A stretch of DNA of 64,000 nucleotides from the NCBI GenBank assembly GCA_963169045.1, contig CAUJDF010000056.1, positions 1 to 64,000 of the forward strand. The letters are read 5' to 3'. Numbering within the stretch: the stretch's first letter is position 1; each line of letters starts with the position of its first letter. The position numbers and the translations under genes are program-made. Source of the DNA: Myxococcota bacterium (GTDB lineage: Bacteria; Myxococcota_A; Bradymonadia; UBA7976; UBA1532). Below are positions 1 through 64,000 of the stretch, piece after piece. The notes under the pieces were generated by a model. The model had not been told where the DNA came from. It made no database searches and was given only the letters and a program-made list of their open reading frames with translations.

Positions 1-197
1 CCCGCCCGCCTTCGTCGCGGGGCCCCCAACCCCTGGGGCGGTACGCCCGGTACAGCCACCAGGGATTGTGCACCCCCACTCCTTGGCGGGCGGGCGCATC
101 GGGCTGCTCGCGACGGCGACCCATTTCGGCCGACCCTCTGAGAGGGACGAACCGGGCGCCCGACGGGTGCCCCGGGGTCGCGGCGCCGCCCCGTGGC

Positions 198-2531
198 TCA
201 GTAGCAGGCGGCGGGGCCGGCGACGCGGCGTCGGCACGGCACGCCCGGCGGACAATCCGCCGCGTCGGCGCACGCCGGCGCGCAGCGGCGGTCGGCGGCG
301 GCGGGATCGCGGGCCGCGTCGACGCAGAAGGTGCCATCGGCGCAGTCCGCGTCGGCAGCGCACGCGCGGCGACAGTGGCCGTCGCAGCGCCCCGACGCGC
401 ACTCGCGCCCGGCGGCGCAGGGCGCGCCGTCCTCGAGCGCGCCGACCGGCAGGCACACGCCGAGCGCCGCGCCCGGCTCGACGGCCACGCAGGCCTCGCC
501 CGGTCCGCACCCGCCCGCCTCGGGCCGGCAAGGCGAAGCGCACCGCCCGCCGGCCAGGGGATCGACCGCCACGCAGGCCGCCGCGCGCGGGCCGCAGTCG
601 GCGACCGTCGCGCATTCCTCCCCGAGCGGCGCCGCCGCGGCGCACGTCCCCGCGCCCGACAGGCCCTCGGGCGCGCAGACCTCGCCGTCTCCGCACCCGT
701 CCGGCACCGCCGGATCGCACGTCGCGACGCAGAAGTCGCCTTCGCCCAGCGCCCGGCACGCCGCGCCGGGCGCACAGGCGCCGTCGGCGCACGGGGTCGC
801 GCAACGCCGCCCCGCGCACACGCCCGACGCGCACTCGCCGCCGCGGTCGCAGCGCTCGCCGGGGAGGCGCTCGCCCACCGGCGCGCACCAGCCGCCGACG
901 CACGCCGCCCCGGGCCCGCAGTCGCCGCAGCGCGACCGGCAGGCCCCCTCCGCGCACCGCCCCGACGCACACTCGCCCGCCCGCGCGCACGCACCGCCGT
1001 CCGCCACGGGCCCCGGTGCGTCGCAGTACGGCGCCGGCCCGTCGAAGCGGTTGCAGATCCGGCCCGGCCGGCAGTCGCCGTCGCCGGCGCAAGCGGGGTG
1101 GCATCGCTCGCCGGCGCAGACCGACGCCGGCGGACAGCCACCCTCGCACGACGGCAGGCAGCGGCCCGCCACGCACGAGAGGCCCTCGGCGCAGTCCTCG
1201 CCGGCGCACTCCGCCCAGCGCGGGCGCGGGGTGGGACTGCACAGCGCCGCGGTGTCGAAGTCGAGGCACAGCTGGTCGCCGGGGCAGACGCCGTCCGGGC
1301 AGGCGGCGAGGCAGCGCCCCTCCGCGCACCGCCCCGAGGCACAGTCCCGGTCGGCGCCGCACGCGCCCACGCCGTCGCCCCGCCAGAGGCAGACGCCGCC
1401 CGCGTCGGGGCGCCGGTCGCAGAAGGCCTCCGGCGCGCAGTCCCCGTCGCGTTCACACGCCGGGAAGCAGTACCGGCCGTCGACGAAGGCGGCGCAGCGG
1501 GTGCCGTCGGGGCACGTCCCGTCCGCGAAGCAGTCCGTCGAGCAGCGCCCTGCCGCGCAGAAGCCGGTCGAGCAGTCGCGCTGCTCGCGGCACGCGCCGC
1601 CGACCGGCGCCCCCCCCGCCGGGACGCAGAAGCCGCCGGCGAGGTCCGTGAGGCAGGCCGAACCCGCGGGACAGCGCGTCTCGGCGTCGCAGGGCGCGGC
1701 GCAGCCGCCGTTGGCGCAATGGCCGCTCGCGCACTCGGCGTCCGCGGCGCAGGCGGCCCCGGCGGCCGCCTCGCCGCGGGCCACGCACAGCCGGTCCCCG
1801 CCGACCACCGCGCAGCCGGCCCCCTCGCCGCAATCCGCCGCCCTGGCGCACCGCCGCTCGCAGAGCGCCAGCGCCTCGTAGACGACGCAGTCGCGGTCGT
1901 CGGCGCACGTCCCCTCGGGGCACGCGCTGGCGCACCGCCCGCCCCGGCACACGCCCGACAGGCAGTCGGCCCCGACCCCGCAGGGCGCCTCCGGGTCGCC
2001 GCCGCCCGCCGTGACGCACACCGCCTGCGTGTGCAGCGGCAGGCACACCTGGCCGGGCGGGCAGGCGCCCTCGGGCGCGCACGCGTCGAAGCAGCGCCCC
2101 TGGCACACCCAGCCCGCGCAGTCGGCGCGCTCCGCGCACGGCGCCCCCGCCCCACCCGGGCCCGGCGCCACGCAGAAGCCCCGTCCCGGCCCGAGGACGG
2201 CGCACAGCAGGCCGTCGCCGCAGTCGGCGGCCGCGGCGCACCGTCGCGAGCACCGGCCCTCGCCGCCGCGGACGACGCACATGGGCGCGTCGCCGCCGCA
2301 GTCCGCGTCGCCGGCGCAGGGTGGGCTGCACACGCCGTGGACACACGCCGAAGCGGCACACTCCCCGTCGGCCTCGCAGCGGGCCCCCGCCGGCCGCCCC
2401 GCGTCGGGCGCGTCGACCTCGGCGGCGTCGCCGGGCGCCGCGTCGGACACGGTGGGCGCGGGCCCGCCGGGGCCGCAGGCCGCCGCCGCGAACACGCCGA
2501 TCCAGCCTGAGAGGACGCGAAGTCGCCGCAC
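198..2531 (-). CDS. Cys-rich repeat lipoprotein
   Basis: About 777 residues. I start it at the GTG at 2531, because this gives a short basic N-terminus, a hydrophobic stretch and a lipobox ending FAAAAC, so the mature protein should be lipid-anchored at a membrane. The rest is about twenty repeats of roughly 35 residues with the pattern C-x-x-x-x-D-C-x-S-G-x-C-x-x-G-x-C-x-x-x-C, rich in Gly, Asp and Ala. Such arrays are common in myxobacterial surface proteins; no catalytic motif is visible. A longer reading frame to 2681 exists but its extra N-terminus is Arg-rich and hides the signal. It diverges from the kinase-like gene, so the 60-130 bp between them must hold both promoters. The function is unknown; an adhesive or structural envelope role is an inference. 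Confidence 0.85.
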   Translation of the reverse strand: MRRLRVLSGWIGVFAAAACGPGGPAPTVSDAAPGDAAEVDAPDAGRPAGARCEADGECAASACVHGVCSPPCAGDADCGGDAPMCVVRGGEGRCSRRCAAAADCGDGLLCAVLGPGRGFCVAPGPGGAGAPCAERADCAGWVCQGRCFDACAPEGACPPGQVCLPLHTQAVCVTAGGGDPEAPCGVGADCLSGVCRGGRCASACPEGTCADDRDCVVYEALALCERRCARAADCGEGAGCAVVGGDRLCVARGEAAAGAACAADAECASGHCANGGCAAPCDAETRCPAGSACLTDLAGGFCVPAGGAPVGGACREQRDCSTGFCAAGRCSTDCFADGTCPDGTRCAAFVDGRYCFPACERDGDCAPEAFCDRRPDAGGVCLWRGDGVGACGADRDCASGRCAEGRCLAACPDGVCPGDQLCLDFDTAALCSPTPRPRWAECAGEDCAEGLSCVAGRCLPSCEGGCPPASVCAGERCHPACAGDGDCRPGRICNRFDGPAPYCDAPGPVADGGACARAGECASGRCAEGACRSRCGDCGPGAACVGGWCAPVGERLPGERCDRGGECASGVCAGRRCATPCADGACAPGAACRALGEGDFCVATCDPAVPDGCGDGEVCAPEGLSGAGTCAAAAPLGEECATVADCGPRAAACVAVDPLAGGRCASPCRPEAGGCGPGEACVAVEPGAALGVCLPVGALEDGAPCAAGRECASGRCDGHCRRACAADADCADGTFCVDAARDPAAADRRCAPACADAADCPPGVPCRRRVAGPAACY

Positions 2532-2592
2532 CGCTTCGAGGTTCCCACCTCGAACGCGCCGGGACAACGGACAACGTGCGGCGGACCGCGCG

Positions 2593-5500
2593 ATGACGGC
2601 GCGTCGCCTCCGGGACGTCCGCGCGCTTGCCCCCGCGCGGCCGGCCATCCACAATCCCCTGGTGTCCCCCTCCCCCCGCATCGCGGAGCGCTACCGCCTC
2701 CTCGAGCGTGTCGGCACCGGCGGCGTCGGCATGCTGTGGGCGGCGCGCGACGAGCGCTCCGGTCTGCCGGTGGCCGTCCGCATCCTGACGCGAGGCCACG
2801 ACGACCCGGCGCGCGTCGCGCACTTCCGCGCCAGCGCCCGCGCCGCCGCTCGCCTCGAGCACCCGAACATCGCCCGCGTGCTCGACGAGGGCCACGACGA
2901 CGCCGGCCCCTTCATCGTCACCGAGTGGGTCGACGGCGATCCGCTCTCGGCCTGGCGCGGCGCCGCGCTGCCGTGGGGCTTCGTGCGCGCCGTGGCGCTC
3001 CAGCTGGTCGACGCGCTGGCCCACGTCCACGCCCGCGGCCTCGTCCACCTCGACCTGCGCCCGGGCAACGTGCTCGTGGAGCCGGGAGACGAAGGACCGC
3101 GCGTCCGCGTCGTCGAGGTCGGCTGCGCGCGCATCGATGACGGCTGGAGCGATCGGCCGAGCGACGCGCGGCAGACGCTCAAGCTGCTCGGATCGCTGCG
3201 CTACATGCCGCCCGAGACGATCGACTCGCCGCCCTGGCGCATCGGACCGTGGAGCGATCTTTACGCCGCCGGCCTGCTGATCTACGAGCTGCTCACGGGC
3301 GACATTCCACACCCGGCGGAGAGCGCGATCGCGCTGCTCATGCAGCGGGCCACGGCGCCCGCGCCGCCGCTGCCGGCGGGCGTCGGCGAGCCGCACCACG
3401 CGGCGCTGCGGCACCTGCTCGAGCGCCTGCTCGAGCGCCGCCCCGGAGACCGCCCCGGCACCGCCGCGCAGGTCCGGCGCACGCTCGAGAGCCTGCCCGG
3501 CGCGCCCGTCTGGGTGCCGCCGCGGCCCAAGCCGCGCTTCCGCCAGTCCGGCTTCGAGCTCGCCTGTGCCCGCGCCGCCGGCTTCCCCCTGCTGCCGCTC
3601 GCCCCGGGGCCGCTCGTCGGTCGCCGCGAGCCCGTCCACCGACTGCGCGCCGCCCTCCACGACGTCGTCGCCGGCCTGGGCAGCCGCCTGGTGGTGCTCG
3701 AGGGCCCGACCGGCGTCGGGAAGAGCCGCCTCGCCGACGAGGTGATGTTCGAGGCCGAGACGCAGGGCCTCGCGCGGGCCATCCGCGTGGTCTACGCCCC
3801 CGGTGCGCCGCCGGGCTCCGGCCTCGCCGGCGCCATCGAGGACCTGATGCGCGCCGGCGCCACCGACGTCGAGGGCGTCCGCGCCCGCGCCCGCGCCCTG
3901 CCGCTCCTGCTCGGCATCGAGCCCGACGGCCTCGACGTCGTCCTGCCGGCGATCCTGCGCCCGGAGCCCGCCGCCGGCGACGGCGACGACACCGGCGCCC
4001 CGCCGTCGCTCGTCGCCAATGCGTTCTTCGAGATGGTCCGACGGGCGGCGCGCAACGACGCCGTCGTGCTGGGCCTCGACGATCTGCACTGGGCGTCCGG
4101 CCCCGAAGGCGCGGACCTCGTGCGGCGCCTCCTGGCCGAACCCGGGCTGTCCGTCCTGCTCGTCGCCACCGTGGCCACTGACAGGCCGGGCGCCGCCACG
4201 TTGCGCGCCGCGCTCCTCGGCGAGACACGCGCGGAGTGGATCCCGCTCGCGCCGCTCGACGAGGAGGCCCTGCGGACATACGTGCGCCGCCGCCTGGGCC
4301 TCGCCCCCGACGACGAGGTGCGCGTCGTGCGGGCCGCCGGGGCCCACCCCATCCTGCTCCGCGGCATCGCCGACCTGCTGCTGGCCGGCGGCCTCGTCGC
4401 CACCGAGGCCGGCCTGCGCCTCGCCCCCGGCACGCTTTTGCCCGAGGACCTGCGCGAGCTCTTCGGCCGCGCCGCGGCGCGCCTGCCGTCGCGCGGACCC
4501 GACACGCTCGTCCCCGACGTGGTGCACGGCCTCGCCCACGCGCGCCTGCCGCTCGGACCGCGCGTCGTCGCCGCCCTCGCCGCCCTGGAGCCCGGCCCCC
4601 CCTGGCTCCGGGCCCTCGCCGCCGCCGAGCGCGAGCGCCTCATGGTGCGCAGCGCGCTCGGCCGCTGGCGCTTCGTCCATCGCACCGTCGCCGACTGGCT
4701 GGCGCTGTCCGGGCGTGACGGCGCGCCGCGCTGGCACCGCCGCTGGATCGCCGCGCTCGAGCGCCTCGAGGGCGACGACCGCGGCCGGCTCGGTCTCGAA
4801 CGCGCGTGGCACCACGAGGCCCTCGAGGAACCCGCGGCCGCGGTGGACGCCCTCCTCGAGGCCGCCGGCCGCGGCGCCCTGCCCGACGACCGCACACGGC
4901 AGGCGGCGGAGCGCGCGGTGAAGCTCGCCGAGAACCTGCGGAACCCCGCGCTGCTGGCGCGGGCGCTCCGCGTCCGGGCCACGGTGCTCCGCCGCGTCGG
5001 TCGCGGCGACGCCGCGCGCTGCCTGCTCGACGGCGCCGAGGCCTGGCACGCGACCGGCGCCGAGCCCGGCGAGATCGCCCGGTGCCGACTGCTGAGCGCC
5101 TGGCTGACGCTCGACGCCGGCGACGTCGAGCTGGCCGTCGAGCGACTCGATCACGCCCGCGTCGCGTTCGAGCGCGCCCGCGACGGGGCCGGGCTGGCCT
5201 GGGTGGGGGTCGCCGCCGGCGCCGCCGCCCGCGCCCGCGGCCAGCACCGCGTCGCCCGGACCTACGGACGCCAGGCCGAGGAGGCCTTCGCCGCGCTCGG
5301 CGACGCCGCCGGCCTGCTGGCCGCCCGCCGCCTGCGCGCGGCGGCCGCGGACGACGCCGGCGACCTCGGGCCTGCCGAGCGGCGCCACGCCCGCCTCCAG
5401 GGCGCCGCCGACGCGGCCGGACGCGTGGTCGAGGCGGTCCGCCTCCGCCTGGTCCGCGCGCGCCTCGCCCTCGCGGGGCACCGGGCCCACGACGCGCTCG

Positions 5501-5790
5501 CCCTGCTCGACGAGGCGGCCCCCGTGGCCGAGGCCGCCGGGCTCGAAGACGCCCGCTGCTGGATCGAGGCGGTCCGGCCCGGCGTCCTCGCCGCCGCCGG
5601 CCGGCACGCCGAGGCGCGCGGCGCGCTCCGGTCGGCGCGCGCCCCCGCCCCTGCGCTCGCCGCGAGCGCCGCCGACACGGTGGCTGCCGCGGCGCGCCAT
5701 CCGACCGCCGCGCTCGACCCACCGCTGCGTCAGGCCCTCGCGGACTGGGCCGATCGCCTGCGCCGTGACGCGCTTCCGCCCGCGAACTGA
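2593..5790 (+). CDS. Ser/Thr pseudokinase-AAA-TPR-like protein
   Basis: About 1065 residues. An N-terminal protein-kinase fold (about 35-300) is followed by an AAA_16-type ATPase (Walker A GPTGVGKS near 371, Walker B-like VVLGLDDLHWA near 491) and a long Ala/Arg-rich helical TPR-like tail. This architecture resembles PknK-like signalling ATPases. The kinase core is degenerate: the VAIK lysine is Arg (AVRIL, residue 63), DFG reads EVG (175-177) and APE reads PPE, although the catalytic-loop Asp and Asn are kept in HLDLRPGN. It is therefore probably a pseudokinase or a very weak kinase, while the ATPase looks intact. The start is uncertain: ATG 2593 and GTG 2662 are both in frame and neither has a good Shine-Dalgarno. 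It diverges from the Cys-rich lipoprotein gene and is convergent with the DUF962 gene. Confidence 0.9.
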   Translation: MTARRLRDVRALAPARPAIHNPLVSPSPRIAERYRLLERVGTGGVGMLWAARDERSGLPVAVRILTRGHDDPARVAHFRASARAAARLEHPNIARVLDEGHDDAGPFIVTEWVDGDPLSAWRGAALPWGFVRAVALQLVDALAHVHARGLVHLDLRPGNVLVEPGDEGPRVRVVEVGCARIDDGWSDRPSDARQTLKLLGSLRYMPPETIDSPPWRIGPWSDLYAAGLLIYELLTGDIPHPAESAIALLMQRATAPAPPLPAGVGEPHHAALRHLLERLLERRPGDRPGTAAQVRRTLESLPGAPVWVPPRPKPRFRQSGFELACARAAGFPLLPLAPGPLVGRREPVHRLRAALHDVVAGLGSRLVVLEGPTGVGKSRLADEVMFEAETQGLARAIRVVYAPGAPPGSGLAGAIEDLMRAGATDVEGVRARARALPLLLGIEPDGLDVVLPAILRPEPAAGDGDDTGAPPSLVANAFFEMVRRAARNDAVVLGLDDLHWASGPEGADLVRRLLAEPGLSVLLVATVATDRPGAATLRAALLGETRAEWIPLAPLDEEALRTYVRRRLGLAPDDEVRVVRAAGAHPILLRGIADLLLAGGLVATEAGLRLAPGTLLPEDLRELFGRAAARLPSRGPDTLVPDVVHGLAHARLPLGPRVVAALAALEPGPPWLRALAAAERERLMVRSALGRWRFVHRTVADWLALSGRDGAPRWHRRWIAALERLEGDDRGRLGLERAWHHEALEEPAAAVDALLEAAGRGALPDDRTRQAAERAVKLAENLRNPALLARALRVRATVLRRVGRGDAARCLLDGAEAWHATGAEPGEIARCRLLSAWLTLDAGDVELAVERLDHARVAFERARDGAGLAWVGVAAGAAARARGQHRVARTYGRQAEEAFAALGDAAGLLAARRLRAAAADDAGDLGPAERRHARLQGAADAAGRVVEAVRLRLVRARLALAGHRAHDALALLDEAAPVAEAAGLEDARCWIEAVRPGVLAAAGRHAEARGALRSARAPAPALAASAADTVAAAARHPTAALDPPLRQALADWADRLRRDALPPAN

Positions 5791-5950
5791 GATCGCCGCA
5801 CGTCGTCGCCGGCCCTAGTGCCATGCGGCCCGGAGCGAATTCGCGCGTCCGCCGATGCACACGATGGTTGACCGCCGACAGAAGTCTCGTCGAATATCGA
5901 AGTCGGTCCACTCAGCCCGCCCGTCTGCCCAACGCGGCGGCGGACCACTC

Positions 5951-5985
5951 GGGGGTGGCGGCGGGTGCCCGACGTCGCCACCCCC
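5951..5985 (+). terminator. Hairpin between convergent genes
   Basis: A perfect 10-bp inverted repeat, GGGGGTGGCG and CGCCACCCCC, encloses a 15-base loop. On the plus strand it is followed by ACCTTTCTT, a weak T-rich tract. It lies in the 268-bp gap between the convergent kinase-like and DUF962 genes, which fits a terminator, perhaps acting in both directions. I see no gene in the rest of this gap. Confidence 0.5.
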
Positions 5986-6058
5986 ACCTTTCTTCCCCTC
6001 GACATCGACGATGAAGTCCCGGTGCGGTGGCGCGTCCGCGCGCCGGCGACCGCCGCGC

Positions 6059-6406
6059 TCAGTTCGCGACGGCCTCGGGGCCGGCATACGCGCGCTCGAG
6101 GTGCGGCGCCAGCTGGCCGGTGACGGCCAGCCGGAACATGCGCAGGTCGCCGCGCAGCGACCACAGCGGGTACTGGAAGGTCGCCGGCCGGTTCTTCTCG
6201 ACCACGAAGTGGCCGACCCACGCCGCGCCGTACCCGGCGACGAGCGCCGCCGGCACCAGCCACGGCTGCATCGTGACCGCGGCCGTCGCCAGCGTCGCCA
6301 GCGCGGCGCCCGTGCCGACGAGGTGGAGCGTCCGGTTCAGCGGATCGCGGTGCTCGCGCAGGTAGAAGAGCCAGAAGTCCTCGAAGTTCGTGTATCGCTC
6401 GCTCAT
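6059..6406 (-). CDS. DUF962 / Mpo1-like small membrane protein
   Basis: 115 residues from the ATG at 6406. The sequence opens with MSERYTNFEDFWLFYLREH and contains the family signature GHFVVEKNRPATFQYPLWSL, typical of DUF962 proteins of the YGL010w/Mpo1 type. Two hydrophobic segments (about 28-45 and 50-65) flank conserved histidines. The yeast member Mpo1 is an iron-dependent dioxygenase of 2-hydroxy fatty acids in alpha-oxidation; short bacterial members are mostly untested, so the reaction here is only inferred. A longer upstream extension in the same frame is Arg/Pro-rich and looks non-coding. The gene diverges from the lamin-tail lipoprotein gene with a 190-bp gap. Confidence 0.9.
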   Translation of the reverse strand: MSERYTNFEDFWLFYLREHRDPLNRTLHLVGTGAALATLATAAVTMQPWLVPAALVAGYGAAWVGHFVVEKNRPATFQYPLWSLRGDLRMFRLAVTGQLAPHLERAYAGPEAVAN

Positions 6407-6596
6407 GGCGCGGGATGTTGCACGAAGCGTCCGCCGTTCGGCAATGGCTTGTCGGCCGAGCGGCGCGGGCTTCCAGCGGCCCCCGGGGGCCAGTCCAGTA
6501 GCCACCGCGCCGACGAGGGGGCGGGCTCCGCACGCTGGCATCATTCTTGCCGTGAGCGCGCGCAATTCTCTTCATCAATACCTCGAGGGAGCAGCG

Positions 6597-8615
6597 ATGC
6601 GCGGGACGTGGCGACGGGCAGTGGTGGCTTCGGTGTTGCTGGCGACGGGCTGCGGCGAGGGCGCCGGCCCCGACGAGGCGGCGCCCGCCGGCGGCGACGA
6701 GGTGCTGCAGGTGGTCGCGCCCGGCAAGGAGGACAACTTCCTCGCCGTCAGCGCCCAGGAGTACGTGCTCACCGGCACCACCCGCCTCGAGATCGAGGCC
6801 GAGTGGGCCGACCGCAGTCCCGAGGAGCGCCTCGCCCGCGCCCGCGAGCTGGCGCCGTTCCGCCAGACGGTGATCGGCTGGTTCCTCGGCCAGTACATGG
6901 TCGAGAAGAGCCACGACGCGTCGAACAAGGACTACGGCGGCTTCAAGGCCCTCACGAAGAACGGCAGCTGGGAGGACCTCGCCCTGCGCGAGGTGGAGCC
7001 GCTCGTCTTCGAGCTCGACTTCCGCCAGGAGATCGCCGGCCCGCTCGACCTGCTGCGCATGCTGCCGACGGAGACCGACGCCGAAGGCCGCCGCTCGTTC
7101 GAGCTGACCATCGGCCGCATCTCGACCGCCGAGATGCAGCGCCTCGAGCTCAACAGCGAGTGGTACCGCAGCGCGCCGTGGTCCGATTTCGACCCGAGCA
7201 AGGTGGACGCCTCGCGCCTCGAGAAGGTGCGGCTGACGATCGAGGCCGAGAAGCGCAGCAACGACGCGTGGTTCGACTACGCGCGCCTCGTCGAGGACGG
7301 CGTGCTCGACATCGGCGTCCACTTCGGCTGGGACTACCACGCCGAGTACCACATCGTGCACAGCCGCGCGGTCTACCAGTGGCTCGTCGGCCGCGGCTTC
7401 ACCTCGCCGGTGGCGAGCTACGACGACCTGAAGCGCGACAGCGGCCCCCTGACCACCACGGTGGCCACCCCCGCCGGGCCGGTCGAGGTGCGCGTGAGCC
7501 TCTTCTGGGGCAAGCCGGGCACCGCGGCCGATCCGGACACCGACGCCGGCGGCCGCGTCCTCGAGGACGACATGCGCGCGAGCCTCGCCGAGCGCGACGT
7601 GATCGCCTTCTCCGGCCACAGCGGCCCGTTCTACGGCTTCGCGCTCGCCAACTGGCGCAAGACCGCCGAGGGCGACCTCGACGACAGCGAGCTGCCCGAG
7701 GTCGAGATGCCCGCCGACCGCTACCAGATCGTCATGGCGGAGGGTTGCGACACCTACGCCATCGGGCAGGGCTTCTTCCTGAACCCGGCGAAGGCGGGCC
7801 GCAAGAACCTCGACATCATCACCACGACCAGCTTCAGCAACGCCGGGACGTCGGCCGCGGTGACCGACTTCCTCGAGGCGTTCGTCAAGACGGACGCGAG
7901 CGGCACGCCCGTCCCGCCGCGCCTGTCCGAGCTGCTCGACAACCTCGACCGCAACTCCTACTGGTTCACGACGATGTACGGCGTGCACGGCATCGACGAC
8001 AACCCGCGCGCCCACCCCTGGGCCGTGCGCGAGAACCTGTGCGGCGAGTGCACGAGCGACGCGGACTGCGGCGGGGTCGGCAACAAGTGCGTCGGCCTCG
8101 CCGGCGGCGGCCGCGCCTGCACGTTCGAGTGCACCGCCGACGACGCGTGCGGCGACGGCTACGCGTGCCAGCCCGCCCAGACCGGCGGTTACATCCGCAC
8201 CCACGTCTGCGTGAACCGCGCCGGCACGTGCGAGGCGCCGACGCCCTCCCGCATCGACGTGCGCATCGTGCGCGTCACGCCGCGGCCGGATCGCGACCTC
8301 AACGGCGACGGCGTGTTCGACGCGCGCCACGACGAGGCGATCACGCTGGTGAACCTGGGCGACGCGAGCGCGGACCTGAGCGGCTGGACGATCTCCGACG
8401 CCACCGGCGTGCGCTACACGTTCAAGAGCGGCGTCGCGCTCGCCGCGGGCGCCGACCTCACCGTCTTCGGCGGCGGCCGCGGCGACTACGTCGCCCCGCG
8501 CACGCTGGGCCTCAACGACACCGGCGACGTCGCCCGCCTCGCCGACGCGCGCGGCGGCCTCGTCTCCGAGGTCAGCTGGGGTCGCGTCCGCAAGGGCCAG
8601 GTCATCCAGCCTTGA
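6597..8615 (+). CDS. Lipoprotein with possible caspase-like core and lamin-tail domain
   Basis: 672 residues. The ATG at 6597 has a good Shine-Dalgarno (GAGGGAG), and the N-terminus ends in a lipobox (LLATGC). Residues about 330-420 hold AFSGHSGPFYGF (His341) and, after a hydrophobic strand, MAEGCDTY (Cys384). This order and spacing resemble the His/Cys dyad of clan CD cysteine peptidases (caspase/gingipain type), though I cannot prove homology. A short Cys-rich segment follows (about 480-535). The C-terminus (about 545-672) is a clear lamin-tail domain, with ITLVNLGDASADLSGWTI and a TFKSGVAL strand, which often mediates surface or extracellular attachment. Its TGA overlaps a TTG start of the next gene, so the two may be co-transcribed. 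Confidence 0.88.
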   Translation: MRGTWRRAVVASVLLATGCGEGAGPDEAAPAGGDEVLQVVAPGKEDNFLAVSAQEYVLTGTTRLEIEAEWADRSPEERLARARELAPFRQTVIGWFLGQYMVEKSHDASNKDYGGFKALTKNGSWEDLALREVEPLVFELDFRQEIAGPLDLLRMLPTETDAEGRRSFELTIGRISTAEMQRLELNSEWYRSAPWSDFDPSKVDASRLEKVRLTIEAEKRSNDAWFDYARLVEDGVLDIGVHFGWDYHAEYHIVHSRAVYQWLVGRGFTSPVASYDDLKRDSGPLTTTVATPAGPVEVRVSLFWGKPGTAADPDTDAGGRVLEDDMRASLAERDVIAFSGHSGPFYGFALANWRKTAEGDLDDSELPEVEMPADRYQIVMAEGCDTYAIGQGFFLNPAKAGRKNLDIITTTSFSNAGTSAAVTDFLEAFVKTDASGTPVPPRLSELLDNLDRNSYWFTTMYGVHGIDDNPRAHPWAVRENLCGECTSDADCGGVGNKCVGLAGGGRACTFECTADDACGDGYACQPAQTGGYIRTHVCVNRAGTCEAPTPSRIDVRIVRVTPRPDRDLNGDGVFDARHDEAITLVNLGDASADLSGWTISDATGVRYTFKSGVALAAGADLTVFGGGRGDYVAPRTLGLNDTGDVARLADARGGLVSEVSWGRVRKGQVIQP

Positions 8616-8623
8616 CGCCGACC

Positions 8624-10150
8624 GTGCACGACGCCCTCGCCGCCCTGGGCCTCGAGTCGGAGAACCCCGGAACCTGCTACGGAAACGGCCGCTGGTCCGA
8701 CACGCGGAAGGCGGGCCGGATCGCGTCGGTCGACCCGGCCACGGGCGACATCCTCGCCGTCGTCCACGGGGCCTCGATCCGCGACTACGAGGCGGTGCTC
8801 GTCGAGGCCGCCCGCATCGGGCCGGCGTGGCGCGACACGCCCGCCCCGCGGCGCGGCGAGGCCATCCGCGTCGTCGGTGAGGCGCTGCGCCGCCACAAGG
8901 ACGCCCTCGGCACGCTCGTCTCGCTCGAGAACGGGAAGATCAAGGCCGAGGGCGACGGCGAGGTGCAGGAGATGATCGACATGGCCGACTTCGCCGTCGG
9001 CCAGTCGCGCATGCTGTACGGCCGCGCGATGCACAGCGAGCGCCCGCACCACCGCATGTACGAGCACTGGCACCCGCTCGGCACCGTCGGCGTCGTGACC
9101 GCCTTCAACTTCCCCGTCGCCGTCTGGGCCTGGAACGCCTTCCTCGCCGCCATCTGCGGCAACGTCACCGTCTGGCGCCCCTCGCCCAAGACCCCGCTGT
9201 GCGCCATCGCGACGCTGAAGATCGTGGACCGCGCGCTGCGGGACCACGGCTTCCCGTCGGTGTTCCTGCTGTTCTGCGAGCCGGAGGTGGCCCTCGCCGA
9301 GCGCCTGGTGGACGATCGCCGGGTCGACCTGCTCTCGTTCACCGGCTCGTCGAAGGTCGGGCGCCGCGTGGCGCAGAAGGTCGGCGCGCGCCTGGGCCGC
9401 AGCCTGCTCGAGCTGGGCGGCAACAACGCGGTCATCGTCGACGAGACGGCGGACCTGAACCTCGCCGTCCCCGCCGTCGTCTTCGGCGCTGTCGGCACCG
9501 CCGGCCAGCGCTGCACGACGACGCGCCGCCTGCTCGTCCAGGAGACGATCGCGGGGGACCTGGTCGACCGCCTGCTGCACGCGTACGCCCAGGTCCGTGT
9601 CGGCCACCCGCTGGACCCGCGCACGCTCATGGGGCCGCTCATCGACGCCGAGGCCGTCGCCCGCTTTCGCGCCGCCGCCGAGGCCGTACACCGCCAGGGC
9701 GGCGAGGTGCTCCATGGCGGCAGCGCGCTCGACGGGCCGGGCTTCTTCGTCGAGCCAACCCTCGTCGCCATCGAGCCGGACCGCGCCGTCGTCCGCACCG
9801 AGACGTTCGCGCCGTTGCTCTACGTGAGCACCTGGCGCGACCTCGACGAGGCGATCCGCGCGCAGAACGACGTGCCGCAGGGGCTCTCGTCGTCGATCTT
9901 CACGAACGACCTGCGGAACGCCGAGCGTTTCCTGTCGGCGCGCGGCAGCGACTGCGGCATCGCCAACGTCAACGTCGGCACGAGCGGCGCCGAGATCGGC
10001 GGCGCGTTCGGCGGCGAGAAAGACACCGGCGGCGGCCGCGAGGCCGGCTCCGACGCGTGGCAGGCCTACATGCGCCGTCAGACCACGACCATCAACTGGG
10101 GCCACGAGATGCCCCTCGCGCAAGGCATCCGGTTCGGCCTGCCCCGGTGA
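8624..10150 (+). CDS. ALDH7-family aldehyde dehydrogenase
   Basis: About 508 residues. It has the aldehyde dehydrogenase fold with FNFPVAVWAWN, the NAD-binding FTGSSKVGR, LLELGGNNAVIV (the general-base Glu region) and the catalytic Cys near 297 in GTAGQRCTTTRR. The NNA version of the ELGG motif, the SLENGKI segment and the ending QTTTINW point to the ALDH7/antiquitin group, whose members oxidise alpha-aminoadipate semialdehyde / piperideine-6-carboxylate in lysine breakdown. I therefore infer a lysine-catabolic or aldehyde-protective role. The start is either this GTG or the TTG at 8612 that overlaps the upstream stop. It is cytoplasmic with no signal peptide. No other lysine-degradation gene lies nearby. 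Confidence 0.93.
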   Translation: MHDALAALGLESENPGTCYGNGRWSDTRKAGRIASVDPATGDILAVVHGASIRDYEAVLVEAARIGPAWRDTPAPRRGEAIRVVGEALRRHKDALGTLVSLENGKIKAEGDGEVQEMIDMADFAVGQSRMLYGRAMHSERPHHRMYEHWHPLGTVGVVTAFNFPVAVWAWNAFLAAICGNVTVWRPSPKTPLCAIATLKIVDRALRDHGFPSVFLLFCEPEVALAERLVDDRRVDLLSFTGSSKVGRRVAQKVGARLGRSLLELGGNNAVIVDETADLNLAVPAVVFGAVGTAGQRCTTTRRLLVQETIAGDLVDRLLHAYAQVRVGHPLDPRTLMGPLIDAEAVARFRAAAEAVHRQGGEVLHGGSALDGPGFFVEPTLVAIEPDRAVVRTETFAPLLYVSTWRDLDEAIRAQNDVPQGLSSSIFTNDLRNAERFLSARGSDCGIANVNVGTSGAEIGGAFGGEKDTGGGREAGSDAWQAYMRRQTTTINWGHEMPLAQGIRFGLPR

Positions 10151-10191
10151 CGCGGCCGTAACCTCCCGCGGTTCTGCGGTAGGATGCGCCC

Positions 10192-11169
10192 ATGCGGAAC
10201 CCGTTCGACGATGGCTGGACGCTCGAGCGCCTCGGCGAGCTGGGGCCGCACGAGTTCGACTTCCAGGAGTTCAAGAGCACGCCCTTCCTGTGGGACGGCA
10301 AGGAGATCTGCAGCTCCTTCCACCACGATCTGTCGAAGCAGCTCTCCGCCTTCGCCAACGGCGCTGGCGGCCGCATCTTCCTCGGCGTCGACGACCGCGG
10401 GGTGCCCGACGAGGGCGTCCCGACGGAGCTGAAGCCCGGCGGCACCCGCTCGTGGCTCGAGGATGTCATCCCGCGCCTCGTCAGCCCCTCGCTGGCGCGC
10501 TTCAACGTGCACGAGGTGATCGGCAGGGACGGCGGTCGTTTCCGCACGCTGCCGGGCCGCGCCGTGTACGTCGTCGAGGTGCCCTCGAGCGAGGAGGCGC
10601 CGCACCAGGCCCTCGACAACCGCTACTACCTGCGCATCGCCGGCAAGTCACGGCCGATGGGACACGTGCACGTGCAGGACATCCTGCGCCGCACCCGTCA
10701 CCCGCACGTCGAGGTCAGCCGCCTCGGGCCGTACGGCGTCGCCGAACGCATCCTCACCGATCCGCGCGGCCCCAAGGTCTACATCGCCTTCCGTCTGTTC
10801 GTCGCCAACCGCGGCCGCACGATGGCGCATCACGTCGGCACCGAGATCCTGCTGCCGCGCCCGCTCGTCGGCCGCGAGGTGCGTCAGCGCATGCTCGAGT
10901 CGGGTGAGATCCAATACACCCAGACGCCGGGCACCATCGTGATGTTCCGCTACCATCCGACCCCTCTGTTTCCCGGCCAGGAGATCTTCAGCCAGCTCGT
11001 GTGGGTCGGCATCCACCGCTCGAACATCGACGTGGTGCGGTCCGGCGAGGCGGCGCTGTCGTGGAAGGTCTTCGCCGACGACGCGGCCGCGCGCATGGGA
11101 CGCCAGTCGCTGCGCCGCTACCAGGTCGTCGAGCGCGCGCTCAACTGGCTCCAGCGCCAGAAGGAGTGA
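10192..11169 (+). CDS. AlbA_2 (Schlafen-like) domain protein
   Basis: 325 residues; the ATG follows TAGGATG at a suitable distance. Residues about 20-165 match the AlbA_2 domain: an EFKSTPF strand, a helix ending LSAFANGAGGRIFLGVDDRG, then PGRAVYVVEVPSSEEAPHQ and NRYYLRIAGKSRPM. This domain occurs in bacterial regulators and in Schlafen proteins and is linked to nucleic-acid or nucleotide binding. The C-terminal half (about 170-325) is a beta-rich region I do not recognise, so this is not the usual form with a C-terminal winged helix. It is convergent with the RES toxin gene, with only 3 bp between the stop codons. A stress or defence role is possible but not shown. Confidence 0.82.
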   Translation: MRNPFDDGWTLERLGELGPHEFDFQEFKSTPFLWDGKEICSSFHHDLSKQLSAFANGAGGRIFLGVDDRGVPDEGVPTELKPGGTRSWLEDVIPRLVSPSLARFNVHEVIGRDGGRFRTLPGRAVYVVEVPSSEEAPHQALDNRYYLRIAGKSRPMGHVHVQDILRRTRHPHVEVSRLGPYGVAERILTDPRGPKVYIAFRLFVANRGRTMAHHVGTEILLPRPLVGREVRQRMLESGEIQYTQTPGTIVMFRYHPTPLFPGQEIFSQLVWVGIHRSNIDVVRSGEAALSWKVFADDAAARMGRQSLRRYQVVERALNWLQRQKE

Positions 11170-11172
11170 CGA

Positions 11173-11805
11173 TCACTCGTCGTCGGCGAAGGTGAGCTCG
11201 CTCGAGTGCGGCACCGGCGCGACGCGCACGCCGCACTCGCGGCGGAGGCGGTCGACGATCGCGCGGCCGATGCGACGCTCGCGCCCGCGGGCCCAGGCCT
11301 GCTCGCCCGCGGGCCCGAACACGGCGAGGCCGTCCGGCGAGGCCGCGGGGTCGTGGCGGAGCCGGTAGCGGACGCCGTCGAAGCCGGCGTCGGCGAAGGC
11401 GCGCGCCCACCGCTGCGGGAGGGCGTACGGCGTGACGGTGTGCAGCTCGCCCGTCACGCCGAAGGCGACGCTGCCGCGATCGGCGACGTCGGCGAAGGCA
11501 TGCGCGCGCGGCAGGCGCAGCTCGCGGACGCGGCGCTCCTCGAAGAAGGCCGTCGAAACGAGGCCCGCACAGACGTCGGGCCCGATGACGTCCAGCAGCG
11601 CCGAGAACGGGTCGAGCGCCAGGTAGCACGTGCCGAGGGGCGCCGAGAGGTCGAAGCGGCCTTCGCCCGAGGACGAGAACCACCAGGGGCCGCGGCCGCC
11701 GCGCACGATGCGGTAGACCGGCTGGGCGGCGTCGACGTGCAGGCGCGGGAAGCCGGCGAGCCCGTCGCCGGGGGGCGCGCCGAGCGTGACCCGCTGTCGC
11801 GTCAC
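11173..11805 (-). CDS. RES-domain toxin
   Basis: 210 residues from the GTG at 11805. It carries the RES fold: VYRIVRGGRGPWWFSSSGEG (Arg32), GTCYLALDPFSALLDVIG (Tyr61) and a C-terminal FGPAG segment. RES toxins of Xre-RES / MbcT-type modules destroy NAD+. The position that is usually Glu in the tALxE motif is Asp here (Asp72), a conservative change. The start codon overlaps the stop of the upstream antitoxin gene (GTGA), the usual order for this module, so translation is likely coupled. The frame runs further upstream to 12168 but that part lies antisense-like inside the antitoxin gene and is ignored. NAD+ depletion activity is an inference from the family. Confidence 0.88.
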   Translation of the reverse strand: MTRQRVTLGAPPGDGLAGFPRLHVDAAQPVYRIVRGGRGPWWFSSSGEGRFDLSAPLGTCYLALDPFSALLDVIGPDVCAGLVSTAFFEERRVRELRLPRAHAFADVADRGSVAFGVTGELHTVTPYALPQRWARAFADAGFDGVRYRLRHDPAASPDGLAVFGPAGEQAWARGRERRIGRAIVDRLRRECGVRVAPVPHSSELTFADDE

Positions 11806-12350
11806 CGCGCGAACCGGGCCGCCGCGTCGCGCGCCGCGCCGAGCAGCGTCTCGACATCCCTGCCGCCGCGCAGCCACTCGACGGGGCTGTGGCCCTCGAG
11901 CCCGTCTCGGCGCGCCACGAGCCAGCCCGCCAGCGTCCAGTCGTCGACGCCGCTCGCGCGCAGGACGCGCAGCACCTCGGCGAGGCCCGCCAGCACGGCG
12001 TGACGCTCGTCGAACTGGAAGCGCGGGTAGACGATCACGCCGTCGGCGGTGCGCAGGCCGAGCAGCGTGTGGCGGCGCATGCGGTCCTCGAGGGCCTGGC
12101 GCGAGACGCCGCCGAGCAGACTGCGCACTTGGGGCGTGCGGTAGAACGGCCCGAGCGCCTCGCTCCACGGCGACGGATCGGGCACGGCGGCGAGCATCTG
12201 CTTCGCCACTTCGGCCGGCGTTCCGAGGTCGGCGATCGACCGGCCGCGATCCCGCAGCGCCTTGGCGCGCTTGCGCAGCTCGGCGGCGACGTGGCGCGAC
12301 ACGCTCTCGGCGAAGGCGTCTTCGGGGGGATTCGAGGCGGCGGTACCCAT
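11802..12350 (-). CDS. Xre/MbcA/ParS-type antitoxin
   Basis: 182 residues from the ATG at 12350. The middle holds a DNA-binding-type helix-turn-helix (FYRTPQVRSLLGGVSRQALEDRM) followed by a turn, LGLRTADGVIVYPRFQF. The C-terminal part (about 110-182) matches the DUF2384 toxin-binding domain: LRVLRASGVDDWTLAGWLVARRDGL, then VEWLRGGRD. In this family the antitoxin binds the RES toxin and represses its own operon. It overlaps the RES gene by 4 bp. The 60-residue N-terminal extension rich in Arg and Ala is longer than in minimal antitoxins. A candidate operator lies just upstream. Confidence 0.85.
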   Translation of the reverse strand: MGTAASNPPEDAFAESVSRHVAAELRKRAKALRDRGRSIADLGTPAEVAKQMLAAVPDPSPWSEALGPFYRTPQVRSLLGGVSRQALEDRMRRHTLLGLRTADGVIVYPRFQFDERHAVLAGLAEVLRVLRASGVDDWTLAGWLVARRDGLEGHSPVEWLRGGRDVETLLGAARDAAARFAR

Positions 12351-12396
12351 GACGCCCACGCTAGGGGCGGACGCCGAGAGCGTCAAGTGCGTCAAG
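12351..12396 (-). promoter_or_regulatory. Candidate antitoxin operator repeats
   Basis: GACGC occurs at 12351 and 12370, and its reverse complement GCGTC at 12380 and 12389. The inner pair forms an inverted repeat with a 5-bp gap, and GCGTCAAG is repeated directly with a 9-bp period. They sit directly upstream of the antitoxin start, where autoregulated Xre/RES operons keep their operators. They also overlap the end of the M23 gene. Binding is not shown. Confidence 0.35.
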
Positions 12397-13930
12397 GAGA
12401 ATCGGCACGGCGGCGGCGCCGGCGCAGCGCGAGGAGGAGCAGCAGCGGCGTGGGCAGCGCGGCGCAGCCACCGTCGGCGCTCGAGGACGCCGCGGAAGGC
12501 GCCTCGGCAGGGGCGGCGGCGTCGTCCTCGGGCGCCCCGGCGTCCTCGGCGAGCACGGCGGCGCCCTCGACGGGCGCGAGGCGGTCGGGCGCGAAGTCGA
12601 AGCCCGAGGCGGGGCACATGACGGGCCCGCCGCGGACGGCGACGCCGAAGTAGGTGTCGACGGGCACCGCCTCGCCGGGCATGCGCACCGGGAAGGACAC
12701 GGTCACGGCGCCGCCGGGGGGCACCTCCTCGGAGATGCCGGTGGCGACGTCGTAGGCGGACCAGCCGTCGCGCAGCGGGCTCGCCTCGTCGTCGGGGCCG
12801 GTGACGCCGATCCAGGTGGCCGACGCCGGCCAGGGCGCCGAGCCGACATTGCGGAACGTGGCCCAGATCGTGGCGCGCTCGCCGGGGTGCAGCGCGCCCG
12901 GCGCCGAGAGGTCCTCGAGCTCGGCGGCCAGGGGCGGCGGCGGATCGGCCAGCTCCGTGGCGTCCTCGTCGGTGGTGGCGTCGCAGTCGTTGTCGCGGGC
13001 GTCGCACCGCTCCGGTGTCGGGAAGACGGTGTCGACGCACGTCAGGCAGCCCTCGACGCAGCGCGTGGCGCCGATGGCGCAGTCACCCGGTTTGCCCGTC
13101 CCGCAGGCGGGCGGGCCCGGCGGGTCGGGACCGCCGCAGGCGCCCCAGTCGCCCCACTGACAGTTGCCGCCGCAAGTGCGCGTCCGCGCGCCACAATCGC
13201 AGCACGGCTCCGATTGTTGTTGACCGGGGCCGCAGGGCCCCTGGCCTTCGCACGCGCCGAAGCCGCCCCACTTGCAGTCGCCGCCGCACACCCGCCGGTG
13301 CCGGCCGCAGTTGCCGCAGCCCCGCTCGTCGATCTGGCCGGGGTTGCACTCGCAGTGGTTCTCGCAGGCCGGGGACGGGCTGCGGCCGAAGCGACCCTGG
13401 TCGACCCAGCCGCCGCCGTGGTTCGAGCACGGCCCGTCGTACGGGTCGCGACCGGCGCCGCCGGGATAGAAGCCAAAGTGCAGATGCGGGCCGGTGGAGC
13501 AGCCGGAGCTCGCCGACTGCCCGATCTTCTGGCCGCAGCCGACCTGGGCGCCGACGCCGACGGTCAGCGAGCCGTTCTTCAGGTGGCAGAAGAGCGACTG
13601 CGTGCCGTCCGGGTGTCGGATACGGACGTGGTTGCCGCAGTTTCCGCCGCACGGGCTGCAGTAGTAGCCGTAGTCGGGGCAGCCCTGGACGGCGGCGGTG
13701 ACGGTGCCGGCGGCGCCGGCGAGCACGTCGTTGCCGACGCCGAGGTTGAAGTCGTTGCCGGTGTGCCCGTTGTAGCAGTTGCCGCCGCAGAACGAGTCGG
13801 TACAGCCGCCGCCGCCGTTGTTGTCGTAGCCAGCGTTGAGCGCCACGTCCGGGTGGAACGGCCGCCGGTGGCGCGCGGCGTCGGCGGCGGTCGCCACGAG
13901 GAGGAGCAGCAGCGGCAACAGCGCCCTCAT
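12392..13930 (-). CDS. Secreted M23 metallopeptidase with MYXO-CTERM-like tail
   Basis: 512 residues with a signal peptide (MRALLPLLLLLVATAADA). The LytM/M23 domain is complete: His56 and Asp60 in NGHTGNDFNLG, His116, and His149/His151 in GPHLHFG, the zinc and catalytic residues of Gly-Gly endopeptidases that cut peptidoglycan cross-links. It is unusually rich in Cys for an M23 domain. It is followed by Cys-rich repeats (about 175-300), a MopE-like RCDARDNDCDATTDED motif, a beta-sandwich-like region, and a C-terminal Cys-hydrophobic-Arg tail (GCAALPTPLLLLLALRRR) that looks like MYXO-CTERM. The ATG overlaps the stop of the propeller gene (ATGA). It probably acts outside the cell or at the envelope; the true substrate is unknown. 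Confidence 0.9.
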   Translation of the reverse strand: MRALLPLLLLLVATAADAARHRRPFHPDVALNAGYDNNGGGGCTDSFCGGNCYNGHTGNDFNLGVGNDVLAGAAGTVTAAVQGCPDYGYYCSPCGGNCGNHVRIRHPDGTQSLFCHLKNGSLTVGVGAQVGCGQKIGQSASSGCSTGPHLHFGFYPGGAGRDPYDGPCSNHGGGWVDQGRFGRSPSPACENHCECNPGQIDERGCGNCGRHRRVCGGDCKWGGFGACEGQGPCGPGQQQSEPCCDCGARTRTCGGNCQWGDWGACGGPDPPGPPACGTGKPGDCAIGATRCVEGCLTCVDTVFPTPERCDARDNDCDATTDEDATELADPPPPLAAELEDLSAPGALHPGERATIWATFRNVGSAPWPASATWIGVTGPDDEASPLRDGWSAYDVATGISEEVPPGGAVTVSFPVRMPGEAVPVDTYFGVAVRGGPVMCPASGFDFAPDRLAPVEGAAVLAEDAGAPEDDAAAPAEAPSAASSSADGGCAALPTPLLLLLALRRRRRRADSP

Positions 13931-14709
13931 GGCGCCACCTCGACGGCGACGCGGCGGCCGCCGGCGACGACGCCGATCACGCGGCCGGGCGTGATCCAGT
14001 GCGGGGAGGCGGCGCCCGGCAGGACGCGCAACGGCCGCCCCGCGTCCGACAGGACGTGGACCGCGCCCGTGCTCTCGAAGACGAGGAGGCCGCCCGCCAG
14101 CAGCGGCGGCCCCATCGAATCGGGGAACGGCTCGAGCGTCGGCGGCGGGCGGCCCGGCGCGAACGTCACGCCGACGTTCGTGAGCTGCCGTGGCGCGCCG
14201 GCGCCGTCGACGCGCCACAGTGCGGGCGCGCCGGCGCGGGCGGAGACGAAGACGACGGCGCGGCCGTCGGTGGCTGGCGACCAAGCCGGCGCCATGTCGG
14301 TCGTCACCGGCCGCGAGCCCCCGGCGTCGTGGCGCCACACCTCGAGCGCCGGCGCCTCGCCCTTGCAGTAGACGAGGTGGGCACCGTCGGCGGACGCGCC
14401 CACGGCGCCGACGACGTCGCGGTCGAGGACCGTGACGGCGCCGTCGCGCACCTCGACGAGCTCGCCGTTCGCGCGGACCGCGACGAAGCGGCCCCCCGGC
14501 AGCAGGCGCGCGAAGCTCAGCGTCTCGCTGGCGAGCGGCGACGGGACGGCGGCGCCCCGCTCGAGGTAGCGCGTCTCGACGCGGAGCGGCACGTCGGTGT
14601 TCGGCGGCGCCGGGATCGGCCGCGCCAGCAGCACGCGGTCGCCCTCGACGTCGGCGACGAAGAACTCGGCCGGCGCCGCGAAGAGCAGCGAAAGGACGAG
14701 GCTTTTCAC
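13927..14709 (-). CDS. Secreted beta-propeller-like protein
   Basis: 260 residues from a GTG at 14709 that overlaps the upstream stop. A short hydrophobic N-terminus (VKSLVLSLLFAAPAEFF) suggests export, although it is short for a signal peptide. The rest is a run of short beta-strand repeats (FVAVRANGELVEVRDG, LVYCKGEAPALEVWRHD, AVVFVSARAGAPALWRVDG, LLVFESTGAVHVL) like a TolB/WD40 propeller. No catalytic residues are seen. Both gene borders overlap neighbours by 4 bp, so it is most likely made together with the M23 peptidase and the TIG/VCBS lipoproteins and may bind one of them. I do not recognise a named family. Confidence 0.78.
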   Translation of the reverse strand: MKSLVLSLLFAAPAEFFVADVEGDRVLLARPIPAPPNTDVPLRVETRYLERGAAVPSPLASETLSFARLLPGGRFVAVRANGELVEVRDGAVTVLDRDVVGAVGASADGAHLVYCKGEAPALEVWRHDAGGSRPVTTDMAPAWSPATDGRAVVFVSARAGAPALWRVDGAGAPRQLTNVGVTFAPGRPPPTLEPFPDSMGPPLLAGGLLVFESTGAVHVLSDAGRPLRVLPGAASPHWITPGRVIGVVAGGRRVAVEVAP

Positions 14710-16802
14710 TCGTCTTCTCCGATCGCCACGCGCACGAGCGGCGCGACGTCGCCGGCGCGGGGCACGCTGACAGCGTCGTCGTCGCCGTCGCCGTCGAGGT
14801 CGGCGATCACGACGGCGGCGGTGTCGACCTCATCGAAACCGAAGTCGGGCGTCGCGTCGAGGTAACGACCGTCGCCGCGGGCCAGGTACAGGCGGTCCGT
14901 GCGGCCGCGGTTGCCGACGACGAAGTCGGCCCCGCCGTCGAGATCCACGTCGCCGACGGCGATCGAGCGCGCCTCGCTCCAGTCGAGCGGGAGCGCGCCG
15001 AGCGTCGCGTCGAGGAGCCGGCCCCAGCCGTCACCGACGAGCAGGCGGTCCTGCGCGCCCGAGGCCAGGAAGGCATCGAGGTCGCCGTCGTCGTCGGCGT
15101 CGAGCAGCGCGCCGGCGCTGAACGGCCCGGGGCCGGCCAGGGGCACCCTCGCCGCGAGCCACGCGGGCTGCGGCGCACCCGCCGCCGGTCGGCTCGCGAG
15201 CGCCGTCACCCCCTCGCCGTGGAGGACGACCAGGTCTCCGGCGGCGTCGCCGTCGAGATCGCCGGCCAGCAGCCGCGCCACCGACGGCCACGTGAAGCGC
15301 GGTGCGCGCCGCTCGAAGTCGTCGACGAGGAGCGGCATGTCGCCGGCGCGCCAGGCGGTCACCGTGTCGACGAGAAGCGCGCCCTCCATCGGGAACGGCC
15401 CCTCGCCGCGCACGACCAGCGCCACCTCGGCGATCGGCGCCGCCGGGCCCGGCGCGAACGTGGCCTCGGCCTCGACCCAGCCGGGACCGGGCGTCGTCGG
15501 CTCGCTCTCGACGGTCGCGCCGGCACCGTCGGCGATGCGCACGCGCAGCGTCGCCGCGGCGCCCTCACGCCGCACGGAATACCGAATGAAATCAGGAACA
15601 TCGGGCAGCGAGACCGGCAGGCGCAGCACGACCTCGGGCGCCTCCTCGGTGAGCGTGTAGGCGAGGCGCGCCGCGCCGACACCCTCGCGGACGTCGCTCA
15701 GGGACTGCGTGGCCGTGTCGATCGACTGCGGCGTCTCCGGCGGGGGCGCCACCGTCGGCGTGAAGGCGAACTGCGTCTCGCCGGTGTCGGCGAGCACGAA
15801 CAGGCCAACGCGGCCGGGCGGCTCCTCGATGGCGAACGCCAGCATGCCGCGTTGCACGAAGGCCGCGGCCCGGCAGCCGCCTGCGCGGAACGGCAGCGGC
15901 GCCATCTCCTCGAGGCCGGTGATCGCGCCTCGGAAGCGCACGTCGCGACCGGCGCCGGTGCAGGCCAGGAGCTCCGGCGTGCCGTCGCCGTCGAGATCGC
16001 CGACCGCGAGCGCGCGCACGTCGCCGCGCCCGCCGGGCCGCGCCGGCGAGGGGCCCGGCGGTGCGCCGGCGTCGCCCGCCGACGGCACGCCAGCGTCGCC
16101 CGCCGGCGGCGGACCGGCGTCGCCCGCCGGCGGCGGACCGGCGTCGGCCTCGGCCGGCGGCGCCTCGGCGCTGCGCTGCAGCTGCAGCCGGCCCGCGCCG
16201 TCGTTGCGCAGGACGCGCAGGCCGTCCTCCGTCGCCAGCACGAGGTCGGGATCGCCGTCGGCGTCCACGTCGAACGCGGCGGCGTCGCGAACCACGCCCG
16301 CCGCCGGCGCCTCGACGTACTCCGCGGGCGCCGGCACGAAGCGCAGCTTCAGCGGCTCGACGACGAGCGCCGCCGGCATCTCCACCGCCTCGCCGTCGAC
16401 GGTCACCCGCACGTCCGCCGCGCCCGCGGGCAGGCGCGGCGCGCGCAGCCTCACGGCCTCGGGCGTCACCTCGACCACCGTCGCCGCCACCCCGCCGATC
16501 TCCACGACGACCGGCTCCACGAAGCCGGCGCCGCGCAGCGTCACCTCGGCGCCGCCTCGCGCCGACACGCGCGCCGGCGACACCTGGCGCACGGCGAACG
16601 ACTCGTCCGGGGCGACCGTGCCGCCCGCGCCCGCCGCGGGCGACTCGGCGCTCTCGTCCTCGCACCCGCCGAGCGCCAGGAGGCCCACCGCCGCCGCCGC
16701 GGCCAGCCGGCGCCAGGCCGGGCGGCCCGCCAGCGGGCGCGGCGTCCCCGGCCCGGCGCCCCTCGCGGTGCCGCGGCCCGCTCGTCGGGACCGCGCGCTC
16801 AC
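14706..16802 (-). CDS. TIG/VCBS repeat lipoprotein A
   Basis: 698 residues from the GTG at 16802. A basic N-terminus of about 30 residues is followed by a lipobox (LLALGGC), so it is a lipoprotein. Next is an IPT/TIG domain (about 70-145, VSPARVSARGGAEVTLRGAG), then FG-GAP/VCBS-type repeats with DVDADGDPDLVLATEDG, DLDGDGTPELLAC, DADDDGDLDAFLASGAQ and DVDLDGGADFVVGNRGR, typical Ca2+-binding loops of a beta-propeller. A Pro/Ala/Gly/Asp-rich linker (about 205-255) carries short DAGPPPAG repeats. It shares its layout with the next gene upstream and probably arose by duplication. It is probably an envelope adhesion or scaffold protein, inferred from domains only. Confidence 0.85.
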   Translation of the reverse strand: MSARSRRAGRGTARGAGPGTPRPLAGRPAWRRLAAAAAVGLLALGGCEDESAESPAAGAGGTVAPDESFAVRQVSPARVSARGGAEVTLRGAGFVEPVVVEIGGVAATVVEVTPEAVRLRAPRLPAGAADVRVTVDGEAVEMPAALVVEPLKLRFVPAPAEYVEAPAAGVVRDAAAFDVDADGDPDLVLATEDGLRVLRNDGAGRLQLQRSAEAPPAEADAGPPPAGDAGPPPAGDAGVPSAGDAGAPPGPSPARPGGRGDVRALAVGDLDGDGTPELLACTGAGRDVRFRGAITGLEEMAPLPFRAGGCRAAAFVQRGMLAFAIEEPPGRVGLFVLADTGETQFAFTPTVAPPPETPQSIDTATQSLSDVREGVGAARLAYTLTEEAPEVVLRLPVSLPDVPDFIRYSVRREGAAATLRVRIADGAGATVESEPTTPGPGWVEAEATFAPGPAAPIAEVALVVRGEGPFPMEGALLVDTVTAWRAGDMPLLVDDFERRAPRFTWPSVARLLAGDLDGDAAGDLVVLHGEGVTALASRPAAGAPQPAWLAARVPLAGPGPFSAGALLDADDDGDLDAFLASGAQDRLLVGDGWGRLLDATLGALPLDWSEARSIAVGDVDLDGGADFVVGNRGRTDRLYLARGDGRYLDATPDFGFDEVDTAAVVIADLDGDGDDDAVSVPRAGDVAPLVRVAIGEDE

Positions 16803-18898
16803 GGCGCCACCTCCGGACAGCCGTCGGCGCCCGTGCCGGGCATGTCGGCGCAGGCGTCGCAGGCATCGCCCACGCCGTCGGCGTCCGCGTCGGCCTGGGC
16901 CGGGTCGTGCACGCCGGGGCACAGATCGCAGGCGTCCGGCGGGTCGGGCGCGGCCTCGGCGGCGTCGTCCTCGCAGACGAAACCCCGCGGCACGTCGCAG
17001 GGCAGGTCGTTCCAGGCCGGCGCCGCGGGATCCTCGGCGATGAGCTCGACGCAGTCCTCGACGTCCCCGGCGTTGTCCGGCTGACCCATGCCCCACGCGG
17101 CGAACGAGGCCTCGCGGCCCTCGGCCGAGATCCAGCGGCCCTCCTCGGCGGTGTCGGTCAGGTCGAACCAGGCGCGACCGGGCGCGAGCCCGACGACGAA
17201 GGCCTGCTCGTCGGCGTCGTCCGGGAAGAACAGCCGCGCGCCGCGGCGCTCGCAGAACGCGCGCGCTTCGGCCTGCGGGACCATCGCCGAGGCGCACGTG
17301 AGGTACGCGCGGCCGGCGGGCGAGAGCGCGAGGGCGCAGCCGGTGTCCGCCTGGCAGGCCTCGGCGTCGCTGCACTGGAAGTGCACGGAATCCTTGTTGT
17401 TCTGGTCCGGATCGGCGTCGTCGGGGCAGCCGTCGAGCTCCGTCGGGATGCCGTCGAAGTCGGCGTCGGCGAACGGCGCGGGATCCCAGCCGCGGAAGAG
17501 GGCGACGCCGTCGCCGCGCAGCGCCACGAGGTCGGGATCGACGTCGGCGTCGACGTCGGCTACGGCCAGCGCGCGCGGCGCCTTCGCCCCGCGGCGCGCG
17601 AGCACCGCGTCCGAGTAATCGAAGAGGCGCCCCGTCCCGTCGTTGCGCAGGAAGGCCAGCCCGCCGGGGCCGAGGGCGAGCACGTCGAGCGCGCCGTCGA
17701 TGTCGACGTCGACGAGGTACGCCGCCGCAGCCTCGAGGCCCGGCACGCCGACCGAGAGGCCGGAGTGGTCGGCGAAGCGGCCCGCGCCGTCGTTGATCCA
17801 CAGCGCGGCGCCCGAAGCGCCGAGCAGCAGCGCGTCGGCGCGGCCGTCGCCGTCGAGATCGCCGAGCGTGGGGCGCGCGCCGTCGCCGCCGGCCGGCAGG
17901 GTGCCCGGCGGCGCGTCGGTGAAGCCGCCGTGGCCGTCGCCCATGAGCAGGCGCGGCGGGGCGTCGGCGCGCCCGACGAGAACGTCCGTGTGGCCGTCGC
18001 CGTCGACGTCGCCGGTGGCGAGGCCCAGAAGCGCGCCGCCGAGCGTCACGCCGCCCGCGGCCGCCTGCAGGCCGCCGCGGCCGTCGCCGACGAGCAGGCG
18101 CAGCGCCGGCAGGCCCTCGGCCGGAGCGAGCGCCACGAGCACGTCGGCGGCGCCGTCGCCCGTGAAGTCGCCGCAGACCGCGTCGACGGCGGGCGTGGGC
18201 TGGGCCGTCGCCGGCGCCGCGAGGCCGGTCGGATCGTGACGGTGGATGCCGGCGCTCCCGGCCTCGTCGGCGATCCAGAGGTCGTCGTCGGCGTCGCCGT
18301 CGAAGTCGGCGGCGCAGGCGGCGCGCACGGCCACGCCCTCGCCGCTGGCGACGAGCGCGAGCCGGCCCCCGGTGGCCTCGAGCAGCGCCAGCCCGTCCGC
18401 GCCGAGGACCGCCACCCGCGGCGCGCCGGCGCGGCGCATCAGCAGCATGCGCTCGCCCGTGACCGCGTCGGCCGCGCCCGGCACCTCGACGAGGCGCAGC
18501 GACGGCGGCGACACCCCCAGGTACCGGAAGTCGTAAGTGCCCGTTCCATCTTCGGTTTCGACGCTGAGCGTCACCCGGCCGCCCACGGGGACGGCGGGCG
18601 CGGTGAACACGAGCGCGCCGTCCTCCTCGGTGGCGGTGACCTCGACGTCGCCGAGGCGGACCGCACGGGGCGAGGCCAGGCGCTCGCCCTCGACGCGCAC
18701 GCGCTCTCCCCCTCGAAACGAGACGGCGGGGGGCGAGACGGCGCGGATCAGCGGCGCGTCGGGATCCGCCGGCGGTGGGCCGGCGTCGCCTGCGATGGCC
18801 GGGCCATCGTCGTCGTCGCCGGTGTCGCCGGAACAGGCCGGGAGGGCGCCGACGGCGAGGATCGCCGCGAAGAGACGTGAGACGGACTGACAGCGCAT
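16799..18898 (-). CDS. TIG/VCBS/C-type-lectin lipoprotein B
   Basis: 699 residues with a lipobox (VGALPAC). It has an IPT/TIG domain (about 50-130), a run of FG-GAP/VCBS propeller repeats (about 180-490, for example DFDGDADDDLWIADE and DVDGDGHTDVLVGRAD), a thrombospondin-type-3-like turn, and a C-type-lectin fold (about 525-650: LTCASAMVPQAEARAFCERRG, then WISAEGREASFAAWGMGQPDN and WNDLPCDVPRGFVCED). The QPD and WND motifs are those used by lectins to hold Ca2+ and sugar, so carbohydrate binding is plausible. A second TSP3-like segment ends the protein. It is the first of four overlapping genes. Together they look like a surface complex that pairs sugar recognition with a cell-wall peptidase. 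Confidence 0.88.
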   Translation of the reverse strand: MRCQSVSRLFAAILAVGALPACSGDTGDDDDGPAIAGDAGPPPADPDAPLIRAVSPPAVSFRGGERVRVEGERLASPRAVRLGDVEVTATEEDGALVFTAPAVPVGGRVTLSVETEDGTGTYDFRYLGVSPPSLRLVEVPGAADAVTGERMLLMRRAGAPRVAVLGADGLALLEATGGRLALVASGEGVAVRAACAADFDGDADDDLWIADEAGSAGIHRHDPTGLAAPATAQPTPAVDAVCGDFTGDGAADVLVALAPAEGLPALRLLVGDGRGGLQAAAGGVTLGGALLGLATGDVDGDGHTDVLVGRADAPPRLLMGDGHGGFTDAPPGTLPAGGDGARPTLGDLDGDGRADALLLGASGAALWINDGAGRFADHSGLSVGVPGLEAAAAYLVDVDIDGALDVLALGPGGLAFLRNDGTGRLFDYSDAVLARRGAKAPRALAVADVDADVDPDLVALRGDGVALFRGWDPAPFADADFDGIPTELDGCPDDADPDQNNKDSVHFQCSDAEACQADTGCALALSPAGRAYLTCASAMVPQAEARAFCERRGARLFFPDDADEQAFVVGLAPGRAWFDLTDTAEEGRWISAEGREASFAAWGMGQPDNAGDVEDCVELIAEDPAAPAWNDLPCDVPRGFVCEDDAAEAAPDPPDACDLCPGVHDPAQADADADGVGDACDACADMPGTGADGCPEVAP

Positions 18899-18925
18899 TC
18901 CGCGACGATAAACGCGGCGCGCCCC

Positions 18926-19234
18926 TCAGCGGAAGTAGAGATATGTTCCGTAGGCGCCGACACCGAGGCCGACGACCGCGATGACGGTGCCTTCCTTCTT
19001 GCCGATGATCAGGCCGCCGAGGAAGGTGGCGCCGCCGGCGATCATCAGCGCGACCGCCGTCGAGCCGCCGCCGCCGTAGGCGTAAGGCTGGTGGTCGCCA
19101 GGCAATCCGCCCGGGAGCGGACGCGCCGGATCCACCGTGGGATCGAAGGCGTAGGGCCGGTCCAGGCGGAACGGATCGGCGGCGAGCGCGGGCGTCGCCG
19201 CGCCCAGGACCCACGCGAGCGCGGCCGCCCGCAT
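18926..19234 (-). CDS. Small exported membrane protein
   Basis: 102 residues. A signal peptide (MRAAALAWVLGAATPALA) is followed by a Pro/Gly-rich stretch and two glycine-rich membrane segments (about 58-77 and 84-99) separated by a KKEG turn. The glycine spacing suggests tightly packed helices or a small pore or anchor. No family is recognised. It lies 3 bp downstream of the HAD gene and 27 bp upstream of the lectin lipoprotein gene, so it may be the first envelope gene of that cluster. Confidence 0.7.
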   Translation of the reverse strand: MRAAALAWVLGAATPALAADPFRLDRPYAFDPTVDPARPLPGGLPGDHQPYAYGGGGSTAVALMIAGGATFLGGLIIGKKEGTVIAVVGLGVGAYGTYLYFR

Positions 19235-19237
19235 GGG

Positions 19238-19963
19238 TCAGGTCCCCCGGACGAGGCGCGAGAAGTCCTTCAGCACGATGACCCCCTCGACCAGCGGCGG
19301 CGGGTTCGGCGCGTGCGCCGTCTCGAGCAGGATGCTCTCGGCCTCGGGCCAGCTTCGCTTGAAGAGGTTCGCGTTGCCGGGCTCGTTCTCGAACGCCGCC
19401 ACGACCTCGCCGAGCTCGCTGACGAACTCCACGACATCGCGCTTGAAGTCGAAGTCGGCCATCTCGAAGGCCGGCTTGAGGATGAGGGCGGTGTGCGCGA
19501 GGCCGACCGGGAAGCCGTGCGCCCGCAGGCTCGCCGCGGTGCCGACGAGCATGTTGGGGCTGTCGCGGCCCGACAGGTACGCCAGCGTGCCCCCCGTCTC
19601 GTAGAGCTCGAGGCAGAACTCGCGCGCGCCGGTCAGCGGGACGTCGTACTTGCAGTACTCGTCGGTGAAGAAGCGCTCGCGCCAGAACTTCACCGCCTCG
19701 CCGATCACCGCCGGATCGCGCTCGCCGACCAGGCCGAGCACCTCCTCGAGCAGGTACGGCAGGCCGGTCTCGCGCATCTCGGCGAGCTTGTCGCGCAGGC
19801 CCGGCCGGCCCGCGGACTCGGCGTATTCGATCAGGATCCGCCGTGTGCGCGGCCCGTTGTCGAACAGCGTGTGGTCGAGGTCGAGGACGGCGACGGGGTG
19901 CTTGCCCCGGGCATGCAGCGCGCCGACGCGGGCGATGATTCGGTCGAGGACGTGGGTCGTCAT
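19238..19963 (-). CDS. HAD-superfamily hydrolase
   Basis: 241 residues from the ATG at 19963. The HAD nucleophile motif VAVLDLDHTLFDNG carries Asp28 and Asp30, with the motif II strand LAYLSGRDSPN and a lysine in the middle region. The cap is helical and contains a Trp/Phe-rich segment (AVKFWRERFFTDEYCKYDV). HAD enzymes mostly remove phosphate from small molecules; the substrate cannot be read from the sequence. It lies 56 bp after the histidine kinase gene and just before the small membrane protein gene, so it may be part of the same transcript. Upstream extensions of the frame look non-coding. Confidence 0.85.
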   Translation of the reverse strand: MTTHVLDRIIARVGALHARGKHPVAVLDLDHTLFDNGPRTRRILIEYAESAGRPGLRDKLAEMRETGLPYLLEEVLGLVGERDPAVIGEAVKFWRERFFTDEYCKYDVPLTGAREFCLELYETGGTLAYLSGRDSPNMLVGTAASLRAHGFPVGLAHTALILKPAFEMADFDFKRDVVEFVSELGEVVAAFENEPGNANLFKRSWPEAESILLETAHAPNPPPLVEGVIVLKDFSRLVRGT

Positions 19964-20019
19964 GGCGCCGCACCTTGCCACAGCCGGAGGCGCCCCGGAA
20001 GGTGCCTCGGGCCATCCCC

Positions 20020-21429
20020 CTACGTCTGTCGCGCGGGCCGCGCCGGCAGGACGAGGCGGAAGCGGGCGCCCGCCTCGCCCGGGTTCTCGAGCGCGAGCGC
20101 GCCGCCGTGGGCCAGGGCGATGCGCCGGCACAGGGCGAGGCCGAGGCCCGTCCCCTTCTCGCGGGTGGTGAAGAAGGCGTCGAAGATGCGATCGGCGGTC
20201 TCGGCGGGGATGCCGGGGCCGTCGTCGCGGATCACGACGGCATCGCCCTCGACGCGCACGTCGACGCGCGTCGCGCCCGCCTGCCGGGCGTTGCGCAGCA
20301 GGTTCAGCAGCAGGCGCCGCAGCTGGTCGCGGTCGGCGGCGACGACGGCGTCCTGCGGGTCGCACGCGGCGTCGATGCCCGCCAACATCGCGACCTCGAA
20401 CAGGATTTCGGCGAGCGACACCGCGTCCTTCTCGACGGGCGCGCGGCGGGCGTAGGCGAGGAACTCCTCGACGACCCGCTTCAGGTTGCCGAGCTCGCCC
20501 TCGATGCGCGCGAGCAGGGCCAGCTGCTCGGGCTGCTCGGCGAGGTCCTCGCGCAGGAGGCCGGCGAAGAGCTCCATGCCGCCGAGCGGGTTGCGCACCT
20601 CGTGGGCGATGCCACCGAGCATCATCTGCAGCTCGCGGTCCCGGCGGAGGAGCGCGTCGCGCATCTCCTCCATCGTGCGGGCGAGCACGGCCACCTCCTC
20701 GCCCGCCGCGTCGCTGGTCTCGACCCGCACCGGCTCGTCGAGCGCGCCCGCGCCGATGCGCTGTGCGGCCCCGGCGAGGCTGCGGATGGGCGCCGTGAGC
20801 GCCCGGCTGAACGCGAGGATCATCCCCGCGAGCGCGGCGAGCGCCACCGCCCCCAGGCCGAGCATGTAGGTGCGCAGGCGATCGAGGCCGCCGTAGCTGG
20901 CGGCGCTGCCCTCGACGCCGAGCACGCCCACCAGCGCGCCCTCGTGGTGGATCGGCGCGAACCCGCGCTTGTAGCGCACACCGTCGCGGCCCTCGTACAG
21001 CACCGAGGACACCGTCTCGCCGAGGCCGACCCGCGTGAGCTCGTAGCGGTCCTGGGCGAGGTCGCGGTCGGGCTCGCCGGGCGTCGGCGCGTCGGCGGCG
21101 GTGTCGGCCAGCGAGCGGCCGTCGAGCGTGGTGATGAACGCGCGCCGCACGCCGGTCGACTCGACGACCTTCTGCAGGCGGGCCACGAGGTTGGCGTGCG
21201 TACGCTCCTGGCCGGGCTGGAAGCGCGCCACGAGGCCCGTGGGCACGAGCGCCGCCGACGCCGCCGCGGTGCCCGCGAGGCGCGCGCCCACCTCGTCCTC
21301 GAGCGTCGCGCGGGCGGCGAAGAACGCGAGGCCGATCAGGGCCGCGAGGAAGGCCGCCGCCGGCGTCAGGAACGCCAGCGCCATACGGCCGCGCAGGGAC
21401 CGGGGGGTGAGGCGCATCGCGCGCATCAT
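20020..21429 (-). CDS. Membrane histidine kinase
   Basis: 469 residues starting at the first of two ATG codons (21429). Two membrane segments (about 15-40 and 188-208) bracket a periplasmic sensor of about 145 residues. A HAMP linker follows (about 209-262), then the phospho-accepting His276 in GGIAHEVRNPLGG, and an ATPase domain with NLLRNARQAG, RDDGPGIPAE, FFTTREKGTGLGL. All of the core motifs are present, so it should be active. The usual partner, a receiver-domain response regulator, is not adjacent; the gene directly upstream encodes an FHA-AAA-LuxR regulator instead, only 5 bp away. Pairing with a distant regulator, or with that FHA protein, is open. Confidence 0.92.
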   Translation of the reverse strand: MMRAMRLTPRSLRGRMALAFLTPAAAFLAALIGLAFFAARATLEDEVGARLAGTAAASAALVPTGLVARFQPGQERTHANLVARLQKVVESTGVRRAFITTLDGRSLADTAADAPTPGEPDRDLAQDRYELTRVGLGETVSSVLYEGRDGVRYKRGFAPIHHEGALVGVLGVEGSAASYGGLDRLRTYMLGLGAVALAALAGMILAFSRALTAPIRSLAGAAQRIGAGALDEPVRVETSDAAGEEVAVLARTMEEMRDALLRRDRELQMMLGGIAHEVRNPLGGMELFAGLLREDLAEQPEQLALLARIEGELGNLKRVVEEFLAYARRAPVEKDAVSLAEILFEVAMLAGIDAACDPQDAVVAADRDQLRRLLLNLLRNARQAGATRVDVRVEGDAVVIRDDGPGIPAETADRIFDAFFTTREKGTGLGLALCRRIALAHGGALALENPGEAGARFRLVLPARPARQT

Positions 21430-21434
21430 AGGGG

Positions 21435-22682
21435 TCAGATCACGCCCCGTCGCAGCGCCTCGGCGACGGCCTCGGCCTTCGTCGAGGCGTCGAGCTTGCG
21501 GTAGACGGTCTTCACGTAGGCCTGGACGGTGCCGAGCGCGATGCCGAGCGCGTCGGCCACGAGCTGGTAGGTGGCGCCGCGGGCCAGGAGCTCGACGACC
21601 TCGCGTTCCCGCGCGGTGAGCGCCGGCGCGTCGGGCGCCGCCGGCCGCGGGGCGAGGCGCGCCTCGGGCGGCACGTCGACGCGATCGCCGCGGCTCGTCG
21701 CGAGGGCCTGCCACAAAAACGCATCCAGATCGCGCAGTTGCAACGGCAGGGGCCGCGTCAGCAGCGCCTCGACGAGGCCCGCGGTCAGGCGCGGCTCGCC
21801 GCCGTCCGCGAAGCGCCCGGCCAGGTCGGCGTCGTCGGCGAGGGCGCGGCGCAGCAGGTCGGCGGCCAGCAGCGGGACGTCCTCGCGGCGCTCCTCGAGG
21901 GAGGGCAGCGTCACGACGTGGCGGAAGCGCGCCCGCAAGGCCGGCGCGATCGCGTCGACCTCGCCCGCGGTGCCGGCCACCAGCCGGCGGCCCTCCGGTG
22001 GGGCGGCATCGGGCGGCAACCCCGCGATCTCCTTCAGATACACGGTCGCCTCGCCGAGCGCGCCCGTGGCGCCGGAGAGGCGGTGGATGGCGCGCGCGGC
22101 GAACTCCTTGCCGACGCCGATGCCGCCGCGGAGCAGCACGTCCCCGCGGCGCGGCCCGACGAACGCGAGGCGGTCGCGCAGCGCCCAGGCCGCCGGGCTC
22201 TCGCCCACGAGGCCGTCGGCGTCGGCGCGCCCCCACGGAAAGTCGGCGGGCGCCCGCGCCGCCGGAAGCTCCGCGGGCCGCAGCACGCACACCAGCACGA
22301 GCTCGTCTTCGAACCGCAGCACGTCACCCGGAGCGACGACCGCGTCGCCGGCCGGCGCGCCGCGCACCGACAGGCCCAGCCGGCCGACGTTCTCGACGTG
22401 CAGGCGGCCGTCGCCGAGCGCGCGGACCTGCAGCTGCCGGCGCGAGACCCGCGGGGACGTCAGCGGGCCGCTCGCGGTGACGACGCCGGGGCGCTGGCGC
22501 ACGAGCGCGTCCCCCCCGCGGCCCAGGACGGCGGCGCCCTCGGACGGCACCGGCAGAACCTCGCCGACCCGCTCCGGTTCGCCCGCGGCGAGCGCCACGA
22601 CGAGGACCGGCCGCTCGGCCGCCTCGTTCCGGTCCGTCCGCCGCGGCGCGCCGTCGGCCGTCGTCGCGAGCAACTCGCTCAT
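21435..22682 (-). CDS. FHA-AAA-LuxR hybrid regulator
   Basis: 415 residues. An FHA domain (about 45-130; GR at 54-55 and SPRVSRRQ) would bind phosphothreonine. It is followed by a sigma54-activator-type AAA domain (about 155-320; Walker A GGIGVGKE), and a LuxR/GerE helix-turn-helix at 348-410 (LTAREREVVELLARGATYQLVADALGI). The AAA domain is degenerate: Walker B reads TVYLKEIAGLP with Lys for Asp, and no GAFTGA loop for sigma54 contact is visible. Standard activators of this kind end in a Fis-type helix, so this is an unusual fusion. It should therefore work as a sigma54-independent DNA-binding protein controlled by phosphothreonine. It is sandwiched between the Ser/Thr kinase and histidine kinase genes (15 and 5 bp). 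Confidence 0.85.
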   Translation of the reverse strand: MSELLATTADGAPRRTDRNEAAERPVLVVALAAGEPERVGEVLPVPSEGAAVLGRGGDALVRQRPGVVTASGPLTSPRVSRRQLQVRALGDGRLHVENVGRLGLSVRGAPAGDAVVAPGDVLRFEDELVLVCVLRPAELPAARAPADFPWGRADADGLVGESPAAWALRDRLAFVGPRRGDVLLRGGIGVGKEFAARAIHRLSGATGALGEATVYLKEIAGLPPDAAPPEGRRLVAGTAGEVDAIAPALRARFRHVVTLPSLEERREDVPLLAADLLRRALADDADLAGRFADGGEPRLTAGLVEALLTRPLPLQLRDLDAFLWQALATSRGDRVDVPPEARLAPRPAAPDAPALTAREREVVELLARGATYQLVADALGIALGTVQAYVKTVYRKLDASTKAEAVAEALRRGVI

Positions 22683-22697
22683 CTGCCCCGTCCCCGG

Positions 22698-25956
<3,259 letters not shown>

Positions 25957-25966
25957 GGAGCTCCGC

Positions 25967-27394
25967 ATGTTGAAGACGAAGACCCCCGGCGACGTGCTCG
26001 CGTACGCCGAGGAGCACCGCTGCCGCCTGGTCGATCTGAAGTTCATGGACTTCGTCGGCCAATGGCAGCACTTCGCGGTGCCATTGCACGAGCTGACGGC
26101 CGACACCTTCGAAGAAGGCTTCGGCTTCGACGGCTCGTCGATCCGCGGATGGCAGCCGATCCATGCCAGCGACATGCTGGTGGTGCCCGATCCGGCGACC
26201 GCGGTCATCGATCCCTTCTGCAACACCGTCCCGACGCTGTCGCTCATCTGCAACATCGTCGACCCGGTGACCCACGAGGGCTACAGCCGCGACCCGCGGC
26301 ACATCGCGAAGAAGGCCGAGGCGTACCTGAAGCGCACCGGCATCGCCGACGTGGCGTACTTCGGGCCCGAGGCCGAGTTCTTCATCTTCGACGACGTGCG
26401 CTTCGACCTGACGCCGAACGCGTCGTTCTACGCCGTCGACAGCGACGAAGGCATCTGGAACTCGGGGCGCGGCGACCGACCCAACCTGGGACACCGGCCG
26501 CGGCACAAAGAGGGCTACTTCCCGGTGTCTCCCGTCGACCAGCTCGTCGACCTGCGCCACGTGATGGTCCAGACCCTCGAGAGCGTCGGCATCCAGGTGG
26601 AGCGCGAGCACCACGAGGTCGCGACCGCCGGCCAGGCCGAGATCGACTTCCGGTACGGGCCGCTCGTCGACATGGGCGACCAGCTCATGTGGTTCAAGTA
26701 CATCATCAAGAACGTGGCGCGGCTGCACGGCAAGACGGTGACGTTCATGCCGAAGCCGCTCCACGGCGACAACGGCTCGGGCATGCACGTGCACCAGAGC
26801 CTCTGGCGCGACGGCAAGCCGCTGTTCGCCGGCGACGGCTATGGCGGTCTGTCGGAGATGGCGCTGCATTACATCGGCGGTCTGTTGAAGCACGCCCCGG
26901 CGCTGTGTGCCATCACCAACCCGACGACGAACAGCTACCGACGGCTGGTGCCGGGCTTCGAGGCGCCGGTGAACCTCGCGTACTCCTCGCGCAATCGCTC
27001 GGCGGCCATCCGCATCCCGATGTACCAGGCGAGCCCGAAGGCCAAGCGGCTCGAGTACCGCACGCCCGATCCGTCGTGCAACGGCTACCTGGCGTTCGCG
27101 GCGATGCTCATGGCCGGCCTCGACGGCATCGAGAACCGCATCGATCCCGGCGAGCCGCTCGACCGAGACATCTACGCGCTGAGCCCCGAGGAGCTGTCCG
27201 ACGTGCCTTCGGCGCCGGGCAGCCTCGAGGACGCGCTCAGGGCGCTGCGCGCCGACCACGCCTTCCTGCTGCGGGGCGACGTCTTCACCGAGGACGTGAT
27301 CGACACCTGGATCGAGTACAAGACCGAGAAGGAGCTGAACTTCGTGCGCACGCGCCCCGTGCCCGCCGAGTTCATGCTCTACTACGACGTCTGA
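25967..27394 (+). CDS. glnA: Glutamine synthetase, type I
   Basis: 475 residues, typical of GSI. The ATG follows GAGGAGC. Key motifs are [19 protein letters not shown], the [10 protein letters not shown] Glu/His active-site loop, [17 protein letters not shown] and the Arg-rich [10 protein letters not shown] Tyr sits at residue 403 in [11 protein letters not shown], at the place of the adenylylated Tyr of the enteric enzyme, so control by adenylylation through GlnE and P-II is likely. It makes glutamine from glutamate, ammonia and ATP in the cytoplasm. It sits between glnB and a lipoprotein gene in one transcription unit. No ntrB/ntrC genes are seen nearby. Confidence 0.98.
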
Positions 27395-27408
27395 TCGGGA
27401 GGGCCGCG

Positions 27409-28311
27409 ATGCTGCGCCGCCTGTGGAGCCTGTTGCCCGCCGTCGCGCTCGCCGCGTGCGGCGGCGCCCGCGAATCCGAGAAGCCGGCCGCCTCCGCCGC
27501 CGACCGGCTGTGCGCCGCCGGCGAGCGCCTCCTCGGCGACCGGCTCGGCCCCGAGCTGTCCGCCGTGGTGAACCGCCAGCCCATCGCCGATCCGGCGCCG
27601 GCGCCGCCCGAGGCCGAGGGTGAGGCCGCCGCCCCGCCGCCGCTGGCCTGCGCGCTCGTCTACACCCAGGTCGCCGAGGAGTCGGTCGCCGAGGATCTGC
27701 CCCCCGAGGAGGTCGTCGACGCCGGCATGGACCAGCAGCTCGCCGTCGTGGTGCCCGGCGCCGACGGCAAGCCGTCGCTCCACCCGGTGAACCCGTCCGA
27801 CAAGTCGCCGGGCCCGGTCATGCTCACCCTGTCGGTCCAGGACGTGCTCGCCGACGGGCGCCCGACGCTGGTCGTCCAGGAGGACCGCACGAGCGAGGGT
27901 CAGAGCTGGCGCGGCCTGCGTCTGTTCACCTTCCCCGGGCAGGGCAGCGCCCCGCGCGAGATCCTCGACGAGGAGCTGCGGGTGAAGACGCCCGAGGGCC
28001 TCGACATGGTGGCGCAGTGGCAGACGGCGTCGATGGGCGACAGGCGGGCCATCGTCGTCGAGGGCGCCGGCACCAAGCGCATCTACACCTGGGATGCCTC
28101 GAACAACCGCTTCCAGTTCGACGAGGCGGCGACGGCGCAGGTGAACCCGAAGCCGCCCCCTCCACCCGAGCAGCCGCCGGCCGCGGCCGCCGAGGACGTG
28201 CCGGCGCCGGCGCCCGCCGCGCCCGCGAAGAAGGACAAGAAGTCCAAGAAGGGCGGCAAGAAGGCCGACGAGAAGCCCGCCGACGCGCCCATCCAGATCC
28301 CTCTGCCCTGA
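27409..28311 (+). CDS. Lipoprotein of unknown function
   Basis: 300 residues. The ATG has a Shine-Dalgarno (GGGAGGGC) 14 bp after the glnA stop, so it is likely co-transcribed with glnB-glnA. The signal ends in a lipobox (VALAAC). The middle part (about 100-225) has the look of a compact beta-rich domain (VMLTLSVQDVLADGRPTLVVQED, AIVVEGAGTKRIYTWD). The C-terminus is low-complexity: Pro/Ala-rich then Lys-rich (KKDKKSKKGGKK), ending IQIPLP. I recognise no family. A link to nitrogen metabolism is only suggested by position. Confidence 0.82.
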   Translation: MLRRLWSLLPAVALAACGGARESEKPAASAADRLCAAGERLLGDRLGPELSAVVNRQPIADPAPAPPEAEGEAAAPPPLACALVYTQVAEESVAEDLPPEEVVDAGMDQQLAVVVPGADGKPSLHPVNPSDKSPGPVMLTLSVQDVLADGRPTLVVQEDRTSEGQSWRGLRLFTFPGQGSAPREILDEELRVKTPEGLDMVAQWQTASMGDRRAIVVEGAGTKRIYTWDASNNRFQFDEAATAQVNPKPPPPPEQPPAAAAEDVPAPAPAAPAKKDKKSKKGGKKADEKPADAPIQIPLP

Positions 28312-28569
28312 TCAGAGATCCTCGAGCTGCGCGAGGCACCACGCCGGCAGCGCCTCGACCCGCCGGTAGGTGACGACGTCACGGACGTCCTTGTCGACGC
28401 CGGTGCGCTCGAGGCGCGCGCCGCCGTCGATGGCGCGCAGGGCGTCGCCGCTGCCGAAGCCGTACGATCCCACCACGATGGATCCGTCGGCGGCGACGTC
28501 CAGGTCGAAGGTCGCCTGGCTCTTCTCGTCGGAGACGCACTGCGCGCCGCTGTCGGCGTCGTCGAGCAC
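28312..28569 (-). CDS. Short hypothetical, probably 5'-truncated gene
   Basis: 85 residues from the GTG at 28569. Its frame stays open upstream to 28684 and that part also looks coding (RGPAFIFTAGRDASPLGAAA, then a stretch of acidic residues before the GTG), but it has no start codon and meets a stop at 28684. I therefore suspect the 3' end of a larger, decayed gene. The stop abuts the stop of the upstream lipoprotein gene (28311). Features such as GSIVVGSYGFGSGDALRAIDGG suggest a beta-rich domain; no family is recognised. Confidence 0.4.
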   Translation of the reverse strand: MLDDADSGAQCVSDEKSQATFDLDVAADGSIVVGSYGFGSGDALRAIDGGARLERTGVDKDVRDVVTYRRVEALPAWCLAQLEDL

Positions 28570-28741
28570 GAGGAACTCTTCGTGCTCGCCGGGGTCCTCC
28601 TCCTGCCAGTCGCCGGCGGCGGCGCCGAGCGGCGAGGCGTCGCGACCCGCCGTGAAGATGAACGCGGGACCGCGTCGTTCGTGTCAACGCGCGAGACCGG
28701 GCGACACCGACGCGCGCCCGCCGAGCCGGCTCGTCGCGGCG

Positions 28742-29500
28742 TCAGATTTCGATGACGAGACCGTCGTCGGCGATCGTCGCGCGCAGCGAGGCGGCCTCGG
28801 CCGTACACACCGGGCGTGTCTCGTCCGACAGATGCGACAGCACGACCCGGCGCGACGTGAGCGCGTCGCGATGGGCGCGCAGGTCGGCGAGGGAGACGTG
28901 GCCGCCGGTCTTCGCCTCGAGCTCGGTGCACTCGAGCACGAACAGATCGGTGCCCGCCGAGAGGTCGACGAGGCCCGGCTGCCACGCGGTGTCGCCGCTG
29001 AAGGCGATGCGCCGGCCCGCGGTCTCGACGACGAAGGACGTCGCGCACGCCGACGAGTCATGCACGGCGCGGATGGCTGACACCTGACGGGCACCCACCG
29101 CGACGGTGCCGGGGATCTGCCATGTCGCGACGTGAAGGGGAAAACGCAGGCCGCGGTCGAGGAGCGACGGATAGGCGGTCGTGCGCAGCAGGCGCAGGCG
29201 GTCGAGCGTGCCGGGCGGTCCGGCGATCACGAGCGGCCGCGTGCGCCGCGCGCGCCACTGCAGATCGGCCAGCAGGATGGCCAGCCCGCCGATGTGGTCC
29301 CCGTGCAGGTGCGTGACATAGACGGCGTCGAGCGCGTCCGGGTCGAAGCCGAGCGCTCGCACGCGCATGTGCGTCGTCGGCCCGTAGTCGACGACGAACG
29401 TGCCGTGCGGATCCTCGACCCAATAGGCGCTGTGTGCGCGGCCGGCGGCGTTGAACGCGTCGGCCGTCCCCAGGAACGTCACGCGGACCGAATCCATCAT
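28742..29500 (-). CDS. Metallo-beta-lactamase-fold hydrolase
   Basis: 252 residues. The signature THLHGDHIGG (His64, His66, Asp68, His69) and later VHDSS, FSGDTAW and LSHLSDETRP form the two-zinc site of the MBL fold. The nearest well-known relatives have the ribonuclease Z/ArsA-like shape, but with no tRNase-specific exosite it may be a general phosphodiesterase or hydrolase. It is cytoplasmic with no signal. It starts at the first ATG of an ATGATG pair. It is transcribed away from the large surface protein gene. Confidence 0.88.
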   Translation of the reverse strand: MMDSVRVTFLGTADAFNAAGRAHSAYWVEDPHGTFVVDYGPTTHMRVRALGFDPDALDAVYVTHLHGDHIGGLAILLADLQWRARRTRPLVIAGPPGTLDRLRLLRTTAYPSLLDRGLRFPLHVATWQIPGTVAVGARQVSAIRAVHDSSACATSFVVETAGRRIAFSGDTAWQPGLVDLSAGTDLFVLECTELEAKTGGHVSLADLRAHRDALTSRRVVLSHLSDETRPVCTAEAASLRATIADDGLVIEI

Positions 29501-29713
29501 CCGGCGAGAGTCTTCAACATTCAGCCGCTGGCGCAAGCCCCCTCGACGATGGGGCATCTTATCTGGCGGCGACTTGCGGCGGGCATCGCGTGCAACCCCG
29601 CGGACCGCAATGGAATTGGGGATTACTACCGCTGAACGGCGCATGGCCGTATCGTGTTGCACCATCCGACCGGCGCATACATCGCCGGCAGAGGTGTTCG
29701 GGGAGGTGCGATC

Positions 29714-34126
<4,413 letters not shown>

Positions 34127-34133
34127 GGCACCC

Positions 34134-34153
34134 GCGGCCGGGCCCCCGGCCGC
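34134..34153 (+). terminator. GC hairpin after surface protein gene
   Basis: A 9-bp inverted repeat, GCGGCCGGG and CCCGGCCGC, with a 2-base loop begins 8 bp after the TAA of the upstream gene. It has no T-tract, so it may not be a true intrinsic terminator; it could also stabilise the mRNA end. Confidence 0.45.
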
Positions 34154-34177
34154 CCCGCCCCGTGCTCGCGCCCGCCC

Positions 34178-34360
34178 CTACCCCGCCCCCCTGCGCAGCC
34201 ACTCCGCCAGCCCGGCCTTGTCCAGCCGCCCGTCGGCGACCGCCAGGATCGCGCGGTACAGCTCGACCTCGTCGAACCGCGCCGGCTGCCCGTTCACGGC
34301 GAGGAACGTGCCCATCGCGACGGCGGCGATGCGCTTGTTGCCATCGAGGAACGCGCGGTG
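34178..34360 (-). pseudogene. Fic/Doc toxin remnant (C-terminal part)
   Basis: 60 residues in the frame ending at 34178 match the end of a Doc/Fic-type toxin: HRAFLDGNKRIAAVAMGTFLAVNG, then a helical tail. HxFxDGNKR is the Fic core loop with the catalytic His. Everything before this motif is missing, and the frame upstream continues only into unrelated sequence. The remnant is joined to an mgtC fragment at about 34355-34375, so this is the scar of a deletion or recombination. No start codon or antitoxin gene is present. Confidence 0.8.
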
Positions 34361-34650
34361 GCGAGCCCGTATACGTCGCGCGTCCCCTTGAGGATGGCGC
34401 CGCCCGCCACGAACCCGATGCCGGTGATGACGCCCTGCAGGATGCGGGCGTTCGCGTCGGCGCCCGCGCCCTCCCCCTGCCGGACGAGCAGGACGTAGGC
34501 GCACGCGCCGATGGCCACCAGCGGGATGGTGCGCAGCCCGACGTTGAAGCGCCCCCACCGCTTCCGCTCGAACGCGATGGGCAGCGCCAGCCCGAGGGCG
34601 GCGGCGAGCGGCGCCAGGATCCCGGTGACGTCGAAGAGCGGCTGGGCCAC
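34356..34650 (-). pseudogene. MgtC/SapB-family remnant (N-terminal part)
   Basis: Starting at a GTG at 34650, about 98 residues match the first half of an MgtC/SapB membrane protein: LGLALPIAFERKR, then FNVGLRTIPLVAIGACAYVLL and ILQGVITGIGFVAGGAILK, ending near VYGLATA. Two to three membrane helices remain. The sequence then switches into the doc remnant, and the frame continues out of register to a stop at 34294. The gene has therefore lost its C-terminal half and is probably not functional. The 42-bp repeats end 20 bp upstream of it. Confidence 0.78.
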
Positions 34651-34670
34651 GGGCGGCTCCGGGCGCGGTG

Positions 34671-34984
34671 CTGGAAGTCCGATTCGCGGCGGGCGGGCGC
34701 GTCTCCCGACGTCTCGACTCGAGCGGGCCGCGGCGGCTCGGCCGCTTCGAAAGACTGGATTTCAGCTCGCGGAGGTTCGACGGCGACCGCCCGGGACCGG
34801 ATTTCAGCGTCCGGCGGGTGCCGGCCACCCGCCGCGAGCTGAAATCCGGTCCGCGGCGGCCACCCGGCGGCCTCAGGGCGCTGGAATTCAGTCCGCGGCG
34901 AGTGCCCGGCAGCCTCCGGGCGCTGAACTTCGGTCCGCGGCGGTCACCCGGCGGCCTCCCGGGACTGAAGTTCGGTGGCACGAG
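34671..34984. repeat. Tandem array of 42-bp units
   Basis: Seven full units with an exact 42-bp step start at 34671, 34713, 34755, 34797, 34839, 34881 and 34923. An eighth partial unit begins at 34965. Most begin CTGGAATTCAG or CTGAAATCCGG and share the core CCGCGGCG. Early copies are diverged, the later ones are closer. Since 42 is divisible by 3 the array is open in several frames, but I see no real gene in it. Confidence 0.9.
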
Positions 34985-35761
34985 TCAGGCGGGGACGGGC
35001 GCCTCCGGCTCGGCGGCCTTCGTGTCGGTCGGCGGGGCCGCGCGCCGGAACGAGTACAGCGGCGGGAACATCGCCGCGCCGCCCTCGTTGCGGTACAGCC
35101 AGCGCCCGGTGCCGGCCACCTCGTCGTACGTCCGGCGCAGCAGCGTCCAGGCGCGCGCCAGCGTGTCGGCGGTGTCGAGGCGCGTCTTCGGGTGGAAGCC
35201 GAGCGCGTCGAAGATCCGCTCCGCCAGCGCGTCGGCCCGGGCGGCGTCGTCGTCGCGGTAGTGGGGGTCGCGCCGCACGATGTCGGCGTTGTCGCGATAG
35301 ATGCGCGCGAGCCGGTTCAGGTCCTGCGCGAGGTCCATATAGCCGGTGCCACGCCGGATGTCGGCGATGTCGGGGCCGAGCGTCGCGTCGTGCTCGAAGT
35401 GGTAGGTCGCGAGGCGCAGCATCCGCGCCCGGAGCTCGCCCGCCTCCCCCTGCAGCTCGACGGGCACCCGCACCTCGCCCGGCTTCGACGCCAGCGCGCT
35501 CACGTGCAGGTTGCGCGCGTACCGCGCCGCGCGCGCGAGCCCCTCGAGCTCGTCGACGAGCCGCGCATTGAACAGCGCCGCCGGGATCAGCGCGAACCGC
35601 GGCCGCACCGCCTCGCTGCAGGCGAGCTGCGCGATGGGCACGACGGCGACCGCCACCGTCGCCACGTCGAGCCGTGGGATGTCGACCTCGATCTCCGGGA
35701 TGTCTCGCAGCTGCGGCATGATGCGTTGCAGCGCCTCTCGGCCCAGCGCCTCGTCGGACAT
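34985..35761 (-). CDS. Hypothetical protein
   Basis: 258 residues. The ATG at 35761 has a perfect Shine-Dalgarno (AAGGAGG at 7 bases), which makes it a real gene. I recognise no family. The N-terminus is strand-like with IEVDIPRLDVATVAVAVVPIAQLA, then long helices (FNARLVDELEGLARAARYARN, LRARMLRLATYHFEHDATLGPD), and a conserved-looking DIRRGTGYMDLAQDLNRLARIYRD segment. The end is Pro/Ala-rich. No signal peptide or membrane helix. The gene follows the protease gene by 82 bp on the same strand. Confidence 0.75.
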   Translation of the reverse strand: MSDEALGREALQRIMPQLRDIPEIEVDIPRLDVATVAVAVVPIAQLACSEAVRPRFALIPAALFNARLVDELEGLARAARYARNLHVSALASKPGEVRVPVELQGEAGELRARMLRLATYHFEHDATLGPDIADIRRGTGYMDLAQDLNRLARIYRDNADIVRRDPHYRDDDAARADALAERIFDALGFHPKTRLDTADTLARAWTLLRRTYDEVAGTGRWLYRNEGGAAMFPPLYSFRRAAPPTDTKAAEPEAPVPA

Positions 35762-35843
35762 GGATGCCTCCTTCCAGTCGTCCCGCCGTTCTGCCCGAAC
35801 GGCGGCGCCCGCACAAGCAGCATCGTCGGCCCCTTCGCGTTTC

Positions 35844-38201
35844 TCACCAGCCGCCGATGGGGGCGCCGCCGGCGTCGGCGTCGAGCGGCGCGTACGTCCA
35901 GCCGCCCGGCACCCCAGCCGTGCCCGAGACACTCCTCGCCGAGAGACCGCCCTGCAATCGCCCCTGCGCGAAGGCTTCGTCGCGCCGCGAAGGCACCGCC
36001 TCCCAGACGGCGCCGCGATCGCCGACATAGAGGAGCGAGCCGCTCGGAGTCCCCGACGCCGACGTCCACCCCGAGAAGGCCGGGAAGACGCCGGGGGCGG
36101 CCCGTGGTGTGACGCCGTCGTTCCGGATGTGCCTCGCGTCGCGGAGGGACAGGACCTGGTGGTGCCACCCACCGTCCCGGTACCAGACGTGCAGCAGGTC
36201 GCCACCGTCGGTCGTGCCGAACAGATGCTGCCTGCCCCGGTTGCCGGCATGGATCCACTGTGGCGCCCGCCAGCCGACGAGTCGGCCGGACCGCACGAAC
36301 GGGACGCCGGCGAGCTGTTGGAGCGAGGGACCGACCGGATCGCCGCCCCGTGGCTGCATCGAGAAGATGCCGCCCCGCGCCTCGTATGCGCGGATCAGGC
36401 CGTCCGCCGTATGCCAGAAGACGTCGCCGCCCTGTCCCGAGTCGAGCGCCACCAGGCCGAGCGTCTCGATTGATCGGCGATAGCCTTCGATGCGCTGGTC
36501 CTGCCAGGTGCCGCGCACGCGTGTCGTGACGCGGAGCTCGTCGGCCTGCGTGACGTAGGCGAGGGCATGTCGCTCGTGGGCGTCCGACCACCAGCCGGCC
36601 ATGGCCTTCATCGGCGCCCGGGGACCGCCGGTCGTCACGACCTCGGCGTTCCACCCATGGTCACGATGGTGCCAGAGGTGGTGGACCATGCCGTCCCGCC
36701 CCAAGTAGTACACGTGCAGACCGCTTCGTGCATTCGGCCGAAGGTAGGAGACCATCGCCTTGCCTGTGACGGCGGGCGGTGACGGCACGCGGAGCGTCGC
36801 GCGCGACCAGGAACGGCCCTGATCGTCGGACCAGGCATGGACGACGTCGCCGGCGCCCGCGGCGGCGCGGGCGCGGGGCGTACGGACGTACAGCACGTGG
36901 AGGCGCGTCGAGCTGGCGGTGGGATTGGTCACCCAGGTGGCCGCCCACTCCGGGATCGCGTGACTCCGTCCCGGAGCGCCGCTCAGCGAGAAGACGTCGC
37001 CGTGGCGGAGATCCGAGTACGAGTCGCCCTCGACCAGCGGCGGCACGATGCGCCCGAGGCTCGTGTACTGGCCGGCGTAGCTCGCGTGCGGCTCGTAGCC
37101 GCGATAGGGCAGCACGGCGCCGAGATGGAACACGCGGCGATAGGAGTCGCTTCTTCCCTGGGGGAAGCCGAGATAGACGAGCGACCAGCCGGCGTTCGAG
37201 ACGCGCGGCCGTGCGCCGGCCGGGGCCGTCCAGGGCAGCGCCGCGACCGCGAACACGCGCTCCAGCCTCGCGGCTCGCGGCGCCTGCGACTCCGCCACGC
37301 TCTGGAGCGTCGACGAGCGGTCGAGGATCGCGCCCATCGGGACGCCGACCGAACTCTCCGGCCAGATCGTACCGCCGAAGAATCTGATGGGACCGCCGAC
37401 TCGAGTCTGCGGGATCCCGCCGGCCACGCGCCCGCGGTTCAGGGCATAGACATACCCGCGCGAGTCAAGATATGGCGCGCCGGACGAGCCTCCCCGGCTG
37501 ACGTTGTCGTGTCCGATGCAAAACGGGCCGCCCTGACCTGCCCTGCTGGAATTGCACGCATAGACCAGGCCCCGGACCTCTCCAAGCGCGATCCGTTTCG
37601 GGTCCCTTCGCGGATGCCCAATGAGAAAGAATTCGTCGCCGGGATGTGGCAACCAGCCTCGCAGACGGAGCCATCCGAAGGCGTCGCCCGGTGGGCCTAC
37701 ATCGAACGGCGCCGATCCCGGCGGACGGAACGCTCCGAAGCATCCGACTCGGAAAACTGCGTAGTCGAGCCGGCGTGATAGGCCCGGCCTGCACGTCGTA
37801 GCAAAAGTTCGTGGCTGACACCCGATTCCTCCGAGAGGCTCGTATGCAACGAGTTCTTCTCGGAAATTCGGCCTCTCACCGTTCGGAGTGACCAGCGCGC
37901 CCACGTGCTCATTGGTCACCAGCAGGTCTCTGCTGACCATGAATCCTGTCCCGCCACCGCCCGGTAGTCGCGCCACGGGGCCACCGAAATTCGCCATGAA
38001 AGCGCGAACCGCTGCACTCCCCTCGAACGGAGCGAAGCCGACGCGTGAGGTACCAGCCGGCAGGGGAACGAACGGGAAGCAAGAGCGGAAGATCGCAAGT
38101 TGAGGTGGAGTGGGCGGCGCGAGGACCGTGCAGGGAGCGGGCAGTTGCGGTACGGCTGTCTGGTCGTTGCACAGATGCGGCGTGAACTGCGGCGCCTTCA
38201 T
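35844..38201 (-). CDS. Trypsin-like serine protease with propeller-like tail
   Basis: 785 residues from the ATG at 38201, preceded by GGAAGGGG. The first 260 residues form a chymotrypsin-like/V8-like domain with the full triad: His99 in GTGFMVSRDLLVTNEHVG, Asp146 in RRLDYAVFRVG and Ser240 in RGGSSGAPYL (GxSGxP). Residues about 340-785 form a repeated beta-sheet region rich in Trp/His (VHAWSDDQGRSWSRATLR, VHHLWHHRDHGWN, DVFWHTADGLIRAYE), like a sialidase-type or other beta-propeller. No signal peptide is seen, so export is unclear. An in-frame ATG at 38243 is possible but lacks a Shine-Dalgarno. The DNA here looks less GC-biased than in its neighbours, which hints at later acquisition. Confidence 0.85.
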   Translation of the reverse strand: MKAPQFTPHLCNDQTAVPQLPAPCTVLAPPTPPQLAIFRSCFPFVPLPAGTSRVGFAPFEGSAAVRAFMANFGGPVARLPGGGGTGFMVSRDLLVTNEHVGALVTPNGERPNFREELVAYEPLGGIGCQPRTFATTCRPGLSRRLDYAVFRVGCFGAFRPPGSAPFDVGPPGDAFGWLRLRGWLPHPGDEFFLIGHPRRDPKRIALGEVRGLVYACNSSRAGQGGPFCIGHDNVSRGGSSGAPYLDSRGYVYALNRGRVAGGIPQTRVGGPIRFFGGTIWPESSVGVPMGAILDRSSTLQSVAESQAPRAARLERVFAVAALPWTAPAGARPRVSNAGWSLVYLGFPQGRSDSYRRVFHLGAVLPYRGYEPHASYAGQYTSLGRIVPPLVEGDSYSDLRHGDVFSLSGAPGRSHAIPEWAATWVTNPTASSTRLHVLYVRTPRARAAAGAGDVVHAWSDDQGRSWSRATLRVPSPPAVTGKAMVSYLRPNARSGLHVYYLGRDGMVHHLWHHRDHGWNAEVVTTGGPRAPMKAMAGWWSDAHERHALAYVTQADELRVTTRVRGTWQDQRIEGYRRSIETLGLVALDSGQGGDVFWHTADGLIRAYEARGGIFSMQPRGGDPVGPSLQQLAGVPFVRSGRLVGWRAPQWIHAGNRGRQHLFGTTDGGDLLHVWYRDGGWHHQVLSLRDARHIRNDGVTPRAAPGVFPAFSGWTSASGTPSGSLLYVGDRGAVWEAVPSRRDEAFAQGRLQGGLSARSVSGTAGVPGGWTYAPLDADAGGAPIGGW

Positions 38202-38265
38202 CCTCGGCCCCTTCCGGTCAGGCACCGGTTGAATCGGCTTCATGCCGCCGAACGCCGGCGGGACC

Positions 38266-38727
38266 CTAACGCGAATTGGCGATCGCGAACGTTGCGGGAG
38301 GACCACAACCGCACGTCGCTTCGCGTTGACGGGTGTATTCGTCCAGGCTGACGGCTCGCTCGCCCAGCAGTCGGCCGGCGACGTCGAAAGCGCGTACAGT
38401 CACCGGTGGATGAATGCCTTCGATGCCGAGCGTCCCGGGGCGCAGACCCAACCGACACTGCGGCTCCGAGTCGGACTCGTAGTCACATTCATAGGTCGCG
38501 GCAAGATTCTCAGCCTCAACGGTCCATCGGATTGGCTCCATTGGAGACGGCTCCAGGGCGAAGCGCATCGCTGGCGAGCAGTCGCTATCGTCGCCCCCGC
38601 ACTGATCGTCGCATGCCATCACGCAGAAGCCCCCGGCGGAGAGCATCGCGACGCCCCCCCACCTCCACCAGGCGCGCCTCACTGCCACCGAGGCGATCTG
38701 CGGCCACCTCCGACTCACACCCCTCAC
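38266..38727 (-). CDS. Small lipoprotein, CxCGP-type tail
   Basis: About 153 residues from the GTG at 38727, which follows AGGAGG and overlaps the stop of the gene upstream (GTGA). The signal is long and Trp/Arg-rich and ends in a lipobox (CVMAC). Its C-terminal 60 residues (IHPPVTVRAFDVAGRLLGERA, then CGCGPPATFAI) share a clear pattern with the C-terminus of the next protein upstream. It lies 64 bp before the protease gene, same strand. Function unknown. Confidence 0.7.
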   Translation of the reverse strand: MRGVSRRWPQIASVAVRRAWWRWGGVAMLSAGGFCVMACDDQCGGDDSDCSPAMRFALEPSPMEPIRWTVEAENLAATYECDYESDSEPQCRLGLRPGTLGIEGIHPPVTVRAFDVAGRLLGERAVSLDEYTRQREATCGCGPPATFAIANSR

Positions 38728-39089
38728 GCCACCCTCCTGATGACGACCTTCGCGACGGGGCCACACTCGCAGCCACGGAGGACCTGACTCGTATCCTCAG
38801 CGAGGGTGACCGTCCGCTCTCCGAGCTCGCGTCCATCCAGCGACGTCGCGCGGACGGTCAGTGGAGGCGACTCTCGCTCAAGCTCGAGCGTCCATGGGCC
38901 GGATAAGCTCATCGCGCTCAACGCCAGGCCGGCGACCGACGCCACGAACGCACGGCGCTCGGGTCGTCCACGTCGCTCCGGCCTTCCATGTCGTCGGATC
39001 GACCCTCGAGCGCGTCCTCGGAGTCCGGAAACGGCTGCGGAACCCGCCCCGGCCGACCCATCGACGAGTCGCCTCGGCATGAGCCGCAT
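38724..39089 (-). CDS. Paralog of the small lipoprotein
   Basis: 121 residues from the ATG at 39089; ATG 39080 is also possible and the true start is uncertain. A twin-arginine-like stretch with a hydrophobic segment (RRAFVASVAGLALSAMSL) suggests export. Residues about 72-121 (PPLTVRATSLDGRELGERTVTL, then GCECGPVAKVVI) align with the end of the next gene's product: both have P-P-x-T-V-R-A, G-E-R-x-V and C-x-C-G-P. The pair looks like a tandem duplication. Function unknown. Confidence 0.6.
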   Translation of the reverse strand: MRLMPRRLVDGSAGAGSAAVSGLRGRARGSIRRHGRPERRGRPERRAFVASVAGLALSAMSLSGPWTLELERESPPLTVRATSLDGRELGERTVTLAEDTSQVLRGCECGPVAKVVIRRVA

Positions 39090-39201
39090 CCGGGGTCGAG
39101 AAGGGGGCGCGGCCTTCGGGCCGCGGACGCATTCAGATCGCCGTCGAACGGCTCAGGCAGTCTCGCCATGGCAATCGACTCCACTCGTCGTCACCGGCCC
39201 C

Positions 39202-39414
39202 TCAGGGGCTATCCTTGAGCACCAGGACCGCCTTGATGTTCACCCCCTTCACGGTCGAACTGAGGGACACCGCGATCCGCACGCGCAGGAAACGCCCGAA
39301 CTGCGACTGCAAGGCGATCTGCGTCGGATCCGACGTGGCGAGCAGAGAACTCCCCCCCTTCCTGGCGCAAGCGTTTTCTCGGGGCGGGGGCGAGCTCGCC
39401 GGGCCGGCGGGCCG
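39202..39414 (-). other. 70-codon open stretch after the PKD gene stop
   Basis: Just after the TGA of the PKD gene (39415-39417), the same frame stays open for 70 codons to a TGA at 39202. The last 48 of these (SLLATSDPTQIALQSQF, then LRVRIAVSLSSTVKGVN and IKAVLVLKD) look like coding sequence, without the Arg/Pro bias of chance frames in this DNA. There is no convincing start codon with a Shine-Dalgarno. It may be a decayed gene end or a stop-readthrough extension. It fills most of the 325 bp between the PKD gene and the small paralog; I see nothing else there. Confidence 0.35.
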
Positions 39415-42400
39415 TCAGCGGTCCTGGCACTCGGCGGGCACGGGCGCGCGCGGGTTGTCCTGCGGGAAGGCGGTCGACAGACACTCGTTGTACGCGGTCA
39501 CCGCGAGGCAGCGCTGCTGCGGGCGCGCGTAGAACTCGAGCGCGGCCTCGAAGCGGCCGGCGTCGGCGTGCTGCATGCCGACGGCCTGCTGGTCGCGGAC
39601 CATGAGGGAGAGCGGGTGCGTCTCGCCGCACACGTACTCGACGCGCAGCGCCGACAGCTCGATGCGGAATGCGAGGGCGCGCACGAGGCATGCCTGCCAG
39701 TTGCGCGACCAGGCGCCGGTCTCGCTGGCGTCGGTCAGGTCGCCGACGAGGTCCATCGCCTGCAACTCCATCTCGAGCGCGTCGCGGTCGGTGATGCAGC
39801 TGCCCTGCTGGCACACGATGCCGATGGGCTGCTGCACGTAGCCGAGGATGCGGCGCGACACATGGATGGCATCCTCCACCTGGTCCTTCGCCGGGCCCGG
39901 GTCCTCTTCGTTGGCGGCGTCGTCGCGGTATGCGACGAGCGAGCCGATCATGCCCTGGAGGCCCACCGCGAGGCGGCCGTTGACCTCGTTGGCCTGCCGG
40001 ACGCGCTCCACCGGGTCGGTCCACGAGTCGTCGAGCGCGTAGGCGCCGAACTCGCTGCACGGATCGATGGCATCCGTGAGGTGGAAGTAGGCGGTCTGGG
40101 CGTCGGCCAGCATCGGGCGCAGGCGCAGCGGCTGGCGGCCGTTCACGTCGCGCTCGAACTGCGGGTCGTTGAACGTGCGGCGCAGGCTCTGCGCGATCTG
40201 GTCCGCGCGCCGGACGGCGGGGTGCTCGGGACCGACCCGCGGGCGCTGGACGTAGTCGAGGCGGAGCGCGGCCTGCTCGCGCACGAGTTGACGGCCGAGC
40301 GCCCACGGCAGCACGTCGAAGTCGGCGCCCTCCATCTGCGCGAAGGCCATCGCCAGCGACGCGTGGTCGAGCGCCAGCAGCGTGTTGCCGCGGCGCGCGT
40401 GCCGCTCGCCCCACAGCGCCTCCGCCAGCACGTCCTCGATGCGCCGGTCGTCGCCCGGCAGGTCGAGCTCGTCGATGACGAAGGCGTCGCCGGCGCTCGC
40501 CGTGCGCACGCGCTCCACCTGCAGGCGCAGCTCCTCGACGAGCTCGCGCAGCGTGATCTCGCGGACGTCCGGCGTGAAGGTGTAGAGCGCCGAGGAGTCG
40601 TCGTCCCACACCCGCACGCTCAGGCGGTAGCCGTTCGCGTCGCGGAAGCGGCGCAGCACCTCGCGCACGTCGGCGCCGCGGGCGATCGGGTTCGCCTCGT
40701 CGCCGTCGAGGAACCAGCTGTAGCGCACGACGGGATCGGCCGGGGCGCCGGCGCGCGCCTCGACGGCGAAGCGCAACACCGCGATCTCGTAGGGATCTTC
40801 GGGCGAGGCGACCGGGGTGATGACCGGGTGGACGTCACTCACCGCGATGCGCGTGATCGCCGTCGCCGATCCGTCCTGGTCGTGCACCGTCAGGCGGACG
40901 TCGTAGTTGCCGTCCTCGGCGTAGGTGTGCTCGGGCCGCACGAGGTCGGGGCCGCGCGCGGTGGTGCCGTCGCCGAAGCTCCACTCGTACTCGCGCACCG
41001 GGTCGGTCTCGCTGCCGGCGCGGCTGTTGCTGCCGTCGAAGCGCGCCGCGCGGCCCTGGACGCCGGCGTATGGACCGCCGGGATCGGCCACGGGCACCGC
41101 GTCGCGCACCTCGATGGTGAAAGGCGCCGCGGCCTGGTCGCCGTGCTCGTCGGTCACGACGAGGCGGCCCTGCAGGCGGCCGTCACGGGTCGTCGGGATC
41201 GTCGGCGTCGGGCCCTCGGCGTCGATGTCGCCGTCGCCGTCGATGTCCCACTCGTAGCGGACGATCGAGTCGCCGGACTCGGGGCTGCGCGACAGGCGGC
41301 CGTCGAGGCGCACCGGCTGGCCCTCCGTCACGGTGTAGGCGTTGGTGCCGGCGGGCAGCGCGACGGCGACCGGTGGCGCGTTCACCTGGAAGCCGCGGAA
41401 CACGACCTCGGTCCCCGCGCCGGCGCAGGGCCGCGCCTCGACGCGCAGCGTGTACGCGCCGGGCTCGTCGATGGGCGTGCCGGCGACGTAGATCACGCGG
41501 GCGCCGCCGTCGCGCTGAATCGTGGCGGCGGGGGCGCCGGCGAGGCACTCGTCGGGCACGTCCGCGCGCCACGAGAGGGCCTCGCCGCGCCCGATGAGCT
41601 CGGACTGGGCGGCGCCCTCGATCGCGAGGTCGACGGGCTGGGCGACGCGCCAGGACGCCGACGAGGTCGCGGTGTTGCCGCACGCGTCGGTGGCGGTCAC
41701 CTCGAGCGTGCGGCGGCAGGCGTCGGCCGAGATCGAGCGGCGCACCGCCGGATCGCCGTCGAGCGCGTCGTCGACGGTCACCCGGGCCTGGGGCTCGGCG
41801 TTCGCGGCGTAGCAGACGTCCTCGGGGCCGGCGATCGTGATGCGCGGCGCGGTGCGATCGAAGGTGATCGAGCGGCCGGCGTGGATCGTCTGCACGCCGC
41901 CGCGGCCGTCGTCGAGGCGGACGCTGATCGTGTGCTCGCCCTCGCCCACCGCGGTGCCGTCGATGCGCAGGCGCGCCTCGACACGGCCGCCGTCGGCGCG
42001 CGTCTGCACGAGCGCCTGGCCGGCGGGGCGGCCGTCGATCAGCAGCGTCGCGGTGACGGATTCCCCTTCGGGGTCGGACACCTGCACGATCACGTCCGCG
42101 CCGTCGGCGCCGATGCACTCGAGGGCCCCGTCGCGCGGCGAGACGATCTCGCCCGACGGCGGCGCCTCGTCGCGCACGACGACGGTCGTCCGCGAGGCGG
42201 CGGAGCACTGGCCGTGCACGTCGCAGACGCGCAGCGCGATGGTCTGGTCGAGGCCGGGCCGCCACGCGGGGTCCCGGTGGGCGACCACGGCGCCCGTCAG
42301 GTCGCCGAAGTCGCCGTCACCGTCGACGTCCCACTCGTAGCGGACGATCCGGTCGTAGGGCTCGTCCGGGTCGAAGGAGCCGCGGCCGTCGAGCACGACC

Positions 42401-45400
42401 TCCACGGGCGCGCCGCCGACGAAGCCGGTCGCGTAGGGGCCGCCGGCGCGGGCCACGGGCGGCGAGTCGTCGAAGACCACATCCAGGGTGATCAGCGCCG
42501 TGGACTCCCCGCCGCGGCGATCGATGACGCGGACCGCCGCCGTGTAGCTGTCGGGCGTCGTGACGCGGTGCTCGATCACCGGGCCCTCGGCGTCGTCGTG
42601 CTGCCCGTCGCCGTCCGTGTCCCAGACGTAGCGCACGAGGTGGAAGGCGTCGCCGGGGCCGCCGGGCCGGCTGCCGCCGGCGTCGAGCGTGACGACCTGG
42701 CCGAGGCGCACGACGTCGGGCCGCGCCTCGATGACCGCCATTGGGTTGGCGCCGATGACGAGCGGCGCCGTGGCGGTCGAGACCTCGCCGGCGCGGTCGG
42801 TGACGCGGACGGTGACCAGGTGGCGGCCCGGCTCGGACACGCCGGCGCCGACCAGCGTCTGCCAGGGCACGACGACCGGGCCGGGGCCGTCGCTCGTGAC
42901 GTCGTCTTCGCCGTCGCCGTCGAGGTCCCAGCCGTAGTGGACGATCGCGTCGCCGTAGGCCGCGTCCGGATCGCTCGAGCCGGAGGCGTCGAGGACGACC
43001 GGGCTGCCGACCGCCGTGGCGTAGGGGCCGCCGGCGTCGGCGGCGGGCGGGCGCTGGCCCTCGTTCACCGTCACGTCGAACGTCGTCGTCGCGGTGGCGC
43101 CCTCCTCGTCGGTGACCTGCAGGCCGACGTGGAACGGCCCCTCGAAGCTGTACTCGGGGAAGGTGTGCTCGACGACCGCGCCCTCGGCGTCGTCGTACTC
43201 GCCGTCGCCGTCGAGGTCCCACGCCCAGCGGACGATCGCCCGGTCGGGGTGCGGGTGGTCGGAGCCCGAGCCGTCGAGGACGACGGGGCGGCCGGGCGCG
43301 GCGGTCTCGGGCGCGACGATCTCGGCCACGGGCGCCGCCGGGTGCACGGTCAGCGTGACGGTGTCCTCGGCGGTCAGGCCCATCGAGTCCTGGACCTGGA
43401 GCACGAGCGTGTAGGTGCCCGGCTCGGTGATCCCGTGCTCGGCCAGGTCCTCGGCGGTCAGCTCGAGCTGCGCCTCCGCGCCGTCGCCGTCGCCGTCGAC
43501 GAGCTCGTAGTCCCACGTCGGCGCCGCCGGATCGCCGTTCACGTCCCAGCGGAAGACCTCGAGGAAGTCGCCGTAGATCTCGCTGTCGGGATCGGACGAG
43601 GCGCCGGCGTCGAGCGTGACGCCCTCGCCGATGACGAGGTGGTAGCCGCGCTCCGGGGGCTCCGTCGGATCGGCGTCGGCCGTCGGCGGCGTCGGCGGCA
43701 CGTCGAGCCGGATCTGCAGGCGCTCCTCGCCCACGCGGCCGGCCTCGTCGTAGACGCGCACACGGACGAAGACCTCGGGCAGCGTCTCCGGCGTCGGGAT
43801 CGGCGAGAAGACCTCGCGGTAGTCGACGACGGGGCGGTCCTGCGCCTCGAAGGTGCCGTCGTCATCGAGGTCCCAGTCGACGCGGACGATGCGCTGGCCG
43901 CGGACGGGCGAGTCGCTGCCGCGCGCGTCGAGCGTGGCCACGGTGGAGCCGTCGTCGAGGCGGACCGGCGCCGGATCGGGCGTCTGCGCGACGATCGCGT
44001 CGGGCGTGCCGCGGACGACGTGCACGACCACCGTCTCGGTGTCGCTGGCGCCGAGCGTGTCGGTGACGCGCAGCGTGACGGTGAACCGGCCGGGCCACTG
44101 CACCTCGTCGCGCAGGTCGACCCAGGGCACGAGCACCTGGGGGCCGGCGGCGTCGATCTGGCCGTCGCCGTCCGTGTCCCAGGCGTGCTCGGCGACGCGG
44201 TCTCCGAAGCGGACGTCGGGGTCGCTCGAGAGCGAGCCGTCGAGGCGCAGCGCGTCGCCCTCGACGAGGACGATCTCGCGGACCACGCCTTCGGGGCCGG
44301 CGATGCGGGCCGTCGGCGGGTGGTCGCCGCGGTCGACGGCCACGGTCACCGTCTCGTCGTCGGTGCGGCCGCGGTCGTCGGTGACGCGCACCGTCGCCTC
44401 GAAGGTGCCGAACCGCTCGTAGGTGTGGCGGAAGGTCGGCTCGGCGCCGCCGCCGTCGAACGCGCCGTCGCCCTCGAAGTCCCAGAGGTACGACACGATG
44501 CGGCGGTCGGGGTTCGGGGTGTACGAGGCCCGACCGTCGAAGCGCACCTCCTGACCGGGGGCGGCGTGGCGCGGCGAGGCGTCGACGGCGGCCACCGGCG
44601 CCGCCGGGAAGAGGGTCAGCGTCGTCGAGGACTCGTCGACGCGGCCACTCTCGTCGGTGGCGCGCATGGCCAGGGTCACCGGCTGGCCGACGGGCAGGCC
44701 GGCGAGGGCCTCCCAGGGCACCGCCGCGGTCGCGCCGGACGCGTCGTCGAAGGCGCCGTCGCCGTCGAGGTCCCAGACGGCGGTGACGCGGTCGCCGCAG
44801 CCGGCGTTCGGGTCGTCGACGCTGCCGGCGAGCTGCAGCCCGCCGCCGACCTCCACCGTGTACGGCCCGCCGCACGCCGCCGACGGCGCCTGCGGCGCGG
44901 AGGGCTCCACCCGCACCGTCAGGCGCTTGACGTCCGACAGCGGGGGCGTGGCGTCGTCGAGGATGCGCAGGGTCGCCGTGTACGTGCCCTCGCGCATGTA
45001 TACATGCTCGGCGATGACCGGCTCGCTCGAATCCGCGTCGGGGGCGCGCCCCGTCTCCCACCACAGGCCGTCGCCGTCGTCGAAGTCCCACTGGTAGCGG
45101 ACGATCTCGGCGCGCGGATCGCGGTGGAACGACGCGGCGACGTCGAACGAGACGCGGCCGCCGCCGGCGCAGCCCTCGACCACGGTGTCCGGACGGACGG
45201 TGGCCACCGCCATCGGCGCGCGCTTGAACTTCACGGGGGCGAGGACGAGCCCCGCCATGACCGACGTGAGGCTGCCGGGCTCGACCACGCAGGTGACGGA
45301 GTGCGCGTCGCAGAACGAGTCGGCGATGCGACCGAACGTGCTGTAATTGTTGAGGGTTCTTGCCTGGGCGCGCGAGTAGTAGGTGGCGAACTGGCGCATC

Positions 45401-47034
45401 CAGTCCACGTCGCCGACGCGCTCGAGCACCGGGTTGCCGGTGAAGTAGCCGCGGCGGTGGGAGTAGATGGCGTAGGTGTTGCCGCACGCCGGCGCGCCGT
45501 ACACGGCGTTGCGGTTGCCGCACAGGTAGCTGCCGCGCTGCCAGAGGCGGTCCTGCCAGCCGACGGAGCCGACGCGCGTCGCGTCGTCCCAGAACGTGCG
45601 CGTGAACGACAGGTAGCGGTCGTAGGCGGCGCGCAGGACCGCCGCCGTGCGCGGCGAGTACGGCGAGAACGGCTTGGCCTCCGAGGGCTCCATGAGGTGC
45701 AGGCCCAGCCAGCGGGCGCCCATGATCGCGCCGCCGGTGAGCTGGAAGTTGCTCGTCGGGCTGGACGTGCGGTACGCGGCGCCGCCGTCGAGCCGCTGGT
45801 TCAGCGCCAGGTTGTCGGCGACGCGGTACTTGTGGCGGTTGTTGACGACCACGCCGCTGCGCTGGCCGACGCTGTCGGCGCCCTCGAGGCCGAAGTAGGC
45901 CCACTGGCTCGTCGAGGCGTCCGATTTGTCGCAGGCGCCGGTGGCCCCGCCGGGCGTCGAGTACAGCCAGCCGCCGCTGGCGCAGCCGCCGTCGTACTGC
46001 ATGGCGCCGAGGTAGTCGACCATCTGCTGGACGACCCACTCGTAGGGCCGGCCGCGGAAGTTGCCCACCTGGACGGGCGTGCCGCCGAGCACCGGAAGCA
46101 GCGTGGCCATCGAGCCGAGGTAGAGGCCCTGGCGGTAGACGTCCTCGCCGACGCCGCCGACGTAGGCGCCCTTCCCGTCGACCGTGCCGGGGACCCGCGC
46201 GCAGACGCGCTCGACGCCGCCCGGCTCGAAGCCGCAGGTGGCCGCCTCGTCGGCGGCCTGCACCTGGTTCGTCAGCGTGGAGCCGGCGAGCAGCACGCCG
46301 TTGAGCAGGCGGGTGACCGTCTCGGCGTACGGGTCGATGGCCCAACGGTGGTCGTTGGCGTCGTTCCAGCCGACGGGCAGCGCCATGCCGCCCGCGTCGA
46401 TGCTGCCGGGGGCGTAGGCGGCGAGGTGGCCGGCGTCGGCGAAGGCGCGGATGGCGAGGCCGGAGGTGACGACGCGGTGCTGGTCGTTGCTCACGCGCGC
46501 CAGCAGGCCGGAGATCGCGGCGCCGCTGCCGGCGCGGCCGTTGACCGAGCGGTGCAGGTACCAGAGCACCTCGTCGAGCGCGATGCTGCCCTGCACGCGC
46601 GCCTGCTCGTCCGTCCACTGGACCGGATCGGGCGACGGGCGCCAGTCGAAGACCTCGACGTGGTAGGTGCCGTAGGCCTCCTCGTGCGTGCAGAGGTCGC
46701 GCACGCGCACGCCGAAGCCCATCGTCGTGCGCTCGGGCACGTCGGGGATCTCGAACGTCCGCCCGAGGTCGTACACGGTGCGCGTGCCCGCCGTGGCGGT
46801 CACGGTGCGCGACGTCTCGTCGTCGAAGTTGCGGTCGAGGTCGGTGTCCCACCAGACGCGATAGCCGGCGGCGCAGTCGGCCTCCCGCAGGACGGCCTTC
46901 AACGTGATGCGCGCCCCCTCGTGGCCGGGGTGCGGCAGCGTCTCGTCATACGGCGCGTAGATGACCGGGACGACGACCGGCCGCGCCGAGGCGGCGAGCG
47001 GCAGGAGCAGGGCGAGCAGCGCGAGATGTCTCAT
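39415..47034 (-). CDS. Giant secreted PKD-repeat protein
   Basis: 2539 residues with a signal peptide (MRHLALLALLLPLAASA) and a Shine-Dalgarno-like GGGGGGAA. The N-terminal 140 residues are beta-rich. A second region (about 150-620) has alpha-toroid repeats of the squalene-cyclase/prenyltransferase kind (ASGGWLYSTPGGATG, DASTSQWAYFGLEGAD). Residues about 640-2150 hold thirteen PKD-type domains with WDxDGDG signatures (for example RYQWDFDDGDG, AWDLDGDGEYDD), plus two Ig-like segments near 1550-1750. The tail (about 2150-2539) is helical with two Cys pairs. I see no MYXO-CTERM tail here. It is the largest gene in the window and likely forms a long extracellular fibre or adhesin; function unproven. 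Confidence 0.93.
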   Translation of the reverse strand: MRHLALLALLLPLAASARPVVVPVIYAPYDETLPHPGHEGARITLKAVLREADCAAGYRVWWDTDLDRNFDDETSRTVTATAGTRTVYDLGRTFEIPDVPERTTMGFGVRVRDLCTHEEAYGTYHVEVFDWRPSPDPVQWTDEQARVQGSIALDEVLWYLHRSVNGRAGSGAAISGLLARVSNDQHRVVTSGLAIRAFADAGHLAAYAPGSIDAGGMALPVGWNDANDHRWAIDPYAETVTRLLNGVLLAGSTLTNQVQAADEAATCGFEPGGVERVCARVPGTVDGKGAYVGGVGEDVYRQGLYLGSMATLLPVLGGTPVQVGNFRGRPYEWVVQQMVDYLGAMQYDGGCASGGWLYSTPGGATGACDKSDASTSQWAYFGLEGADSVGQRSGVVVNNRHKYRVADNLALNQRLDGGAAYRTSSPTSNFQLTGGAIMGARWLGLHLMEPSEAKPFSPYSPRTAAVLRAAYDRYLSFTRTFWDDATRVGSVGWQDRLWQRGSYLCGNRNAVYGAPACGNTYAIYSHRRGYFTGNPVLERVGDVDWMRQFATYYSRAQARTLNNYSTFGRIADSFCDAHSVTCVVEPGSLTSVMAGLVLAPVKFKRAPMAVATVRPDTVVEGCAGGGRVSFDVAASFHRDPRAEIVRYQWDFDDGDGLWWETGRAPDADSSEPVIAEHVYMREGTYTATLRILDDATPPLSDVKRLTVRVEPSAPQAPSAACGGPYTVEVGGGLQLAGSVDDPNAGCGDRVTAVWDLDGDGAFDDASGATAAVPWEALAGLPVGQPVTLAMRATDESGRVDESSTTLTLFPAAPVAAVDASPRHAAPGQEVRFDGRASYTPNPDRRIVSYLWDFEGDGAFDGGGAEPTFRHTYERFGTFEATVRVTDDRGRTDDETVTVAVDRGDHPPTARIAGPEGVVREIVLVEGDALRLDGSLSSDPDVRFGDRVAEHAWDTDGDGQIDAAGPQVLVPWVDLRDEVQWPGRFTVTLRVTDTLGASDTETVVVHVVRGTPDAIVAQTPDPAPVRLDDGSTVATLDARGSDSPVRGQRIVRVDWDLDDDGTFEAQDRPVVDYREVFSPIPTPETLPEVFVRVRVYDEAGRVGEERLQIRLDVPPTPPTADADPTEPPERGYHLVIGEGVTLDAGASSDPDSEIYGDFLEVFRWDVNGDPAAPTWDYELVDGDGDGAEAQLELTAEDLAEHGITEPGTYTLVLQVQDSMGLTAEDTVTLTVHPAAPVAEIVAPETAAPGRPVVLDGSGSDHPHPDRAIVRWAWDLDGDGEYDDAEGAVVEHTFPEYSFEGPFHVGLQVTDEEGATATTTFDVTVNEGQRPPAADAGGPYATAVGSPVVLDASGSSDPDAAYGDAIVHYGWDLDGDGEDDVTSDGPGPVVVPWQTLVGAGVSEPGRHLVTVRVTDRAGEVSTATAPLVIGANPMAVIEARPDVVRLGQVVTLDAGGSRPGGPGDAFHLVRYVWDTDGDGQHDDAEGPVIEHRVTTPDSYTAAVRVIDRRGGESTALITLDVVFDDSPPVARAGGPYATGFVGGAPVEVVLDGRGSFDPDEPYDRIVRYEWDVDGDGDFGDLTGAVVAHRDPAWRPGLDQTIALRVCDVHGQCSAASRTTVVVRDEAPPSGEIVSPRDGALECIGADGADVIVQVSDPEGESVTATLLIDGRPAGQALVQTRADGGRVEARLRIDGTAVGEGEHTISVRLDDGRGGVQTIHAGRSITFDRTAPRITIAGPEDVCYAANAEPQARVTVDDALDGDPAVRRSISADACRRTLEVTATDACGNTATSSASWRVAQPVDLAIEGAAQSELIGRGEALSWRADVPDECLAGAPAATIQRDGGARVIYVAGTPIDEPGAYTLRVEARPCAGAGTEVVFRGFQVNAPPVAVALPAGTNAYTVTEGQPVRLDGRLSRSPESGDSIVRYEWDIDGDGDIDAEGPTPTIPTTRDGRLQGRLVVTDEHGDQAAAPFTIEVRDAVPVADPGGPYAGVQGRAARFDGSNSRAGSETDPVREYEWSFGDGTTARGPDLVRPEHTYAEDGNYDVRLTVHDQDGSATAITRIAVSDVHPVITPVASPEDPYEIAVLRFAVEARAGAPADPVVRYSWFLDGDEANPIARGADVREVLRRFRDANGYRLSVRVWDDDSSALYTFTPDVREITLRELVEELRLQVERVRTASAGDAFVIDELDLPGDDRRIEDVLAEALWGERHARRGNTLLALDHASLAMAFAQMEGADFDVLPWALGRQLVREQAALRLDYVQRPRVGPEHPAVRRADQIAQSLRRTFNDPQFERDVNGRQPLRLRPMLADAQTAYFHLTDAIDPCSEFGAYALDDSWTDPVERVRQANEVNGRLAVGLQGMIGSLVAYRDDAANEEDPGPAKDQVEDAIHVSRRILGYVQQPIGIVCQQGSCITDRDALEMELQAMDLVGDLTDASETGAWSRNWQACLVRALAFRIELSALRVEYVCGETHPLSLMVRDQQAVGMQHADAGRFEAALEFYARPQQRCLAVTAYNECLSTAFPQDNPRAPVPAECQDR

Positions 47035-47081
47035 GAGACGTTCCCCCCAACGGCAGGGTGCCTCGAACGGGAACGGTGTGT

Positions 47082-47206
47082 GGTTTAGAAACTTTAGAAG
47101 GAATGTGCGTTTGACCCGCCGGGGTATCTCGGGACCCCGGCGTCAGACGTGTGAGGAATGCGAGTTGGAACGCGGAGTTGCGGGCGGAGGCGGGCTTTGA
47201 AACTTT
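47082..47206. repeat. Two AT-rich 14-bp direct repeats with a hairpin between
   Basis: GGTTTAGAAACTTT at 47082 and GGCTTTGAAACTTT at 47193 agree in 12 of 14 bases. They stand out as AT-rich in very GC-rich DNA. Between them, 47118-47141 forms an 8-bp hairpin (GCCGGGGT / ACCCCGGC). The whole lies in the 226-bp gap before the PKD gene start, where its promoter and any regulator sites must be. No terminator-type T-run follows the hairpin on the minus strand. Confidence 0.5.
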
Positions 47207-47260
47207 CGATCGGTTCGTGGCAACGGGGGCCTTCGCGGTGGGTCGCCGCGGACCGGTGGG

Positions 47261-48646
47261 TCAGTCCTCGAGCTCGGACCGGAGGCGCTCGAGCACGGAC
47301 TTCGCGGCGCGCACCTTGAGGCGCGTCCCCGCGTCCTCGTGGCGCTCCGAGACCACCTCGCACTGCGCGTGCACCGTGTTCACCAGCGCGTGCCGCGCCC
47401 ACGGCACGAACAGCTCCGCGTCCTGCACGCTCCCGAGGAAGTGCCCGACGATGCGGTCCCGCAGCGCCGCCACGTGCACCGGATCCTTCGCCGACAGCGC
47501 GATCGCGTCGGGGAGCTCGTCGAGCAGCGCCCCGCCCGTCTCGTAGTCCACCCGGTCGATCTTGTTGAGCAGGATCCAGGTCGGCGCGCGGTCGGCGTCG
47601 ATCTCGCCGAGCACCTGGCGCGTCACCTCGATGTGGTCGCGGAAGGCGGCGTCCGAGGCGTCGACGACGTGCAGCAGCAGGTCGCACTCCCCCGCCTCCT
47701 CGAGCGTCGAGCGGAAGGACGCCACGAGGTCGTGCGGCAGCTTCTTGATGAAGCCGACGGTGTCGCTGACGAGGATGGGCGGTTCGGTGCGCGGCATGAG
47801 CACGCGCACGGTCGTGTCGAGGGTCGCGAAGAGCTTGTCGGCGACGTAGACCTCGCTGCCCGTGAGCGCGCGCATCAGCGAGGACTTGCCGGCGTTGGTG
47901 TAGCCGACGAGCGCCACCGTGGGCAGCTCGTTGCGCCGGCCGCGCCGCGTGCGGGAGCCGCCCTCGATGGCCGCGATCTCTTTGCGCAATTCGGCGATGC
48001 GGTCGCGGATGCGCCGCCGGTCGAGCTCGAGCGCGCTCTCGCCGGCGCCGCGGCCGCCGATGCCGCCGCGGACGCGGTCGCCGCCGCCGCCGGCCGCGCG
48101 CAGTCGCGGCGCCAGGTAGGCGAGGCGCGCGATCTCGACCTGCATGCGCGCCTCGCGGGTGCGGGCGTGCCGGTGGAAGATGCCGAGGATGACCGAGGTG
48201 CGGTCGTGCACCTCCGCGCCCGTGGCCAGCTCGAGGTTGCGCTGCTGCGTCGGGCTGAGGTCGTGGTCGACGAGCACCACCGTCGCGCGCTGCTCCGCCT
48301 CGACCTCCTGCGGGACGACGCCCTCCTCTTCGGGCTCGTCGTCGGCCTCGTCCTTCTTCTTCTTGCCGCCGGGCTTCTCGAACTTGGGGACGACGCCGGT
48401 GCCGCCCGTCCAGCCCGCCAGCTCCTTGAGCTTGCCGTCGCCGAGCACCTTGCCCGTGGCGAGGCCGGCGCGCCGCTGCGTCACGCGCCCCACGACGTCG
48501 AGGCCGAGCGTGCTGGCGAGGCGCCCCAGCTCCGCCAGCGACGAGTCGAGCTCCGCGTCGTCGACGCCGGGGAGCTGCACCGCGACCATCACCGCGCGCG
48601 GCCGCGGCCCTTCCATCTCTTGCCGATTGGCATCTTCGAACGACAT
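47261..48646 (-). CDS. hflX: GTPase HflX
   Basis: 461 residues. The N-terminal HflX domain has the AxLGxGKLKEL-type helix (KVLGDGKLKELAGW) and DHDLSPTQQRNLE, followed by a helical linker and a G domain: GYTNAGKS (248-255), DTVGFI, and NKID. HflX rescues stalled or damaged ribosomes, mostly under heat or antibiotic stress, and can split 70S into subunits. An acidic/Lys-rich insertion (about 80-118, GGKKKKDEADDEPEEE) interrupts the N-domain and is unlike classical HflX. The C-terminal part has LELRYVP-type strands. It lies downstream of the hydroxylase gene, with apaG above. Confidence 0.96.
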   Translation of the reverse strand: MSFEDANRQEMEGPRPRAVMVAVQLPGVDDAELDSSLAELGRLASTLGLDVVGRVTQRRAGLATGKVLGDGKLKELAGWTGGTGVVPKFEKPGGKKKKDEADDEPEEEGVVPQEVEAEQRATVVLVDHDLSPTQQRNLELATGAEVHDRTSVILGIFHRHARTREARMQVEIARLAYLAPRLRAAGGGGDRVRGGIGGRGAGESALELDRRRIRDRIAELRKEIAAIEGGSRTRRGRRNELPTVALVGYTNAGKSSLMRALTGSEVYVADKLFATLDTTVRVLMPRTEPPILVSDTVGFIKKLPHDLVASFRSTLEEAGECDLLLHVVDASDAAFRDHIEVTRQVLGEIDADRAPTWILLNKIDRVDYETGGALLDELPDAIALSAKDPVHVAALRDRIVGHFLGSVQDAELFVPWARHALVNTVHAQCEVVSERHEDAGTRLKVRAAKSVLERLRSELED

Positions 48647-48694
48647 GGCGGCGGACTGTGCCGCACGGGCCCCGTCGCGGCAAGCGCCGCCCGG

Positions 48695-49768
48695 TCACTC
48701 GCCGGGGCGGAGCAGGGGGACGGCGGCGGGGCGGCGCGCGCGGTCGAGGACGAAGCCGAGCGCGGCGAGGCCGAGCACCACCGCGACGGCGATGCCCGCC
48801 CGGGGCAGCGGCTCGAGCGCGGGCGCCGCCCGCAGGAAGTAGAGCGCCAGACCCAGCGTCGGCGCGAAGACGAGCAGCGCCCGGACGACGTCGGCGCGGT
48901 CGTAGCGCGGGTCGTGGAGCGCGTAGTCCGCGTCCGTCCGCAGCGGCCCCGGCTCCGGCGGGGCGCCCGGCGGCGACCACTCCGGCGGCGCGAACCACGT
49001 CCGGACCTTGTCGCGCAGGCGCGTCGCGGTCTTCGCCTTGCGCCACAAGAGGCGCCACGGCTCCACGTGGGCCGTGACCGCGCTGAAGCCGTGCAGCGGC
49101 TTGACGGTGCCGAACCGCGGCCAGCGCACCTCCTCGGCGAACGTGCCGAAGAGCCGGTCCCAGACGATGAGCACCCCGCCGTGGTTCTTGTCGAGGTACT
49201 CGTCGTCGGCGCCGTGGTGCACGCGGTGGTGCGACGGCGTGTTGAAGATCCACTCGACCGGACCGAGCTTCTTGATCAGCGGCGTGTGGATCCAGAACTG
49301 GTAGATGAGGTTGATCGAGTAGCAAGTCACGAGCATGCCCGTGGGCACGCCCAGCAGGGCCAGCGGCACGTAGAACGGCCACGACAGCGCCTTCTGCATC
49401 GCCGACTGCCGCAGCGCCACCGAGAGGTTGAAGTCCTCGCTCTGGTGGTGGACCGAGTGCGCCGCCCACATGAAGTTGATGCGGTGGCAGGCCCGGTGCG
49501 ACCAGTAGTAGCAGAAGTCGACGCCGAGGAAGACGACCACCCACTGCCAGACCGAGCTTTCGTCCACGCGCAGCGCGCCGTGCCGCTGGATCAGCTCGTA
49601 GAGCAGCAGGCCGGCGCTCGTGGTGGCCACGAGCACCTGCTCCCCCACCCCGCACGCCAGGTTCCCCAGCATGTCGCCGAAACGGTAGCCCCGGCGCCGC
49701 CGCGTCGCCCAGAGCTCGAGCAGCAGCAGCGCGAAGAAGAACGGGATCGCGGATTCGACGAGGTTCAC
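48695..49768 (-). CDS. Fatty acid hydroxylase/sterol desaturase family protein
   Basis: 357 residues from the GTG at 49768. The histidine clusters HRACH, HSVHH, and HRVHHG are those of the fatty-acid-hydroxylase superfamily with a di-iron centre; the layout WSHRACHRINFMWAAHSVHHQSEDFN and the later NTPSHHRVHHG resemble alkylglycerol monooxygenase and related sterol-type enzymes. It has four to six membrane helices, with a final pair of helices (about 293-340). It probably oxidises a membrane lipid; the substrate cannot be read from sequence. It is 1 bp after the stop of apaG and 48 bp before hflX. Confidence 0.92.
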   Translation of the reverse strand: MNLVESAIPFFFALLLLELWATRRRRGYRFGDMLGNLACGVGEQVLVATTSAGLLLYELIQRHGALRVDESSVWQWVVVFLGVDFCYYWSHRACHRINFMWAAHSVHHQSEDFNLSVALRQSAMQKALSWPFYVPLALLGVPTGMLVTCYSINLIYQFWIHTPLIKKLGPVEWIFNTPSHHRVHHGADDEYLDKNHGGVLIVWDRLFGTFAEEVRWPRFGTVKPLHGFSAVTAHVEPWRLLWRKAKTATRLRDKVRTWFAPPEWSPPGAPPEPGPLRTDADYALHDPRYDRADVVRALLVFAPTLGLALYFLRAAPALEPLPRAGIAVAVVLGLAALGFVLDRARRPAAVPLLRPGE

Positions 49769-49769
49769 G

Positions 49770-50153
49770 TCAGTGCAGCGCCAGCGGCATCGCCAGCGAG
49801 AACGGGGCGATGCGGGCGTCGAAGCGCTCGCCGTCGGCGGTCACCATCTGGTAGGTGCCGTGCATCGTGCCCACGGGCGTCGAGAGCGGGCAGGCGCTGG
49901 TGTAGCGGAACGACTCGCCCGGCGCGAGCACCGGCTGCTCCCCGACCACGCCGGGGCCGCGCACCTCCTCGGTGCGCCCGGTGCCGTGGGTGATGATCCA
50001 GTGCCGCGAGATCAGCTGCACCGTCTGCTCGCCCTCGTTGGCGATGGTCACCTGGTAGGCGAAGAAGTAGTAGCCCTCGTCGGGCGTGGAGCGCTCGGGC
50101 ACGTACTGACTGAGCACCGAGACGCGCACGCCCCGAGTGGACGCCTGCGACAC
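49770..50153 (-). CDS. apaG: ApaG/DUF525 protein
   Basis: 127 residues, the normal length. The GTG at 50153 has a good Shine-Dalgarno (GGGAGG, 5 bases). The core GYYFFAYQVTIANEGEQTVQLISRHWIITHGTG and ending PLSTPVGTMHGTYQMVTADGE are the ApaG signature, a fibronectin-III-like beta-sandwich. Its biochemical role is not settled; in enterobacteria it lies next to apaH, but here its neighbours are the hydroxylase and hflX genes, so that link is lost. The frame goes further upstream but that part is non-coding. Confidence 0.95.
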   Translation of the reverse strand: MSQASTRGVRVSVLSQYVPERSTPDEGYYFFAYQVTIANEGEQTVQLISRHWIITHGTGRTEEVRGPGVVGEQPVLAPGESFRYTSACPLSTPVGTMHGTYQMVTADGERFDARIAPFSLAMPLALH

Positions 50154-50284
50154 GACGGCCTCCCGAGAAGTCGCGGGCAGTCTAGCAGACGCGCCGGGGC
50201 GAGACTCAGCGCTCGGCGCCCCGCTTCCCCTACACCGAGGCGTGGTGCTCGCCGGCCTCGCGGCCGACGAGCCCGTCGCCGGGC

Positions 50285-50503
50285 TCAGCAATCGGGATCC
50301 GGAGAGGGGCAGGTGGGGTCGCAGATGCCGTCGCCGTAGTAGCCGAAGGCGGCGCAGGCGTCGGTGCAGTCGACGTCGGCGGGCGGGGGCGGCGGCGGGT
50401 CCGGGGCCTCGCAGTCCGGGTGGGGCCGGGGGCAGCGCGCGTCGCACGCCCCGTCGCCGGAGTGGCCCGCGTCGGCGCACCAGTCGCCGCAGTCGACGTC
50501 CAT
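50285..50503 (-). CDS. Small Cys-rich two-repeat protein, perhaps truncated
   Basis: 72 residues with two copies of a repeat: DVDCGDWCADAGHSGDGACD, then CPRPHPDC, and DVDCTDACAAFGYYGDGICD, then CPSPDPDC, joined by a PDPPPPPP linker. A GDG turn with spaced Cys is typical of myxobacterial secreted proteins. It has no signal peptide, and the frame just before the ATG reads ANGVGDG, like the tail of a third repeat. It may thus be a remnant of a larger gene. It lies between apaG and the first M1 aminopeptidase, which is on the other strand. Confidence 0.5.
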   Translation of the reverse strand: MDVDCGDWCADAGHSGDGACDARCPRPHPDCEAPDPPPPPPADVDCTDACAAFGYYGDGICDPTCPSPDPDC

Positions 50504-50636
50504 CCCGTCGCCGACTCCGTTCGCCCGCCGACCCCGCGACCGTCGCGTCCATCCTCGAAAAGTCGCAGTTCTCGCGGTTTACAGCGTCGCGCGACGGCGT
50601 CTATCCTCCTGCGCCGTCTGAAGGAGCCCCGCCCGC

Positions 50637-53270
50637 ATGCCGCGCACCGCCCGCCCGACCGCGCTCGCGCTGGTGCTCGCCGCATGCGGCGCGCCGCCGC
50701 GACCCGCGCCGGTGCCCGAAGCGCCGGCGGTGGTCGTCGCCCCGCCCGACGGGCACGCGCGCCTCGGCACGGCAGCGATTCCGCGTCGCTATGTGCTCGA
50801 TTTGACGGTGGATCCGGCGCAGGCGCGCTTCCGGGGGACGGCGGCGATCGACGTGACGCTGGCTGCGCCGTCCGATCGGATCGTCCTGCACGGCGGCGAC
50901 TTCCGGTTCGAGCGGGCGGTCGCCCGCGCCGGCGGCGAGGAGCACGCCGCCACGCCGGAGCCGGGCCCGAACGGCGGCCTGGCCCTGCGCTTCGCGCGCC
51001 CGCTGCCGGCCGGCGAGGCGACGCTGGACTTCGCGTGGACGGCGCCCCTGCCCGAGGTGCCCACCGGCCTGTACCGCGTGGAGGAGGGCGGCCACTGGTA
51101 CGCCTTCACCCAGTTCGAGCCGCTCGAGGCGCGCGACGTCTTCCCGTGCTTCGACCAGCCCGAGTTCAAGACGCCCTACGCGGTCACGCTGCGCGTGCCC
51201 GCCGGCCACCTGGCGCTGGCCAACGCGCCCGAGGCGAGCCGCGCCCGCGAGGCCGGCCTCGAGGTGTTCACGTTCGCCGAGTCGAAGCCGCTCCCCACCT
51301 ACCTCGTCGCGTTCGCCGTCGGCCCGTTCGACCTCGTCGGCGAGGGCGACCGCCGCATCGTCGCCACGCGCGGCAAGGGCCGCCTCGCGACGTACATGCT
51401 CGGACGCACGCCGGTCATCCTCGACGCGCTCACCGCCTGGTTCGGCTCGCCCTACCCCTACGAGAAGCTCGACCAGGTGGCCGTCCCGAACTTCCGCGCC
51501 GGCGCGATGGAGAACGTCGGCCTCGTCACCTACCGCGAGACGCTGCTGCTGCTCGACCCGGACGAAGCGACCCCCGCCGACCGCCACGCCGGGCAGTCCG
51601 TCATGGCGCACGAGCTGGCGCACCAGTGGTTCGGCAACCTCGTCACGCCCGCCTGGTGGGACGACCTCTGGCTGAACGAGTCGTTCGCCACCTGGATGGC
51701 GTCGCGGACGATGCGCGGGATCTGGCCGGAGTACGGCGCCGCGCTCGACGCGGTGTCGAGCAAGGTCGGCGTGATGCACCTCGACGCGCAGAAGGACGCG
51801 CGGGCCGTCCGGCAGCCGATCCGCGACGGCGGCGACGTCTACAACGCGTTCGACGGCATCACGTACCGCAAGGGATCGGCCCTGCTCCACATGGTCGAGC
51901 ATTGGATCGGCCCCGAGGTCTTCCAGCGCGGCGTGCGGCGATACCTGGCCGAACACGCGCACGGCGTGGCGACGACCGACGACCTGCTGGGCGCGCTCGA
52001 CGCCGCGTCGGGCCGGCCGGTGGGCGCCACCCTCCGGCGCTTTCTCGAGCAGCCGGGCGTGCCGCTCGTGCAGGCGACGGTGGCCTGCGACGGGGCGGCG
52101 CGACTGACGCTGCGCCAGTCGCGCTACCGACCCGCCGGCTCCGGCGTCGCCGGCGGCGAGCCCTGGACGATCCCCGTCTGCGTGCGCACCGACGCCGGGC
52201 GATCGTGCTTCGTGCTCGACGCGCCCGAGAAGACGTTCCCGCTGGCGAAGTGCCCGCAGTGGCTGCACCCGAACGCCGACGAGGACGGCTACTACCGCTG
52301 GATCGTGGCGCCCGCCGCGCTGCGCGACCTGCTGACGACGCGCCGCGCGGCGCTGACGGCCCGCGAGAAGGCGGCGCTGCCCGACCACCTGCGCGCGCTG
52401 CTGATCGCCGAGGCCATCGACCTCGACACGTACGTCGACGGCCTCGAGGCGCTCGCCGCGGAGCCCGGGCGCCACGTGCTCGGCGGCGTGATCTCGGGCC
52501 TCGGCACGCTGAGCCGCACCGCCGTCGACGACGCGCAGCGGCCCGCGTTCGCGGCGCTCGCGCGGCGGCTGCTCGCGCCGCACCTCGCGCGCATCGGCCT
52601 CGAGCCGAAGGACGAAGAGTCGATCGACGACCGGCTCGCGCGGCCGATGCTCGTCGGCGCGCTGGCCGATCTCGGCGACGACGGGTCGCTGCGGGCGCAG
52701 GCCCGCGAGATCGCTCGCAGGTTCGCCGACGATCCCGAGGCGGTGCCCTCGCTCGCGCTCGAGACATGGCTCGAGCTCGGCGCCTGGGACGCCGACGCCG
52801 CGCTGTGGGCGCGCCTCCGCGCGTCGGTCGGCCGCGCCGCCACGCCCGACAAGCGCGCGGCGGCGATCACGGCGCTCGGCGCGGTCGCCGATCCCGCGCT
52901 GCTGCGGCGCGGCCTCGCGCTCGTCCTCGACGGCACGCTGCGCGCGCAGGACTGGCGCACGCTCGTCCGCGGCCTGCGCGACCGGCCCGACACCCGCGAG
53001 GCGGTCTGGGCGTGGTTCACCGAGCACTACGACGCGCTCGTCGAGCGGCTCGGCCGGGAGGCCGCGCCGCGCCTGCCGTCGCTGGCCGCCGGCTTCTGCA
53101 GCGCCGCCGACCGCGCGAAGGTCGCGGAATTCTTCGCCGATCCGAAGCGCGCGCCCGAGGGCACGGCCCGCAACCTCGGGCTCGCGCTCGAGTCGATCGA
53201 CCGTTGCATCCGGCTGCGCGAGCGCATCTCGGGGCCGCTGGCAACCCGCCTCGCGCGCCCGCATCACTGA
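50637..53270 (+). CDS. M1 aminopeptidase, lipoprotein form
   Basis: 877 residues. The ATG has a Shine-Dalgarno (AAGGAG), and the N-terminus is a lipoprotein signal (LALVLAAC). It carries FEPLEARDVFPCFDQPEFK, the exopeptidase GAMEN (AGAMENVG), and the zinc site His325-Glu326-x-x-His329 with Glu348 (HELAHQWFGN and WLNESF), spacing HEXXH-x18-E. The C-terminal half is the helical M1 domain. It should remove N-terminal residues from peptides outside the cytoplasm, likely in the periplasm. It is followed after 33 bp by a second M1 gene. Confidence 0.96.
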   Translation: MPRTARPTALALVLAACGAPPRPAPVPEAPAVVVAPPDGHARLGTAAIPRRYVLDLTVDPAQARFRGTAAIDVTLAAPSDRIVLHGGDFRFERAVARAGGEEHAATPEPGPNGGLALRFARPLPAGEATLDFAWTAPLPEVPTGLYRVEEGGHWYAFTQFEPLEARDVFPCFDQPEFKTPYAVTLRVPAGHLALANAPEASRAREAGLEVFTFAESKPLPTYLVAFAVGPFDLVGEGDRRIVATRGKGRLATYMLGRTPVILDALTAWFGSPYPYEKLDQVAVPNFRAGAMENVGLVTYRETLLLLDPDEATPADRHAGQSVMAHELAHQWFGNLVTPAWWDDLWLNESFATWMASRTMRGIWPEYGAALDAVSSKVGVMHLDAQKDARAVRQPIRDGGDVYNAFDGITYRKGSALLHMVEHWIGPEVFQRGVRRYLAEHAHGVATTDDLLGALDAASGRPVGATLRRFLEQPGVPLVQATVACDGAARLTLRQSRYRPAGSGVAGGEPWTIPVCVRTDAGRSCFVLDAPEKTFPLAKCPQWLHPNADEDGYYRWIVAPAALRDLLTTRRAALTAREKAALPDHLRALLIAEAIDLDTYVDGLEALAAEPGRHVLGGVISGLGTLSRTAVDDAQRPAFAALARRLLAPHLARIGLEPKDEESIDDRLARPMLVGALADLGDDGSLRAQAREIARRFADDPEAVPSLALETWLELGAWDADAALWARLRASVGRAATPDKRAAAITALGAVADPALLRRGLALVLDGTLRAQDWRTLVRGLRDRPDTREAVWAWFTEHYDALVERLGREAAPRLPSLAAGFCSAADRAKVAEFFADPKRAPEGTARNLGLALESIDRCIRLRERISGPLATRLARPHH

Positions 53271-53303
53271 TCCGGTCCCGGTTCGTTCGAGGGGAGGTTT
53301 CGC

Positions 53304-55907
<2,604 letters not shown>

Positions 55908-56030
55908 GCACGCGCGCGGGGAAAAAATCTGCACTGTTCGTTCGGGGCCCTGCTGACCAAGGTTCACCGTTGGCCCGCGTCCACCTTCGCGAGAAGGGGG
56001 GGCCTTTCGGGGGGTTGTGGAGGAGTCGTG

Positions 56031-58115
56031 ATGCACCGGACGTTCGAAGTCCGCCGCCTGTCTCGAACTTTGGCCGTCGCACCCTTGCTCTTCGCGTGCC
56101 TCGCCCTGATGGCGGGCTGCGGAGACGACGGCATCAAGTCGGGCGGCACGCCCAAGGCCTCGGTGAACCCGCGGAAGTTCGTCTTCCCGAAGCTCACCAT
56201 CGGCTCCCGTGACGAGAAGGTCGTCAAGGTCGACAGCCGCGGCGCGGGGCCCTTGATCATCGCCTCGGTCGAGGCCGACTTCGACGCCCAGTTCCAGCTC
56301 TACTGGTACGCCAACAACGAGCAGACGCAGCAGCACCCCATCGTCGAGGCCGACGGCGTCAACCGCTTCGACCGCCTCGAGATCGAGTCGGGCGACAGCA
56401 TGACGCTCGTCCTCGAGTACAAGCCGACGACGAACGAGGCCCCCCAGGGCAACGTGCGACTGGTCACCAACGACGGCGACATCGACCTGCCGATCGAGGT
56501 CGAGCAGGGCCGCGCCCAGATCCTCGTCACGCCGACGACGCTCGACTTCGGTCGCGTCGGCGCCGGCCAGGAGGGCATCCAGAAGACGCGCGTCACCAAC
56601 ATCGGCCAGCGCACGCTCGAGCTGTCGCAGCTGCTGATCAACGGCTCCCAGGACTTCCACGTCCGCATCGGCGACACCGACGCCATGCAGTCGCCCGACG
56701 TGCTGGCCGACCCCGACGGCGACGGCACCCCCGGCCTCGCGCCCGAGGCGTCGGTCGAGCTCACGGTCGCCTTCACGCCCGACAACGACGGCCCGGCCAC
56801 CGGCGAGCTCGACATCCGCAGCAACGACGAGGTCACCCCCAGCTTCAAGGTGAACCTCAAGGCGAACGGCGCGTCGCCCTGCATCAAGGTCAGCCCCGAG
56901 TCGCGCGAGTTCCCGCCGGCGATCGTGAACCGCACCGACACGCGGCCGGTCACGATCGAGAGCTGCGGCGGCGAGGCCCTCGAGATCCGTCGCATCTACC
57001 TGAAGGAAGGCAGCAGCGAGGCGTTCGGCCTCGGCGCGCTGCCGAACCTGCCGGCGGCGCTGCCCGCGGCGGAGGCCGGCCAGCCGAACCCGAGCCGCAA
57101 CATCGACGTCGCCTTCACGCCGCCCGACCAGGAGGCCTACGGCGGCACGCTCGTCATCGAGAGCAACGACCTCGCCACCTGCGAGGACCCGGAGCGCCCC
57201 GAGACGTGCGTCGTCGAGGTCCCGCTGGTGGGCCGGGGCATCCTCAACGAGTGCCCGATCCCGGCCGTCGCCGAGTCCGAGTTCAACGTGCTGCCCCTCG
57301 ACGTCGTCGACCTCGACGGCAGCCCCTCGACCGACCCCGACGGCACGATCGCGAAGTACCGCTGGGTCGTCGTGTCGCGCCCCGACGGATCGACGCAGGA
57401 GCCGGCCGAGGGCTACCAGAACCCGCGCCGCCCGCAGGACGGCCACCGCATCGACGACGAGGCGACCCCGACCGCGAAGCTCTTCATCGACCTCGCCGGC
57501 GACTACGTGATCGAGCTGCACGTCATCGACAACCTCGAGACCGAGGCGCCGTCCGACACGTGTCCGGAGCCGGTGGCGCGCGTCTCGATCCACGCGGAGC
57601 CCAACGAGGACATCCACGTCCAGCTCGTCTGGAACACGCCGGGCGACCGCGACCAGACCGACAACGAGGGCTCCGATCTCGACCTGCACGTGCTGCACCC
57701 GTCGGCGCGCCTCTGGGGCGAGGCGCCGCTCGACTGCTACTTCGCCAACGCGTCGCCCGACTGGGGCCGCCGCGGTGACCCGGCCGACAATCCGTCGCTC
57801 GACATCGACGACATCGACGGCGCCGGCCCCGAGAACATGAACCTGGACGACCCCGAGGACACGTCGATGTACCCGAACGGCTACAACGTCGGCGTCCACT
57901 ACTTCCGGGCCGAGAACTTCATCGGCGGCGGGACGTGGGGTCCGAGCGACGCGACGATGCGCATCTACCTGGGCGGCGTCCTGTCGTACGAGAAGACGCG
58001 CAACATGCGCGGCACCGACAACTTCTGGCACGCGGCGCAGATCCGCTGGACGGCGGCGGTGCGCGAGGTGGTCGACGTCGACCGCTTCTACCAGTCGGTG
58101 CCCATCGGCCTCTGA
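56031..58115 (+). CDS. ASH/choice-of-anchor D lipoprotein
   Basis: 694 residues. The ATG at 56031 lies 5 bases after GGAGGAG, and a GTG directly before it is also possible. The lipobox is LALMAGC. Two repeats look like ASH (ASPM-SPD2-Hydin) immunoglobulin-like domains (about 45-160 and 160-285: TTLDFGRVGAGQEGIQKTRVTN), with a third less regular one (about 290-405). A PKD-like domain follows (about 410-530), and the C-terminus (about 535-694) has DQTDNEGSDLDLHVLHP, NPSLDIDDIDGAGPENMNLD and YNVGVHYFRA, a pattern seen in other secreted bacterial proteins. It is most likely an outer-membrane or surface lipoprotein; no enzyme activity is apparent. Confidence 0.88.
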   Translation: MHRTFEVRRLSRTLAVAPLLFACLALMAGCGDDGIKSGGTPKASVNPRKFVFPKLTIGSRDEKVVKVDSRGAGPLIIASVEADFDAQFQLYWYANNEQTQQHPIVEADGVNRFDRLEIESGDSMTLVLEYKPTTNEAPQGNVRLVTNDGDIDLPIEVEQGRAQILVTPTTLDFGRVGAGQEGIQKTRVTNIGQRTLELSQLLINGSQDFHVRIGDTDAMQSPDVLADPDGDGTPGLAPEASVELTVAFTPDNDGPATGELDIRSNDEVTPSFKVNLKANGASPCIKVSPESREFPPAIVNRTDTRPVTIESCGGEALEIRRIYLKEGSSEAFGLGALPNLPAALPAAEAGQPNPSRNIDVAFTPPDQEAYGGTLVIESNDLATCEDPERPETCVVEVPLVGRGILNECPIPAVAESEFNVLPLDVVDLDGSPSTDPDGTIAKYRWVVVSRPDGSTQEPAEGYQNPRRPQDGHRIDDEATPTAKLFIDLAGDYVIELHVIDNLETEAPSDTCPEPVARVSIHAEPNEDIHVQLVWNTPGDRDQTDNEGSDLDLHVLHPSARLWGEAPLDCYFANASPDWGRRGDPADNPSLDIDDIDGAGPENMNLDDPEDTSMYPNGYNVGVHYFRAENFIGGGTWGPSDATMRIYLGGVLSYEKTRNMRGTDNFWHAAQIRWTAAVREVVDVDRFYQSVPIGL

Positions 58116-58158
58116 CGCGCCCGCCCCGGCATCCCCCCCGCCCGCAGCTCATCTCCCC

Positions 58159-59418
58159 ATGCAGGTCGACATCGTCGCCACGACCGCCGGCGGCCAGGGC
58201 GTCGCCGTGGTCGACGGCCGGCGCGTCCCCGTGCCGGGCGCCCTCGAGGGCGAGCGCGTCGAGATCGCGCTCGGGACCGACCGCCGCGGCCGCACGAGCG
58301 CGCGTGTGACGCGGGTGGTCGCCGCGTCGCCCGGGCGGGCCGATCCCGCTTGCGACCAGGCCGCGCGTTGCCCGGGCTGCCCTCTACGCCACTGCACGCC
58401 GGAAGCGGCGCTCGACCTCAAGCGCGCCCGCGTCGAGCGGCGCCTCGCTGGGCCCGTGACCGTGCTGCCGGCCCCGCCGCGCGACGGCTTCCGCGCCCGC
58501 GCCGTCGCCCGCGCGCTGCGCGGAACCGACGGCGCGCTCGTCCTCGGCATGGACGCGCCCGAGGCGCCCGTCGACCTGACGCGTTGCCCCGCGCAGGACC
58601 CGGCGGTCAACGCGCTGCTCTCGCAGGCGAGGCGCGACCTCGCCGACTGGGCGCCCTTCGATCCGGCCACCGGCGAGGGCCTGCTGCGCCACGTCGTCGT
58701 CCAGGTCGGCGACGGCGGCGCGCGTGTCGTCGTCGGCGTCGCGCGCCCCGTCGATCCCGCGTCGCTCGCCGGCGTCGTCCCCGGCGCGACACTGCTCGTC
58801 GAGGTCATCCCGCCCGGCCGGTTCGACGTGCTCGCCCGCCCCGAGCTCGTGCGCGGCGAGGCCACGCTCTGGCTCGCGGCAGGCGGCGACCGCTTCCGCG
58901 CCACGCTCCCCGCCTGGACGCCGCAGTCGCCCGGCAGCCTCGACGCCCTGCGCGCCGAGGTCACGGGCGCCCTCTCCGGCGCCGCCCACGTCGTCGAGGT
59001 CGGCTGCGGCGTCGGCACGCTCAGCCTGCCGCTGGCCCGCGTGTGCGGGGCGCTCACCGGCGTCGACGAGGTCCGCCAGGCCGTCGCCGACGCCGAGGCC
59101 AACGCCGCCGCGGCGGGCGTGACGAACGCGACGTTCCGGGTGGGCCGCGCCGACCACGCCCTGCGCCGCCTCGCCCAGCGCGGCCTGCGCCCCGACGCCG
59201 CGCTGCTCCACGCGATGCGCCGTCCCTTCGGCGACGCCGCCATGGGCGCGCTCAGCGCGCTCGGACCGTCGCGCGTCGTCTACGTCGCGCCCTCGCCGCG
59301 CTCGCTCGCCGACGACCTCGCCGCGCTGTCCCGCTACGTCGTCGACCGCCTCGCGCTGCTCGACCAGATGCCCGGCACGGCCCACGTCACGGTGATCGCG
59401 CACCTGCGCCGCCGTTGA
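58159..59418 (+). CDS. TrmA/RumA-like protein lacking catalytic residues
   Basis: 419 residues: a TRAM-like N-terminus (about 1-55), an insertion of Cys ligands, and a SAM-binding Rossmann domain (VVEVGCGVGTLSLPLARVCGALTGVDE). The four cysteines that hold the 4Fe-4S cluster in RumA are present: Cys65, Cys71, Cys74 (C-x5-C-x2-C) and Cys143 (LTRCPAQDP). However, the catalytic Cys motif YVSCNP reads YVAPSP (375-380), the DPPR motif is missing, and the general-base Glu in HVE is Thr411. It is thus unlikely to methylate uracil and may instead bind RNA or a cofactor. Its closest known neighbours are 23S rRNA/tRNA m5U methyltransferases. Confidence 0.85.
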   Translation: MQVDIVATTAGGQGVAVVDGRRVPVPGALEGERVEIALGTDRRGRTSARVTRVVAASPGRADPACDQAARCPGCPLRHCTPEAALDLKRARVERRLAGPVTVLPAPPRDGFRARAVARALRGTDGALVLGMDAPEAPVDLTRCPAQDPAVNALLSQARRDLADWAPFDPATGEGLLRHVVVQVGDGGARVVVGVARPVDPASLAGVVPGATLLVEVIPPGRFDVLARPELVRGEATLWLAAGGDRFRATLPAWTPQSPGSLDALRAEVTGALSGAAHVVEVGCGVGTLSLPLARVCGALTGVDEVRQAVADAEANAAAAGVTNATFRVGRADHALRRLAQRGLRPDAALLHAMRRPFGDAAMGALSALGPSRVVYVAPSPRSLADDLAALSRYVVDRLALLDQMPGTAHVTVIAHLRRR

Positions 59419-59449
59419 CGGGGTGGGCGCCGGGCGCGATCCTGCCGCC

Positions 59450-60232
59450 ATGAACCCCACGCACGACCCCGGACGACACGAGCCGACGCGGGCGCCCACG
59501 CAGGCGGAGTGGGACGCGCTGTCGCCGGATGCGCGGCGCCGGGTCGTCGACGCGCTCTCGCCGAGCCTCGGCGAGCACGAGGCGGCCCCACCCGAAGGCG
59601 ATCTGCACTTCGCCGCCAAGGTCGCCGCGCTCGACGCGCTCCGCGGCTTCTTCGGACGCGAGGGTCGCGGCGTCTACATCGCCTCCGAGCTCGCGGTGTA
59701 CTACCCCGGCGCGCGGCGCTTCGCGCCCGACCTGCTCGTCGTCTTCGACGTCGATCCGCACCCGCGGACGAAGTGGGTCGTCAGCGCCGAGGGCAAGGGC
59801 CTCGACTTCGTCCTCGAGGTCCACTTCGGCGGCGACCGGCGCAAAGACGCCGAGGAGAACGTCCGCTTCTACGCGGAGCTCGGCATCCCCGAGTACTTCG
59901 TGTTCGACCGCGCCCGCGGCCGGCTGCGCGGCTACGTGTTGCCGGCGGCCGGCGGCGCCTACGTCCCGATCTTGCCCCAGGCGGGACGCTACCCCTCGGC
60001 GATCCTCGGCCTCGACCTCGGTCTGGAGGGCGACCGACTGCGCTTCTTCAAGGCGAACGCCCCCATCCTCGAGTCGACGGAGTGGGTCGAGCGCATGGGC
60101 GCCATGCTGGAGGCGACGCAGCGCCGCGCCGAGGACGAAGCCCGCCGCGCCGAGGACGAGGCCCGCCGCGTCGCCGAGCTCGAAGCGCGTCTCGCGGAGG
60201 CCCTCGCCGAGATCGAGCGCCTCAAGCGTTGA
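59450..60232 (+). CDS. Uma2-family putative nuclease
   Basis: 260 residues from the ATG at 59450. It shows the Uma2/DUF820 core, a PD-(D/E)xK-like fold: RRFAPDLLVVFDV, LDFVLEVHFGGDRRKDAEENVRFYAELGIPEYFVFD. The C-terminus adds a coiled-coil tail (about 210-260) with repeated AEDEARR. The family is widespread in bacteria with many copies per genome; its substrate is not known. It follows the TrmA-like gene by 31 bp. A GTG at 59423 is an alternative start. Confidence 0.9.
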   Translation: MNPTHDPGRHEPTRAPTQAEWDALSPDARRRVVDALSPSLGEHEAAPPEGDLHFAAKVAALDALRGFFGREGRGVYIASELAVYYPGARRFAPDLLVVFDVDPHPRTKWVVSAEGKGLDFVLEVHFGGDRRKDAEENVRFYAELGIPEYFVFDRARGRLRGYVLPAAGGAYVPILPQAGRYPSAILGLDLGLEGDRLRFFKANAPILESTEWVERMGAMLEATQRRAEDEARRAEDEARRVAELEARLAEALAEIERLKR

Positions 60233-60246
60233 GTCGCCGCGCGCCG

Positions 60247-61482
60247 TCAGCGCTCGGCGGCCCAGGGCAACATGCGGCGCACGAGGTCGTCGAACGCCGC
60301 GACGCCGAGCTCGAGGTCGGCCTCGGCGGTGTCTTCGATGTGCGTGTGCGACAGGCCGCGGATCGACGGCACGAACATCATCACGGTGGGCACGCCAGCG
60401 CGCGCCATCTCCGCCGAGTCGTGCATCGGCCCCGAGGGCATGATCTGCCGCACGCCGCTGCGCGCCTCGACGGCGTCGGCGGCGAAGCGCACGAGGTCGG
60501 GATCGAACGCGATGGGCGCGATCGACCAGAGCGTCTCGAGCTCGGCCTCGCAGCGCTCCTCGGCGGCGACGCGCGCCACGATTTCGCGCAGGCCGGCCAC
60601 CATGGACTCGAGGACGCCGCGGTCGAGGTGGCGCATGTCGACGCTGAACTCGGTGCGCCCGTTGACGGCGGTGGGCACGGCGGGGTGGACGCGCCACACG
60701 CCGATGGTCGAGAACGCGTCGTGCTTCAGGCCGAGGTCGCGGATCTCGACGGCCATGCGCGCGGCGGCCAGCGTCGTGTCGCGGCGCATCGGGATGGGCG
60801 TCGCACCGGCGTGGGCCGCCTGACCGCGCAACTTCACCATGGAGCGCTCGACGCCGAGGATGCCGTGCAGCGCGGCGAGCCGCAGCCCCGCCGCCTCGAG
60901 CACCGGCCCCTGCTCGATGTGCAGCTCGGCCGAGGCCTTGATGCTCGGCAGGATGCGGCCGGCCTCGAGGATGGTCTCGAGGTGGACGCCGTGCGCCCGG
61001 ACCGCCTCCTCGAGCGTCACGCCGTTCCGGTCGCGGAAGCCGCGGATCTGGTCGACCTCGAGCGTGCCGCTCACCGCGCCGCTGCCGAAGAGCGAGCGGC
61101 CGAAGCGCGCGCCCTCTTCGTCGGCCCAGTCGACGACGCTGACGCTCACCGGCAGGTCGACGCCGTCGCGGTGCAGCGCGCGCAGCACCTCGGCGCCGGC
61201 GATCACGCCGAGCGCGCCGTCGAGCCAGCCGCCGTTCGGCACCGAGTCGAGGTGGCTGCCGAGCACGACGCGGTCCGTCGAGCGGCCGGGCAGCGTCACC
61301 CACAGGTTGCCGGCGGGATCGGTCTCGATCTCGACCGGGACCCCCTCGAACGTGGTCTTGAACCACTCGCGGGCCTCGACCCACTTGGGCGTCCAGGCGA
61401 GGCGCTGGCTGCCCTCGGCGGTGGCGGTGAGCTCGCGCAGCTTCTTCAGGTCGGCGACGACGCGCTGGGGACTTGCAGGCAT
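60247..61482 (-). CDS. M20 hydantoinase/carbamoylase-type amidohydrolase
   Basis: 411 residues. SHLDSVPNGGWLDGALG holds metal ligands His77 and Asp88, WADEEGARF the Glu pair at 122-123, HIEQGPVLE the next His, and GLSHTHIEDT the final His. These define the M20 hydantoinase/carbamoylase subfamily (N-carbamoyl-L-amino acid hydrolase, allantoate amidohydrolase or ureidoglycolate-type). I cannot pick a substrate with certainty; no hydantoinase, allantoinase or ureidoglycolate genes are near. It is convergent with the Uma2 gene (14 bp) and diverges from the RtcR-like gene with 63 bp between them. Confidence 0.92.
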   Translation of the reverse strand: MPASPQRVVADLKKLRELTATAEGSQRLAWTPKWVEAREWFKTTFEGVPVEIETDPAGNLWVTLPGRSTDRVVLGSHLDSVPNGGWLDGALGVIAGAEVLRALHRDGVDLPVSVSVVDWADEEGARFGRSLFGSGAVSGTLEVDQIRGFRDRNGVTLEEAVRAHGVHLETILEAGRILPSIKASAELHIEQGPVLEAAGLRLAALHGILGVERSMVKLRGQAAHAGATPIPMRRDTTLAAARMAVEIRDLGLKHDAFSTIGVWRVHPAVPTAVNGRTEFSVDMRHLDRGVLESMVAGLREIVARVAAEERCEAELETLWSIAPIAFDPDLVRFAADAVEARSGVRQIMPSGPMHDSAEMARAGVPTVMMFVPSIRGLSHTHIEDTAEADLELGVAAFDDLVRRMLPWAAER

Positions 61483-61545
61483 TGGGCGAGCCTAACCCGG
61501 GCGCGCCGGCGCGACAATCCAGCGCGTCCGGGCTACGCTCGCGCC

Positions 61546-62910
61546 ATGTCCTCGACTCGGCCCGTCACCCTCGTCGCCCCCGTCGACCTCGAGCAGGACG
61601 CCTGCGCCCCGCAGGAGCGCTCGACGAAGTGGCGCCCGACGGCGGCGCTCGTCGAGCACTTCCGGCCGGCGCGCGTCGACCTGCTGTATCCGCCCGGGGC
61701 GCACGCGCTCGCCGCGCAGGTGGCCGAGGACGTGCGCGCGCTGGTGCCCGCGGCGCTCATCACGCTCGACGCGCTCCCCCCGGAAGAGGCGGACTTCGCG
61801 ACCACCATCGCGGCCTTCGGCCGGTGGGCGGCCCGGCGCGGGTACGACGCCGAGGCGGAGGACGTCCTCGTCAACGGCGAGCCCCTCTCCGACGCCCAGC
61901 GGCTTTGCCTCTTCTTCCTCATCGAGTCGGGGGAGCTGCCGGGCCGGCTCGTCGCCGCGCCGCGGCCGGAGACCGGCGAGCCCGCCCAGATCATCGACCT
62001 GCGCGCCCGCCTCCGCGCGCTCGGGGAGACCCACCCGCGCGTCGACACGCCGGCGAGGGAGGACGAGCACGTCGCCCTGGACGAGGCCGCACCCGAGCTC
62101 GACATCCCCGTCTACAACGTCGACTTCGCCCTGCTCCTGGACAGGATCGAGAGTGTGGCGACCCGCTGCCGCACGCCGATCCTCCTCGTCGGACCCGACG
62201 GTACCGGCAAGGTCGCGCTCGCGCGGCGCGTCTACGCGGCGAAGAAGGCCTGCGGGCTCGTGACCGGCGCGTTCGTGGAGTTCGACTGCTCGACGTGGTT
62301 CGACGACGAGGTGATCGGCGAGCTGTTCGGGCAGGTGCCGGGCGATCCCGGGGCCGAAGACCGCTGCGTCCTGCGCCAGGCCGAGGGCGGTGTGCTCTGC
62401 CTGCGCGAGGTCGGCGCGCTGCCGCGGGACGCGCAAGCCATCTTGCAGGCCGTGATCGAGCGGGGCGTCGTGCCCCGGCTCTTCGCCGACGGCGGGATGG
62501 CGTGCGACGTCCAGCTCGTCTGCTGCAACCGCGAGGACCCGAGGGACGCGGTCGAGGCGGGCACGCTCCGCGAGTCGCTGCTGGCGTGCATCGACCGGTG
62601 GTGGTTCCACGTGCCGGCGTTGAAGGACCGGCCCGAGGACATCGCCGCGAACATCGACTACGAGCTCGCGCGAAACGAGCGGGCGCTCGGCGTCCCGCTG
62701 ACGTTCGTCCCCGCCGCGCGCGCGCGCTACCTCGAGTTCGCCCTCGAGGCGCCCTGGCCGGGCAACTTCTACGAGCTCGAGGGCAGCATCGAGCGCATGG
62801 CGGTGCACTCGCGCGACGGCCTCCTCACGGAGCGCGTGGTCGACGAAGAGATCGCGGAGCTCCTGTCGCGATGGGTGGGCCGGGTGCCGGTGAACGCGCC
62901 GTGGGGGTAG
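61546..62910 (+). CDS. Degenerate RtcR-like AAA protein
   Basis: 454 residues. It follows RtcR, the sigma54 activator of RNA repair genes, from end to end. The N-terminal domain (about 1-155, CARF-like in RtcR) contains ERSTKWRPTAALVEHFRPARVDLLY and AQIIDLRARL, and the AAA domain starts near 195. Key sites are changed: the CARF signature HITTGTH region reads LVNGEPLSDAQ (108-118), Walker A is GPDGTGKV (Val for Ser/Thr), Walker B is GGVLCLREVGAL (Arg for Asp) and the GAFTGA loop is missing (QVPGDPGAEDR). It stops after the AAA lid with no helix-turn-helix. No rtcA/rtcB genes lie near. It cannot be a normal activator and is perhaps a sensor or decoy. Confidence 0.85.
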   Translation: MSSTRPVTLVAPVDLEQDACAPQERSTKWRPTAALVEHFRPARVDLLYPPGAHALAAQVAEDVRALVPAALITLDALPPEEADFATTIAAFGRWAARRGYDAEAEDVLVNGEPLSDAQRLCLFFLIESGELPGRLVAAPRPETGEPAQIIDLRARLRALGETHPRVDTPAREDEHVALDEAAPELDIPVYNVDFALLLDRIESVATRCRTPILLVGPDGTGKVALARRVYAAKKACGLVTGAFVEFDCSTWFDDEVIGELFGQVPGDPGAEDRCVLRQAEGGVLCLREVGALPRDAQAILQAVIERGVVPRLFADGGMACDVQLVCCNREDPRDAVEAGTLRESLLACIDRWWFHVPALKDRPEDIAANIDYELARNERALGVPLTFVPAARARYLEFALEAPWPGNFYELEGSIERMAVHSRDGLLTERVVDEEIAELLSRWVGRVPVNAPWG

Positions 62911-62938
62911 TCGCCCGGCGGGCGTCCGGGTGGAGCGT

Positions 62939-63694
62939 TCAGGTGGGCGAGACTGGCGCGGGCGCCGCCGGCGCAGCAGCCGCGGGCGCCGCGGACGCCG
63001 TCGCCCCGGCGGCGCGGCGGCGGCGCGACGGGCGGAGCGCGTCGAAGTAGCCGAGCACCTGCGCCTCGAGGTTCGCCGGCACCGTCGGGTCCTCCTTGAG
63101 CTCGAGGCGCACGGCGGCGCGGATGCGGGCAACGAGCGCGGTCGCGTCGCGCACGATGGCCGGCAGCGTGCGCCGCTGCGCGTCGGCCGGGGCGCTCCGC
63201 GCGCTGCTGAGGCGACCGAGCGCCTCGCCGCGCTCGATCCAGAGATGAACGAGTGCCGCGAGCGAACGCTCGCCGGGCGCCGCGGGGAAGAGCTCGAGCG
63301 CCGCCTGCAGGCGCGGGCGCTGGCTGCGCGCGAGAAGCGCGTCGGCGGCGCGCTCGTCCGGCGAACGCCGCGCCGACGTGCGCTCGGCGAGCAGCGTGTC
63401 GTGCAGGGCCGTCGCCGCCGCGCGCTTCGCCGCCGGGTACAGCGGGTTGCGCTTCGCGGCGAGCAGCGTGTGGTTCAGCGACGTGGTGACCTCCACGTGC
63501 TGCTCGAACGCTTCGCTCAGATCGCCGCCGGTCACCTCCGCCTCGCGGCCGAGCACGGCGTCGATCTCCGCCGAGAGCCGGCGAACCGCGGCCTCGTCGC
63601 GCCCCCCGGTGGGCAGCCGGTGCAGATGGAGCAGGCGGTTCTCGATCAGGTCTCCGAACGCGAGACGGTACTGCGGGGCCTTCAACGTGGACAT
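62939..63694 (-). CDS. Hypothetical helical protein with Ala/Pro tail
   Basis: 251 residues from the ATG at 63694 with a Shine-Dalgarno (GAGAGGAGAG). It is predicted to be mostly helical (FGDLIENRLLHLHRLPTGGRDEAAVRRL, LPAIVRDATALVARIRAAVRLEL), with a basic patch RPSRRRRAA followed by an Ala/Pro-rich tail. No family, membrane helix or signal peptide is seen. It is convergent with the RtcR-like gene (28 bp). The basic, low-complexity end could bind nucleic acid but that is a guess. Confidence 0.7.
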   Translation of the reverse strand: MSTLKAPQYRLAFGDLIENRLLHLHRLPTGGRDEAAVRRLSAEIDAVLGREAEVTGGDLSEAFEQHVEVTTSLNHTLLAAKRNPLYPAAKRAAATALHDTLLAERTSARRSPDERAADALLARSQRPRLQAALELFPAAPGERSLAALVHLWIERGEALGRLSSARSAPADAQRRTLPAIVRDATALVARIRAAVRLELKEDPTVPANLEAQVLGYFDALRPSRRRRAAGATASAAPAAAAPAAPAPVSPT

Positions 63695-63863
63695 CGGCTC
63701 TCTCCTCTCTGGTGTTTCGCCGTCGTCGGCGTGGCGAGGCCCCGGTCCCTAGATCGTGGCGGTTGACAGCAGCGCCCCGTCCGTTCGTGGGTCTCGCAGG
63801 GTCCGACCCTCGATCGCCTCCGCCCCGGCCCCCTGGCGCGTCTCGGTGCGACGGAGTATTGGG

Positions 63864-64000
63864 ATGGCCATGCTCAGGATCACGGCGCTCTTGGGGGTCG
63901 TCGCGCTCTGCGGGTGCGACGTCGAGGAGGTGGTGATGAAATCGGCGCAGGCGGCCGAGGTGGCCGACGAGGCGGACGCGGGTCGCGGCCTCGTCTTCGA
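63864..64000 (+). CDS. Lipoprotein, cut by the window end
   Basis: The ATG at 63864 follows GGAG at 8 bases and starts MAMLRITALLGVVALCGCDV, a signal with a lipobox ending CGC. The frame stays open to the end of the window (45 codons), continuing with an acidic Ala-rich stretch. Nothing about the function can be said. The 169 bp between it and the hypothetical gene upstream must hold both start regions. Confidence 0.6.
   Translation, partial: MAMLRITALLGVVALCGCDVEEVVMKSAQAAEVADEADAGRGLVF

Follow-up and report, generated by a model that had tools for sequence, protein, structure and literature searches.

Between a gene for a transmembrane Ser/Thr kinase and a gene for a histidine kinase, a genome of the Myxococcota encodes a DNA-binding regulator that joins an FHA domain to a sigma54-type AAA+ part, which raises the question of which kinase the protein answers to and whether it acts through sigma54. 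FHA enhancer-binding proteins are known in myxobacteria, where they are treated as sigma54 activators. An earlier note on this DNA had proposed a signalling unit in which phosphothreonine and phosphohistidine inputs meet at one DNA-binding protein that does not use sigma54. The features that bear on this proposal are given below as positions in the window, the whole stretch of 64,000 nucleotides that was analysed; labels such as L057 denote the loci of relatives.

19238..19963 (-): HAD-type hydrolase-like gene, also kept next to the histidine kinase orthologues at L057 and L059
20020..21429 (-): histidine kinase, with HAMP, HisKA and HATPase_c domains
21435..22682 (-): regulator gene, 415 aa, FHA, trimmed AAA+ and GerE, from the open reading frame and domain scans
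21438..21623 (-): GerE/LuxR-type DNA-binding domain, residues 354-415, standing in for the Fis-type end of relatives
21657..22214 (-): trimmed sigma54-type AAA+ domain, residues 157-342, missing both the L1/GAFTGA segment and some 21 residues beyond Walker B
22014..22046 (-): degenerate Walker B TVYLKEIAGLP, residues 213-223, placed by alignment, with Lys217 for the subfamily Asp and Glu218 kept
22104..22127 (-): Walker A GGIGVGKE, residues 186-193, kept, from alignments
22260..22613 (-): divergent FHA domain, residues 24-141, retaining G-R, S-R and the RQRPG signature of the subfamily
22659..22664 (-): Thr7-Thr8 in the N-terminal tail (MSELLATTADG), a candidate kinase site at the position of the subfamily Thr motif T[TLVI]
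22698..25550 (-): Ser/Thr kinase of about 950 aa, with one membrane helix and a long C-terminal part giving weak TPR matches

The regulator is encoded by an open frame of 415 codons and a stop, on the strand and at the coordinates first noted. Its GC content by codon position (0.85/0.55/0.96) is even along the gene and matches the pattern of the neighbouring genes. An open frame of this length that carries the neighbours' pattern in all three of its parts indicates a real gene. The gene lies 15 bp after the Ser/Thr kinase gene and 5 bp before the histidine kinase gene, confirming the flanks described in the earlier note. At the C-terminus a GerE domain of intact sequence was matched at residues 354-407 (E 7.3e-12, above the Pfam cut-off) and no Fis-type helix-turn-helix was found there. 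The Pfam scan gave no Response_reg match, and hence no receiver domain, in the protein. The FHA domain on its own falls below the Pfam threshold (E 0.034); taken together, Pfam, an alignment to ZraR and an FHA profile of the subfamily bear out the make-up of FHA, sigma54-type AAA and LuxR-type end that had been read from the sequence. Structure prediction of the regulator alone gave a pLDDT of 39.7, too low for use, and a collection scan with the regulator as query matched only the GerE domain of a response regulator.

The AAA+ part has lost several of the residues expected of a working motor. The Sigma54_activat profile matches the protein only at residues 159-205, around Walker A (E 8.6e-4), and the ZraR match is split into 158-204 and 256-283, with a gap between the two. 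Walker B was placed by alignment to orthologues, in which 'ATVYLKEIAGLP' of the regulator stands against 'GGTLFLDEIGELP', a change of Asp to Lys with the Glu kept. This placement appears to be the weakest step, with a modest score and no other candidate segment; the middle AAA piece is 28 residues long, too short for a confident profile match, and shuffled sequences reach the score in 15 of 5000 trials. Neither profile nor alignment revealed an intact Walker B elsewhere in the regulator; the Asp to Lys change claimed earlier stands. Alignment with its closest relatives shows two deletions in the protein, one of about 41 residues that takes out L1 in the interval from Walker A to Walker B and one of about 21 residues beyond Walker B; together about 62 residues are gone from the AAA part. 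The GAFTGA loop, correctly described before as missing, is absent through deletion of the L1-bearing segment. If the ZraR alignment and what is generally known of the AAA fold are a guide, edge strand beta2, helix alpha2 and L1 would all fall within the missing segment. Sensor I reads VAGTA, having lost the Asn of AATN, and sensor II reads LQLRDL. Because Walker B, sensor I and the L1 segment have been lost, ATP hydrolysis and contact with sigma54 are both improbable for the regulator. Sigma54 itself is encoded in the same genome.

To place the regulator among its relatives we collected 126 proteins with the FHA and AAA core from searches of the family, class and phylum. Of 318 genomes searched in one class, roughly a quarter encode the subfamily; nearly all members combine an intact ATPase with a Fis-type end. 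The Walker B Asp-Glu is kept in 113 and the sensor I Thr-Asn in 111 of 118 full-length members. GAFTGA occurs in none of the 120 relatives with a readable L1; 118 of them have [YF]Pxx[GA] in the loop, usually as NYPNPG or NYPNAG. At L027 the alignment to ZraR is gapless at L1 and NYPNAG falls directly on GAFTGA. In the regulator this motif is absent too, its segment having been deleted. The absence of GAFTGA across a subfamily whose motor is mostly intact argues that contact with sigma54 was lost early and throughout the group, and that the regulator represents a later step. It also supports the earlier description of a DNA-binding protein that does not use sigma54 in the usual way. The same taxonomic family also has FHA regulators that retain GAFSGA or GAYTGA (L031 and L035), so the subfamily coexists with FHA regulators of the GAFTGA-bearing kind.

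In a tree of 40 cores the regulator groups with L025, L026 and L027 (support 95/98), all three of which end in a Fis-type helix, and it scores 297 bits to a subfamily profile built without it; tree and profile both point to common descent of its FHA and AAA core with the subfamily. Its own genome also encodes an intact FHA-AAA-Fis paralogue (G000:C79). We found no name for the FHA-AAA+ subfamily in NCBIfam or through literature searches, and nothing on FHA together with GAFTGA in the literature searched, a body of work that did not take in the 2005 paper on FHA enhancer-binding proteins. At L029 (7014-7526, +) and L030 (2950-3567, -), from two genomes of the family, a small gene, globin-like by eye, lies directly upstream of the FHA-AAA-Fis gene.

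The Ser/Thr kinase upstream of the regulator has intact kinase motifs. An orthologous kinase is found directly upstream of the sister regulator at L027 (51% over 997 aa) and likewise at L025, where the kinase is cut by the contig end and was counted as paired by its C-terminal part; the L026 regulator lies at a contig end. Among the 45 relatives with some upstream sequence a Ser/Thr kinase is the immediate 5' neighbour in 16; in seven of these it is encoded on the same strand and ends no more than about 160 bp before the regulator gene, and in nine it is divergent and starts within about 1 kb. With 125 kinase domains in the 9.0 Mb genome, roughly one per 72 kb, this frequency of pairing is far above chance. 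The pairing is also conserved, since the sister genes at L025 and L027, still Fis-ended, have the orthologous kinase upstream; judged from these loci, it is older than either the motor's loss or the exchange of the DNA-binding end. The proposed tie between the DNA-binding protein and a Ser/Thr kinase is thereby supported. Divergent from the kinase, with about 67 bp between the starts, are glnB and glnA (P-II protein and glutamine synthetase, 25618-27394, +). A role in nitrogen control through GlnB and GlnA was considered and dropped, as the loci of the relatives do not preserve this arrangement of genes.

Orthologues of the histidine kinase, with 57-65% identity, occur at other loci in eight genomes of the same family, and in none of these eight does one lie beside a relative of the regulator. 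The HAD-type neighbour is kept in two of the eight (L057 and L059). A large Ser/Thr kinase lies convergently near the histidine kinase orthologue at both of these loci, and its orthologue in the window is found at 2560-5631. This span falls in the window's second large Ser/Thr kinase gene (2476-5784, +; about 1100 aa, with an AAA_16 domain), whose 52% orthologue lies beside the histidine kinase orthologue in related genomes; an old neighbourhood of histidine kinase, HAD-type gene and kinase has thus been split in the window. From this comparison of loci the histidine kinase is probably outside the module, and its adjacency to the regulator is likely to be a lineage-specific rearrangement. Co-transcription of the two genes is possible. 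The phosphohistidine input proposed earlier is unsupported, given that the histidine kinase orthologues are unlinked to relatives of the regulator and that the regulator has no receiver. What does hold is the lack of a receiver-domain partner, as no receiver gene lies beside the histidine kinase in the window or in the relatives either. The locus warns against reading gene adjacency as a pathway, the histidine kinase being, on this reading, a neighbour by rearrangement. Elsewhere in the window there are two tandem M1-family aminopeptidase genes (50637-55904, +) and a Schlafen AlbA_2-type gene (10192-11166, +).

A second protein with the same order of parts was found in another class of the phylum. 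L102 (4710-6296, -) has an FHA domain, a degenerate AAA part and a LuxR-type end; its Walker A reads GPAGACKE, its Walker B LLLDD, and the sensor I Asn is absent. In the tree of 40 cores L102 groups with L100, apart from the regulator, and the two end swaps therefore look independent. The LuxR-type end has apparently arisen at least twice, and only with a broken motor; no surveyed relative with an intact AAA part has one. Using L102 as query gave no second case in its class, and among the relatives surveyed within the phylum no second species had the trimmed form of the regulator. GerE proteins were also sought in 13 genomes of the family, giving 76 domain matches of which a part was read, so that an FHA-GerE protein with a very divergent FHA domain may have been missed.

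Other members have a damaged AAA part and keep the Fis end, namely L111, L154 and the pair L127 and L128; L129 is cut by a contig end. L127 (2473-3543, -) and L128 (2298-3380, -), from two complete genomes, consist of FHA, lid and Fis with nearly the whole AAA core gone. Their dN is 0.022 and dS 0.41, giving a dN/dS of 0.05, below the 0.11 of the intact pair L160 and L164 from the same two genomes, and this motor-less version is therefore under purifying selection, that is, maintained. L102 and L111, the two other damaged-AAA lineages in which neighbours were checked, have no adjacent Ser/Thr kinase, and at L102 there is none within about 6 kb upstream. The check suggested earlier, a search for the FHA-AAA-GerE order with its kinase in other genomes, gave a split outcome: kinase adjacency recurs in the sister genes, and the order recurs once, at L102, with no kinase next to it.

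How might a kinase signal reach such a protein? A profile of the FHA region from 12 members matched 15 structures at E up to 1, and 14 of these are FHA domains, GarA coming first and aprataxin, Rv1747 and OdhI being among the others. The phosphate-binding G-R and S-R are invariant in the subfamily, and across its whole breadth the ligand residues of the Asn-Gly side have diverged. In front of the FHA domain, 25 of 29 readable tails have T[TLVI] within residues 2-20, where the composition of the same proteins predicts 4.5 (2000 draws, highest 11) and shuffles within the tails give 13.2 (highest 20). Thr makes up 13.7% of tail residues 2-20 in the subfamily, compared with 3.6% elsewhere. The tail of the regulator has TT, in ATTAD, and not the commoner T-L form. 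In one clade (L029, L030, L088, L092 and L110) a tighter motif, T-[LVI]-x4-6-LPW, is seen between the start codon and the FHA domain. In GarA and OdhI the N-terminal tail has ETTS, which PknG phosphorylates, and this kinase contains a TPR scaffold (PMC8546545). From these features we would infer, as the best account, a switch that runs from kinase to tail to FHA domain.

We consider it reasonably probable that the regulator is a sigma54-independent phosphothreonine switch under kinase control, derived from an unnamed FHA-AAA+-Fis subfamily that is paired with Ser/Thr kinases. The neighbouring transmembrane kinase would phosphorylate a Thr, either in the N-terminal tail of the regulator or on the kinase itself, and the FHA domain would bind this phosphothreonine. 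A resulting change of shape or dimer state could expose or pair the GerE domain, which would then act at ordinary (sigma70-type) promoters. The AAA+ part, presumably no longer a motor, may still bind nucleotide and could help to scaffold or oligomerise the protein. The histidine kinase gene would be next door through lineage-specific rearrangement.

It is possible to read the same gene as a decaying relic of an FHA-AAA+-Fis gene or as a chimera of the draft assembly, as it is a single sequence from one draft genome in 109 contigs and has lost some 62 residues, an intact Walker B and sensor I, and its original end. We think this unlikely. Against it stand an open 415-codon frame with even codon-position GC through three parts, at least two separate in-frame deletions, an intact GerE domain, and the promoter-side context and kinase still in place; furthermore, the same combination exists in another class at L102, and the motor-less proteins at L127 and L128 are under purifying selection. 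A different role would be for the regulator to mix into rings of intact FHA-AAA+ paralogues such as G000:C79, as an inhibitor or as a targeting subunit that brings a DNA specificity of its own. The protein retains Walker A and the C-terminal AAA region (lid), an intact FHA-AAA-Fis paralogue is at hand in the same genome, and hetero-oligomers of enhancer-binding proteins are reported in myxobacteria, going by the title of Volz 2012 (cited in PMC12288465). However, removal of beta2 and alpha2 from the AAA core, as predicted from the ZraR alignment, would probably disturb the ring contacts, and at L127 and L128 the core is dispensable altogether, which makes mixed rings quite improbable.

The two-kinase arrangement, in which the regulator would collect phosphothreonine input from the Ser/Thr kinase and phosphohistidine-linked input from the histidine kinase, seems very unlikely to us. 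It draws on the gene order and the 5 bp spacing, which suggest co-transcription, and on the lack of any receiver gene by the histidine kinase, here or in relatives. Yet the regulator has no receiver domain, eight genomes of the family keep the histidine kinase elsewhere without the regulator, two of them with the HAD-type neighbour, and the regulators at L025 and L027 lie beside the orthologous kinase with no histidine kinase adjoining.

The more interesting part of these results is less the regulator itself than the FHA-AAA+ subfamily, with its own L1 motif and its recurrent loss of the motor. Most members keep the ATPase and lose the part that touches sigma54, with a conserved motif of their own instead, which raises the question of what the ring acts on. 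Tentatively, though as a serious possibility, we suggest a large unnamed family of FHA-AAA+ proteins paired with Ser/Thr kinases, in which [YF]Pxx[GA] replaces GAFTGA, the ATPase ring would act on a target other than sigma54-RNA polymerase, and control would be by a phosphothreonine switch like that of GarA and OdhI. From this family motor-less regulators would keep arising, two of them, the present regulator and L102, with a new LuxR-type end. These two are natural experiments: each has a broken motor and a substituted DNA-binding end but retains its phosphothreonine sensor. L127 and L128 are another, in which purifying selection acts on proteins that have lost nearly all of the AAA core. Together these cases lead to a testable claim, that in this family transcription can be controlled by a kinase-FHA switch with no need for ATP hydrolysis.

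Among the closest known proteins are the FHA-domain enhancer-binding proteins of Myxococcus xanthus, reportedly described by Jelsbak, Givskov and Kaiser in PNAS in 2005. Like the regulator, they would have an FHA domain before a sigma54-type AAA+ part, with control by Ser/Thr kinases through phosphothreonine having been proposed; unlike them, the regulator has no L1 or GAFTGA and seemingly no working motor, and it carries GerE in place of a Fis-type end. NarL/FixJ-type receiver-GerE regulators share the GerE domain, and its nearest matches are of this kind, but they have a receiver where the regulator has an FHA domain and an AAA remnant. Caulobacter NtrC is an AAA+ regulator without GAFTGA that acts at sigma70-dependent promoters (PMC12421884). 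In being NtrC-like and lacking GAFTGA it resembles the subfamily (PMC12421884), but regulators of this type have kept their receiver and Fis-type end along with an intact AAA+ core, whereas the subfamily has FHA and [YF]Pxx[GA], and the regulator has lost L1. With GarA and OdhI, among the best structural matches of the subfamily FHA profile, there is a common layout of an N-terminal Thr motif followed by FHA. Their partner kinase PknG has a TPR scaffold (PMC8546545), and the kinase beside the regulator gives weak TPR matches. The targets of GarA and OdhI are metabolic enzymes, both lack any AAA or DNA-binding part, and their tail motif is ETTS where the regulator has ATTAD.

Follow-up and report, generated by a model that had tools for sequence, protein, structure and literature searches.

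The question raised by this locus is what a relative of RtcR can still do after the parts that make RtcR a transcriptional activator have been replaced or deleted, and whether its gene is decaying or kept. RtcR, the CARF-AAA+-HTH activator of rtcBA, is expected to form a dimer kept in check by the CARF domain, the part that binds tRNA halves with a cyclic-phosphate end (PMC7790460, available portion). The gene between positions 61546 and 62910 on the forward strand of the window (the whole 64,000-nucleotide stretch of DNA analysed) comprises 454 codons, with the frame open throughout and 0 internal stops. A preliminary description had presented the 454-aa product, which has CARF and AAA+ domains without an HTH, as an RtcR-like protein that lost every catalytic and DNA-binding feature; its interpretation was partly supported by the present analysis, which agreed with it on a protein derived from RtcR that has ceased to be an activator. 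Each of the three roles that it proposed, a sensor, a dominant-negative partner of a true RtcR, or an RNA-damage-linked adaptor, may still apply.

The assignment to RtcR was confirmed by profile searches. The top family was NCBIfam NF038308 (E 5.7e-82 at 276 bits, with residues 13-444 aligned to positions 10-444 of a 530-position model), although the equivalog cut-off of 650 bits was not reached; the runner-up model scored 99 bits. Pfam detected RtcR (PF06956, E 8.5e-14, residues 21-152), which marks the N-terminal domain as CARF-type, as well as Sigma54_activat (E 1.2e-19) and AAA_lid_14, and PADLOC also called RtcR (E 6.3e-87). In sequence and fold searches of the PDB, the AAA+ part matched the sigma-54 activators PspF, FlrC, NtrX, and NtrC1, and the fold search returned sigma-54 activators only, among the matches listed (best 50). 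An AlphaFold2 model computed from the protein aligned with 37 RtcRs, an alignment that helps drive model confidence, had a mean pLDDT of 87.3 and a pTM of 0.59, with low confidence in the linker (residues 160-185) and the tail (residues 447-454). It contained the CARF-type domain (residues 7-158; 61564-62019, forward strand), delimited by the Pfam match and the predicted secondary structure, and the AAA+ domain of sigma-54 activator type (residues 186-446; 62101-62883, forward strand), delimited by Pfam, the model, and the PDB and fold searches. The fold is kept in the predicted model, and both domains align with RtcR over their whole length, as far as the start of the HTH.

Conservation was determined in an alignment of 104 rows (the window protein, 5 other rows from its own genome, 8 family loci, 10 class or phylum loci, and 80 loci from genome contigs). 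Columns with at least 97% identity in 99 background RtcR sequences were taken as conserved, giving 134 columns, 112 of them alignable in the window protein. The window protein kept 61 of these 112 sites and had changed 51. The other copies of the same genome, on contigs C101, C4, and C79, retained 111, 116, and 131 of 134, respectively. In the leave-one-out analysis of the background (n=99), the median retention was 100% and the lowest 87% (125/143, L123), so that comparable degradation was found in 0/99. Since 51 of 112 otherwise conserved positions had changed, chance is not an issue for these losses.

The functional sites were named after the available portion of a review on bacterial enhancer-binding proteins (bEBPs; PMC7175178) and general background on these proteins, independently of any residue-by-residue alignment with PspF. 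All coordinates given here are on the forward strand and were read from the alignment. The CARF motif, HITTGTHVAQ in the other proteins, was replaced at residues 109-119 (61870-61902), with loss of T113, G114, and H116. Walker A (GPDGTGKV, 62191-62214) kept Lys222 and carried Val223 at the position that is Ser in 95 and Thr in 8 of the 103 other rows. The switch Asn was replaced by Asp at position 247, and the L1 loop (62329-62364) had no GAFTGA owing to a three-residue deletion and replacement. In Walker B (62404-62409), the Asp present in 102/102 aligned rows (1 gap) was Arg287, and Glu288 was kept. At the sensor I position, which is Thr in 101 of the other rows and Ser in 1 (1 gap), the protein had N328. 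The first arginine finger, Arg342, was retained, whereas the second had become Cys348 (62587-62589; Arg in 102/102 aligned rows, 1 gap), and the sensor II Arg was Tyr409 (62770-62772; likewise 102/102, 1 gap). A C-terminal HTH was absent, and a six-frame search of 60001-64000 showed no remnant of one. Accordingly, the changed CARF motif, the Walker A and Walker B substitutions, the missing GAFTGA, and the absent HTH of the preliminary description were all confirmed. Many bEBPs lack Ser or Thr after the Walker A Lys. Because of this, and because Lys222, Glu288, and Arg342 are kept, "every catalytic feature" overstates the case.

Errors of sequencing or assembly might in principle make an ordinary rtcR look like this, and there is no close homologue against which single bases could be checked. 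However, the differences extend to 51 of 112 conserved sites in a gene whose frame and codon bias are normal, and a local error was supported by no relative. Judged from the coding sequence, the error reading is refuted for the gene overall and keeps next to no probability.

Since GAFTGA, parts required for ATP hydrolysis, and the HTH are missing, remodelling of sigma-54 polymerase at a promoter by the bEBP mechanism is not expected of the protein (PMC7175178, available portion). It might instead regulate sigma-70 promoters, like Caulobacter NtrC or a Vibrio regulator, and bEBPs that have lost the sigma-54 loop, as the window protein has, are documented at such promoters (Caulobacter and Rhodobacter NtrC; PMC10274813, available portion). 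Those documented cases keep DNA binding, whereas the window protein has neither an HTH nor a remnant of it and has also lost nucleotide-site residues, which makes this explanation very improbable.

The genome (9.0 Mb, 109 contigs) contained RtcR-domain matches at five loci, namely the window, C101, C4, C79, and C48. A genome-wide look for a second, intact rtcR and rtcBA, as advised in the preliminary description, was successful at C79, where a Ro60-vWA gene, rtcB, and rtcA are oriented divergently to a canonical rtcR. The window gene, unlike rtcR, is not linked to rtcB or rtcA; its neighbours are a Uma2-type putative endonuclease gene (59423-60232), an M20 peptidase gene (60247-61482; both by Pfam), and a convergent partner gene. 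The M20 peptidase gene is divergent from the RtcR-like gene, with its start 63 bases away. The RtcR-family gene of C48 is cut by the end of its contig, and an identical overlap makes it evident that the rest is on C92; its RtcR domain lies in two frames (L023 end), and the toxin-antitoxin genes mqsR and mqsA follow it (L022:3723-4522, L022:4581-5615, C92 end). MqsR is an RNase, and an RNA-damage sensor beside mqsR is therefore suggestive. No sigma-54 site above shuffles was found for this regulator or for mqsR, nor for drmA of DISARM at C4.

The window, C101, and C4 proteins appear to be related more closely to one another. A two-residue deletion in the CARF domain was common to the three and occurred in 0/99 others, and all three had lost W26 (96% in the background) as well as T113, H116, Q137, and P140 (99-100%). 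The window protein shared 14 rare states with the C101 protein (next best 8, median 1). In a tree of 37 of the 104 rows, C101 grouped with C4 (support 99/97); the window protein had a branch of 7.6 changes per site, and a group of all three was neither supported nor rejected (p-AU 0.488). Because this long branch defeated tree placement, the rare shared states and the indel were used for kinship. The closest relative was the C101 protein of the same genome (42%); a protein from the phylum genome G143 also reached 42% by the same count, with fewer bits, and is intact. No closer relative than C101 was found in 13 family, 16 order, 57 class, and 377 phylum genomes (own genome in each set), a single-protein scan of genome contigs gave no close relative, and no orthologue emerged from any of these searches. 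The phylum set was sampled from a larger group and the top candidates per genome were scored, so that a diverged orthologue could escape.

The partner gene (62939-63694, reverse strand) encodes a helical protein of 251 aa and is convergent with the RtcR-like gene across a gap of 28 bases. Convergent pairs were also present at C101 and C4, with partners of 287 and 288 aa, respectively. After masking of low complexity, the C101 and C4 partners matched at 49.3 bits and the window and C4 partners at 35.4 bits (shuffle maxima 19.2 and 20.4, n=100), whereas the direct window-C101 comparison was not significant (15.0 bits). A profile from the C4, C101, C70, and C11 partners, with the window copy left out, found the window partner genome-wide at E 6.7e-19, which makes it a homologue of the other two. 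Its divergence exceeds that of its sisters (71.6 bits vs 144-214, from a profile of four vs profiles of three). A Pfam search gave nothing significant for the partner, and its single-sequence model had a pLDDT of 52.5. A HEPN-type RNase identity was considered and dropped, as the R-X6-H string of the window partner was, by eye, absent from the partners at C101 and C4.

The partner family occupied 12 loci in the genome (E < 1e-5; the two C74 rows were taken as a single locus), 3 of which adjoin an RtcR-like gene. It was present in 18 of the 377 genomes of the phylum sample; 0 of the 17 partner loci fetched from other genomes had an RtcR nearby, and conversely the partner gene was seen at 0 of 80 named RtcR loci and 0 of 10 RtcR loci from the class and phylum searches. 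Within the loci covered, the pairing was therefore confined to this genome. Here, the partner stands beside all three RtcR-like genes without a link to rtc or mqs genes, an arrangement that we consider very unlikely to have arisen by chance. No common theme was found among the neighbours of the other partner copies. Near the C101 module lies a gene for a 383-aa protein (L019:13913-15064) with a signal-peptide-like start and four matches to the ribosomal L7/L12 C-terminal domain.

The regions upstream of the partner genes were scored for sigma-54 promoters, with weights that are our own approximation to the consensus (maximum 18.5). The sequence TGGCACG-N5-TGCT was located at positions -72 (C101), -74 (C4), and -76 (C70) before the respective partner genes, scoring 17.5/18.5 in each case, a value reached by 0/200 shuffles. 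The control site 59 bases before ro60 in the ro60-rtcBA locus of C79 had the same score. At the window partner, unlike at C101, C4, and C70, the upstream region (63695-63994, reverse strand) contained neither a sigma-54 -24/-12 site nor a shared element, and its best score of 13.0 was matched by 164/200 shuffles; a sigma-54 promoter was also looked for before the window regulator and not found. The exact sequence occurred at 35 sites in the 9 Mb genome against 25 for the reversed-pattern control, and most of the 35 are therefore probably due to chance; yet three are equally placed before members of one family. Promoters were tested at 10 of the 12 partner loci of the genome, with starts partly estimated, and 3 were positive; the C11 copy had a related promoter sequence without the GG. 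Among the 17 partner copies of other genomes, none was at sigma-54 promoter level (best 15.5). A fragmentary partner copy on C74 (L181:3191-3485) was preceded by a palindromic sigma-54-like site (16.0/18.5, 4/200 shuffles).

Upstream of the promoter, a 15-mer was common to C101 and C70 and a 16-mer to C4 and C11 (shuffle maximum 11), and neither had further exact copies in the genome. In the window, the 16-mer had no match at 3 mismatches and the 15-mer chance-level matches only. The C70 and C11 copies (L073:5895-6704 and L074:5887-6732) are partner-family genes away from any RtcR, with upstream elements as at C101 and C4, respectively; C70 also has a sigma-54 promoter and C11 a damaged one. 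This pairing suggests a separate putative binding element for each live regulator.

In summary, we regard the locus, with a probability of about 60%, as the third copy of an RtcR-like sigma-54 switch, one that has been decommissioned, while the other two copies look live. The sequence itself shows the two-gene module, what regulator and partner have each lost, and the intact coding structure; the regulation in the live copies is our inference. There, a CARF-AAA+-HTH activator would bind the upstream element and, through sigma-54, switch on the convergent gene for the helical partner and, in the case of C101, one further paralogue of that gene. At the window locus, the activator has lost its sigma-54 contact, parts required for ATP hydrolysis, DNA binding, and the motif of the CARF pocket, and the partner its sigma-54 promoter and upstream element. 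These losses rule out the window protein as a sigma-54 activator and the partner as its sigma-54 target. The output of the regulator and the promoter of its target were thus lost together, while both genes are still intact coding sequences. The presence of the two-gene module in three copies, the two live-looking sigma-54 circuits, and the loss of the target promoter in the window go beyond the preliminary description.

The coincidence of the regulator and promoter losses would also be expected of a relic, in which the promoter of the partner was lost first and the regulator, no longer under selection, is decaying, its frame open through GC-richness and the recency of the decay. Neutral simulations (300 runs per gene for three starting genes, equilibrium GC of 0.70 assumed, substitutions only and no indels) required about 390-400 changes for the observed loss of conserved sites, which would leave about 4 stops; 0.7-2.3% of the runs had zero stops, and the absence of stops by itself would be modestly unlikely under neutrality. 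Furthermore, 393 neutral changes in the C79 gene at intergenic GC (0.726) gave a GC2 of 0.567 +/- 0.019 and a GC3 of 0.874 +/- 0.014, far off the 0.482 and 0.967 observed in the window gene. The frame open across 454 codons and these values suggest that most of the divergence arose in a translated, selected frame, and the codon structure argues against long neutral decay. The confident folded model would point the same way, though the alignment partly drives it. On the other hand, the replacements at lost conserved sites were no milder than neutral ones (BLOSUM62 -0.90 vs about -1.01 +/- 0.21) and thus look unconstrained, and the branch is very long, so that constraint on the protein is weak; no orthologue was found. 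A relic is the main rival of a retained role for a dead subunit, and we regard it as possible, with well under an even chance.

If the decommissioned copy is kept, the simplest retained role would be that of an ATPase-dead, DNA-blind folded protein that binds its sister RtcR-like proteins, the closest being that of C101, and damps them; we propose this persistence tentatively. Alternatively, it might act as a sensor or adaptor at the protein level, touching the partner protein (62939-63694) directly so that a complex stands in place of transcriptional control. The pair is still adjacent with both frames open, and the helical PspA binds and inhibits the PspF AAA+ ring in trans, so that contacts between helical proteins and bEBPs exist (PMC3791423, available portion). 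Nevertheless, the CARF pocket motif is replaced, the partner is poorly modelled, and an RtcR is missing beside most homologues of the partner, and we consider direct contact of this kind unlikely.

RtcR-like CARF-AAA-HTH proteins without a link to rtc have been described in the vicinity of defence genes of the R-M or CoCoNuT type (PMC4012209, PMC11090510, available portions). These proteins (PADLOC RtcR_PspF1/2) likewise serve other genes, and the C4 module adjoins drmA, drmB, and drmC of DISARM together with a HEC-01A-like ATPase gene (L020:3-7862). They keep CARF-AAA-HTH in the accessible descriptions, whereas a degenerate regulator is found here with a convergent helical gene of unassigned function. 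PcdA of Staphylococcus aureus is an AAA+ protein with a degenerate Walker B that was recruited from a defence-type family (a phage restriction system), but it belongs to a different AAA+ family and its role is in cell division, according to the part of the source available. In the accessible, mostly open-access literature, no RtcR pseudo-activator and no module of RtcR with a helical partner was found.

The three loci offer a natural matched comparison, the same two-gene switch being present twice with a sigma-54 promoter and once with output and promoter lost. They name testable targets of RtcR-like activators beyond RNA repair, among them a protein family that has not been studied, and with the window protein one can ask what a CARF-AAA+ protein is able to do without ATPase activity or DNA binding. 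It may be, although we offer this as speculation, that RtcR-type sensors split off private sigma-54 circuits driving a helical protein family and that one sensor then left transcription, persisting as an ATPase-dead, DNA-blind tuner of its live sisters or of its partner by direct contact.
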